Shown in pieces: positions 1-42,287 of a DNA stretch of 42,287 nt (positions within the stretch are counted from its first letter, which is position 1; every line of letters starts with the position of its first letter). Both the position numbers and the translations under genes were made by a program. The DNA is from an uncultured bacterium (GTDB lineage Bacteria > Bacillota_I > Bacilli_A > Acholeplasmatales > Anaeroplasmataceae): the NCBI GenBank assembly GCA_949292525.1, contig CASEZJ010000004.1, forward strand, positions 1-42,287, written 5' to 3'. The notes under the pieces are model-generated. The model had not been told where the DNA came from, did no database searches, and worked only from the letters and a program-made list of their open reading frames with translations.

Positions 1-12
1 GTACTTTAAAGT

Positions 13-80
13 TTTAATACTTTTTGTTTATAGCTTTAATACTTTTAGTTTATAGCTTTAAAGTTAAAATAATACTAAGA
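13..80. repeat. Short tandem AT-rich repeat at left window end
   Basis: Two adjacent 22-bp units at 13-34 and 35-56 differ at one base, and a partial third begins at 57. Each unit has the core TTTAATACTTTT followed by GTTTATAGC. A second motif, TAATACTAAGA, lies at 70-80. Positions 13-39 recur as an exact 27-bp inverted copy at 42246-42272 at the other end of the window. No gene is seen in 1-99. This looks like a dispersed repeat at which the contig ended. Confidence 0.75.
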
Positions 81-99
81 TTTTAAAGAACCCTTTTTT

Positions 100-3000
100 T
101 TATGGTTGTAAAACGATTAAAAATAAATTAAATGAATCGCCTTTAGTTAAGGTTATTTCACCACTAAGTGCAATATAAAAGATACCATCATCATTTTGAC
201 AGATTAATTTTTCCCCATTTACTTTAATATAATCATCTTTTGCAGCATCAGTATATAAATATAGTTTAGTGCTAGAAGTGTTAATAACAATAGAGGTAGC
301 AGTTTCTATTTTTAGACAGGTTTTATAGCTGATGTTTTCATATATTAATTCACCTTTAGATGTGCTAGTATTACCTCTAATTGTAATGAAATCATAGTTC
401 TTATAATTAGTAGATTCATCGCCAAAACTAATAATGATTTGATTATTCGTAATAGAGTCATATTTTTCAAGAATAGTATTGTATTTAATTATTTGTTCAT
501 TAGTTAGTATGCTTAATTGTAGTGAATTTAAACTTTGATATATGGATTTCAATTCAGTTATTTTTAAACTGTCATTTATAGATATATTGTTTTCATCTAA
601 TGAATTCAAAATACTAATAAATTTATGACTAACTAAATATGATTCAAGAATTGTTATACCATTTTCTAATTTATTTACTAATTCAACATCTATTTCAACA
701 TTGTCTAATTCGCTGTATTTTAAATAGATATTTTGATATTCTTGTAATGTATTTTCTATAGCTTCTACATTAAATTTATCGATTTGCTTATAATCTATTA
801 AATTTGTTATATCTTCGATGATTTTATTTATTGAAAGATTATTAAATGTTTCTTCAGCTACTAATAAATCGTTATAATTTGTAACTAGAGATTGTAGATT
901 AGAAGGAAGTAAATCATAGGCATCTCGGGCGGTTGTAATTAATACCAAACTATTTTCATTAACTACACCAATATTAGTTATTAAAGTAATTACATTTTCA
1001 ACTTCTAAATTTTGTATTGTTTTAAATGAATCATCTAATTTTAAATATAGATCATTAGATATTTGTTTTTTATCGTTTTCAGAAAGACTATTATAGAGCT
1101 CATAGGCATTATAAATTTGAGTTTTATTACTTAATGTAATATTGTTAGGTAGATTTTTAATAGCCGTATTGGTTTGTTCATTCTTTGTAGTTTCTGTTAT
1201 AAAGTCTATATAAGAGACTCTAATTTCTTTATTTTTTATACCTGATGTTAAAATATAAGTTCCGCTAGGTAAAGTTATTTCAGCCTCACCTATTATTTTA
1301 TTTAAATATACTTGACCAAAATTATCAATTAATTCAGCGCCCTGTTCTTTAGTTTTAGCACTAACATTTATTTTTATTGTCGTCTTGGTATTTAGGGTAA
1401 AGGTTATTATTTGACCTTTACCAGTAATTTCATTTTGATTGGCTTTAGTTATATTTGTAAAAATTATATTATTTAAATTTGTCGTTTGATTTGCTTTAAT
1501 ATTTGAAAAATCAACAATTAGATTTTTATTGCTTATATCTATGTAAGAAGATGGTAAAGTTTCAGCCATTTGGGTGTTTTTTAAAGCGTTATAATTATGA
1601 GTTCCAGAATTGTTAATAACCTCTTGTCTTGCGGTTACAGGATCAGTTAGATAATAGTTATTTAGATAAAAAAGTTCGGCATTATTCTCAAAATTGTTAT
1701 AAGAAGTTTGGTTATAATTACAATTACTAGTTACTAAATCTGATCTATCATTAACTTGGTTTGGTAATCCTTCATAACAAGCAAAGAAGATGTTATTATA
1801 AAATTTAGTACTACCACTAGTATTATTATTATCAACTATTTGTTTACAACCATCAAAATAATTATTTTCGGCAAAGATATAACAATTAGCTCGGGCTGAA
1901 ATTACATAGTCGATATTACCAGTATAATCTTTATCAACCGATATATAATTATTATAATAGTGAATATTAGCTTGTCTAGCTAAAGGTTGTCTAGATGCAC
2001 AATTATGCCACCAATTGTGATGCATAGATATGTTATATTGTAAAGATGAGTCACTAGAACCAATTAAATTAGTTTTATGACAATCTTCAAGATAGTTATA
2101 AGAAAAAGTATAATAAAAACCACGTTTAAAATCACAAGATCCATCGCCCTCAGCCTTATCTGATTCAGCAGGGTTAGCACAATAACCAGGTAAAAACACA
2201 TTATTATGTATCCAACATCTAGAAACAGGAACGGTAATCAAGTTATTTTCTTGTTTACCTTCCATTCCAATTGCATCCTCAGGATAGTTTGCAAATGATA
2301 GATTTCGTACTTCAAAACTTTCACCAGTAGATACCCCGTATTTGGTTGAAGTATTACTATTAGCTATAAAATGAATACCAAAGCCATAAAATCCGGCATT
2401 TTCACCTATTCCCTCAATAGTTAAGTTAAATGCATCAACCATTCTTGCCATTCGCCCATTATCACCTACGCTACCACCAAATTCGGTTGAATTATAGGCG
2501 GTTAGACCAGTAATTAAGCTTTTACTAGCATCGGTTTTATCTTCAGCATTAACCATATCTAAAACTCTAATGTTTACTGCGCCGTAATCTAGACAAGCGG
2601 CTTTTATACCATATTTTAATTTGTCATCATATTGCCGATTATTTAAGAAATAACCTATGCTGGTATCAGTGTTATTTTTAAAATATTTACTAATATCAGC
2701 TTTTTTAAATGTATTAGTATCTTTATCATAGACATAAGCATAATCTAGGATGTTATTTTTATTATTATCACTTAAATAAATTACTAAAGTGTTATCTTTT
2801 AAAGAACCATCATCTAAATAGGCTCCAATACCAGTTTTATAATTAAAATGAGCATAACCAGATCGATCATAATTATTAATATCTAAGTCAGTAATAATAC
2901 GCTCTTTGTCAGCCAATTTAATTTTTAAACTATATGTCCCTTTAGTTAGACCTATAATGTCAACTCTTACTTTATTTTCTACTAATCTAATTAAATTAGG

Positions 3001-3798
3001 ATCAGCATTATACCAATTTGTAGAGCCATTTTTTGTATATTTGACATCAATATCAGTGATGTTTGTTGTGTCAATAATAACATATAAGCCTTCTTCATAA
3101 GTTTGATAGTCAGTAATAAAATCTAAATTTTGCTTAATATAACCACAAGAACATTTATTATTAATAAAATGATGTTTTTCTTTTTCAGTAGTTATACAAC
3201 AATTAATGCATTCTTCATAATGGTAATTATCATCAAATTTCATTTCATATTGATGTTCTAGAAGTGGTAGAAGAATAGATTCATAAGTTACTTCATTATC
3301 ACCATTCTCATCAAGATAATATAAATGGCATTTTTGACATTGATAACTTAGTTTATTGCCATGTTCTTTACAAGTAGAACTCTTTGCAGGAATTAAAATT
3401 AGATCATGATTTCCTAGTTTAATAATTTCATTTAAATCGGTTAATTTTAAACCTGTTTCATCAAGATAATAATTATGACAAGTATTACATTCATAATAAG
3501 TTATAATGTTATTTTGACATTTGTTATAATTTTTTTTCTCTAAATCATGAATATGATTAGTTAGTTCATAGCCACAATTTTCACATATATTATCTTTAAA
3601 ATTATGGTTTTCAATAATTTTATAATCACAACTTTCACATGTTTTTTCATGAGTATTAGCATCAACAGAAGTATATAAATATTTATGTTCATGAAGATTT
3701 GTATGTGAATTATTAATTGTAACTATTGTTACTATTACTCCAATCATTAGAAAAATAAGAAGGAAAAATATTAAAATAAGTTTAGTTTTTTTTGTCAT
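100..3798 (-). CDS. Membrane-anchored surface pectate lyase (PL1)
   Basis: Large (1232 aa) cell-surface polysaccharide lyase predicted to cleave pectate by beta-elimination. Residues 7-28 form a hydrophobic signal or anchor segment. Residues 40-225 hold several Cys-x2-Cys/His repeats (such as CESC, CENCG, CNTC, CQKC) like those in surface proteins of gut Firmicutes. The PL1/Amb_all parallel beta-helix lies near 420-640, with the family blocks DGSCDFKRG, LIGSSDSS, HHNWWHNC and SRQPLAR; the last carries the expected catalytic Arg region. A beta-rich domain follows (about 740-890), then helical repeat segments (about 890-1110) and a C-terminal beta domain. No LPXTG motif is seen, so attachment is probably by the N-terminal helix. 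The gene is monocistronic, with its own promoter and a LacI/CcpA-like operator. The PL1 call is strong; exact substrate is inference. Confidence 0.88.
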   Translation of the reverse strand: MTKKTKLILIFFLLIFLMIGVIVTIVTINNSHTNLHEHKYLYTSVDANTHEKTCESCDYKIIENHNFKDNICENCGYELTNHIHDLEKKNYNKCQNNIITYYECNTCHNYYLDETGLKLTDLNEIIKLGNHDLILIPAKSSTCKEHGNKLSYQCQKCHLYYLDENGDNEVTYESILLPLLEHQYEMKFDDNYHYEECINCCITTEKEKHHFINNKCSCGYIKQNLDFITDYQTYEEGLYVIIDTTNITDIDVKYTKNGSTNWYNADPNLIRLVENKVRVDIIGLTKGTYSLKIKLADKERIITDLDINNYDRSGYAHFNYKTGIGAYLDDGSLKDNTLVIYLSDNNKNNILDYAYVYDKDTNTFKKADISKYFKNNTDTSIGYFLNNRQYDDKLKYGIKAACLDYGAVNIRVLDMVNAEDKTDASKSLITGLTAYNSTEFGGSVGDNGRMARMVDAFNLTIEGIGENAGFYGFGIHFIANSNTSTKYGVSTGESFEVRNLSFANYPEDAIGMEGKQENNLITVPVSRCWIHNNVFLPGYCANPAESDKAEGDGSCDFKRGFYYTFSYNYLEDCHKTNLIGSSDSSLQYNISMHHNWWHNCASRQPLARQANIHYYNNYISVDKDYTGNIDYVISARANCYIFAENNYFDGCKQIVDNNNTSGSTKFYNNIFFACYEGLPNQVNDRSDLVTSNCNYNQTSYNNFENNAELFYLNNYYLTDPVTARQEVINNSGTHNYNALKNTQMAETLPSSYIDISNKNLIVDFSNIKANQTTNLNNIIFTNITKANQNEITGKGQIITFTLNTKTTIKINVSAKTKEQGAELIDNFGQVYLNKIIGEAEITLPSGTYILTSGIKNKEIRVSYIDFITETTKNEQTNTAIKNLPNNITLSNKTQIYNAYELYNSLSENDKKQISNDLYLKLDDSFKTIQNLEVENVITLITNIGVVNENSLVLITTARDAYDLLPSNLQSLVTNYNDLLVAEETFNNLSINKIIEDITNLIDYKQIDKFNVEAIENTLQEYQNIYLKYSELDNVEIDVELVNKLENGITILESYLVSHKFISILNSLDENNISINDSLKITELKSIYQSLNSLQLSILTNEQIIKYNTILEKYDSITNNQIIISFGDESTNYKNYDFITIRGNTSTSKGELIYENISYKTCLKIETATSIVINTSSTKLYLYTDAAKDDYIKVNGEKLICQNDDGIFYIALSGEITLTKGDSFNLFLIVLQP

Positions 3799-3816
3799 TG
3801 TAACTACGGCCTTTCT

Positions 3817-3831
3817 TGTGAAGCGCTTACA
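3817..3831 (-). promoter_or_regulatory. LacI/CcpA-like operator at the pectate lyase promoter
   Basis: The plus strand reads TGTGAAGCGCTTACA, a near-perfect palindrome around AAGCGCTT. It resembles LacI-family operators, including cre, though the outer bases are shifted from strict cre. It directly abuts the -10 box, so a bound repressor would block initiation. Confidence 0.6.
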
Positions 3832-3860
3832 TTATAACATATTTTTTCAATTTTAGTCTA
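3831..3860 (-). promoter_or_regulatory. Promoter of the pectate lyase gene
   Basis: On the minus strand a perfect TATAAT -10 lies at 3831-3836. A weaker -35 (TAGACT, 3855-3860) is 18 bp upstream. Transcription would begin inside the palindrome, giving a leader of about 25 nt. Confidence 0.55.
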
Positions 3861-3861
3861 T

Positions 3862-3891
3862 AAAAAAAGCTAAAGCTATGAAAGCTTTAGC
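3862..3891 (-). terminator. Intrinsic terminator of glgA-glgC
   Basis: A 9-bp stem (GCTAAAGCT at 3869-3877 with AGCTTTAGC at 3883-3891) is followed on the minus strand by seven T (3862-3868). It starts 8 bp after the glgC stop. Confidence 0.9.
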
Positions 3892-3898
3892 CAAAAGA

Positions 3899-5131
3899 TT
3901 ATTCTAATGATTCACCACTATGTAAATGTTTAGTTTCAATTTTCTTCTTAGTAGCAGAAGAAGGTATTCTAACATTACGTTCAACTACAGTGTTTTCAGG
4001 TAAAACTAGACGTTTACCGATTACATTTATACCTGAATTTAAAACTTTTGGTTTAGCTTTATTTGGTGTGTAGTCATCACCTGTACCAATTACACAGTTA
4101 TCACCAATGATAGCTTCTTTATCTATAATTGTATTTTCAATATGAACGTTTTTACCAATTTGTACATCATTTAAGATAACTGAATTTTTAACGACAGAAC
4201 CTTCACCAACTTTAACGCCAGGAGAAAGAACACTATGATCAATTTTACCGTAAATTTGATCACCATGAGAAACTAAAGAATCTTTAATGCTTGCCTTATC
4301 ACCTATTTTTACTGGAGGTAAGTCTTCGGATTTAGTATATATTTTCCATTTTGTGTCATATAAATCAAGAGTACAATTATCACTACATAGTTCTAGGTTA
4401 GCATCTAAATATGAATCATATGTTCCTACATCTTTCCAATAGTCATAATATTCATAGGCGTAAACCTTACTATTTTCAATCATATTTGGAATAATATGAT
4501 TACCAAAATCTAAATCTACGATATCTGGATAAGATTCAAGTTGTTTAACTAAGGCCTCAGTATTAAATACATAAATACCCATTGAAGCTTTGTTTGATTT
4601 AGGTTGTTTTGGCTTTTCTTGGAATTTTGTTACTTGTAATTCGTCGTTAGTTTCAAGGATACCAAAACGATTTGCTTCCTCGATAGGAACAATTTTAGCA
4701 GCGATAGTAACATCAGCACCAGTGGCTTTATGTTGTTCAATCATTTTACGGTAATCCATTTTATAGATGTGATCACCTGATAGGATTAAAACGTATTTTG
4801 AAGCATAACGTTTTACGAATTCAATATTTTTTCTTACAGCATCAGCTGTGCCTTCATACCAAGAATTATTAGGTTGAAGTAGTGTGACAAAAGAATCACG
4901 ACGGTCTAAGTCCCAAGGTTTACCAACACCGATGTGTTCATTTAATGAAAGTGGTAAATATTGAGTTAAAATACCGATTTGGAAAATGCCACTATTTGTG
5001 CAGTTTGATAAGGCAAAATCAATAATTCTGAATTTACCTGCAAAAGGTACTGCCGGTTTAGATCTTTTTTCTGATAGAATATCTAATCTAGAGCCTCTAC
5101 CCCCTGCTAAAATTAAAGCTAAAGTTTCCAT
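3899..5131 (-). CDS. glgC: Glucose-1-phosphate adenylyltransferase
   Basis: Makes ADP-glucose from ATP and glucose-1-phosphate, the committed step of bacterial glycogen synthesis. The N-terminal nucleotidyltransferase domain begins with LILAGGRGSRL (7-17) and KPAVPFAGKFR (26-36), and has WYEGTADAVRKN (about 91) and SGDHIYKMDY. The C-terminal third is a left-handed beta-helix with hexapeptide-like repeats (about 290-390). The 410-aa length is normal. It is the second gene of glgA-glgC; its AGGAGGT ribosome site (5137-5143) overlaps the end of glgA. No glgD paralogue, branching enzyme or phosphorylase gene is in the window. Family assignment is near certain. Confidence 0.97.
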   Translation of the reverse strand: METLALILAGGRGSRLDILSEKRSKPAVPFAGKFRIIDFALSNCTNSGIFQIGILTQYLPLSLNEHIGVGKPWDLDRRDSFVTLLQPNNSWYEGTADAVRKNIEFVKRYASKYVLILSGDHIYKMDYRKMIEQHKATGADVTIAAKIVPIEEANRFGILETNDELQVTKFQEKPKQPKSNKASMGIYVFNTEALVKQLESYPDIVDLDFGNHIIPNMIENSKVYAYEYYDYWKDVGTYDSYLDANLELCSDNCTLDLYDTKWKIYTKSEDLPPVKIGDKASIKDSLVSHGDQIYGKIDHSVLSPGVKVGEGSVVKNSVILNDVQIGKNVHIENTIIDKEAIIGDNCVIGTGDDYTPNKAKPKVLNSGINVIGKRLVLPENTVVERNVRIPSSATKKKIETKHLHSGESLE

Positions 5132-5141
5132 AAATAACCTC

Positions 5142-6551
5142 CTATAATAACTTATTATATAACTCTATATATGATTTAGCTGAAGAATTCCAGCTGAAAT
5201 CCTGTTCCATAGCTCTTTTAACTAGAGCATTCCATGCCTCTTTATTTTCATAAGTTGACATAGCTAAGAAAATAACATCTTTGAAGTTGTGTGCATTATA
5301 ATTTGCAAAACTAAATCCAGTACCTTCACCAGTATATTGGTTGTATGGAATGACAGTATCTTTTAAGCCACCAGTTTCTCTGACTAAAGGTAATGTTCCA
5401 TATCTCATAGCAATCATTTGGCCAAGACCACAAGGCTCAAATTTAGACGGCATTAAGAATACATCACTTGCCGCATAAATTTTTTGAGCTAAAGGATCAC
5501 TATATCCAATATATACTAAGAAACGACCAGGATATTTAGCGGCTAAATAATTGAAATAGTCTTCATATTTTTTATCACCACTACCTAATATGAAGAATGT
5601 TGCGTTAGAATAATAAAGCACATCTTCTAAAATAGGCATAAATAAATCAACGCCCTTTTGATCAACTAGTCTTGAAACTAAACCGAATAAAGGAGCCTCT
5701 AGACTATTAGCATGATATTCAGTTAATAATTGGCGTTTATTTTCTTTTTTACCTTCAATAAAAGAATTAGAATCATAATTTTGATATAAATTTTTATCGG
5801 TTGCCGGATTGTATTTATCAACATCTAATCCGTTTATGATTCCATAAAAATCATATTTACGAAGTTCTAAGACTTTATTCATTTCATAGCCATAATAATC
5901 AGTTAAAACTTCATCCTTATAAGTTGGACTAACAGTATTAATAATATCAGATTCCATAATGGCAGTTTTCATAAAATTAACACAGTTATTAAATTCAAGA
6001 CTATTAGAATAAGGCATAAATAAAATATCTAAAAGACTTTTAGGGAAAATCCCTTGATATTGAATATTATGAATTGAATAAATAGTTTTAATCCGACGAT
6101 ATTCAGGATAATAATTGTAATTAGCTTTTAAAATGTATGGTATTAAGCCAGTTTGCCAATCATTATTATGAATAATATCAGGATAGAAGTTTGCAACCTT
6201 AATAGCTTCAAGAACTGCAAAACAGAAGAAAGCAAATCGTTCTCCGTCATCACCATGACCATAAATTGTATCGCGATTAAAGTACTTATCACTATCGACA
6301 AAATAATAGGTCACGCCATCGCTTTCGGCTTTAAATAATCCTAAATATTCATTATGATCAGCAATTCTAACATAAGCATAACCGATATATTCAGCCTTAT
6401 TTTTTTCTTTTATTTTTTTGTAATAAGGCATTATTACTCTTACATCAACACCTTCTTTTTTTAAGGCTTTAGGTAATGCACCTATAACATCAGCTAAGCC
6501 ACCGGTTTTAATATAAGGAGCGCCTTCACTAGCACAAATTAAAACGTTCAT
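5142..6551 (-). CDS. glgA: Glycogen synthase (ADP-glucose, GT5)
   Basis: Transfers glucose from ADP-glucose to the non-reducing end of alpha-1,4-glucan. The KTGGLADV motif (15-22) is the GT5 ADP-glucose-binding site; HNNDWQT (about 128) and FEPCGLGQM (about 370), followed by RETGGLKDTV, are the other family landmarks. Length is 469 aa, typical for bacterial GlgA. It is the first gene of the glgA-glgC unit, 10 bp ahead of glgC, so ADP-glucose supply and use are co-expressed. A promoter and cre-like site lie upstream, suggesting carbon-catabolite control. Confidence 0.97.
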   Translation of the reverse strand: MNVLICASEGAPYIKTGGLADVIGALPKALKKEGVDVRVIMPYYKKIKEKNKAEYIGYAYVRIADHNEYLGLFKAESDGVTYYFVDSDKYFNRDTIYGHGDDGERFAFFCFAVLEAIKVANFYPDIIHNNDWQTGLIPYILKANYNYYPEYRRIKTIYSIHNIQYQGIFPKSLLDILFMPYSNSLEFNNCVNFMKTAIMESDIINTVSPTYKDEVLTDYYGYEMNKVLELRKYDFYGIINGLDVDKYNPATDKNLYQNYDSNSFIEGKKENKRQLLTEYHANSLEAPLFGLVSRLVDQKGVDLFMPILEDVLYYSNATFFILGSGDKKYEDYFNYLAAKYPGRFLVYIGYSDPLAQKIYAASDVFLMPSKFEPCGLGQMIAMRYGTLPLVRETGGLKDTVIPYNQYTGEGTGFSFANYNAHNFKDVIFLAMSTYENKEAWNALVKRAMEQDFSWNSSAKSYIELYNKLL

Positions 6552-6582
6552 ATAAAAAATCCTTTCTTTTAATCTATCTATA

Positions 6583-6611
6583 ATTATACAATATTAAAAA
6601 CGTTTTCACAA
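6583..6611 (-). promoter_or_regulatory. glgA promoter
   Basis: Minus-strand TATAAT at 6583-6588, with TTGTGA (6606-6611) 17 bp upstream. It lies 32 bp from the glgA start. Confidence 0.7.
6595..6608 (-). promoter_or_regulatory. cre-like operator in the glgA promoter
   Basis: The minus strand reads TGAAAACGTTTTTA, matching 13 of 14 positions of the cre consensus TGWNANCGNTNWCA. It sits between the -35 and -10 boxes and overlaps the -35, as expected for repression by CcpA or a relative. Confidence 0.65.
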
Positions 6612-6694
6612 TAGATTTTTTTCGGGTATTATCAATTTACGATATGTTTTTTTTAATGTAAAAAAATATTTTATAGATATATAAAATTAAATTA

Positions 6695-6723
6695 TTGAAA
6701 AATTAGTTTAATGATGCTATAAT
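6695..6723 (+). promoter_or_regulatory. Promoter of the thioredoxin-like gene (and argS region)
   Basis: TTGAAA (6695-6700), a 17-bp spacer, and TATAAT (6718-6723) with an extended -10 TG at 6715-6716. The leader is about 25 nt. Confidence 0.8.
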
Positions 6724-6756
6724 TCATAAGAAATATTTCCTTAAGGAGTGTATATA

Positions 6757-7338
6757 ATGGCAGTTGGAAATACTAGAAGTCTTAGAAGAGTTAAATATAA
6801 ATTTAAATGGACTAAAGAATTAACATTTTTAATTCTAGGTTTAGTAGTTATAATCGTTGCTACTATATTATTATCTTTACCAACAAGGGTTGATAAGTTG
6901 ATCAAAAAATGGCCTAGTTTAACTACTGAAACTGTATATTATGAAGTTTCTGAAGATGATTTGGTTGATTTAATAAATGATGGCGAATACATTTTCGTTT
7001 TCTATGGAAGTCCAAGCGATGAAAATGCATCTAATAATTTAACATTAGTAGAAACATATGCTTCTAATTTTGATGTTGATAGAGTTTATTGGTTAGATTC
7101 AACAGAAATTTTAAATACTAGTGATGAAACAAAAAATACTCGTGATTTTAAAGAACAAATTGCTGCTAGAGAAGAATCATTAAAAGGTGTAGATTTATTA
7201 GAAACATTAAGTTTCTGGGCTTATAATGATGGCAATTTATTAGTTGACTATGCTGACTACAGTGAAGATGGTGGTACTAATAGTTTTGAACAAGTAGTTA
7301 ATAAAACTTTTGGTGCTTACAAAGAATCATTAAATTAG
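6757..7338 (+). CDS. Membrane-anchored thioredoxin-fold protein lacking CxxC
   Basis: A 193-aa protein with a basic N-terminus, one transmembrane helix (about 22-43) and an extracytoplasmic domain. Its order of elements (EVSEDDLVDLI, then EYIFVFYGSPSDEN at 77-90) resembles thioredoxin-like transport-accessory proteins. The place where CxxC would stand reads SPSD (85-88), and the mature protein has no Cys, so ordinary disulfide chemistry is impossible. The ATG at 6757 is preferred over an in-frame GTG at 6748 because AAGGAG (6743-6748) overlaps that GTG and is well spaced for the ATG. A short hairpin separates it from argS. The fold is inference; the true role is unknown. Confidence 0.75.
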   Translation: MAVGNTRSLRRVKYKFKWTKELTFLILGLVVIIVATILLSLPTRVDKLIKKWPSLTTETVYYEVSEDDLVDLINDGEYIFVFYGSPSDENASNNLTLVETYASNFDVDRVYWLDSTEILNTSDETKNTRDFKEQIAAREESLKGVDLLETLSFWAYNDGNLLVDYADYSEDGGTNSFEQVVNKTFGAYKESLN

Positions 7339-7360
7339 GAAGATGCAAATCTTCCTTTTA
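7338..7360 (+). terminator. Short hairpin between thioredoxin-like gene and argS
   Basis: A 7-bp stem (GGAAGAT at 7338-7344 with ATCTTCC at 7349-7355) with a GCAA tetraloop is followed by TTTTA. It overlaps the stop codon and is probably a weak terminator, since no clear separate argS promoter is seen. Confidence 0.55.
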
Positions 7361-7381
7361 TAATTATTAGGAGAAAAGATT

Positions 7382-9058
7382 ATGATTAATAATATTAAAG
7401 AAAATATTAAAAAATTAATTGATGATAAATATGAAGTTAAAGTAGTTGTTGAAGAACCTAAAGATATTAAGATGGGTGATCTTGCTATACCAGTTTTTCC
7501 AATTGTTAAAAAACTACATAGACCACTACCTGAAATTGCTAATGAAGTGGCATTATTAATTAAAGATAATATAAGCGAAGTTAAAGAACTTAAAGTAGTT
7601 GGTGGCTTTGTCAATTTGATTTTATCTAAAGAAGAAATGTCTAAAAATATAATTTTAGAAGTTTTAAATAATGGTAGTAATTATGCTAGTAAAGATAAAA
7701 ATCATGAAGTTGTTTGCTTAGATTATTCTAGTCCTAATATTGCTAAAAGTTTTAGTATTGGTCATTTACGTTCTACAATAATTGGTAATTCCTTAAAATT
7801 AATCTATCAAAAACTTGGTTATGATACTGTGTCAATTAATTATTTAGGTGATTGGGGCACCCAATTTGGTAAAATGATTGTTGCCTATTTAAAATGGGGT
7901 GACAAAGAAAAAATTAAGAATGATCCTATAAATGAAATGACTAGTTTATATGTTAAATTTCATGAAGAAGCAAAAAAAGATCCTAGTTTAGAAGATGAGG
8001 CAAGACAAGCATTTAGAAAATGTGAATTAGGCGACCCAAAATATTTAGAATTATGGCGTTATATCAGAGAAGAATCATTAAAAGAAAGTGCTCAAATTTA
8101 TGATCTTTTAGGTGTGACATTTGATTCATATAATGGTGAAGCTTTCTATAATGATAAAATGGATCCAATTATTAGAGAATTAGAAGCTAAAAAATTAGTT
8201 GAATTAGATGATAATGCTTTAATAGTTAGATTTGCGGATTTACCACCAGCATTAATCAAGCGTAGTGATGGTGGCAGTTTATATATGACAAGAGATTTAG
8301 CAGCTTTATTCTATCGTAAGAAAGAATATAATTTCAGCAAAATATTATATGTTGTGGGTAATGAACAAAAACTTCATTTTGAACAAATTAAAAGAATAGT
8401 TTCTATGCTAGGTTATGATTTTGCTGATGAAATATATCATATTGGTTTTGGTCTATATTTAACAAATGGCAAGAAAATGTCTACCCGTTCTGGTGGTGTT
8501 GTTAAATTATATGATGTTTTAATGAAGGCCATTAGTTTAGCTAAAGAAGAAATAGAGTTAAAAAACAAGAATTTAGCTAATAAAGATGAAATTGCTAAAA
8601 AGGTTGGTTTAGCTAGTGTCTTATATAATGATCTAAAAAACCAACGGGAATTAGATATTGAATTTGATCTAAATTCATGTGTTAAATTTGAAGGTAATAC
8701 CGGCCCATATTTATTATATAGTGGGGTTAGAATAGCCTCAATTTTAAAGGATAAAGAAATCGATTTAAATAATCTTGATTTAGAAGTGTTAAATAAGGAT
8801 ATCTATTATGAAATAGTTAGATTATTAAATGGTTTTAAAGTTGTTTTAGAAAAATCAGCAACTGATTTTGCTCCAAGTCATATTGCAAAATATTTATATA
8901 CTTTAGCCACTACATTTAATAAATTCTATGCTTTAGAAAAAATCAATTGTGAAGATATTAAAATTAGAAACACTAATTTAGCTCTAATTAAAGCAATTAG
9001 AATTATTTTAAATGAAGGTTTGCGTTTACTTGGAATAGATTATGTAAATGAAATGTAG
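7382..9058 (+). CDS. argS: Arginyl-tRNA synthetase
   Basis: Charges tRNA-Arg with arginine using ATP, in the cytoplasm. Class I hallmarks are present: the HIGH-type motif SIGHLRST (126-133) and a KMSKS-type KMSTRSGG (about 365). The N-terminal additional domain (1-100) and the C-terminal helical anticodon-binding domain (about 440-558) are recognisable. The 558-aa length is normal. The ribosome site AGGAG lies 9 bp before the ATG. It is followed after 2 bp by the flippase-like gene, so it is probably the first of three co-transcribed genes. Confidence 0.97.
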   Translation: MINNIKENIKKLIDDKYEVKVVVEEPKDIKMGDLAIPVFPIVKKLHRPLPEIANEVALLIKDNISEVKELKVVGGFVNLILSKEEMSKNIILEVLNNGSNYASKDKNHEVVCLDYSSPNIAKSFSIGHLRSTIIGNSLKLIYQKLGYDTVSINYLGDWGTQFGKMIVAYLKWGDKEKIKNDPINEMTSLYVKFHEEAKKDPSLEDEARQAFRKCELGDPKYLELWRYIREESLKESAQIYDLLGVTFDSYNGEAFYNDKMDPIIRELEAKKLVELDDNALIVRFADLPPALIKRSDGGSLYMTRDLAALFYRKKEYNFSKILYVVGNEQKLHFEQIKRIVSMLGYDFADEIYHIGFGLYLTNGKKMSTRSGGVVKLYDVLMKAISLAKEEIELKNKNLANKDEIAKKVGLASVLYNDLKNQRELDIEFDLNSCVKFEGNTGPYLLYSGVRIASILKDKEIDLNNLDLEVLNKDIYYEIVRLLNGFKVVLEKSATDFAPSHIAKYLYTLATTFNKFYALEKINCEDIKIRNTNLALIKAIRIILNEGLRLLGIDYVNEM

Positions 9059-9060
9059 TT

Positions 9061-10182
9061 ATGAAAAATAAAAAGAAAATTATTACTAATTTAATTTTAT
9101 TAATATCTTTAATTATCTTTGTTATAATAATGATAATTAATTTAGGTGATATTAAAACAATCTATGAAAACTTAAAAAATGTAAACTATATATATCTATT
9201 GATAATAATAATATTATTAATAGCATATTTGATTTTATGGCCTTTATCATTAAGCCTTATTATAAAAACAGAAGAACCAAAAGTAAAATTAAGTAGAGAC
9301 TACCAAATTAGTGCGACTGAATTCTTTTTTAACGGGATAACCCCATTTTCTAGTGGGGGACAACCATTTCAGGTTTATTCGATGAATAAAGTTGGGATTA
9401 GTGTTGCTAAATCCACCTCGATTATTATGATTAACTTTATTATTTATCAAGTTGTTATTAATATTTTTTCAATATTTTCAATCGCTTTATATTTTAATAA
9501 AGTTAAAGATACCATCAATAATTTTATTTGGTTTGCTATAATTGGTTTTACAATTAATTTTATAGTATTATTATTTTTAATACTATTAGCTGTATCAAGT
9601 AAAACTGGTGTTGTTTTCCATAAATTTTTAACATGGTTAGCTCATTTTAAAATATTTAAAAAACTCGAAAATAAGATACCAGCATTTGATCAATATATTG
9701 CTGATGCTCAAGCTGCATTTAAGCAAATTAGCAAAAAATGGAAGACGGTTTTATTATCAACAATTCTTAAAATTTTATCGTTAGCTATCTTTTATTCTAT
9801 ACCATTTTTTGGAATAAAAGCGCTTAATATAGCTATTTCTTATGATCAAATATTTTATGTTATAGCTATGACATGTTTTGCTTTAACAATGTTTATTTGG
9901 TTACCAACTCCTGGTTCTAGTGGTGGTGTTGAATTAGCTTTTTCAGCAATTTTCACTACTCTTGCGGTTGATAAAAATAATAGCATATCGTTAATGCTTA
10001 TCTGGCGTTTTGCTACATATTATATAGTTATGATTTATGGTTTGATTATATATTTAATTATGGAAAGGGGGATAAAAAAAGATGCGAATAGGAATATTCA
10101 CGGATGCTTATTATCCGAACATCAGCGGAGCGATAACATCGTTAATGACACTAGAAACGAAATTAAGAGAGATGGGGAATGA
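9061..10182 (+). CDS. YbhN/UPF0104-type flippase-like membrane protein
   Basis: A polytopic membrane protein with about eight hydrophobic helices, matching the lysylphosphatidylglycerol-synthase TM/UPF0104 family. The family blocks NGITPFSSGGQPFQVY (about 92-107) and LPTPGSSGGVELAF are present. It precedes a glycolipid-type glycosyltransferase, so lipid or glycolipid translocation is a reasonable inference. The annotated end overlaps the next gene by 101 bp, and the last ~36 residues (after MERGIKK) read the glycosyltransferase in another frame. If the run of five G at 10067-10071 were four, the protein would end at TAA 8 bp before the next ATG, the usual operon layout. Confidence 0.82.
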   Translation: MKNKKKIITNLILLISLIIFVIIMIINLGDIKTIYENLKNVNYIYLLIIIILLIAYLILWPLSLSLIIKTEEPKVKLSRDYQISATEFFFNGITPFSSGGQPFQVYSMNKVGISVAKSTSIIMINFIIYQVVINIFSIFSIALYFNKVKDTINNFIWFAIIGFTINFIVLLFLILLAVSSKTGVVFHKFLTWLAHFKIFKKLENKIPAFDQYIADAQAAFKQISKKWKTVLLSTILKILSLAIFYSIPFFGIKALNIAISYDQIFYVIAMTCFALTMFIWLPTPGSSGGVELAFSAIFTTLAVDKNNSISLMLIWRFATYYIVMIYGLIIYLIMERGIKKDANRNIHGCLLSEHQRSDNIVNDTRNEIKRDGE

Positions 10183-11275
10183 AGTATATATCTTTACTAT
10201 TGATCCTAAAGTTAAAGAAAAAATGATCAACCCAAATATAATTTATTTTAGTGGCTTTACAGTTCCTTTAAAAAAATTAAAGTCATATAAATTAGCTTTT
10301 AAAACATATTTAAAAATAAAAGAATTAAAAAAATATAAGCTTGATGTTATTCACTTACAAACAGAATTCTCGATGGCTAATTTTGCAATTGCTGCTAGCA
10401 AGAAATATAAAATTCCTCTTGTTTATACCCTTCATACTCTTTATGAAGATTATTTATCATATATTTCTAAAACTATTGATGATCATTTTCATAAAAGTTT
10501 TTTAGCATCTCTAGCTAAAATATTAATTTCACCGATTAATAAAGTAGCTACAATTAAGATCGTTCCATCACGTAAAACTTTAGCTTTAATATCTAAATAT
10601 TATATTGATGGTGATGTTCGCGTTGTCCCAACCGGAATAAATTTAACAAATTTCATAGAAAAGAAAAAAGATGAAGCATACCTTACAAAACTAAAAGAAA
10701 GCTTAAATATTCCAAGTACTGATGTTGTTTACCTTTATTTAGGTAGGATTTCTCCTGAAAAAACAATTGATGAATTAATTGAAGCATTTGCCGAAGCATA
10801 CAATAAAAATAATAATATGACATTTTTAATAATTGGTGATGGGGCAATTTTAAATGATTTAAAAGAATTAGCGAGAAATTTGAATATACCAGCGAATAAA
10901 ATCAAATTCTTAGGCTTTATTGAATGGAATAATATAGTTCCTTATTATCAAATTGCTGATGCCTTTTTAAATGCTTCAACTAGTGAAACTCAAGGTTTGA
11001 CCTATGTAGAAGCTTTAGCGTGTGGTACACCAATTATCGTAAAATACGATGAAGTTTTAGATGATGTAGTTAAAGTTGGTGTTAATGGCTATTTTTATTA
11101 TCAAAAAGAAGAATTAGTTAATTATTTAATTGATTTTACTACTCATACAGAAAAAATTAAAAGTTTAAAAAATAAAACTTATGAGACAATTTTAAAATTT
11201 AGTGATCAAGTTTTTGCTGAAAAAATCTATAATATTTACCAAGATGCTATTAATAAGCGTCATAATAAAAAATGA
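10082..11275 (+). CDS. GT4 glycosyltransferase, probable diacylglycerol glucosyltransferase
   Basis: A 397-aa GT-B enzyme. The N-terminus MRIGIFTDAYYPNISGA and the donor-site block SETQGLTYVEALACGTP (E-x7-E, Glu302 and Glu310) match the family that adds glucose to diacylglycerol in Acholeplasma, lactobacilli and streptococci. A membrane-face enzyme making monoglycosyl-diacylglycerol for membrane lipid or lipoteichoic-acid anchors is likely. Other GT4 acceptors cannot be excluded. It is coupled to the flippase-like gene upstream; its AAAGGGGGA ribosome site lies inside that gene's 3' end. Confidence 0.87.
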   Translation: MRIGIFTDAYYPNISGAITSLMTLETKLREMGNEVYIFTIDPKVKEKMINPNIIYFSGFTVPLKKLKSYKLAFKTYLKIKELKKYKLDVIHLQTEFSMANFAIAASKKYKIPLVYTLHTLYEDYLSYISKTIDDHFHKSFLASLAKILISPINKVATIKIVPSRKTLALISKYYIDGDVRVVPTGINLTNFIEKKKDEAYLTKLKESLNIPSTDVVYLYLGRISPEKTIDELIEAFAEAYNKNNNMTFLIIGDGAILNDLKELARNLNIPANKIKFLGFIEWNNIVPYYQIADAFLNASTSETQGLTYVEALACGTPIIVKYDEVLDDVVKVGVNGYFYYQKEELVNYLIDFTTHTEKIKSLKNKTYETILKFSDQVFAEKIYNIYQDAINKRHNKK

Positions 11276-11304
11276 TTGCAAAAACAGTAAAAAAGTTGTA
11301 TTAT
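11276..11304 (+). promoter_or_regulatory. Promoter of tRNA-Leu
   Basis: TTGCAA (11276-11281), 17-bp spacer, TATTAT (11299-11304). Predicted start is near 11311, about 20 bp before the mature tRNA. Confidence 0.65.
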
Positions 11305-11307
11305 ATG

Positions 11308-11328
11308 AAGGAAAAATTGTTTTCCTTT
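11308..11328 (+). terminator. Hairpin before tRNA-Leu
   Basis: An 8-bp stem (AAGGAAAA at 11308-11315 with TTTTCCTT at 11320-11327) lies just ahead of the tRNA. It could be a weak terminator of the glycosyltransferase operon or the 5' leader stem of the tRNA precursor. It lacks a long T tract. Confidence 0.4.
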
Positions 11329-11330
11329 AT

Positions 11331-11415
11331 GCCTGCGTGGTGGAATGGTAGACACAGCAGACTCAAAATCTGCCGCCCTTAAAGCATGTCGGTTCGAGTC
11401 CGACCGCAGGTACCA
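11331..11415 (+). tRNA. tRNA-Leu (anticodon CAA)
   Basis: A class II tRNA. The acceptor strand GCCTGCG pairs with CGCAGGT, the anticodon stem GCAGA/TCTGC encloses the loop CTCAAAA (anticodon CAA, reading UUG), and there is a long variable arm, GGTTCGAGTCC T-arm, discriminator A and an encoded CCA end. Confidence 0.95.
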
Positions 11416-11448
11416 TAAATTTATAAAATAATTTAATATCTATTTTTG

Positions 11449-11492
11449 GCGTAATTGCTTATTAATCAGAGGGTAGCAGTTACGCTTTTTAT
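11449..11492 (+). terminator. Terminator after tRNA-Leu
   Basis: A 10-bp stem with one G-T pair (GCGTAATTGC at 11449-11458 with GCAGTTACGC at 11476-11485) is followed by TTTTTATTTT. Confidence 0.8.
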
Positions 11493-11542
11493 TTTATTTC
11501 CGAGTCTGGTACATCTTCAGCCATACTAGGTATTGTAAAATA

Positions 11543-11571
11543 TTGACTACATTATTAATTATTTTTATATT
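11543..11571 (+). promoter_or_regulatory. Promoter of the Y-family polymerase operon
   Basis: TTGACT (11543-11548), 17-bp spacer, TATATT (11566-11571): 5/6 matches in each box. Transcription from about 11578 leaves a leader of about 93 nt containing two inverted repeats. Confidence 0.7.
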
Positions 11572-11586
11572 GACTTTAACATTTTG

Positions 11587-11610
11587 TATACCTAATCGGT
11601 ATATTTTTTT
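11587..11610 (+). terminator. Attenuator-like hairpin in the polymerase leader
   Basis: TATACC (11587-11592) and GGTATA (11598-11603) form a 6-bp stem with a 5-nt loop, followed by seven T (11604-11610). It lies downstream of the promoter and upstream of the gene, so it could terminate transcription early. It could equally be an operator palindrome. Confidence 0.45.
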
Positions 11611-11624
11611 ATTTTTGCTCTTTA

Positions 11625-11670
11625 TTTGTCAACTATTTTAGTTTATAATATAACCAAAGGAGTTGACAAA
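11625..11670 (+). promoter_or_regulatory. Long inverted repeat flanking the polymerase ribosome site
   Basis: TTTGTCAACT (11625-11634) and AGTTGACAAA (11661-11670) are perfect 10-bp arms 26 bp apart. The right arm fills the gap between the AAAGGAG ribosome site and the ATG. In RNA the stem would bury the start region; in DNA it could bind a repressor. No Bacillus-type LexA box is visible. Confidence 0.55.
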
Positions 11671-12906
11671 ATGTTTTTGTGCATAGACTTGAAATCATTT
11701 TATGCCTCAGTTGAATGCGCGATAAGAGGGTTAGACACCCTAAAGACTAATCTAGTTGTAGCTGATGAAAAAAGAGGAAAAGGTGCATTATGCTTAGCTG
11801 TAAGTCCTAGTTTAAAGGCTTTAGGCGTTAGAAATAGATGTAGGTTATATGAAATCCCTAATTATCTTAATTATATAATAGCTAAACCGAGAATGGGTTT
11901 ATATATTAAATATTCAATTATGATTTATAAAATATATTTAAAATATATATCTAGTGAAGATATTCACCCATATTCCATTGATGAAGTGTTTTTAGATATT
12001 TCTAGCTATTTAAATTATTATAAAATTAGTTGTTATGAACTAGCCTTCTCTATAATGAATGCTATAAAAAAGCAAACTGGCATAATTGCTACCTGCGGTA
12101 TTGGAGAAAATATGTATTTAGCTAAAGTGGCATTAGATATACTAGCTAAAAAAAGTAAAGATAATATCGGTTATTTAGATAAAGATTTATATTTATTAAA
12201 GCTTAGTTTGCACGAACCATTGACCGATTTTTGGCAAATTGGAACTGGTATTATGCTGAGGCTTTTAAAATATAATATTAAAAATATGAAAGATATTAGA
12301 ACTGCTAATTTAGATTTGTTACATCATGAATTTGGTATAAATGCTAATATTTTAATCGAACATGCTAATGGTAGAGATGAAACTACGATCGCAAATATAA
12401 AACAATATAATACTAAAAGTAAAAGTTTATCATTATCACAAATTTTATTTTCAGATTATAGTTTTGTTGATGCTAGAAACATATTGAAAGAAATGGTTTT
12501 CACATTAGTTTTATCTTTAATTAATAATGAACTATGCACAGGTTTAATAAGCCTACATATAGGTTATGCTGATATAAAAAGTTTTAATAAACAAAAGATG
12601 ATATATAGCACTAATTGTTATAGTTTAATATGTAAAGAATTTTTATATTTATATGATAAATTCATTAAAAAAGAAGCCAAAATACGTCAAGTTAGTATCA
12701 GTCTAAGTTTATTAAAACCATCAGATAAAAAAGACCATAATTTATTTACTAATGAATTTAATGAGACTAGGGAAATCAATTTATTAAAAGCAATTAATGA
12801 AATCAAAGTAAAATACGGAAAAAACAGTTTATTAACTGCTAATAATTTATTGAAGATGTCAACTCAAAAAACCCGCAATGAATTAATAGGAGGACACCAT
12901 GAATAA
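11671..12906 (+). CDS. Y-family DNA polymerase (UmuC/UvrX-like)
   Basis: An error-prone translesion polymerase of the UmuC/UvrX type. The palm carries catalytic Asp6 in MFLCIDLKSFYASVE and Asp104-Glu105 in YSIDEVFLDIS. Helix-hairpin-helix-like and little-finger regions follow; the length is 411 aa. The ATG at 11671 directly starts the conserved first strand and follows AAAGGAG, so upstream in-frame codons are rejected. The next gene is a YolD-like protein overlapping by 8 bp, the pairing seen for Bacillus UvrX/YolD. No phage genes are nearby, so this is a chromosomal copy. Expression is likely damage-responsive through an unidentified regulator. Confidence 0.92.
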   Translation: MFLCIDLKSFYASVECAIRGLDTLKTNLVVADEKRGKGALCLAVSPSLKALGVRNRCRLYEIPNYLNYIIAKPRMGLYIKYSIMIYKIYLKYISSEDIHPYSIDEVFLDISSYLNYYKISCYELAFSIMNAIKKQTGIIATCGIGENMYLAKVALDILAKKSKDNIGYLDKDLYLLKLSLHEPLTDFWQIGTGIMLRLLKYNIKNMKDIRTANLDLLHHEFGINANILIEHANGRDETTIANIKQYNTKSKSLSLSQILFSDYSFVDARNILKEMVFTLVLSLINNELCTGLISLHIGYADIKSFNKQKMIYSTNCYSLICKEFLYLYDKFIKKEAKIRQVSISLSLLKPSDKKDHNLFTNEFNETREINLLKAINEIKVKYGKNSLLTANNLLKMSTQKTRNELIGGHHE

Positions 12907-13201
12907 TGCAAAATTATATATGCCATTTCAAGCTTTAAAAGGTTATGAGGAAGCAATAAAAAAAGCTGCTAAGGAGAAAACACCAAGGCGAATATTATTA
13001 GAAGACAGAGAAGAAAGTATTAATTATTTCTTGAATAATTTAAATCTTAATGATTTAGTTAGAATAATATATTATAATAAAGATAACTATCTTTTGAAAA
13101 GAGGAATAGTTTTCAAAATAGATAGATCTAAAAGATATCTTTTAGTTAATAATATAAAGATAGCTTTTAAAGATATATATGATATAGAGGTATTAGAATG
13201 A
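12899..13201 (+). CDS. YolD-like protein
   Basis: A 100-aa small protein of the YolD-like family, which is regularly encoded beside Y-family polymerases in Firmicutes. The N-terminal half is helical and basic (KAAKEKTPRR). The C-terminal half has the family's beta pattern: a short loop (NDLVRIIYYNKDNYLLKRG), then a strand ending in KDIYDIEVLE. The ATG lies within the end of the polymerase gene, after an AGGAGG ribosome site, so the two are translationally coupled. The molecular role of YolD is not established. Confidence 0.8.
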   Translation: MNNAKLYMPFQALKGYEEAIKKAAKEKTPRRILLEDREESINYFLNNLNLNDLVRIIYYNKDNYLLKRGIVFKIDRSKRYLLVNNIKIAFKDIYDIEVLE

Positions 13202-13812
13202 ACATTTTTTTTGATTTAGACGGAACCTTAATAGATTCAATATATGATATTGCTAATAGTGTAAATTTAGCTTTAATTGCTAATGATTTAGCTAGTATTA
13301 CATTAGAAGAGGCAAGAACTTATATCGGTCATGGTTCTAAAAATTTAATAATTAAGGCTAGTCGTAATAAATTTAGTTCAAAATTATATGCTGATTATAA
13401 AAGAATATATCATGAAAATTTATGCAATTTATCTAAGCCTTACCAAGATGTTGTTGAAACATTAAAAATATTAAAAAATAATGGCCATCAATTAGGTGTA
13501 TATTCAAATAAAGATGAACAGGATGTAGCTAAAATAGTTGGTTATTATTTTCCTAATATATTTGATTATGTTATTGGTAAAAGAACAGGTTATAATTTAA
13601 AGCCAGATCCAACTTTAATGCAAGATATTATTAAGCAAAATAATTTAAATTTATGCTCAACTTATTATGTTGGTGATATGCAAACTGATTATGATTTGGC
13701 TAAAAATTTAAACATTAAATTTGTTTTTGCAAGTTATGGTTATGGTAAAAAATATTTAGATAATTATGCGGAAGTTAAAGAATTTAAAGATTTAATTAAG
13801 TTGTTTGACTAA
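13198..13812 (+). CDS. HAD-family phosphatase, phosphoglycolate phosphatase-like
   Basis: A 204-aa HAD-superfamily hydrolase. Motif I is FFDLDGTLIDS (4-14, nucleophile Asp6 and acid Asp8), motif II includes YSNKD (about 101), motif III Lys is in LKPDP, and motif IV is VGDMQTDYDLA. The helical cap between motifs I and II matches the Gph/PgmB subfamily. It overlaps the YolD gene by ATGA and so belongs to the same operon. Substrate is not deducible; removal of 2-phosphoglycolate arising from DNA repair would fit the neighbours but is inference. Confidence 0.88.
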   Translation: MNIFFDLDGTLIDSIYDIANSVNLALIANDLASITLEEARTYIGHGSKNLIIKASRNKFSSKLYADYKRIYHENLCNLSKPYQDVVETLKILKNNGHQLGVYSNKDEQDVAKIVGYYFPNIFDYVIGKRTGYNLKPDPTLMQDIIKQNNLNLCSTYYVGDMQTDYDLAKNLNIKFVFASYGYGKKYLDNYAEVKEFKDLIKLFD

Positions 13813-13833
13813 TTATAAAATTAGTCATATAAT
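13805..13833 (+). promoter_or_regulatory. Strong promoter of the aminopeptidase with palindromic spacer
   Basis: TTGACT (13805-13810), 17-bp spacer, TATAAT (13828-13833): 11 of 12 consensus bases. It lies across the stop codon of the HAD gene. A perfect 8-bp inverted repeat (GACTAATT at 13807-13814, AATTAGTC at 13819-13826) fills the space between the two boxes and could be an operator. Confidence 0.75.
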
Positions 13834-13854
13834 ATGACACAAGAGGTGATTTTA

Positions 13855-15216
13855 ATGTATAGAAAAAGTGTATGGGATAAATTTGATAATTATGAAGATA
13901 TAATGACATATAATGAAGGATATAAAAGTTTTATTACAAAAGGTAAAACCGAAAGATTATGCGTTAATGAAGCGATAAAGTTAGCTGAAAAGGCCGGTTT
14001 TAAGCCGTTAGAAACTTTTAAATCAGTAAAACCTGGTGATAAGGTTTATAGCGTTAATCGTGGTAAAAATATTGCGGTTTTTGTTATTGGTAAAGAAAGT
14101 TTAGAAAATGGATTAAATATATTAGGTGCTCACATCGATTCACCACGTTTAGATATAAAACAAAATCCACTTTATGAAAGTACTGAATTTTCATTATTAG
14201 ATACTCATTATTATGGTGGAATCAAAAAATATCAATGGGTTACAATTCCATTAGCTCTTCATGGTGTGGTTTATAAAAAAGATGGAAAAGTTATTGATAT
14301 TAATATTGGTGATGAAGAAAATGATCCAGTAGTTGGCATAAGTGATTTGCTTGTTCATTTATCTGGCGATCAATTACAAAAAACAGCAAATAAAGTTATT
14401 GAGGGTGAAGACCTTGATATAATGGTTGGCTCAATCCCATTAAAAACTGCTGATAAAGATAAAGTTAAAGCAAATGTTTTAAGAATTATTAAAGAAAAAT
14501 ATGATTTTGAAGAAGAGGATTTCTTAAGTGCGGAAATAGAAGTTGTGCCTGCTGGTAAAGCTCGTGATTATGGTCTAGATAGATCAATGGTTGCTGGTTA
14601 CGGCCATGATGATAGAGTTTGTGCTTATACTTCTTTAACAGCGGTATTAGATTTAAAAGAAGTACCTAATAAAACTGCATGTGCTATTTTAGTTGATAAA
14701 GAAGAAGTTGGTTCAATTGGTGCTACTGGTGCTCAATCAAGTTATTTCATTAATGTTATTGCTGAATTATTAAGTTTAGAAGGTAAGTATAATGATTTAG
14801 TATTACGTCATACATTAACTAATTCAAAGATGTTATCTAGTGATGTTTCAGCTGGTGTAGACCCTTTATTCTTAGGTGTTAATGAAATGAAAAACAGTGC
14901 TTTTTTAGGTAAAGGTATCGTTTTAAATAAATATACTGGTAGCCGTGGTAAGGGTGGATGCAATGATGCTAATCCTGACTTCATTGCCTATATTAGAAAG
15001 ATATTTGATAATAATAATATTTGTTTCCAAACTGCTGAAATTGGTAAAGTTGACCAAGGCGGCGGTGGTACAATCGCTTATATACTTGCTAATTACAATA
15101 TGAATGTGATTGATGCAGGTATACCAGTACTTAATATGCATGCTCCAATGGAAATAGTTTCTAAAGCTGATGTTTATGAAGCATATTGTGCATATTTAGC
15201 ATTTATAAGTGCTTAA
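13855..15216 (+). CDS. M18-family aminopeptidase
   Basis: A zinc aminopeptidase (aspartyl-aminopeptidase family) that removes N-terminal residues from peptides in the cytoplasm. Metal-site blocks are AHIDSPRLDIK, GYGHDDRVCAY, DKEEVGSIGATG and a C-terminal LNMHAPMEI. The protein is 453 aa, typical of bacterial M18. The ATG at 13855 is preferred over one at 13834 because AAGAGGTGA (13841-13849) is correctly spaced for it and the promoter predicts transcription starting near 13840. The resulting leader is very short. Confidence 0.94.
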   Translation: MYRKSVWDKFDNYEDIMTYNEGYKSFITKGKTERLCVNEAIKLAEKAGFKPLETFKSVKPGDKVYSVNRGKNIAVFVIGKESLENGLNILGAHIDSPRLDIKQNPLYESTEFSLLDTHYYGGIKKYQWVTIPLALHGVVYKKDGKVIDINIGDEENDPVVGISDLLVHLSGDQLQKTANKVIEGEDLDIMVGSIPLKTADKDKVKANVLRIIKEKYDFEEEDFLSAEIEVVPAGKARDYGLDRSMVAGYGHDDRVCAYTSLTAVLDLKEVPNKTACAILVDKEEVGSIGATGAQSSYFINVIAELLSLEGKYNDLVLRHTLTNSKMLSSDVSAGVDPLFLGVNEMKNSAFLGKGIVLNKYTGSRGKGGCNDANPDFIAYIRKIFDNNNICFQTAEIGKVDQGGGGTIAYILANYNMNVIDAGIPVLNMHAPMEIVSKADVYEAYCAYLAFISA

Positions 15217-15220
15217 TTAA

Positions 15221-15248
15221 TAAGGAGGAAGTTTAGACTTCCTCCTTA
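15221..15248. terminator. Bidirectional terminator between convergent genes
   Basis: A 12-bp perfect stem (arms 15221-15232 and 15237-15248, core AAGGAGGAAG/CTTCCTCCTT) with a 4-nt loop. It serves the aminopeptidase (plus) and the HtrA-like gene (minus); flanking T/A runs occur on both sides. Confidence 0.8.
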
Positions 15249-15259
15249 TATTTATAAAT

Positions 15260-16363
15260 TTATAGCGGTATAAACTGCGTAATAACAAAAGTTAGACTTT
15301 TTTCAGTACGGTTACGAATAATATTGAAAGTTATTTCATCACCAATAGCTAAATTAGAATTATATAATTTTTGTATTAAGTTATTTGCTGATGTAAAGTT
15401 TATATCAATCATTGTACCATCTTGCAATTTACAACTAACTGAAACGATTTCATCATAAAGCTGTAAATAATTATAACCTGATGTAGTTGTATTATTAGAT
15501 AAGCCTGTTACGGCTACATAACTTTCCCCAAACAAGGAATATGATATATCAGATAAGGTAAAGGCAAATTCATAACTACCCTTATAATAACCTTTAGTAG
15601 TCCATTCACCATCTTTATAAATTGCTGTTTCAAAAATTGAATTTACGACATCCATAGCCTTACTAATAGGAATAGCAAAACCTAGTCCTTCAACACCATC
15701 ATCGACATATTTAGCATTAACAACACCACATAATCTACCTAACATATCAAACATAGCACCACCACTATTACCTGAATTTATAGAGGCGTCTGTTTGGATT
15801 AATTCCATCGTACGATGATCCTCAGATATAACCTCGCGATTAATATATGATACATAGCCAGAAGTAACACTTCCAGGTAATGTTCCAAGTGGATTACCTA
15901 TTATAACAATTTGACTACCTAAATCTAATTCATCAGTACTGATAGTAGCATAAGTATAATTGGTACCTGGTATTGATAATACGGCTATATCATTTGTAGG
16001 ATCGCCACCGACGAGATTAGCTTCTATTGTTGTTTCTTGATCAGATAAAGTAACAGTAAAACTTGAAGCATTATTTATTACATGATAGCAAGTTAAAACA
16101 TAGCTTAAATTTAGATCATCATTATAGGAAAAAAGTGTGCCACTACCCATGCTATAAGAAGTTTGATCAACGTTGGCTCTTATTGATACTACGCTGTCAT
16201 AAGTTACATCAACAACGCTAGCTACAGTACCTGGTTCATCAAGAATTTCGGTATCATTAGTATTTATAAATGCACTTGATTGTTTAACTGGTTGATCATT
16301 ATTACAACTTGTTAAGGTAAATGCTAAGAGAAGTGCAAATAAAACATAAAATTTAGACTTCAT
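15260..16363 (-). CDS. HtrA/DegP-like serine protease lipoprotein
   Basis: An extracytoplasmic quality-control protease of the S1C (HtrA) family, 367 aa. The N-terminus is a lipoprotein signal with lipobox LTSC (Cys20) instead of the usual HtrA transmembrane helix. The trypsin-like domain shows the triad His94 (TCYHVI), Asp125 (TNDIAVL) and Ser200 (INSGNSGGAMFD). The final ~110 residues have the size and hydrophobic pattern of one divergent PDZ-like domain. It is a single minus-strand gene within a plus-strand region and has its own TATAAT (16390-16395). Role in degrading misfolded secreted proteins is inferred from the family. Confidence 0.9.
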   Translation of the reverse strand: MKSKFYVLFALLLAFTLTSCNNDQPVKQSSAFINTNDTEILDEPGTVASVVDVTYDSVVSIRANVDQTSYSMGSGTLFSYNDDLNLSYVLTCYHVINNASSFTVTLSDQETTIEANLVGGDPTNDIAVLSIPGTNYTYATISTDELDLGSQIVIIGNPLGTLPGSVTSGYVSYINREVISEDHRTMELIQTDASINSGNSGGAMFDMLGRLCGVVNAKYVDDGVEGLGFAIPISKAMDVVNSIFETAIYKDGEWTTKGYYKGSYEFAFTLSDISYSLFGESYVAVTGLSNNTTTSGYNYLQLYDEIVSVSCKLQDGTMIDINFTSANNLIQKLYNSNLAIGDEITFNIIRNRTEKSLTFVITQFIPL

Positions 16364-16438
16364 ACTATCTTGACCTTTCTTTTGTAATGATTATAAATAA
16401 TAAATTTGGAATAATTATGTTATTAGTATTTTAAATTA

Positions 16439-16467
16439 TTGTTTTTTAAAGTAAAATAAGGCATAAT
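16439..16467 (+). promoter_or_regulatory. Promoter of the polyamine synthesis operon
   Basis: TTGTTT (16439-16444), 17-bp spacer, CATAAT (16462-16467). It is the best candidate ahead of the decarboxylase gene. No palindromic operator is obvious. Confidence 0.55.
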
Positions 16468-16489
16468 TAATGGGAAAGAAGGTTTTAAA

Positions 16490-17992
16490 GTGTCTAATAT
16501 TAACCAACATCAAACACCATTTGTGGATGCTTTAAATGAATATATAAATAATTCGATTTCACCATTTGATGTTCCTGGTCATCATATGGGAAATGTGGAT
16601 AATAAATTAAAAGATATAATAGGCGATATGGCATTTAAAGCTGATGTTAATGCACCTCGTGGACTAGATAATTTGAATCATCCGACAGGAGTTATAAAAA
16701 AAGCAGAACAATTGATGGCTGCCGCTTATGGAGCAAGAGAAGCATTTTTTTTAGTTAATGGAACTACAGTTGGAATCCAAGCGATGATTATGACTGTATG
16801 TAAAGCTAAAGATAAAATCATATTACCTCGTAATTGTCATAAATCAGCTATTAATGCTTTAATTTTAAGTGGAGCAATACCAATTTTCATAAGTCCTAAA
16901 TTTGATCTAAATTTAGAAATCGCTAATCAACCTACAATAAATGATTATATAAAAGCTATGGATGAAAATAAAGATGCTAAAGCTATATTTGTTATAAATC
17001 CAACTTATTTTGGAGCTTGTTTAGATCTAGTAACATTAGTTAAGGAAGCTCATAAACGCCATATTTTAGTGTTAGTTGATGAAGCACATGGTTCGCATTT
17101 TGCCTTTAATGAAAATGGTCCTACTAGCGCTATGAAAGCCTTAGCTGATGCTAGTAGTTGTAGTACACATAAAACTCTTGGTAGTTTAACTCAATCCTCA
17201 GTTTTATTAATTAATAGTGATAAAATTAGTCATTATGATATATTAAAAACTTTAAATATCTTAAACACAACTAGTCCTTCAAATGTTCTAATAGCTAGTT
17301 TAGATGCTGCTAGATATTATATGGCTATGCATGGTAAAGAAAGAATAGCAGAAATTATTAGTTTAGCTAATTATGCTAAAGAAAAAATCAATTTAATACC
17401 AGGATTTAAAGTTCGTGATAAGAAATATTTTACAGCTAATAGTCAATTTGATTATGATGAAACAAAATTAGTTATTGAATTAGAAAACATAAACTTAACT
17501 GGATTTGAACTTTATAATTTATTAAAAGATAAATATCGAATTCAAATGGAATTAGCTGAACAATATGTCGTTTTAGCTATTTTAGCTATAGGTTCTAAAA
17601 AAGAACATATTGATAATTTAATATTAGCTTTAGAAGATATTTCTAAATCATATTATAGTTCGGATATTAAATACCCAAAATATAAATTTAATGTTGATTA
17701 CCCACCTCAATTAGTAAGACCTAGAAGTGCGTATCATGCCCCACTTAAAAAGGTTAAATTAGACGATGCGGTTGGTAAAATTTCTAAAGAAGCTATTATG
17801 GTATATCCACCAGGAATTCCTCTTATAATACCTGGCGAAGTATTTACAAAACCACTTATTGAACATATTAAATATTATTTATCGACCGATGCAACTATCT
17901 TATCTGATTATGATGATGGTTATGTTTCAGTAATTGATGAAGAAAATTGGGAAAAATACCAAAAATATAGGGAGGAATTAGAAAATGATTAA
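16490..17992 (+). CDS. speA: Arginine decarboxylase (Orn/Lys/Arg decarboxylase fold)
   Basis: A PLP-dependent decarboxylase of the aspartate-aminotransferase fold (Bacillus SpeA/Cad type), 500 aa. The PLP lysine is Lys228 in CSTHKTLGSLTQS; VDEAHGSHF (196-204) supplies the Asp/His that contact the cofactor; PRNCHKSA is another family block. The start is GTG at 16490, 7 bp after AAAGAAGG. Sequence alone does not separate arginine, lysine and ornithine substrates, but the next two genes are agmatine deiminase and N-carbamoylputrescine amidase, so arginine to agmatine is strongly implied. Confidence 0.93.
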   Translation: MSNINQHQTPFVDALNEYINNSISPFDVPGHHMGNVDNKLKDIIGDMAFKADVNAPRGLDNLNHPTGVIKKAEQLMAAAYGAREAFFLVNGTTVGIQAMIMTVCKAKDKIILPRNCHKSAINALILSGAIPIFISPKFDLNLEIANQPTINDYIKAMDENKDAKAIFVINPTYFGACLDLVTLVKEAHKRHILVLVDEAHGSHFAFNENGPTSAMKALADASSCSTHKTLGSLTQSSVLLINSDKISHYDILKTLNILNTTSPSNVLIASLDAARYYMAMHGKERIAEIISLANYAKEKINLIPGFKVRDKKYFTANSQFDYDETKLVIELENINLTGFELYNLLKDKYRIQMELAEQYVVLAILAIGSKKEHIDNLILALEDISKSYYSSDIKYPKYKFNVDYPPQLVRPRSAYHAPLKKVKLDDAVGKISKEAIMVYPPGIPLIIPGEVFTKPLIEHIKYYLSTDATILSDYDDGYVSVIDEENWEKYQKYREELEND

Positions 17993-19043
17993 TTTTCCTT
18001 ATGAAGGCCAAAAGCATTTTGCAACAATTATTATGCTACCATATCGTAAAGATATTTGGCTTAATGCCGGAGACGATGCAAGAAAAACAATATTAGATAT
18101 GGCTAAAATAATTACTAAATATGAAAAGTTAATATTAATTGCTGATCCAAGTATTATAGATTTAATTAAAAAAGATTTTGCTTTAGCAAACATTACTATT
18201 ATAGAAGCTAAATACAATGATGCATGGGCAAGAGATATAATGCCACTTTTTGTGATTGAAGATAATAAACTAAAGGCAATAAGCTTTGATTTCAATGCCT
18301 GGGGTGGTAAAATAGATGGACTTTATGATAATTATGAAGATGATCGAAAAATAAAGACTACAATTTGCCAAAAATTAAACCTACCAGAGAAAAAGGTTTC
18401 CTTTATTTTAGAAGGTGGTTCAATTAATACCAATGGAAAAGGAGTATTATTAACTACAAAATCTTGTTTACTATCAGAAGGTAGAAATCCCCAGTATAGC
18501 AAAGAAGAAATTGAAAACATATTAAAAGAAAATTTAGGGTTAAATGAAATAATTTGGCTTGAAAATGGAATTGTTGATGATGAAACTAATGAACATGTTG
18601 ATAATATGGCTGTTTTTTTAGATGAAAACACTATTGCATTAGCTAGTAGTGAAAAAGGATTACAAGCTAAGTATTCTAAATCAGCTTACGATATGCTTAT
18701 AAAATTAGGATATAATGTAATTAAAATCCCTGTTCCAAATCCCGATTTATATTTAACTGAAGCTGAAGAAAAATTAATTATAATAGATAATGAAGCTAAA
18801 AAAAGATTATCTAACACTAAATTAGCCGCTAGCTATATTAATTTTTATCAAGGCGATAAATATATTCTTTTACCTCAATTTGGTGTTAAGGAAGATGATA
18901 TAGCCTATAATATTTTAAATGATTTTTATAAAGGAAATAAAACAATTTATCGTATAAACTCTAGATCTATTTTAGTTTCAGGAGGAAATATTCACTGCAT
19001 AACAATGCAAATACCGGAGGTTAAACATGAAAGTAAAAATTAG
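17985..19043 (+). CDS. aguA: Agmatine deiminase
   Basis: Hydrolyses agmatine to N-carbamoylputrescine and ammonia. It belongs to the peptidylarginine-deiminase-like family: NDAWARDIMP (early), FNAWGGK, EGGSINTNGKG, and the C-terminal GGNIHCITMQIP carrying catalytic Cys338. Length is 352 aa, normal. It overlaps the decarboxylase by 8 bp and the amidase by 17 bp, indicating tight coupling in a three-step arginine-to-putrescine pathway. Confidence 0.95.
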   Translation: MINFPYEGQKHFATIIMLPYRKDIWLNAGDDARKTILDMAKIITKYEKLILIADPSIIDLIKKDFALANITIIEAKYNDAWARDIMPLFVIEDNKLKAISFDFNAWGGKIDGLYDNYEDDRKIKTTICQKLNLPEKKVSFILEGGSINTNGKGVLLTTKSCLLSEGRNPQYSKEEIENILKENLGLNEIIWLENGIVDDETNEHVDNMAVFLDENTIALASSEKGLQAKYSKSAYDMLIKLGYNVIKIPVPNPDLYLTEAEEKLIIIDNEAKKRLSNTKLAASYINFYQGDKYILLPQFGVKEDDIAYNILNDFYKGNKTIYRINSRSILVSGGNIHCITMQIPEVKHESKN

Positions 19044-19884
19044 TGCAATACAAATGAAAATGACTAACAAAGAAAGTGAAAACATCAATAAAGCAGATAA
19101 ATTAATAAGAGAAGCAGTAAAAAAAGGTGCTAATATAGTTTTATTACCAGAACTATTTAGTAATTTATATTTTTGTCAAATAGAAGATTACGATCATTTT
19201 CTTTTAGCAAAACCTTATAAAAATAATGAAATGCTTAAGCATTTTAGTGCTTTAGCTAAAGAATTAAATGTTGTCTTACCGATTAGTTTTTTTGAAAAAG
19301 AAAGTAATTGTTTTTACAATTCGCTAGTTGTTTTTGATGCTGATGGTAAAGATTTAGGCATTTATCGTAAAACGCATATACCTACCGGACAATGCTATGA
19401 AGAAAAATTTTATTTTACTCCTGGTGATACAGGCTTTAAAGTTTTTAATACTAAATTTGGCCGTTTAGGTATTGGAATTTGTTGGGATCAATGGTTTCCG
19501 GAAACAGCTCGTATTTTAGCAATCAAGGGTGCGGAAATGTTATTATTTCCAACTGCTATAGGTAGTGAACCGGTATTAGATAAGGATAGTAAAGAACATT
19601 GGCAAAATGTCATGCTTGGACATGCCGCAAGTAATATTATGCCGCTTGTTGCTAGTAATCGGATTGGTGATGAAACTTATGGTAATTCTAGTATGAAGTT
19701 TTATGGTTCATCTTTTATAGCTAATGAAATTGGTAATAAAGTTTGTGAATTAACTAGAGATGAAGAAGGAATATTAATTGCTGAATTTGATTTAGATGAA
19801 ATTGCTAAGAAACGCTATAGTTGGGGTGTCTTTAGAGATAGAAGACCAGAAATGTATAAAGACATTTTAAAAAATAGTGAATAA
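19027..19884 (+). CDS. aguB: N-carbamoylputrescine amidase
   Basis: A nitrilase-superfamily hydrolase, 285 aa, releasing putrescine, CO2 and ammonia from N-carbamoylputrescine. The catalytic triad is visible as Glu42 (LLPELF), Lys115 (YRKTHIP) and Cys152 (GICWDQWFPE). Its ribosome site GGAGG (19016-19020) lies inside aguA. The chain ends 36 bp before a tRNA. Specificity follows from the neighbouring aguA. Confidence 0.95.
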   Translation: MKVKISAIQMKMTNKESENINKADKLIREAVKKGANIVLLPELFSNLYFCQIEDYDHFLLAKPYKNNEMLKHFSALAKELNVVLPISFFEKESNCFYNSLVVFDADGKDLGIYRKTHIPTGQCYEEKFYFTPGDTGFKVFNTKFGRLGIGICWDQWFPETARILAIKGAEMLLFPTAIGSEPVLDKDSKEHWQNVMLGHAASNIMPLVASNRIGDETYGNSSMKFYGSSFIANEIGNKVCELTRDEEGILIAEFDLDEIAKKRYSWGVFRDRRPEMYKDILKNSE

Positions 19885-19893
19885 TTAACAAAA

Positions 19894-19916
19894 ATAGCGT
19901 ATAATATATGCGCTAT
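19894..19916 (+). promoter_or_regulatory. Palindrome and -10 box before tRNA-Gln
   Basis: ATAGCG (19894-19899) and CGCTAT (19911-19916) flank a perfect TATAAT (19900-19905), and the stem can extend to 10 bp with one G-T pair. A matching -35 is weak. It may be the tRNA promoter, a processing stem or both. Confidence 0.45.
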
Positions 19917-19920
19917 TCAT

Positions 19921-19995
19921 AGAAGCATCGCCAAGTGGAAAGGCAAGGGACTCTGACTCCCTCAGACGTTGGTTCGAATCCAACTGCTTCTGCCA
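19921..19995 (+). tRNA. tRNA-Gln (anticodon CTG)
   Basis: Acceptor AGAAGCA pairs with TGCTTCT; the D-arm GCCAAGTGGAAAGGC is typical of tRNA-Gln; the anticodon stem AGGGA/TCCCT encloses CTCTGAC (anticodon CTG, reading CAG); GGTTCGAATCC T-arm; discriminator G; encoded CCA. Confidence 0.93.
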
Positions 19996-20047
19996 AATTG
20001 ATTTTAACAAGCCTAGGCTTGATTATCTATAATAAAGGAGCAAAGAA

Positions 20048-20302
20048 ATGATTTTTTATAGTGTTGTAGCCATTATTTTAGGCATAGTCTTAATTGTTTA
20101 TGCAATAAAATTAAATATTAATAAAGAGAATATAAAAAGTATACCGATTTATATCATTGCATTAATGTATCTTGGAGTTGGTATATATGGTTTTTTCATA
20201 AATAAAGATTATGACTGGGTAATCATATTAGCCTTAATTGTAATTTGCATCATTACATTAATAGTATTCGGGATTTTATTTAAAAAAGAATCAAATAACT
20301 AA
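20048..20302 (+). CDS. Small membrane protein, function unknown
   Basis: An 84-aa protein with three hydrophobic segments (about 2-20, 32-50 and 56-77) and a charged tail (KKESNN). A good AAGGAG site (20036-20041) precedes the ATG, and a strong terminator follows. It lies alone between a tRNA and the potABCD regulator. I recognise no family. It may be transcribed from the tRNA promoter, since no separate promoter is evident. Confidence 0.7.
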   Translation: MIFYSVVAIILGIVLIVYAIKLNINKENIKSIPIYIIALMYLGVGIYGFFINKDYDWVIILALIVICIITLIVFGILFKKESNN

Positions 20303-20325
20303 GCGTTAAGCCTAGTTATTTTTTT
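20293..20325 (+). terminator. Terminator of the small membrane protein gene
   Basis: A 9-bp stem (AAATAACTA at 20293-20301 with TAGTTATTT at 20313-20321) followed by a T run. It overlaps the stop codon. Confidence 0.8.
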
Positions 20326-20380
20326 ACTTGTTATGTTTAGTAACTCTTAATTATTTGTTTAATAAATCTAATTTTTTATG

Positions 20381-20409
20381 TTGCTAATAAATATGATTTT
20401 TGTTATAAT
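20381..20409 (+). promoter_or_regulatory. Promoter of the regulator-potABCD operon
   Basis: TTGCTA (20381-20386), 17-bp spacer, TATAAT (20404-20409), with an extended -10 TG at 20401-20402. Confidence 0.8.
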
Positions 20410-20412
20410 CAG

Positions 20413-20432
20413 TTTAGTTATTTTTAACTAAA
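20413..20432 (+). promoter_or_regulatory. Probable XRE-cupin operator
   Basis: TTTAGTTA (20413-20420) and TAACTAAA (20425-20432) form a perfect 8-bp inverted repeat with a TTTT centre. It starts 3 bp after the -10 box, covering the transcription start of the regulator gene, so autorepression is likely. Confidence 0.6.
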
Positions 20433-20460
20433 AGTTTATAATTATAAAACGGAGAAATAT

Positions 20461-20994
20461 ATGGAAATAGGTAAGAAAATTAAAGAACGCCGAATTATTT
20501 TACAACTTACACAAGAAGAATTGGCTAATAGATGTGAATTAACAAAAGGCTATATATCACAACTAGAAAATGATAAGACTGATCCATCGATCGAGACACT
20601 TAAAATTATTTTAGATGCACTTGGAATGTCATTTGCAAGTTTCTTTAAAGAAGAGGAACAACAACAAATTAAATTTAGTGAAGATGAACAGTTAGATAAA
20701 GATTTTGGTGGGTATATTCAAAGCTGGTTAGTACCATCAGCTCAAAGTTTAGCTATGGAACCAATCTATGTTAAGATTAAGCCAAAGATGAAGACAGTTG
20801 TAGATTTACCACATGACGGTGAAGAGTTTGGGTATGTTATAACCGGAATGATAAATCTATATTATGGTGATCAAGTTATAAAAATTAATAAAGGTGAGTC
20901 ATTTTATTTTAAGACAAATAAACAACATTATATTCAAAATATAGGCGATGATGAAGCCCAAATAATATGGGTATCATACCCTCCTAATTTTTAG
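20461..20994 (+). CDS. XRE-family regulator with C-terminal cupin domain (PuuR-like)
   Basis: A 177-aa transcription regulator. Residues 1-62 are an XRE helix-turn-helix ([31 protein letters not shown]); residues 105-175 are a cupin ([10 protein letters not shown] ... YYGDQVI ... [16 protein letters not shown]). This arrangement matches PuuR-type regulators that sense polyamines or related small molecules. It is the first gene before potABCD, with a promoter-overlapping palindrome in front. The ligand is inferred from the neighbours. Control of the upstream speA-aguA-aguB unit is possible, but no second copy of the palindrome was found there. Confidence 0.88.
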
Positions 20995-21005
20995 AGGTGA
21001 AGTAT

Positions 21006-22535
21006 ATGGCAAAAAAATTAATTGAGTTAAAAAATATAAAGAAAAGCTTTAATGATAATACAGTAATAAAAGATTTGAGTTTATATATAAACGAAAATGA
21101 ATTTATAACCCTACTAGGACCTTCAGGATGTGGTAAAACCACATTATTAAGAATAATTGGCGGATTTGAGGAACCAGATAGTGGTGAAGTGGTTTTGGAT
21201 GGAGTTAAAATCAATGATGTGCCAGCTCATTTAAGACCGGTAAATACGGTGTTTCAGAGGTATGCATTATTTCCGCATTTAAATGTTTTTGACAATGTGG
21301 CATTTGGTTTAAGAAATTTTAATAGAACTATTTCCGATCTTAAAACAAGAGTATCACGTAAATATGAGGCAAACCGTAAAGAAATAGAAGGTAAATTGAA
21401 GTTAAAAAATATAACTAAAGAAGATAAAATAAATTTAAAATACGAATTAAAAAAGCTAAAACAACAAATTAAAGATGAAGTCTTAAGCGAAAAAAACAAT
21501 TTAATAAGTAAAGGTCTAACTGAAGTTGAAGAAAAATATGAAAAAATAATTACTGAATTAGATAGACAAATAGATATAGAATGGGATAAAGATGAAGAAG
21601 TAAAGGCTGCTAAAATTCGCTTAAAAGAAATTGATGAATTAGTTTCAGAAGCGGTTGAAAACGGGGCAAAAGAAGAAAAAGAATATAAAAAATATGAAGC
21701 AGAGATCAAGCAATTAAAAAACATAGCTAAATGGACGAAACTTACAGAACTTGAAAATAAAAAGAAACAAGCTTTAAAAGATAAAGCACTAGAAATTAAG
21801 AGTGCTAAATCCTTAATGAAAAATAAAAAACAAATTAAAGATGCCGTACTTAGTGCATTAAAATTAGTAAAACTAGAAGGTTTTGAATATCGTAAAATAG
21901 ATGCAATGTCAGGCGGGCAACAACAAAGAGTAGCTATTGCTAGAGCTATTGTTAATAAGCCTAAAATTTTATTATTAGATGAACCATTAGCTGCGCTTGA
22001 TTTAAAGCTACGTCAGGCTATGCAATATGAGTTAAAAGCAATGCAAAAAGAACTTGGTATTACTTTTATATTCGTTACTCACGACCAAGAAGAAGCACTT
22101 ACAATGAGCGATACAATAGTGGTTATGAATGAAGGGGAAATATTACAAATCGGGACACCTGAAGATATATATAATGAGCCTAAAAATCGCTTTGTAGCAA
22201 ACTTTATTGGTGAATCAAATATAATAAGAGGTAAATATTTAGGCGATAAAGAAGTTGAATTTTTAGGTGAAAAATTTCTTTGTGTTGATGATAATTTTGT
22301 TAAAAATGAAGAAGTTGATGTGGTAATTAGACCAGAAGATTTTGACATAGTAGAATTAGATGAAGCTAAATTAATTGGTGTAGTTGAGCATGTAATTTTT
22401 AAAGGAATTCATTTTGAAATTACAGCTAATGTTAAAGGAAATAAATTTATAATTCGTAAATATGAATTATTCCATGAGGGTGATCAAATTGGTTTAATGG
22501 TTGATCCTCATGAAATTCATTTGATGAAGGTGTAG
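21006..22535 (+). CDS. potA: Spermidine/putrescine ABC transporter ATPase with long coiled-coil insertion
   Basis: ATPase of polyamine uptake, 509 aa against about 350-380 in most bacteria. Walker [10 protein letters not shown] (about 37-45), Q-loop [11 protein letters not shown] (Gln84), signature MSGGQQQR (301-308), Walker B ILLLDEP and the switch THDQEEA are intact, followed by a C-terminal TOBE-like domain. Between VAFGLR (about 103) and the signature is an insertion of roughly 180 residues, very rich in Lys/Glu and predicted to form long coiled coils. From memory, some Mycoplasma PotA proteins are also unusually long. ATG 21006 is preferred over GTG 20997 because GAGGTGA (20994-21000) overlaps the GTG. 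First transporter gene of potABCD. Confidence 0.94.
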
Positions 22536-22536
22536 T

Positions 22537-23382
22537 ATGAAAAAATATAATAAATTAGCTATACCATATGTTGTTTGGATGCTAGTTTTAACTGGCATTC
22601 CGATTATTTTAATGCTTTTCTTTAGCGTTTCTAATACGGAAAGTTTTTCGACTTATACATTTAAATTTGCTGATTTTGCGTTCTCACTAACCCATGGTAG
22701 CATTGCCTTTTCTGGCGTGTTTTTTAAAGCATTTTTAAGAAGTTTTGGCTATGCTTTAATTGCTACAATATGTACATTTTTAATTGGCTATCCAATTGCA
22801 TATATTATATCTAGAATGCAATCTAAATATAAATTTATTATTTTATTAATTTTTATTTTACCGATGTGGACAAATATGTTATTAAGAATTCAAACCTTAA
22901 ATAATTTATTTAAGCCAAATTCTTTTTTATCAAACACATTTGGTATATCTATCGATTTAACAGAATATAAATCATTAAAAATAATTTTAGTAATGACAAT
23001 AGTATATTTGCCATTTATGATATTTCCGTGTTATACAGTATTAGAAAAAATGGACCGAACATTATTAGAAGCAAGTCAAGATTTAGGAGCATCTAAAGTT
23101 AAATCATTCTTTAAAATAACTTTCCCATTAAGTATTAAAGGTGCCTTCAGTGGCTTTATTATGGTCTTCCTACCATGCGCAATGGGATTCACTATACCGC
23201 AAATTGTAACTGATGGTGATCCTAATTATGCAATGCTAGGTCAATTAATAGAAAGACAATTTATGTCATCAAGCCCAGCTTATAATGTAGGAAGTTTAAT
23301 GAGTCTATTTATTTTAATTTTTACTTTAGGTTCTATTTATTTAATTGGTAAAGTAGATAAGGAGGGGGAAACATTACTATGA
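22537..23382 (+). CDS. potB: Spermidine/putrescine ABC transporter permease
   Basis: Inner permease subunit, 281 aa with six predicted helices. The ATPase-coupling EAA loop is EASQDLGASKVKSFFKITFP (about 177-196). It starts 1 bp after the potA stop and overlaps potC by ATGA. The pairing with potC and the lipoprotein matches polyamine (PotABCD) transporters. Confidence 0.94.
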   Translation: MKKYNKLAIPYVVWMLVLTGIPIILMLFFSVSNTESFSTYTFKFADFAFSLTHGSIAFSGVFFKAFLRSFGYALIATICTFLIGYPIAYIISRMQSKYKFIILLIFILPMWTNMLLRIQTLNNLFKPNSFLSNTFGISIDLTEYKSLKIILVMTIVYLPFMIFPCYTVLEKMDRTLLEASQDLGASKVKSFFKITFPLSIKGAFSGFIMVFLPCAMGFTIPQIVTDGDPNYAMLGQLIERQFMSSSPAYNVGSLMSLFILIFTLGSIYLIGKVDKEGETLL

Positions 23383-24212
23383 AGCAAAAACAAAAAAAAT
23401 TAATAATTAAAATTATAGCTTGTGTGTTCCTTGTTGCCGTATTATTATTTACCTATCTACCAATTATAATTATAGCATTGACGAGCATTTCAAATGATTT
23501 ATTTGGCTTATCTATGACTAAACCAACGTTTATATGGTATCAAACAATGTGGAAGTCAAGATCACTCATGAATGCGATTGTTTATACATTACAAATATCA
23601 ATTTGTTCAACTATAATTTCAATAATATTTGGAACAATTTCCGCAATCGGGATTCATAATTTAAACCGAAAAACTAAACAAAAAGTAATAATGCTAAACA
23701 ATGTACCAATCTTAAATACCGATATAGTTTCAGCAGTTTTTTTGTTAATAATTTTTCAATTAGTCGGAATGATAGTAGGTAGAAGTGTGTTTGGTTTTAC
23801 CACAACCCTAATTGCTCACGTGTTATTTTCTACCCCTTATGTTATACTTAGCGTATTACCAAAATTAAATTCTATTAATAATGATTCACTTTATGAAGCT
23901 AGTTTAGATCTTGGTTGTTCGCCAACTAAAACAATATTTAAGATTGTTATTCCAAATATTAAAACAGGTGTAATTACAGGTGGCTTATTAGCTTTTACGA
24001 TGAGTATAGATGATTTTATAATTACTTATTTTGTAACTGGAAAAAGGCAAAATTTTTCAACTTGGTTATACGGTTCATTACGAACATTAAGAAACGGTTT
24101 ATGGAATCAAGCTTGTGCGTATAATACACTATTAATAATTATAACTATAGTTATTGTTTTTGGTTATCAGTTTATTGTTTTAAGCAAAAATAAGCGAGGA
24201 ACAAAGAAATGA
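23379..24212 (+). CDS. potC: Spermidine/putrescine ABC transporter permease
   Basis: Second permease, 277 aa, six helices. Its EAA loop is EASLDLGCSPTKTIFKIVIP. SIDDFIITYFVTG, a block typical of PotC, is present. It overlaps potB and potD by 4 bp each. Confidence 0.94.
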   Translation: MKQKQKKLIIKIIACVFLVAVLLFTYLPIIIIALTSISNDLFGLSMTKPTFIWYQTMWKSRSLMNAIVYTLQISICSTIISIIFGTISAIGIHNLNRKTKQKVIMLNNVPILNTDIVSAVFLLIIFQLVGMIVGRSVFGFTTTLIAHVLFSTPYVILSVLPKLNSINNDSLYEASLDLGCSPTKTIFKIVIPNIKTGVITGGLLAFTMSIDDFIITYFVTGKRQNFSTWLYGSLRTLRNGLWNQACAYNTLLIIITIVIVFGYQFIVLSKNKRGTKK

Positions 24213-25330
24213 AAAAGGTTATTATTACAGGATTTATTACATGTCTAATCTTAATTTTAAGCAGTTGTTCATACTATCAGGAGTTAATCATTTTAAATTG
24301 GCAAGATTATTTATCATATGACTTAATAACTAAATTTGAAGAAGAAAATAACTGTATCGTTACTGAACTAACTACTACTAGTAATGAAAATATGTATAAT
24401 GATATTTTAAATCGAAGAGTACCATATGATATTGTTATTCCTTCTGATTATATGATTGATAAACTATATAAAAATAATTTATTAAAAGAAATTGATTTTG
24501 CTAAGTTATCTAACTATGATGAAAATATGTTTGTTTTAGAACTACAAGAGTTAATGTATAACCAAGCAAATAGACATTATAAAAGATATTATATTCCTTA
24601 TTTTTGGGGTAGCCTTGGAATAATGTATAGCACTAAAAACTATCCTAATTTAGGAGAAATTGTCGAAGAACATGGCTGGGCTGTATTCTATGAAGATGTT
24701 TTACCAAATGGTTGTAAAGTTGGTATGTATGATTCGAGTAGAGATGCGTTTGCATGTGCTGAATTATATTTAGGGTACAGTTTAAATGACACTGATAAAA
24801 ATCATCTTGATATTTGTGCTGATTTAATTGCAAGTAGAAAATTTTCTAAATGGGGAACAGATGATCTTAAAATTGATGTATCAGCCGGAAATCTTGATAT
24901 AGCATTAGTTTATTCAGGTGATTTTTTTGATGCATGGTATGCTGATAGTGAAGGTGAAAATAGTAGTAATGTTGAAACATATAGTATTTATGCTCCAACA
25001 TCAGCAAACAATGTGTTTTACGATGGAATGGTAATTCCAATAACTAGTCAAGAAACTGAATTAGCGTATAAATTTATTGATTTTATGTTAGAATATGAAA
25101 ACAGTTATCTAAATACTGAGGCAGTAGGATATTGCCCAACATTACAAAGTGTCTATGATGAAATTTTTAGTAGCGATGATTGGCTTGATGTAACTAGCAT
25201 AACTGCATATAATCCAGCACTAATAGTTGATGAAGCTAAGGAAAAAGCTGAAGTGTATTTAGACTTAGGTAATGAAACATATCGTTACATGGAAAATTTA
25301 TATAATAATAAAATTCGCTTTGGGAATTAA
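24209..25330 (+). CDS. potD: Spermidine/putrescine-binding lipoprotein
   Basis: Extracytoplasmic solute-binding protein, 373 aa. A lipoprotein signal ends at lipobox LSSC (Cys20), followed by the PotD start ILNWQDYLSYDLITKFEEE. VPYDIVIPSDYMI and AYKFIDFMLEYEN are family blocks; acidic and aromatic residues suit polyamine binding. The last gene of the operon, followed by a terminator at once. Preference for spermidine over putrescine cannot be told from sequence. Confidence 0.94.
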   Translation: MKKVIITGFITCLILILSSCSYYQELIILNWQDYLSYDLITKFEEENNCIVTELTTTSNENMYNDILNRRVPYDIVIPSDYMIDKLYKNNLLKEIDFAKLSNYDENMFVLELQELMYNQANRHYKRYYIPYFWGSLGIMYSTKNYPNLGEIVEEHGWAVFYEDVLPNGCKVGMYDSSRDAFACAELYLGYSLNDTDKNHLDICADLIASRKFSKWGTDDLKIDVSAGNLDIALVYSGDFFDAWYADSEGENSSNVETYSIYAPTSANNVFYDGMVIPITSQETELAYKFIDFMLEYENSYLNTEAVGYCPTLQSVYDEIFSSDDWLDVTSITAYNPALIVDEAKEKAEVYLDLGNETYRYMENLYNNKIRFGN

Positions 25331-25333
25331 ATT

Positions 25334-25361
25334 ATGCTAGCATTTATTGCTGGCATTTTTT
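25334..25361 (+). terminator. Terminator of the pot operon
   Basis: A 9-bp stem with one G-T pair (ATGCTAGCA at 25334-25342, TGCTGGCAT at 25348-25356) plus a T run. Confidence 0.85.
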
Positions 25362-25679
25362 ACTGAGTGTCTATACATATAAATGGATAAAAAAATATTT
25401 CAAAGCATAACTAGTAATTAAAACTAAATAATAGATTAACAACAACCATATAAATAGAAATAAAAGTACAAGAAATAGTTATCATATCTATGTTGTTTGT
25501 TAAAATTATATTACTTTATTTTCCACTTAAAATAATGTAAAATATAGCTACTGAAGAACGATAAAATAATTTCAATAGCTATCTAGTATTCAAAACTGGA
25601 TAAAATAGTATATATAATTATATATTACAATATTGATATTGTTGTATATTGTTTTAAAAATAACGAAAGGAATGAAAAA
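25362..25679 (+). other. Intergenic region with imperfect repeats and a palindrome
   Basis: No gene is seen. The plus strand is A-rich. It holds two copies of an imperfect repeat (minus-strand GTTTT-RAW-TACTAG, near 25380-25420 and 25560-25600), and a 16-bp palindrome with 7-bp arms (ACAATAT/ATATTGT, 25627-25642). A possible -10, TATATT (25645-25650), precedes the kinase gene, but no good -35 is visible. Confidence 0.5.
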
Positions 25680-27329
25680 ATGATTGTTACAGTAAATGGA
25701 ACAAAAAAAGAAGTAAATGGTCCTATAAAACTACAAGATTTACTTGTAGCTAATGAAAAAAAGAAATACCAAGCCGCTAAGGTTAATAATCGTATTAGAG
25801 AATTAGGTTATATTTTAAATAACGATGCTGAAGTTGAATTTTTAGATTTAACGGACTCAGATGCGTGTCGTATTTATCAATCTACTCTTAGATACTTAAT
25901 TGTTATGACCGCTAAAGAATTATATCCTAATTGTCGAATTATATTTAATTATAGTATTTCTCGCTCAATTTTCGCTACTATAACGAACCTTAATCGCCCT
26001 TTTACTAAGAAGGACCTAGGAGCCATAGAGGAGCGTTTAAAAGCCATTATAGAGGCTGATATGCCTATAATAAGAAAAACTATAACTAAAGATGAAGCAT
26101 TAGCGTTATATGAAAAACAAGGCTATATAGACAAGGTTAAAATATTAAAGTATCGACCTGAAGAAACCGTACATATCTATGAATGCGGTGACTATAAAAA
26201 TTATATGTTTGGTTATATGTTACCTTCTACAGGCTATATAAATGAATATATTTTAAGGCTTTATACACCTGGTTTTTTAATTCAATATCCACGAGCTGAA
26301 ACAGGTGGAAAAATACCTAAATTTGAAGATGCGCCTGTATTTACTAACGCACTAAGGGAAGCTAATAATTGGGGTAATATTATTGAAGCTAGCTATATTT
26401 CACAAATGAATAATTTAGTTGAAAGTAAAGAAGCGTTAGAGTTTATAAACGTTTGTGAAACTAAGCATAATAATATGCTTGCTGAACTAGGAGAGAACAT
26501 AAAAAAAGCTATTGACGATATTAAATTAATCGCTGTAGCTGGTCCATCATCAAGTGGTAAAACAACATTCACTAATAGGCTTAGAATTGAGCTTATGAGC
26601 CGTGGAATTAAGCCTTTAATGATTTCTATAGACGATTATTATTTAGGCATGGATAAGGCCCCAAAAGATGAACATGGCAAACCTGATTTAGAACATATAG
26701 ATGCTTTAGATCGTGAGTTGTTTAACGAACATATGTATCGTTTAATTCAAGGTGAAGAAGTAACGTTACCACACTTTAATTTTGAAACCTCTTCAAGAGA
26801 AGTTGGTAAAACAGTAAAATTAGGTAAAAATCAACCTATTATGATTGAAGGTATTCATGCTTTAAATGATGAATTAACTCCATCAATTCCGTCACATCAA
26901 AAATATAGAATATATATAGCTCCACAAGCTCAATTACATATCGATGATCAAAATCCTATAAGCATATCTGATATACGTCTAATAAGAAGAATGGTTCGCG
27001 ATCATAACTATCGTAATTATGACTGTGAAAAAACATTAGCTATATGGCCATCTGTTAGACGCGGTGAATTTAGATGGATATATCCACACCAAGAAAAAGC
27101 CGATTATGTGTTCAACAGCGAACTAACATATGAATTATGTGTTATGAAAAAGTATGCATTACCATTGCTAGAAAAAATTGATTCTGCTAGTCCACACTAC
27201 ATAACAGCAAATAGATTAATCAAATTTTTGAAATATTTTAAAGATATAAAAGACCGTTGGGTTCCATGTAATTCATTGCTTAGAGAATTTATTGGTGATT
27301 CAATATTCTATACAGATGATTTAGATTAA
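25680..27329 (+). CDS. TGS-domain nucleoside kinase (uridine kinase-like)
   Basis: A 549-aa fusion. Residues 1-60 resemble a TGS/ubiquitin-like fold (MIVTVNGTKKEVNGPIKLQD), and the next ~200 residues resemble the threonyl-tRNA-synthetase second additional domain. The C-terminal half is a P-loop kinase of the uridine kinase/phosphoribulokinase family, with Walker A GPSSSGKTTF (about 287-296), then DDYYLGMD and IEGIHALND. This arrangement is common in Firmicutes as a putative uridine kinase. It likely phosphorylates a nucleoside; substrate is not established. Ribosome site GAAAGGA precedes the ATG. Confidence 0.88.
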   Translation: MIVTVNGTKKEVNGPIKLQDLLVANEKKKYQAAKVNNRIRELGYILNNDAEVEFLDLTDSDACRIYQSTLRYLIVMTAKELYPNCRIIFNYSISRSIFATITNLNRPFTKKDLGAIEERLKAIIEADMPIIRKTITKDEALALYEKQGYIDKVKILKYRPEETVHIYECGDYKNYMFGYMLPSTGYINEYILRLYTPGFLIQYPRAETGGKIPKFEDAPVFTNALREANNWGNIIEASYISQMNNLVESKEALEFINVCETKHNNMLAELGENIKKAIDDIKLIAVAGPSSSGKTTFTNRLRIELMSRGIKPLMISIDDYYLGMDKAPKDEHGKPDLEHIDALDRELFNEHMYRLIQGEEVTLPHFNFETSSREVGKTVKLGKNQPIMIEGIHALNDELTPSIPSHQKYRIYIAPQAQLHIDDQNPISISDIRLIRRMVRDHNYRNYDCEKTLAIWPSVRRGEFRWIYPHQEKADYVFNSELTYELCVMKKYALPLLEKIDSASPHYITANRLIKFLKYFKDIKDRWVPCNSLLREFIGDSIFYTDDLD

Positions 27330-27352
27330 ACTTGACTTTTGTCAAGTTTTTT
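27328..27352 (+). terminator. Terminator of the nucleoside kinase gene
   Basis: A 9-bp stem (AAACTTGAC at 27328-27336, GTCAAGTTT at 27341-27349) with TTTT loop and T tail, overlapping the stop codon. Confidence 0.88.
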
Positions 27353-27402
27353 ATTTTTTTGTTAAAATAAATAAATATATTCATTTTTAGAATATGACTA
27401 TA

Positions 27403-27431
27403 TTGAAAATCAAGATGTTTTATAATATAAT
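27403..27431 (+). promoter_or_regulatory. Promoter of the Fic-like gene
   Basis: TTGAAA (27403-27408), 17-bp spacer, TATAAT (27426-27431). A second overlapping TATAAT lies 5 bp upstream. The start codon is 20 bp downstream of the -10. Confidence 0.75.
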
Positions 27432-27451
27432 TAGCATAAGAGGTGAAATAT

Positions 27452-28549
27452 ATGTCATGTTTAAACAACATTGATAGATTGCAAATAAGTAATGAAACCA
27501 TGATGAAACTTTTATCTTTATATGAATATAAAGGTAAGGATTATTATTTTGAAAATATATTAAAAGGTAGTTTACCACAAATAATAAAACAAACTATAGA
27601 AAGGGATACTTTCTATTTAGGGAAGATAATGAACTTAAATATAACGAATAATAGATTTAAATTAATAATAAAAAAAGAATCTACCCCTAAAACAAATGAT
27701 GAAAAAATACTCCTAAATTTAAAAAATATATTTAAAATTATAGCTGAGCAATCTGATAAATTAGAATTAACTAATAATGAATTTTTAAGATTAGCTATTA
27801 AAATTTATAAAGAAGTAACAAATATTCACTATGTGACCGATAATGTAGTAGTAAAAATTAACCTGTTAAACGAGAAAAAACAAGAATCTAGGCGTAAAAA
27901 AATAGATGAATTATTACAAATATATGTTAAATTACTTAACGGAAATAAGCATGAATTAACTCAATTAGTAACTAATTTTTACATAGATTTCATTAATATA
28001 AAGCCATTCAATGAAGGAAATGATGTAGTTGGTGTTTTAATTATTTATCTTTTACTACTAAAAGAACAGTTTAAAATGTTCCATTACGTTTCATTTTTTG
28101 AAATGTTATACGATGAATATGACAATTTTAAATCATTAGTAAATAAAGCCAATTTTAATTATGATGATGGATATAGTCAAACAGCACCACTAAATAATTT
28201 TATAATTGACATTTTAATAGATGGATATGCCAAAGTTGATAAATTAGCATCTGATACAAAATTTGATGCAAATATTACAAAAACATACAATATTGAAAAC
28301 ACAATTATGCGATTAGGTGAAGTCTTCACTAAAGAAGAAATCAGAGCAAAACATCCGTATGTAAGTTTATCTACAATTGATCGAACTTTAAAAAGAATGA
28401 GGGATGAAAATAAAATTCGTCCTAATGGTGTAGGTAGAAGTGCAACTTGGGTTAGAATATCAAATTACGAAAGGTTCGAACCAACATCAAATAGACAAAT
28501 GAGTCTATACGATATCATAATGAACAACGATAAAGAAGACGAGAAATGA
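27452..28549 (+). CDS. Degenerate Fic-like protein with winged-helix C-terminus
   Basis: A 365-aa protein laid out like Fic/DOC AMP-transferases with a C-terminal helix-turn-helix. The core block reads INIKPFNEGNDVVGVLIIYL (about 182-201), aligning with HPFxxGNGR: the catalytic His is Lys and the following Asn-Gly-Arg is Asn-Asp-Val. AMPylation is therefore unlikely. The N-terminal inhibitory-helix region (IIKQTIERD) is also altered. Residues about 285-345 form a winged helix (FTKEEIRAKHPYVSLSTIDR). It may act as a DNA-binding regulator. ATG 27452 is chosen over GTG 27443 because AGAGGTGA overlaps the latter. It is monocistronic, ending at a terminator beside the replication terminus. Confidence 0.8.
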   Translation: MSCLNNIDRLQISNETMMKLLSLYEYKGKDYYFENILKGSLPQIIKQTIERDTFYLGKIMNLNITNNRFKLIIKKESTPKTNDEKILLNLKNIFKIIAEQSDKLELTNNEFLRLAIKIYKEVTNIHYVTDNVVVKINLLNEKKQESRRKKIDELLQIYVKLLNGNKHELTQLVTNFYIDFINIKPFNEGNDVVGVLIIYLLLLKEQFKMFHYVSFFEMLYDEYDNFKSLVNKANFNYDDGYSQTAPLNNFIIDILIDGYAKVDKLASDTKFDANITKTYNIENTIMRLGEVFTKEEIRAKHPYVSLSTIDRTLKRMRDENKIRPNGVGRSATWVRISNYERFEPTSNRQMSLYDIIMNNDKEDEK

Positions 28550-28563
28550 TCTCGTCTTTTTTT
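28536..28563 (+). terminator. Terminator of the Fic-like gene
   Basis: A 9-bp stem (AAGACGAGA at 28536-28544, TCTCGTCTT at 28550-28558) followed by T through 28563. It spans the stop codon. Confidence 0.9.
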
Positions 28564-28792
28564 ATGCTAATTTATTTTTTGTAATGTCAAAGTTAAAAGA
28601 AGAAGAACAAGAAAAGTCAAAATGTAAAGTAAACTCAGAATCTATTTGCAGGAGCAAAATCGAGCAATCGAGATGTACAATTGGACAGTTTTGGTAATTT
28701 CGATTCGTGTTTAATACAAAAAAGTCTAGTAAAACATATTCAAATAGCACTAAATGAGTATGTTTAGCAAAAGAAGAAATAGCAATTTTCAC
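28562..28792 (-). CDS. Doubtful small ORF (76 aa), unknown
   Basis: A GTG-started frame with a good AAAGAGGGTG ribosome site 7 bp upstream. The product is 76 aa, hydrophobic at the N-terminus and with Cys and Ser near the end (SCSSS). No family is recognised and no clear promoter is seen. Its codons (CTC, CTG, TCG) are less typical than those of the neighbours. It lies opposite the local A-rich strand, which suggests chance opening or a decayed gene. Confidence 0.25.
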   Translation of the reverse strand: MKIAISSFAKHTHLVLFEYVLLDFFVLNTNRNYQNCPIVHLDCSILLLQIDSEFTLHFDFSCSSSFNFDITKNKLA

Positions 28793-30161
28793 TGATAAAC
28801 ACCCTCTTTATAGTGTTATGAAATTCTTTTCGGCATTATTTTTACCATTTTTAAATATCTAAATAACTTCCTATAATATATATTATGTTAACCATTAAAT
28901 TATATAAGAATGGTCTTGTAATTAGAGATATGTGGAAAAGTGGATTATGTATTGATACGCTATAATTCAAATTATTCATATTCTACGCATTTTCTTAAAA
29001 AATAAAAATCGAGCTTGTGAATTGCCAAGGTCATCGTTATTCGTTTTTTATATGAATTTTATATTTTAATTTTATTTTAAAAAAGTTTACACATTTTTTT
29101 GCATCAAATCTAGTTGTTAAGCATATCACATCTAGTATTTAAAACTAGATTAGTGCCGAAAATTTATTTTAATGACATCATATTATATAGGTCTATATGA
29201 CTTGTAATATTATATAGATATTAATGCTTTTACTGTTTATTTTATATAAGTGTTTTTTTTATTGATTGGTGTTTGATTTGTTAATTAATAATATTTTTCT
29301 TGTTATGTTTTTGTTTTTGAGGGCTGATATTTTAAAATAAATTTTTATTTTTATATGGTATATTGATTAGTTTTTAACTTTGACTAATTGCTTAAATTAG
29401 ATGCTTTGTACTCTTATTTTATTTCTGCTTTTTAAATGCTTTTGTAGTGTGTATAACATATATATCCATATGTGATACATTTAGTATTAAATGTTATTTA
29501 TGTTGTTAGTTTAACTTTGATCATTTTTACGTTTTTCTGTTTGCTTCTTGTTTTATTTTTTTCTTGTTTTGTAATTCTGCCATATATTTAAAAATTTATT
29601 TTCCTTGCTATGATAAAGATGACTAGTATAGAAATTTTAAAATTCATTTTTTTATTTTTTACATAGTTAGACTTTTATATTATATTGTTACTATTTGTAT
29701 ATGAATTTATATATTTTTTTGTTAGTAGTTTATTTTGTTTACCTTTTTAATATCCTAGCATTATATTTATCACGATTGGTAAAATTTATATAGGTTTTTA
29801 TGGCTATTCTTATTTTAGTATTAATATGATTATTAACTTACTATCTGCAATGCTAATAGATCTAATTAATAAATAGTTAAAGCTTATCTCTTCTTTTACC
29901 TTTATTTTTACAGACTTTAGTTTTGATTATTTTATGTTCCATATTTAAGAGACTTACTCATCTTTGTAGTCATTTATTTTAAATTTATTTATCAAAACAT
30001 TGTAAATATATATAATTACATTTTAATGTTTAATTTATATTTGCTTTACAAAAATAATTTAGTTATTAATCTTGTGTTAAAAACTAGATTATCAAATAAA
30101 TATATTCTTATATATGTTATTAATAACTATATCAAGTTTGAATTTTTGTTTTTTACACAAT
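28793..30161. other. Gene-free AT-rich terminus region
   Basis: About 1.4 kb with no credible coding frame or RNA gene. It contains the dif-like site near its left end. From about 29040 the plus strand is strongly T-rich, whereas the DNA left of dif is A-rich. It also contains two or three copies of an imperfect palindromic repeat (29130-29153, 30070-30091). GC is extremely low, suggesting spacer or decayed sequence. Confidence 0.6.
28866..28893. other. dif: dif chromosome dimer resolution site
   Basis: A 28-bp sequence with left arm ACTTCCTATAA, centre TATATA and right arm TTATGTTAACC. Compared with the Bacillus subtilis dif arms as I recall them (ACTTCCTAGAA, TATATA, TTATGTAAACT), 25 of 28 positions match and the central hexamer is identical. 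Xer recombinases act here to resolve chromosome dimers at the end of replication. It lies where gene orientation converges, 3.8 kb from a xer gene. Confidence 0.88.
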
Positions 30162-30218
30162 AAAAAAAGACAAATCGAATTTGTTTTTCCTTAGTGATTC
30201 TCTACTCGATTTGTCTTT
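30162..30218 (-). terminator. Large hairpin terminator downstream of the alcohol dehydrogenase operon
   Basis: 13-bp perfect arms (30166-30178 and 30206-30218, core GACAAATCGA/TCGATTTGTC) with a 27-nt loop, followed on the minus strand by a run of T (30162-30168). A shorter competing hairpin around TTCGA is possible. It lies 130 bp after the last gene; 30219-30348 shows nothing else clear except one repeat-like segment near 30290. Confidence 0.7.
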
Positions 30219-30348
30219 ACTTTTGTTCTATTTTTTTGTTTTTGCTATGGTTTTAAAAAAAATATTTAATAATTTATCATAGCGTTTAATATAGTTATTA
30301 AAACTAGGTTGCTTTTGAAATCTTTTATCTCTATATGATTACTTTATG

Positions 30349-31527
30349 CTATTCATAACAAGCATTAAGAATTTCTAAGCAGGCTTCATAATCTAATATA
30401 AATATGTCATCAATTGTTCTTTTACCACCAAATGTATATAGATTTGCAATATTAGGTAAATCAGATTTTTTAATACCAACTTCTTTTAATGTGGTTGGCA
30501 TACCAATTTCATGGAAATATGTTTTAAGCATTTGGATAGCTGTTTTAGCGGCAAATTCAGGTTTTATATTAGTTGATAAACTAAGACTTAAATAGCCTAG
30601 TTTTGCAAAAGGCATAGGGTTTATTTCAGCTGCTTTATTAGCCCATGCTGGCCATAATATTGCAAGGCCTGCACCATGTGCTACGTGGTCAAATAAACCA
30701 GATACAGCATGTTCCATTTGATGTACAGGCATTTGGTATTCTTTACCGCAGGCCGTTAAACCATTATGACTTAAACTTGATGCCCACATTAATGTAGCTC
30801 GTGCATTGTAGTTATTTGGGTCGTTATATGCTGTTTTACCAACTTCATAAACTGCTTTAATTAAACCATAGGCTAGGTTATCTGTTAGCGGATTATATGT
30901 GTTATCATATGATAATACTCTTTCAAGAGTATGCATCATTATATCAACAATACCACAAGCGGTTTGATATTTAGAAACACTATATGTAAATTTAGGATTA
31001 CATATTGCAAATAAAGGACGATTAAATTCTGAACTGAAACCTCGTTTATCATTTAGGCTATCATTTGTAATTACACACGAATTTGACATTTCACTACCAG
31101 CTGCTGAAATAGTTAATATTACACCTACAGGTAATGATTTTTCTAATTTCTTTTGTCCACTATTATAAACCCAAGGGCTTTCATTTATATAAAATCCTGC
31201 TGCTATACTTTTGGCTGAATCTATTACAGAACCACCACCAACAGCTAAAATGAAATCTATATTAGTGTCCTTTGCTAGTTTTACTCCTTGTTCTACTAAG
31301 CTAAGTTTAGGGTTCGCTTCTACGCCGCCTAATTCAATATATTCAATATTATTGTTTTTTAATTCATTAATAACAAAATCATAAAGTCCGATTTTTTTAA
31401 TTGATTCTTTTCCGTAGTGGAATAATATTTTTTTAAAATTATATTCTTTTAAAATGGCCCCTAATTTTTTTTCAGCATCTATCCCAAAGAAAACTTTAGT
31501 TGGGGTATTATAAATAAAGTCTCTCAT
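30349..31527 (-). CDS. Iron-containing alcohol dehydrogenase
   Basis: A group III (Fe-dependent) NAD(P)H alcohol dehydrogenase, 392 aa, closest in layout to butanol/aldehyde-type BDH enzymes. The nucleotide-binding block is AVGGGSVIDSAKSIAAG (about 95-111). Metal ligands lie in MPVHQMEHAVSGLFDHVAHG. It follows deoB after 1 bp as the last gene of a five-gene operon. Reduction of acetaldehyde from deoxyribose breakdown would link it to DeoB, but no deoC is present here, so this is inference. Confidence 0.93.
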   Translation of the reverse strand: MRDFIYNTPTKVFFGIDAEKKLGAILKEYNFKKILFHYGKESIKKIGLYDFVINELKNNNIEYIELGGVEANPKLSLVEQGVKLAKDTNIDFILAVGGGSVIDSAKSIAAGFYINESPWVYNSGQKKLEKSLPVGVILTISAAGSEMSNSCVITNDSLNDKRGFSSEFNRPLFAICNPKFTYSVSKYQTACGIVDIMMHTLERVLSYDNTYNPLTDNLAYGLIKAVYEVGKTAYNDPNNYNARATLMWASSLSHNGLTACGKEYQMPVHQMEHAVSGLFDHVAHGAGLAILWPAWANKAAEINPMPFAKLGYLSLSLSTNIKPEFAAKTAIQMLKTYFHEIGMPTTLKEVGIKKSDLPNIANLYTFGGKRTIDDIFILDYEACLEILNACYE

Positions 31528-31528
31528 T

Positions 31529-32704
31529 TTATAGCTCCTTTAAAAATGATTTGCCGATAGGTTGAGGTTTTAATTTAAAGTTTTCGTTAATTGTTTGACC
31601 TAAATCGGCAAATGATGTTCTTAAACCAAGATTTTTACCTTTAATTTTTCTATTATAAGCAAATATAGGAACCAACTCTCTTGTATGATCTGTACCATGC
31701 CATGTCGGATCATTACCATGATCAGCTGTAATTAATAGTAAATCATCGTCATTAAGCAATGGCAATAATTTAGTTAAATCATAATCAAATTCCTCTAAAG
31801 CTTTTTTATAGCCTTCAGGATTTCTTCTATGGCCATATAAGGCATCAAAATCGACTAAATTTAGATAACATAAGCCTTTGAAATCTGTCTTAGCAATATC
31901 TTTCATAATTTCCATTCCGTTATGATTAGAAACCGTTTTATAGGCTTTAGTTATACCACAGCCATTGTAAATATCATTAATTTTACCAATGCTAATTACA
32001 TCATAACCACTTTCTTTTAAATAATCTAATGTAGTTTCGTGAGCTGGTGATAAAGCATAATCATGTCGATTAGGTGTTCTGACAAAATTATCTTTATTAG
32101 TACCAACAAATGGTCTAGCTATTATACGTCCTACTTTCCACTCTGGTTTCATACAAATCTCTCTAGCAATTTTGCAGCAACGATACAATTCATCTAACCC
32201 AAATACTTCCTCATGACAGGCAATTTGTAAAACACTATCAGCAGATGTATATACTATCATAGCCTTAGTTCTAAGATGCTCTTCACCAAGTTCTTTAATT
32301 ATTTCAGTGCCACTTGCAGCACAGTTACCAATTACTTTGTGACCTGTTTGTTTTTCTAATTCTGTAATTAATTCTTTAGGGAAACCAGTATCAGTAAATG
32401 TTTTTAAAGGTTTTGTTGTTAATACTCCCATAAATTCAAAATGCCCGGTTAAAGTGTCTTTACCAACACTAGCTTCTTGCATCTTGCCATAACAAGCCAC
32501 TGGATTAGTATTAGGGTTAACACCTTTGATTTTAGTTAAATTCCCATAACCAAATAGTTGTAGACATGGTAATTTAATACCATTACATGCATCAGCAATA
32601 TGACCAATAGTGTTTGCACCATCATCACCATAATTTACACTAGTAGGATCACTACCACATCCTACAGAATCCATTACAATAGTAAATATTCTTTTAAATT
32701 CCAT
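31529..32704 (-). CDS. deoB: Phosphopentomutase
   Basis: Interconverts (deoxy)ribose-1-phosphate and 5-phosphate in nucleoside salvage. Alkaline-phosphatase superfamily metal motifs are IVMDSVGCG (start), DDGANTIGH, the catalytic loop GKDTLTGH, and TADHGNDPTWHGTDHTRE. At 391 aa it is full length. It overlaps the recombinase gene by one base and is followed after 1 bp by the alcohol dehydrogenase. Confidence 0.96.
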   Translation of the reverse strand: MEFKRIFTIVMDSVGCGSDPTSVNYGDDGANTIGHIADACNGIKLPCLQLFGYGNLTKIKGVNPNTNPVACYGKMQEASVGKDTLTGHFEFMGVLTTKPLKTFTDTGFPKELITELEKQTGHKVIGNCAASGTEIIKELGEEHLRTKAMIVYTSADSVLQIACHEEVFGLDELYRCCKIAREICMKPEWKVGRIIARPFVGTNKDNFVRTPNRHDYALSPAHETTLDYLKESGYDVISIGKINDIYNGCGITKAYKTVSNHNGMEIMKDIAKTDFKGLCYLNLVDFDALYGHRRNPEGYKKALEEFDYDLTKLLPLLNDDDLLLITADHGNDPTWHGTDHTRELVPIFAYNRKIKGKNLGLRTSFADLGQTINENFKLKPQPIGKSFLKEL

Positions 32705-33618
32705 TATTCTTTTTCCTCCTTTTTTAATGGATGCGTATTTTGATAAATTTCTTTAAGTTTAGTTTTATCGATATGTGTGTATATTTGAGTTGTTGAAATA
32801 TCTTCATGGCCTAATAATTCTTGAACAATTCTTAAACTAGCCCCATTAGCTAATAAATGGGTGGCAAAACTATGTCTAATTGTATGTGGTGAAATAGTTT
32901 TATCAATACCAGCTTCAAGAGCTAAATTCCTAATATATTTAAAAAAACCTTGACGTGACATTTTTTCACCTTTGTAATTATAAAACAATAAGGATCCTGG
33001 CTTTTTACTAATGTTAGAACGTGAATTTTCAATATAATCTCTAAGTGCAATTATTGCCATATCTCCTAGCGGAATAATCCTTTCCTTATTTCCTTTACCA
33101 ATTACACTTAAATATTTCTCATTCATATGTAAAGAACTTATTTTTAAATCAAGTAATTCAGAAATTCTTAAACCTGAACTATATAACAATTCTAACATTG
33201 CTTTATTTCTTTTACCAATGTCTGTCGATAAATCTATTAAGCTTAACATTTTAGAAATTTCTTCTTCAGTTAAAACTGTAGGCAAATGAATATCTTTTTT
33301 AGGCATATCAATATAATAGGCTACATCTTCTTTGCTAATTTGTTCATTACTCAAAAATTTATGGAATGCTTTAATCGTAACTATTTTTCTAGCTATTGTG
33401 GTTTTAGCTAAATTAGCTCTTTTTAAAGATGCAATATATTTTAAAATCATTTCCTTATCAATATCTCTTACATCTTCAATATGTTGATATTTAATTAAAA
33501 ATTCTTGATATTCTAGAAGATCATTTCTATAAGCAATAATAGTATTTTTACTTAATCTTTTTTCATCTTCTAAATAATATATAAAATCAGTTATTTCATA
33601 AAATTTAATTTCTATCAT
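32704..33618 (-). CDS. Tyrosine recombinase XerC/XerD
   Basis: Site-specific recombinase resolving chromosome dimers at dif. Residues 8-95 form the SAM-like N-terminal domain. The catalytic set is complete: Arg151 (GLRISELL), Lys175 (GKGNKER), His245 and Arg248 (HTIRH), His271 (LLGHEDIS) and Tyr280 (QIYTHID). The 304-aa length and the RIVQELLGHEDISTTQIYTH block fit chromosomal XerD/XerC better than phage integrases. It overlaps hemW by 4 bp. The dif-like site 3.8 kb away is its probable target. Whether a second Xer partner exists elsewhere cannot be seen. Confidence 0.93.
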   Translation of the reverse strand: MIEIKFYEITDFIYYLEDEKRLSKNTIIAYRNDLLEYQEFLIKYQHIEDVRDIDKEMILKYIASLKRANLAKTTIARKIVTIKAFHKFLSNEQISKEDVAYYIDMPKKDIHLPTVLTEEEISKMLSLIDLSTDIGKRNKAMLELLYSSGLRISELLDLKISSLHMNEKYLSVIGKGNKERIIPLGDMAIIALRDYIENSRSNISKKPGSLLFYNYKGEKMSRQGFFKYIRNLALEAGIDKTISPHTIRHSFATHLLANGASLRIVQELLGHEDISTTQIYTHIDKTKLKEIYQNTHPLKKEEKE

Positions 33619-34700
33619 ATAAATTCCTCAAATACCAGATTAGCTAACATTAAACCTTTACTTGTCAATTTGATTATGTTTTCATCTTCATATAAAAGTT
33701 TATAATCAAACAATTTTTGATAATTAAAATCATCGTTAGGATAAGAATTAAATCGCTTAAAATAGTCTTTTTTTGTAATCCCATCAACTTTTCTTAAGCC
33801 TAAGATTAAATATTCTTTTTTCTCATCTTCTTCATTTAAGTTTTCTACTTCTTTATCTACATTATTTAAATATTTATATAGGAATTTAGAATTTGTAACC
33901 CGCTTATGACCAAGGTATGAACATGCCCCCATACCAACACCTATATATTCTTCCTTAGACCAATATTTAAGGTTATGTAGGGATTTATAATTAGGCTTAG
34001 CATAATTAGATATTTCGTATTGAATAAATCCTAATTTAGTTAATTCAGCTGATATATATATATTCATATCAGCAATTAAATCTTCATCTAATTCAGAAGC
34101 CTTATGATTTCTATTTAGTAATGTTTCTTTTTCTAAGATTAAACTATATGCAGAAACATGTTTAATGTCTAATTCTTTAATAAATGCAATATCTTCTTTA
34201 ACAACATCAAGAGTTTGATTAAAATAGCCATATATTAAATCAATATTGATATTCGTTATTCCATTATCTTTTAATAATTTAACAGACTTTAGAACATCTT
34301 CTTTGTTATGATGTCTATTTAATAATTTTAAACCATTTTTATCAGTTGTTTGCATACCTAAACTAACCCGATTAATTTTGTATTTAGCAAATAACTTAAC
34401 CTGTTCTAAAGTAATTAGTTCCGGATTTAATTCAATAGAATATTCTTTAAAATTAATCTTTAAACTAGCGATAAAACTTAATAGTCTTTCTAAATTATAT
34501 AAATCAAGATAATTAGGCGTTCCTCCACCAATATAAATTGTATCGATATTTTTAAAATATATTTCATAACTTCTAATTTCTGCAATTAATTTATCAATAT
34601 ATTTATTTACTTCTTCTTTTGAAAATGGAATCCGTTTAGGAAAATCGCAATATGAACAGATGTGAGCACAAAAAGGAATATGAATATATAAACCTAACAT
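33615..34700 (-). CDS. hemW: HemW-like radical SAM protein
   Basis: A radical SAM protein, 361 aa, of the HemN/HemW group. The 4Fe-4S motif is C-x3-C-x2-C (Cys11, Cys15, Cys18 in IPFCAHICSYCDF). IYIGGGTPNYL follows, and LNPE and VSLGMQTTD are family blocks; the C-terminal HemN domain is present. HemW proteins are now viewed as heme chaperones rather than coproporphyrinogen oxidases; no other heme genes are in the window. Starts 1 bp after the MBL gene. Confidence 0.92.
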   Translation of the reverse strand: MLGLYIHIPFCAHICSYCDFPKRIPFSKEEVNKYIDKLIAEIRSYEIYFKNIDTIYIGGGTPNYLDLYNLERLLSFIASLKINFKEYSIELNPELITLEQVKLFAKYKINRVSLGMQTTDKNGLKLLNRHHNKEDVLKSVKLLKDNGITNINIDLIYGYFNQTLDVVKEDIAFIKELDIKHVSAYSLILEKETLLNRNHKASELDEDLIADMNIYISAELTKLGFIQYEISNYAKPNYKSLHNLKYWSKEEYIGVGMGACSYLGHKRVTNSKFLYKYLNNVDKEVENLNEEDEKKEYLILGLRKVDGITKKDYFKRFNSYPNDDFNYQKLFDYKLLYEDENIIKLTSKGLMLANLVFEEFI

Positions 34701-34701
34701 A

Positions 34702-35574
34702 TTAAACCCTCTTAAAATATAATTTATTATCTAGGAAAAAAGTAGTAATTAAATTTTTAGATTCTAAATAGGCAAGATATGATTTAATAGTTGAACAAAT
34801 CAAGAGATATTTATTGTATGATATTTTTAATTTATAATGGTCAAACATATAAGCAAAAATATTATCATAGTGATTAGGAATGTTTAAATATTCTAATAAA
34901 ACATTACAAATTTCATCTATTTTAGCTAAATTATAATCAACTAATTCATCTAAATCATTACTAGTTTCTACATGACTTGGTACCATTATTTTACCTTTTA
35001 GACTTTTTAGATAATTTAAGCTTTTTCTATAGCCATCAACATCATAAATAAGCATAATATGTTCTTTATCAATCAATTCTTTTTTACAAATACTATCAGC
35101 AATAAAATAAACCCCATCCTTCGTTTTAAATCCGCGCATATCATAATGGTGCCCAGGTAATTTAAAACTTTTTAGGCATTCTGGAAGATGTTTAAGTGAC
35201 AAAATATCATGTTGTTCATTAACATGCATTAACGGGGTATCATATTTAGTTAGCGGGTAACCCCCACTAAGAAGACCAATATCTAATTTATCATTACGTA
35301 AAAAAGCTCTTTCTATTCTACTAGTTATAACTTGACAATTTGTTTGTTTGATTAAATATTCATTAGCACCGGTATGATCGGCATGCGAATGGGTGTTAAC
35401 AATGTATTTTAAATTGAAGTTATACGAACGTAATAAGCTTTCTAGTCTAGGACCATATTTTTTAATTGGAACATCAATTAAAATTACATCATGTTCATTT
35501 AGTTTATATAATCCTAAATTAGTATTTCCGGTAATATAATAAGTATTTCCTTTTAAGTGTATTAATTCAAACAT
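34702..35574 (-). CDS. Metallo-beta-lactamase-fold hydrolase
   Basis: A 290-aa MBL-superfamily protein with the metal motif THSHADHTG (His62, His64, Asp66, His67) and further ligand regions at PGHHYDMRGF and VPSHVET. The C-terminal ~80 residues look like a helical extension. Start at 35574 is preferred to an in-frame ATG at 35625 because AAGGAT lies about 8 bp before it and the homologous core begins at once. It heads the operon MBL-hemW-xer-deoB-adh. Substrate unknown; a thioesterase or glyoxalase-II-like activity is possible. Confidence 0.85.
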   Translation of the reverse strand: MFELIHLKGNTYYITGNTNLGLYKLNEHDVILIDVPIKKYGPRLESLLRSYNFNLKYIVNTHSHADHTGANEYLIKQTNCQVITSRIERAFLRNDKLDIGLLSGGYPLTKYDTPLMHVNEQHDILSLKHLPECLKSFKLPGHHYDMRGFKTKDGVYFIADSICKKELIDKEHIMLIYDVDGYRKSLNYLKSLKGKIMVPSHVETSNDLDELVDYNLAKIDEICNVLLEYLNIPNHYDNIFAYMFDHYKLKISYNKYLLICSTIKSYLAYLESKNLITTFFLDNKLYFKRV

Positions 35575-35749
35575 AATATCAATCCTTAATGTATTTATAA
35601 AGTTAGCTTTAGCTGGGCTTAACAAAATGAGTTTTTATTAAAACTTAAAATTTTTTTAAGTTTAAACATTTTAAATTATCTTTATATTTAAAAAAGATAT
35701 ACAAATCGTTCCATTTAATTATAACATTTATTAACTTGATTTAATAGTT
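35575..35749 (-). promoter_or_regulatory. Leader and promoter region of the MBL-hemW-xer-deoB-adh operon
   Basis: On the minus strand an extended -10 (TGTTATAAT) lies near 35720-35728, with no good -35. The leader of about 140 nt contains an AT hairpin with 10-bp arms (AAACTTAAAA/TTTTAAGTTT). No riboswitch class was recognised. Confidence 0.4.
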
Positions 35750-35754
35750 AAAAT

Positions 35755-35775
35755 AAAAAGGGATTACTCCCTTTT
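35755..35775 (-). terminator. Terminator of metN-metIQ
   Basis: An 8-bp stem (AAAAGGGA at 35756-35763, TCCCTTTT at 35768-35775) followed on the minus strand by TTTTTATTTT. It overlaps the stop codon. Confidence 0.85.
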
Positions 35776-37321
35776 ACGAAATATGGCTAACAAAATATGG
35801 TTTAATAGTACCCATAAATTCTTCTTCTATAAAGTTTGCGGTTTTATCACTTGTTAAAACATTAATTAACTCTTTAAGCCAACTAGCATTCTTATCTTCA
35901 TCTCTACATGCTAATATATTGGCATTTATATGATTAGGATCTGCTTCTTCAAAAATCAATTCATCATTGCTAAGGCCTGCATTAATAGCAAATGTGGCAT
36001 TAACAATGCCTAAATAACAATTTGAATCATTTAAAGCTTCGGCAATACTTGAAGTTGCCATAGGAGTGATGATTAAATTTTCATAACCGGGTAATAATTC
36101 ATAATAATTAAGAATATCTGTAGCAGAAAAGCTTGTAGTATCACCATAAGTTGTTCTTATAATATTATTTGCAGCTAATAAATCTAAACATCTTTTTAAA
36201 TTTGAACTATCATTAGCTATGGCAATAACTTTCTTTTCATTTCCTCTTAAATCATTTATTTCATCTATCTTATATGAATATGCCCCATAAACACAATCAT
36301 ACATTGTACAGGCATTAAATAAATTGGTATTATGTGATTCATTATAACTTATTAAATATGGTTCATGTTGGAATAAATTAACATCAATTGAACCATCAAC
36401 AAGGGCATTATTTAAAGGATCAAATTCACTATAAATTTCAATTTCTAATTTATAACCTAAATCTGCCATTTCATCTTTAATATGGTTGAAAATTGGTTCA
36501 CCAGGTTCACTCATTGTACCAACTTTAATAGTTACTAAATTAGTTTTATTAGAAGCGTAAACTGCAATTTTAACACCGATAAATGTTAATAATAAAACAC
36601 CTAAACCAATACCTATTTTTATATAGGTTAAATGGCCATTTTTGGCTAATTTATATAATATATTACCACATAATTGAATAAGCAATACTAATATTATTAT
36701 TGTAATTACCGCAAATAACATCATTTCAAAGTCATAGGAAATATAGCCTTTATCATAAGCAAAAAATCCTAGTCCACCGCCTCCTATTGCCCCAGCCATA
36801 GCACTATAACCAATTAAAGTTATAATAGCTAAAGTTGTGCCTGAGATAATTGATGGTAAGGCTTCTTTTAAAATGATTTTTGTGGTTATTTGTCTTTTAC
36901 TTAAGCCTAAAGCTTCTCCGACTTCGACAATATCTTTATTTGTTTCTTGTAAACTATTTTCAAAAAGTTTAGCAAAAAAAGGTATAGCAGCAATCGTTAA
37001 CGGAACGATAAAAGCACTAGTCGAAAATGCTTGTCCAACTCCAGTTAAAATTTTCATTATAATTCTTGTAAAAGGTATTACAAAAAACATTAATACATAA
37101 AACGGGAATGATCTAACAATACCTATTAAAATATCTATAATTTTATATAGAATTCTTATTCCTTTTCTTTTTGAACGCTTAGTATAAAATAAAACTAGAC
37201 CTAAAAGTAACCCAAAAACTAAGGCTATTAAAACGGTTATAAATACCATTTCAACTGTTTCGCCTAAATACTTAGGTAAATCGTTATATATATATTCTTT
37301 TAATTTATCTAGAAATGTCAT
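35774..37321 (-). CDS. Fused methionine ABC permease and substrate-binding protein (MetI-MetQ)
   Basis: A 515-aa fusion. Residues 1-225 are a MetI permease with about five helices and the coupling loop EVGEALGLSKRQITTKIIL. A further helix (about 235-255) then anchors an NlpA/MetQ-type solute-binding domain (about 265-515: TIKVGTMSEPGEPIFNHI, DVNLFQHEPYL, with the family's usual NDSSNLKRCLDLL). It therefore replaces both the permease and the lipoprotein of standard MetNIQ. It overlaps metN and is under a methionine T-box. Confidence 0.92.
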   Translation of the reverse strand: MTFLDKLKEYIYNDLPKYLGETVEMVFITVLIALVFGLLLGLVLFYTKRSKRKGIRILYKIIDILIGIVRSFPFYVLMFFVIPFTRIIMKILTGVGQAFSTSAFIVPLTIAAIPFFAKLFENSLQETNKDIVEVGEALGLSKRQITTKIILKEALPSIISGTTLAIITLIGYSAMAGAIGGGGLGFFAYDKGYISYDFEMMLFAVITIIILVLLIQLCGNILYKLAKNGHLTYIKIGIGLGVLLLTFIGVKIAVYASNKTNLVTIKVGTMSEPGEPIFNHIKDEMADLGYKLEIEIYSEFDPLNNALVDGSIDVNLFQHEPYLISYNESHNTNLFNACTMYDCVYGAYSYKIDEINDLRGNEKKVIAIANDSSNLKRCLDLLAANNIIRTTYGDTTSFSATDILNYYELLPGYENLIITPMATSSIAEALNDSNCYLGIVNATFAINAGLSNDELIFEEADPNHINANILACRDEDKNASWLKELINVLTSDKTANFIEEEFMGTIKPYFVSHIS

Positions 37322-38294
37322 CTCTTCTTTCCCCCTTTACAATAAGTTCATATTTAACATCAGTTTTATTAATATAACTTAAAACATTAATGAAATCTTT
37401 ATCTTTAACATTAATAACTAGACTACCAAGAACATCATCACCAAATTTTTCTAGTTTTCCCCACACTATATCAAAATCGATGTTTAAATCACGAGCCATT
37501 TTAGTAATTAATGATTCACTAGCTGATTTTTTAGGGAATATTAATTTAATATTTTTACCATTCAATGGTACAATTGGTTTTTCAGATATTAAAGTTTCTA
37601 AAGCTTTATTTTTATATAAGAATATATCTTCAGTCTTACCTATTTCTAATATTTCTCCTTTGTTTATAATTGCTACTCTATCACAAATATATTTAACAAC
37701 TTCCATTTGATGAGTAACCATAACGATTGTTATTTTTAATTCTTTATTTATTTTCTTTAAAATATCTAGTATTTGAATAGTTGTATTAGGATCAAGAGCA
37801 CTTGTCGCTTCATCACAAAGTAATATTTTAGGATTTAAGGCTAAAGCTCGCGCAATCGCAACTCTTTGACATTGACCACCTGATAATGTTGTTGGTAATG
37901 AATTTAATTTATCGGTTATACCTGTGATTTTTGCTAGTTTTAGAACTTTTTCTTTTATTTCCTTCTTTTTATAATGTCTAGCTTCAAGTGGTAAGGCAAT
38001 ATTTTTATAGACACTTTGAGTGTTTAATAAGGCAAAATGTTGAAAAATCATTGCTACTTTTTGTCTATAATTTGCTAAATCTTTACCATTTAAATTACAT
38101 ACATTGTCGCCATCAACTAAAATTTGTCCGTCATCTACTTCTTCAAGCTTATTAATAGTTCTTAATAAAGTTGATTTTCCAGCTCCACTAGGACCAACAA
38201 GGCCAAATATTTCGCCATCAAAAATTTCTAAATTAATATTTTTTAAAGCTACTAGTTCACTATACTTTTTTACTACATTTATAAATCGTATCAT
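37305..38294 (-). CDS. metN: Methionine ABC transporter ATPase
   Basis: ATPase of methionine uptake, 329 aa. Walker A GPSGAGKST (34-42), Q-loop MIFQHFALL, signature LSGGQCQR (about 138), Walker B LLCDEATSALD. The C-terminal ~90 residues are a NIL domain, the methionine-sensing regulatory domain of MetN. Start at 38294 follows the strong TAAGGAGGT (38300-38308); longer readings would run into the T-box terminator. It overlaps the metI-metQ fusion by 17 bp. Confidence 0.95.
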   Translation of the reverse strand: MIRFINVVKKYSELVALKNINLEIFDGEIFGLVGPSGAGKSTLLRTINKLEEVDDGQILVDGDNVCNLNGKDLANYRQKVAMIFQHFALLNTQSVYKNIALPLEARHYKKKEIKEKVLKLAKITGITDKLNSLPTTLSGGQCQRVAIARALALNPKILLCDEATSALDPNTTIQILDILKKINKELKITIVMVTHQMEVVKYICDRVAIINKGEILEIGKTEDIFLYKNKALETLISEKPIVPLNGKNIKLIFPKKSASESLITKMARDLNIDFDIVWGKLEKFGDDVLGSLVINVKDKDFINVLSYINKTDVKYELIVKGERRDDISR

Positions 38295-38311
38295 TTTGTA
38301 CCTCCTTAAAC

Positions 38312-38560
38312 AAAAAACAGTTCCATCCCTAAAAGGACGAAACTGTAAAATTCGTGATACCAACCTTAATTCATCAATATAAAAATTGACCTATTTTCAA
38401 GTACTAACATACTCTATCGCTATAAGAGGCGAATCCTCATATAACCTACATATTGGCTATATTACTCCAAGACCATGTTCGCTTAGTTTTCCTTATCTAG
38501 TTACACCTACCCTAGACTCTCTAAAAATTACTAGCTAAGTTACTCTTCTTTTCTTCGTTT
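38312..38560 (-). ncRNA. Methionine T-box riboswitch
   Basis: A leader on the minus strand ahead of metN. Its 3' half has the T-box core AATTAAGG followed by TTGGTATCACG (38353-38371), where UGGU can pair with an ACCA tRNA end. A 12-bp terminator (38318-38346) and T run (38312-38316) follow. Upstream, stem I shows CTTAG/CTAAG pairing, a distal hairpin TCTAG/CTAGA, and a specifier loop GAACATGGTC whose codon ATG (38474-38476) fits tRNA-Met. Uncharged tRNA-Met should allow read-through into the transporter. Confidence 0.93.
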
Positions 38561-38566
38561 GTTAAT

Positions 38567-38594
38567 ATTATACAAAAAAATATTCTATATGCAA
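38567..38594 (-). promoter_or_regulatory. Promoter of the T-box/metN unit
   Basis: On the minus strand TTGCAT (38589-38594), 16-bp spacer, TATAAT (38567-38572). Transcription would start near 38560. Confidence 0.7.
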
Positions 38595-38610
38595 GACTAA
38601 TTTTAAATTC

Positions 38611-38638
38611 TTGTAATTTTATTATATTTTTGTATAAT
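38611..38638 (+). promoter_or_regulatory. Promoter of the M20 amidohydrolase gene
   Basis: TTGTAA (38611-38616), 16-bp spacer, TATAAT (38633-38638). It is divergent from the metN promoter. Confidence 0.65.
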
Positions 38639-38656
38639 TAATTAAAGGTGATTGGA

Positions 38657-39787
38657 ATGGATGAATTTATAATTAACTGTCGAACTTATTTACATCAATA
38701 TCCTGAGCTTGGCTTTAACACATACGAAACAGCTAAATTTATTTATAAAACCTTAGCTGAATTAGGCTATAGTCCAAATTATGCATTAGATAAAAATGCC
38801 GTTTATGCTTATTTAGATTTAGGTAAGGAAAAAACATTGTGTTTTCGTTCTGATATGGATGCGTTAAATATTAAAGAGGAAACAAGTGTTCCTTTTAAAA
38901 GTAAAAATGAATATATGCATGCCTGCGGACATGATGCTCATATGACGATTTTATTATTTGCTGCAAAATTATTTATAAATAATTTAGCTAAACTTAAATA
39001 TAATATAATTATTTTATTTCAACCTGCTGAAGAGGGGCCTTTACCAGGTGGAGCATATTATTTAAAAGATATTCCAATCTTAAAAAAAGTTGATGAATTC
39101 TATGCATTTCATGTTTCCCCAAGTTTAGAGGTTGGTAAAATCGGTATTAAAATTGGTGAAGCTTGTGCTGCACCAGATTTATGGGAACTTGAATTAACAG
39201 GTTTAGGATGTCACGCATCACGCCCTGAAAATGGTAGAAATCCAATTTTAGGTGGAGCTAAAATTGCATTAGAGTTAAATAATTTTTATCAAAATGTTAA
39301 ACAAACTAAAAATGTTGTTCTATCTACTACATATTTTAATAGTGGAATTTCGATGAACATTATTAAAGATAAAGCTTATTTAAAAGGAACTGCTAGAAGT
39401 TTTAATGAATCAGATCGTAAATATTTAGCTAGAGAAATGGAAAATATAATAAGTAAATGTTGTAATTTATATAATTTAGATTATAAATTTGATTTTCATT
39501 ATGCTTATCCGCCTTTATTTAATGATAAAGTTTTAGCAACTAAGATGTTTACTGCGGCAAGCAATATTTTAGGAGCTAAAAATTGTATTACGCTTGTTAA
39601 TTCAGAAATGATTGGCGAAGATTTTGCTTATTATAATGAAATAGCACCTATATGTTTAACGTGGATAGGCGCTAAGAATATAGGTGCTGAATTTTATGAT
39701 TTACATAATGCTAAATTTATTGTTCCTTTTGAAACAATTGAATATGGTGGGAAAATTCTTTTTGAATTAGTAACCAAAACAGGGTAA
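38657..39787 (+). CDS. M20-family amidohydrolase (hippurate/N-acyl-amino-acid hydrolase type)
   Basis: A 376-aa zinc or manganese amidohydrolase of subfamily M20D. Blocks are LHQYPELGFNTYETA, SDMDALNIKEET, MHACGHDAHM (metal ligands), FQPAEEGPLPGG and a late SEMIGEDFAYY. Members cleave N-acyl or peptide amides, such as N-acetyl-diaminopimelate, hippurate or N-acyl amino acids; the substrate here is unresolved. ATG 38657 lies 6 bp after AAAGGTG, which overlaps an alternative GTG at 38648. Its promoter is divergent from the methionine transporter; a shared amino-acid scavenging role is inference. Confidence 0.92.
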   Translation: MDEFIINCRTYLHQYPELGFNTYETAKFIYKTLAELGYSPNYALDKNAVYAYLDLGKEKTLCFRSDMDALNIKEETSVPFKSKNEYMHACGHDAHMTILLFAAKLFINNLAKLKYNIIILFQPAEEGPLPGGAYYLKDIPILKKVDEFYAFHVSPSLEVGKIGIKIGEACAAPDLWELELTGLGCHASRPENGRNPILGGAKIALELNNFYQNVKQTKNVVLSTTYFNSGISMNIIKDKAYLKGTARSFNESDRKYLAREMENIISKCCNLYNLDYKFDFHYAYPPLFNDKVLATKMFTAASNILGAKNCITLVNSEMIGEDFAYYNEIAPICLTWIGAKNIGAEFYDLHNAKFIVPFETIEYGGKILFELVTKTG

Positions 39788-39798
39788 CCTGTTTTTTT
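39776..39798. terminator. Terminator between M20 and HIT genes
   Basis: An 8-bp stem (AAAACAGG at 39776-39783, CCTGTTTT at 39788-39795) with GTAA loop and a T run on the plus strand. The minus side is followed only by a few T, so it is strongest for the M20 gene. Confidence 0.8.
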
Positions 39799-40231
39799 AT
39801 TCGTATTTGAAGTTTTCTTTAATGGCCTTAGCTACTGCTTCAATTTCTTCTTCAGTTGCATAATTTTGTTTGCCAGTATTCATTTGGAATACTCCGCCCC
39901 ATTCAAAACCATCTTTATATTTAGGTACTAAATGGAAATGAAGATGACCTAGTCCATCACCATAAGCGCCGTAATTAACGCGATCAGGATGATATACTTT
40001 TTTAATAGCATTTGCGCACGCAACAACGTCGTTAATAAACTTTGTTCTTTCCTCAGGATTTAGTGCACAAATATCATCAACGTGGTCATTTTTATAGGCT
40101 ACTACCATTCTACCTTTATGTGATTGATCTTTAAAAACAATAATGATTGATGTTTCTGTTTCAAATGCTATCCGACCAAATTCTTCGATAGCTTCTCTTT
40201 TCAAACAATATTGACAATCTTTTAATAACAT
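39797..40231 (-). CDS. HIT-family nucleotide hydrolase
   Basis: A 144-aa histidine-triad protein that hydrolyses nucleotide phosphoramidates or dinucleoside polyphosphates. The triad is GHLHFHLVP (His96, His98, His100). CQYC near the N-terminus may bind zinc with later residues. It follows lepA after 11 bp and is probably co-transcribed. Confidence 0.92.
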   Translation of the reverse strand: MLLKDCQYCLKREAIEEFGRIAFETETSIIIVFKDQSHKGRMVVAYKNDHVDDICALNPEERTKFINDVVACANAIKKVYHPDRVNYGAYGDGLGHLHFHLVPKYKDGFEWGGVFQMNTGKQNYATEEEIEAVAKAIKENFKYE

Positions 40232-40242
40232 ATTAATTTCTC

Positions 40243-42069
40243 CTATTCATCTGTTTTTAATATAGCAAGGAAAGCTTCTTGAGGAACTTCAACTGAACCG
40301 ATAGCTTTCATTTTTTTCTTGCCTTCTTTTTGTTTTTCTAGTAATTTTTTCTTTCTTGATATATCGCCACCATAACATTTAGCTAATACATCTTTACGCA
40401 TTGCTTTAATATCTGAACGAGCTATAACTTTATGATTTATAACTGCTTGAACCGGTACTTCAAATAATTGACGTGGTATTATGTCTTTTAATTTTTCAAC
40501 TAAAGCTCTACCTCTTTGATAAGCGAAATCTTTATGAACAATTGTTGATAATGCATCTATAACATCACCATTAAGCATAATATCCATTCGGACTAATTTA
40601 GATGGTTCATAATCAGCAATTTCATAATCAAGACTAGCATAACCTTTAGTGTAACTTTTAAGTTTATCGAAGAAATCATAAACAATTTCTAGTAAAGGTA
40701 TAGAATAGTGAATCATAACTCTAGTTTCTTCAATATATTGCATATCAATAAAGGTGCCGCGTTTTTTCTGACATAGGTCCATTATTGCGCCTACATATTC
40801 ACTAGGTGTCATAATTGTAGCTTTAACAAAAGGTTCTTCTATTCTACTAATTAACCCAACATCAGGAAGATCAGCCGGATTATCAATAACGATCATTTCA
40901 CCATTTGTTAAGTATACATGATAAGATACACTTGGAGCCGTAGCTATTAATTCGATCTTAAATTCTCTAGCTATTCTTTCTTGAACTATATCCATATGTA
41001 ATAAGCCTAAAAATCCTGTTCTAAAGCCAAAACCTAAAGCTTGTGATGTTTCTGGTTCATAAATTAAACTAGAGTCGGATAATTTTAATTTTTCTAGAGC
41101 TTCCTTTAAATCCTCATACTGTTTAGAATCAATTGGATAAAGACCACAATAGACCATGGGATTCATCTTTTTATAGCCAGGAAGAGGAGTACTTGCTAGA
41201 TTGCTTAATGTAGTAATTGTATCACCAACGTGTACATCATTAATATCTTTTATACTCGCGGTTAAATATCCTACATCTCCAGCCATTAAGTAGTCACGTT
41301 TAATTTCCTTTGGTGTTCTTACCCCGATTTCAACTACTTGATAAGTTGCCCCGGTAGCCATAAACTTAATTGAATCACCAATTTTAATCATGCCTTCTTT
41401 GACACAAATTAAAACTATAACGCCACGATAAGGATCATAAGCACTATCAAATATTAAGGCTTTAGTTGGTCCAAAAATGTTACCACTAGGTGGAGCTATA
41501 TATTTTACAACTTCTTCTAAAATATCTTTAACTCCTACCCCAGTTTTAGCTGAACAAGCTACTACATTATCACAGGGTAGGCCTATGACATTTTCAATTT
41601 CATTTTTTGCCATTTCAATGTCAGCTGAAGGTAAATCTATTTTATTTATTAAAGGTAAAATTTCTAAATTATTGTCTAAAGCTAAATAAACATTTGCGAT
41701 TGTCTGAGCTTCAACACCTTGAGTAGCATCAACAACTAATATAGCCCCTTCACAGGCAGCTAAAGAACGTGAAACTTCATAAGTGAAGTCAACATGTCCT
41801 GGAGTATCAATTAAATTAAATTCATAAATTTGTCCATCATCAGCTTTATATTTTAAGGCTACCGCATTAAGTTTGATTGTTATTCCTCTTTCGCGTTCTA
41901 GATCCATTGAATCAAGAATTTGTTCTTGCATTTCTCTTTCTTCAACGCTATCACATATTTCAAGTATTCGGTCTGCTAAAGTTGATTTACCATGATCTAT
42001 ATGGGCAATTATACAAAAATTGCGAATTCTTTTTTGTCTTAATAATAAATCATTTTTCGAAAATTCCAA
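40243..42069 (-). CDS. lepA: Elongation factor 4 (LepA)
   Basis: A ribosome-associated GTPase promoting back-translocation and efficient initiation under stress. G-motifs: [10 protein letters not shown] (G1), the RGITIK switch I, DTPGHVDF (G3) and NKIDLP (G4). Domains II, III and the LepA-specific C-terminus ([24 protein letters not shown]) are intact. The TTG at 42069 is preferred because GGTGAT (42074-42079) and AAAGAG sit suitably upstream. A GTG at 42081, adding four residues, is the alternative. Confidence 0.95.
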
Positions 42070-42097
42070 CTTTATCACCACTCTTTCTACTCTATGT

Positions 42098-42126
42098 ATT
42101 ATATCAATAATATGCTGTCAATTCAA
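42098..42126 (-). promoter_or_regulatory. lepA promoter
   Basis: On the minus strand TTGAAT (42121-42126), 17-bp spacer, TATAAT (42098-42103). Start near 42091, giving a leader of about 22 nt. A TTGACA overlaps but is 12 bp from the -10, too close. Confidence 0.7.
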
Positions 42127-42127
42127 T

Positions 42128-42163
42128 AAAAAACGCCTTAAATGTTTTTTGGTAATTAAGACG
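42128..42163 (-). terminator. Terminator of a minus-strand gene lying beyond the window
   Basis: On the minus strand an 8-bp stem with one G-T pair (arms at 42156-42163 and 42134-42141) is followed by TTTTTT (42128-42133). It would end transcription arriving from the right, before lepA. Confidence 0.65.
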
Positions 42164-42200
42164 GTTTTTATTTATCTTTTATAATTTTAATAGTATATTA

Positions 42201-42287
42201 AATTCTTAGTATTATATACCCCCAGCTATAAATTCTTAGTATTACTTAAAGCTATAAACAAAAAGTATTAAAGCTTTAAATTCTTAG
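42201..42287. repeat. Repeat cluster at right window end
   Basis: AATTCTTAGTATTA occurs at 42201-42214 and 42231-42244, and a truncated AATTCTTAG ends the window (42279-42287). Between them, 42246-42272 is an exact 27-bp inverted copy of 13-39. The same motif appears inverted at 70-80. No gene is seen in 42164-42287. Confidence 0.75.

Follow-up and report, generated by a model that had tools for sequence, protein, structure and literature searches.

The xerD gene and the dif site lie close together in a linkage that recurs in most families of a bacterial class and is apparently undescribed, while the site itself is an ordinary dif. The DNA analysed here is a stretch of 42,287 nucleotides (the window) from an uncultured bacterium of the Anaeroplasmataceae (order Acholeplasmatales). 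An original prediction, made from this stretch by itself, had placed a Bacillus-type dif at the replication terminus and remarked on a recombinase gene nearby. It is the closeness of xerD and dif, more than the dif itself, that is the notable part of the result. A literature search turned up no text that describes linked xerD and dif in a bacterium with two recombinases, some key older papers being outside its reach.

A pattern search of the window found the dif-like 28-mer ACTTCCTATAATATATATTATGTTAACC at 28866-28893 (+), where the original prediction had put it. For the B. subtilis dif, which has been confirmed by experiment, PMC3025954 gives ACTTCCTAGAATATATATTATGTAAACT; relative to this the window 28-mer has the three differences counted originally, namely T for G at position 9, T for A at position 24 and C for T at position 28. 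The plan is also that of B. subtilis, with two 11-bp arms and a 6-bp centre (11+6+11), and there is partial dyad symmetry (18 of the 28 positions agree with the reverse complement). We took the roles of the XerC-side and XerD-side arms from PMC5357621 and PMC2731167 and assigned ACTTCCTATAA and TTATGTTAACC to them, respectively, on the model of the dif sites of B. subtilis and E. coli. The site is intergenic and, as had been claimed, falls between convergent genes, inside a gap of 1.8 kb (28550-30348). The features of the region are:

27443-28549, + strand: gene for a conserved 368-aa protein, first gene left of dif, with a faint Fic/DOC-like stretch (PF02661, 24.9 bits)
28532-28564, + strand: terminator-like hairpin after the left gene, AAGACGAG...CTCGTCTT and then a T run, as read from the sequence
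28866-28893, + strand: dif site
28866-28876: left arm of dif, ACTTCCTATAA, putative XerC side
28877-28882: centre of dif, TATATA
28883-28893: right arm of dif, TTATGTTAACC, putative XerD side
30349-31527, - strand: iron-containing alcohol dehydrogenase gene (PF00465), first gene right of dif, a neighbour at genus/family level only
31529-32704, - strand: deoB, phosphopentomutase (NF003766, 557.8 bits), directly downstream of xerD, between xerD and dif
32704-33618, - strand: xerD, 304 aa (TIGR02225 equivalog), 3.8 kb right of dif
33615-34700, - strand: hemW (TIGR00539, 269.5 bits), directly upstream of xerD

The search pattern was a near-consensus 28-mer, which the window site matched with two mismatches. 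At ≤3 mismatches, 100 shuffles of the window gave zero matches and the window dif was the sole match in its own 1.24-Mb assembly (60 contigs, 92% complete); the genome-wide search that had been proposed as a check thus returned no equally good site elsewhere. A reversed control pattern gave 0 matches across the same assembly. Within the order, the pattern search found one dif-like match each in 36 of 41 genomes, and a looser local scan recovered a variant in a 37th (G021). In five congeners the 28-mer is 99% identical to that of the window, compared with a median of 64% for 28-base windows within ~300 bases, and nothing else in its surroundings is as well conserved. Comparison of 62 dif sites drawn from many families shows no variation at positions 8-12 and 17-22; the outer left arm and positions 24 and 28 do vary. 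This is much like the pattern in Proteobacteria, where the inner arms of dif are conserved and the outer parts variable (PMC2731167).

Elements that exploit Xer recombination carry dif mimics, and extra dif-like copies do occur in two relatives (G067 and G053), so that the 28-mer might be read as the attachment site or remnant of such an element rather than as the chromosomal dif. We rejected this candidate on the single copy of the 28-mer; moreover, no element adjoins it and its place at the terminus is conserved across the order, which makes an element-borne origin hardly credible.

The window dif also coincides with a switch in strand composition. In the 10 kb to its left the GC skew is +0.17 and the AT skew +0.08; in the 10 kb to its right the values are -0.13 and -0.09. 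A skew extreme far from the site had been named as evidence that would speak against a terminus, and none was found: over the 42-kb contig on which the skew of this 60-contig assembly was read, the cumulative purine excess peaks at 28785, 81 bp from dif, and cumulative G-C peaks at 29803. We also sampled two (near-)complete relatives in 20-kb pieces. In G038 (one contig, 1,877,792 bases) dnaA is at 0.4 kb and the homologous dif at 970 kb; in G039 (main contig, 1,456,175 bases) they are at 1,084 kb and 387 kb. The distance from dnaA to dif is 48-52% of the chromosome in these two genomes, and the GC and AT skews both flip sign at dif. These positions opposite dnaA are those expected for dif. 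The single copy, the skew switch, the conservation in relatives and the position antipodal to dnaA in the complete relatives together place the window dif at the replication terminus, in support of the original prediction.

The recombinase gene 3.8 kb away proved to encode a protein that passes the XerD equivalog cut-off (TIGR02225, 352.3 bits, cut-off 329.6), the score against the XerC model being 307.9 bits (TIGR02224, cut-off 335.15). Almost the full length of the product aligns to E. coli XerD (1a0p; E=3.9e-55), and the catalytic residues R151, K175, H245, R248, H271 and Y280 are present and invariant in 22 relatives. A search for a second Xer gene, suggested with the original prediction, identified an XerC-like recombinase elsewhere in the genome, on contig C18 and unlinked to dif; its best match is XerC, at 317.8 bits, 17 bits under the curated threshold of 335.15. 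A second Xer recombinase is also encoded in nearly every relative. The XerC gene and dif are separated by 486 kb in G038 and by about 575 kb in G039. There is one FtsK with alpha, beta and gamma domains (PF01580, PF17854, PF09397). By these matches, the genome encodes XerD, an XerC-like protein and a gamma-domain FtsK, which are all the parts of the canonical dimer resolution system.

Linkage of a recombinase gene to its site is a feature of single-recombinase systems, and XerD might therefore serve the window dif alone, in the manner of XerS, XerH or XerA. This we consider very unlikely given the second Xer recombinase in this genome and nearly all its relatives, and given a dif with the 6-bp centre and unequal arms of two-recombinase sites rather than the long centre of difSL. 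An XerS/XerH-type system was rejected on the second Xer gene and on the score of the window XerD against the XerS model (111 bits, cut-off 267). The original prediction had held an XerCD-like protein near dif to be of interest, such coupling being more typical of XerS and XerH. The interest is borne out, as the linkage is conserved far beyond this genome; the closeness is, however, no pointer to a system of the XerS/XerH type. We conclude that 28866-28893 is almost certainly the chromosomal dif of a canonical two-recombinase (XerCD/FtsK) system.

Binding of XerC and XerD, the order of cleavage and the dependence on FtsK at the window dif are presumed from known systems, and the working scheme is adopted from E. 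coli and B. subtilis. In brief, recombination between sister chromosomes would leave a dimer, the terminus of which FtsK would pump to the septum; XerC would sit on the left arm and XerD on the right arm of both dif copies; and the gamma domain of FtsK would turn XerD on, leading to strand exchanges and to monomers. The activation by FtsK is not certain here, since the translocases of B. subtilis do not directly activate the recombinases (PMC5357621). As to additional XerD half-sites near dif, which could have a role in SMC unloading, ATTATGTTAAC at ≤1 mismatch gave 2 matches versus 4.2 expected, one of them being dif itself. A search for RNA families found none in the gap around dif.

Within the order (Acholeplasmatales, judged from the closest named record), 34 genomes have xerD and dif on one contig, and in all 34 the spacing is 1.5-8.3 kb, dif is downstream of xerD, and xerD is on the strand opposite to the ACTTCC.. 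reading of the site. Two other genomes have xerD and dif on separate contigs and one has dif with no XerD-grade hit. Four incomplete genomes (G005, G006, G010 and G016) have neither dif nor an XerD-grade hit, a joint absence that would be expected if one stretch were missing; they may lack the terminus contig or may have lost dif and xerD together.

We then took the class as a whole, sampled as 149 genomes, of which 75 have dif and xerD on one contig. Sixty-one of these 75 pairs are within 10 kb, in 12 coded families. In every one of the 61, dif follows xerD on its downstream side with a constant relative orientation, across a gap of 0.6-9.9 kb. In families f15, f16, f20, f23 and f24, dif is 36-236 kb from xerD; f7 is mixed, and two among the mycoplasma-sized families (f8 and f18) gave no XerD-grade hit. 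The 'phylum' sample consists of members of this same class only, and the outer limit of the linkage rests on named loci. Among the matches listed, the named loci with dif <6 kb from xerD are L121 (Acholeplasmataceae UBA6150, with an XerD 90% identical to that of a same-order genome), L143 (Erysipelotrichaceae) and several uncultured Bacilli. For named loci outside class-like Bacilli, among them those of Gracilibacillus (L123), Fructobacillus (L128) and Aerococcus (L164), the flanks of the matches listed showed no generic dif, several of the contigs being too short to inform. The placing of xerD beside dif is an old arrangement of the class that most families retain and a few have lost; it is not the sign of a single-recombinase system.

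The genes around the pair are less constant. The order and families f7, f9 and f19 share the layout dif <- (variable genes) <- deoB <- xerD <- hemW <- LepA-type gene; families f11, f12, f13, f14, f17 and f21 have different genes beyond xerD and beyond dif. We examined the neighbourhood in 50 genomes drawn from the linked ones, so that the counts show which neighbours besides xerD persist and not the persistence of xerD itself. deoB is near dif in most, though not all, linked genomes, and in 8 of the 50 xerD is near dif without deoB. hemW neighbours xerD/dif in 7 of the 13 families examined, and the gene for the 368-aa protein is just left of dif in 6 of 13. An apparent absence of xerD from G011 and G138 was an effect of the ORF filter; the gene is present there. 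Families f16 and f24 have an unbroken hemW-xerD-deoB run but a dif 51-90 kb away, and thus the operon and the linkage to dif come apart.

Two accounts of the linkage can be weighed. On the XerD tree there are 3 changes of the linked label versus 6.8 for shuffled labels, which indicates only that the label follows descent, since near-copies make such clustering easy. Linked genomes occur throughout the tree, as would be compatible with a single old arrangement that was lost three times. On balance, we lean towards passive inheritance, in which the xerD-deoB operon would have lain near dif by chance in the ancestor of the class and, so near the terminus, short distances would seldom be broken. 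In keeping with this, deoB, for which no function at dif is known, accompanies the pair in most genomes, and the linkage is dispensable, as seen in the five families with a distant dif. Less easily accommodated are the turnover between families of hemW, of the gene left of dif and of the genes beyond xerD, and the genomes with xerD near dif but no deoB (the 8 of 50 above, chosen from linked genomes).

It is quite possible, though we would not call it probable, that the linkage has instead been selected. XerD could be made close to its site; xerD could be copied last, its dose then following replication of the terminus; or enzyme and site could co-evolve and move as a unit, as in XerS/difSL and XerH/difH, single-recombinase systems in which the same closeness is seen (PMC2731167, PMC5357621). 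Selection would fit the uniform orientation of the 61 close pairs, and also a gap that stays at 0.6-9.9 kb while the genes within it differ between families. It would likewise fit the loci at which dif is flipped relative to the neighbouring genes yet still 3' of xerD (L148, L154 and probably L161). A shared orientation is, however, also expected from one inherited arrangement and does not separate selection from common descent; furthermore, XerC, which is equally needed, is never near dif, and five families do without the linkage. Rather more tentatively, we suggest that in most families of this mollicute-related class selection may keep a cis-linked xerD-dif unit within a two-recombinase system, XerD being supplied from beside its own site.

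At L148 and L154 the gene order around the flipped dif is kept. The flip at these two loci (and probably at L161) suggests a move of the block to the other replichore, with the polarity of dif unchanged.

The B. subtilis system, with CodV (XerC) and RipX (XerD), resembles that of the window in its 28-bp site (3 differences), its two recombinases and its terminus position. The window xerD is 3.8 kb from dif, whereas a long distance separates ripX from the B. subtilis dif. The dif/XerC/XerD/FtsK system of E. coli shares the site plan, the recombinase pair and the gamma-domain FtsK; it differs in the sequence of the left arm, and the window differs from it in having xerD linked to dif. A recombinase gene near its site is known from XerS/difSL of streptococci (PMC5357621) and XerH/difH of campylobacters and helicobacters (PMC2731167). 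Those systems use one recombinase, with xerS immediately beside difSL (PMC5357621, PMC2731167), whereas the window has two recombinases, a canonical dif and a looser 3.8-kb spacing with deoB and the alcohol dehydrogenase gene between. The predicted dif sites of Sulfolobus are similarly close to xerA (PMC2958812), in a crenarchaeal system with a single, archaeal recombinase. The linkage of xerD runs against published pictures, in which canonical dif has no apparent specific genetic environment and the recombinase genes of classical systems are scattered (PMC2731167); according to PMC3025954, most xerC genes are near dif and most xerD genes near the origin.

If a selected, cis-linked xerD-dif unit were real, it would add a third kind of arrangement, intermediate between XerCD genes that are scattered and single recombinases that are linked to their sites. 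Linked and unlinked families with the same enzymes offer a natural comparison of whether the place of a recombinase gene relative to its target matters, which bears too on whether linkage preceded single-recombinase modules. The dif site also provides a landmark of the terminus in Acholeplasmatales and in uncultured bacteria related to them, and helps to orient fragmented genomes.

Some minor observations concern additional dif-like sites and the wider window. An f6 genome carries two identical dif-like sites, inverted and ~100 bases apart (G053:C101:6475-6625). G067 has two near-perfect and four weaker dif-like sites on contigs C4, C13, C15, C17 and C19, perhaps on Xer-using elements or plasmids. 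In the window, the 368-aa protein (27443-28549) shows weak similarity to two functionally uncharacterised phage families. The second gene left of dif (25680-27329), which has this position in f1, f4 and f5, encodes a 549-aa uridine-kinase-like protein with a ThrS-like N-terminal part. Methionine ABC transporter genes at 35774-38564, in which a single 515-aa frame combines the permease and the binding protein, are preceded by a T-box leader (38330-38564, - strand).
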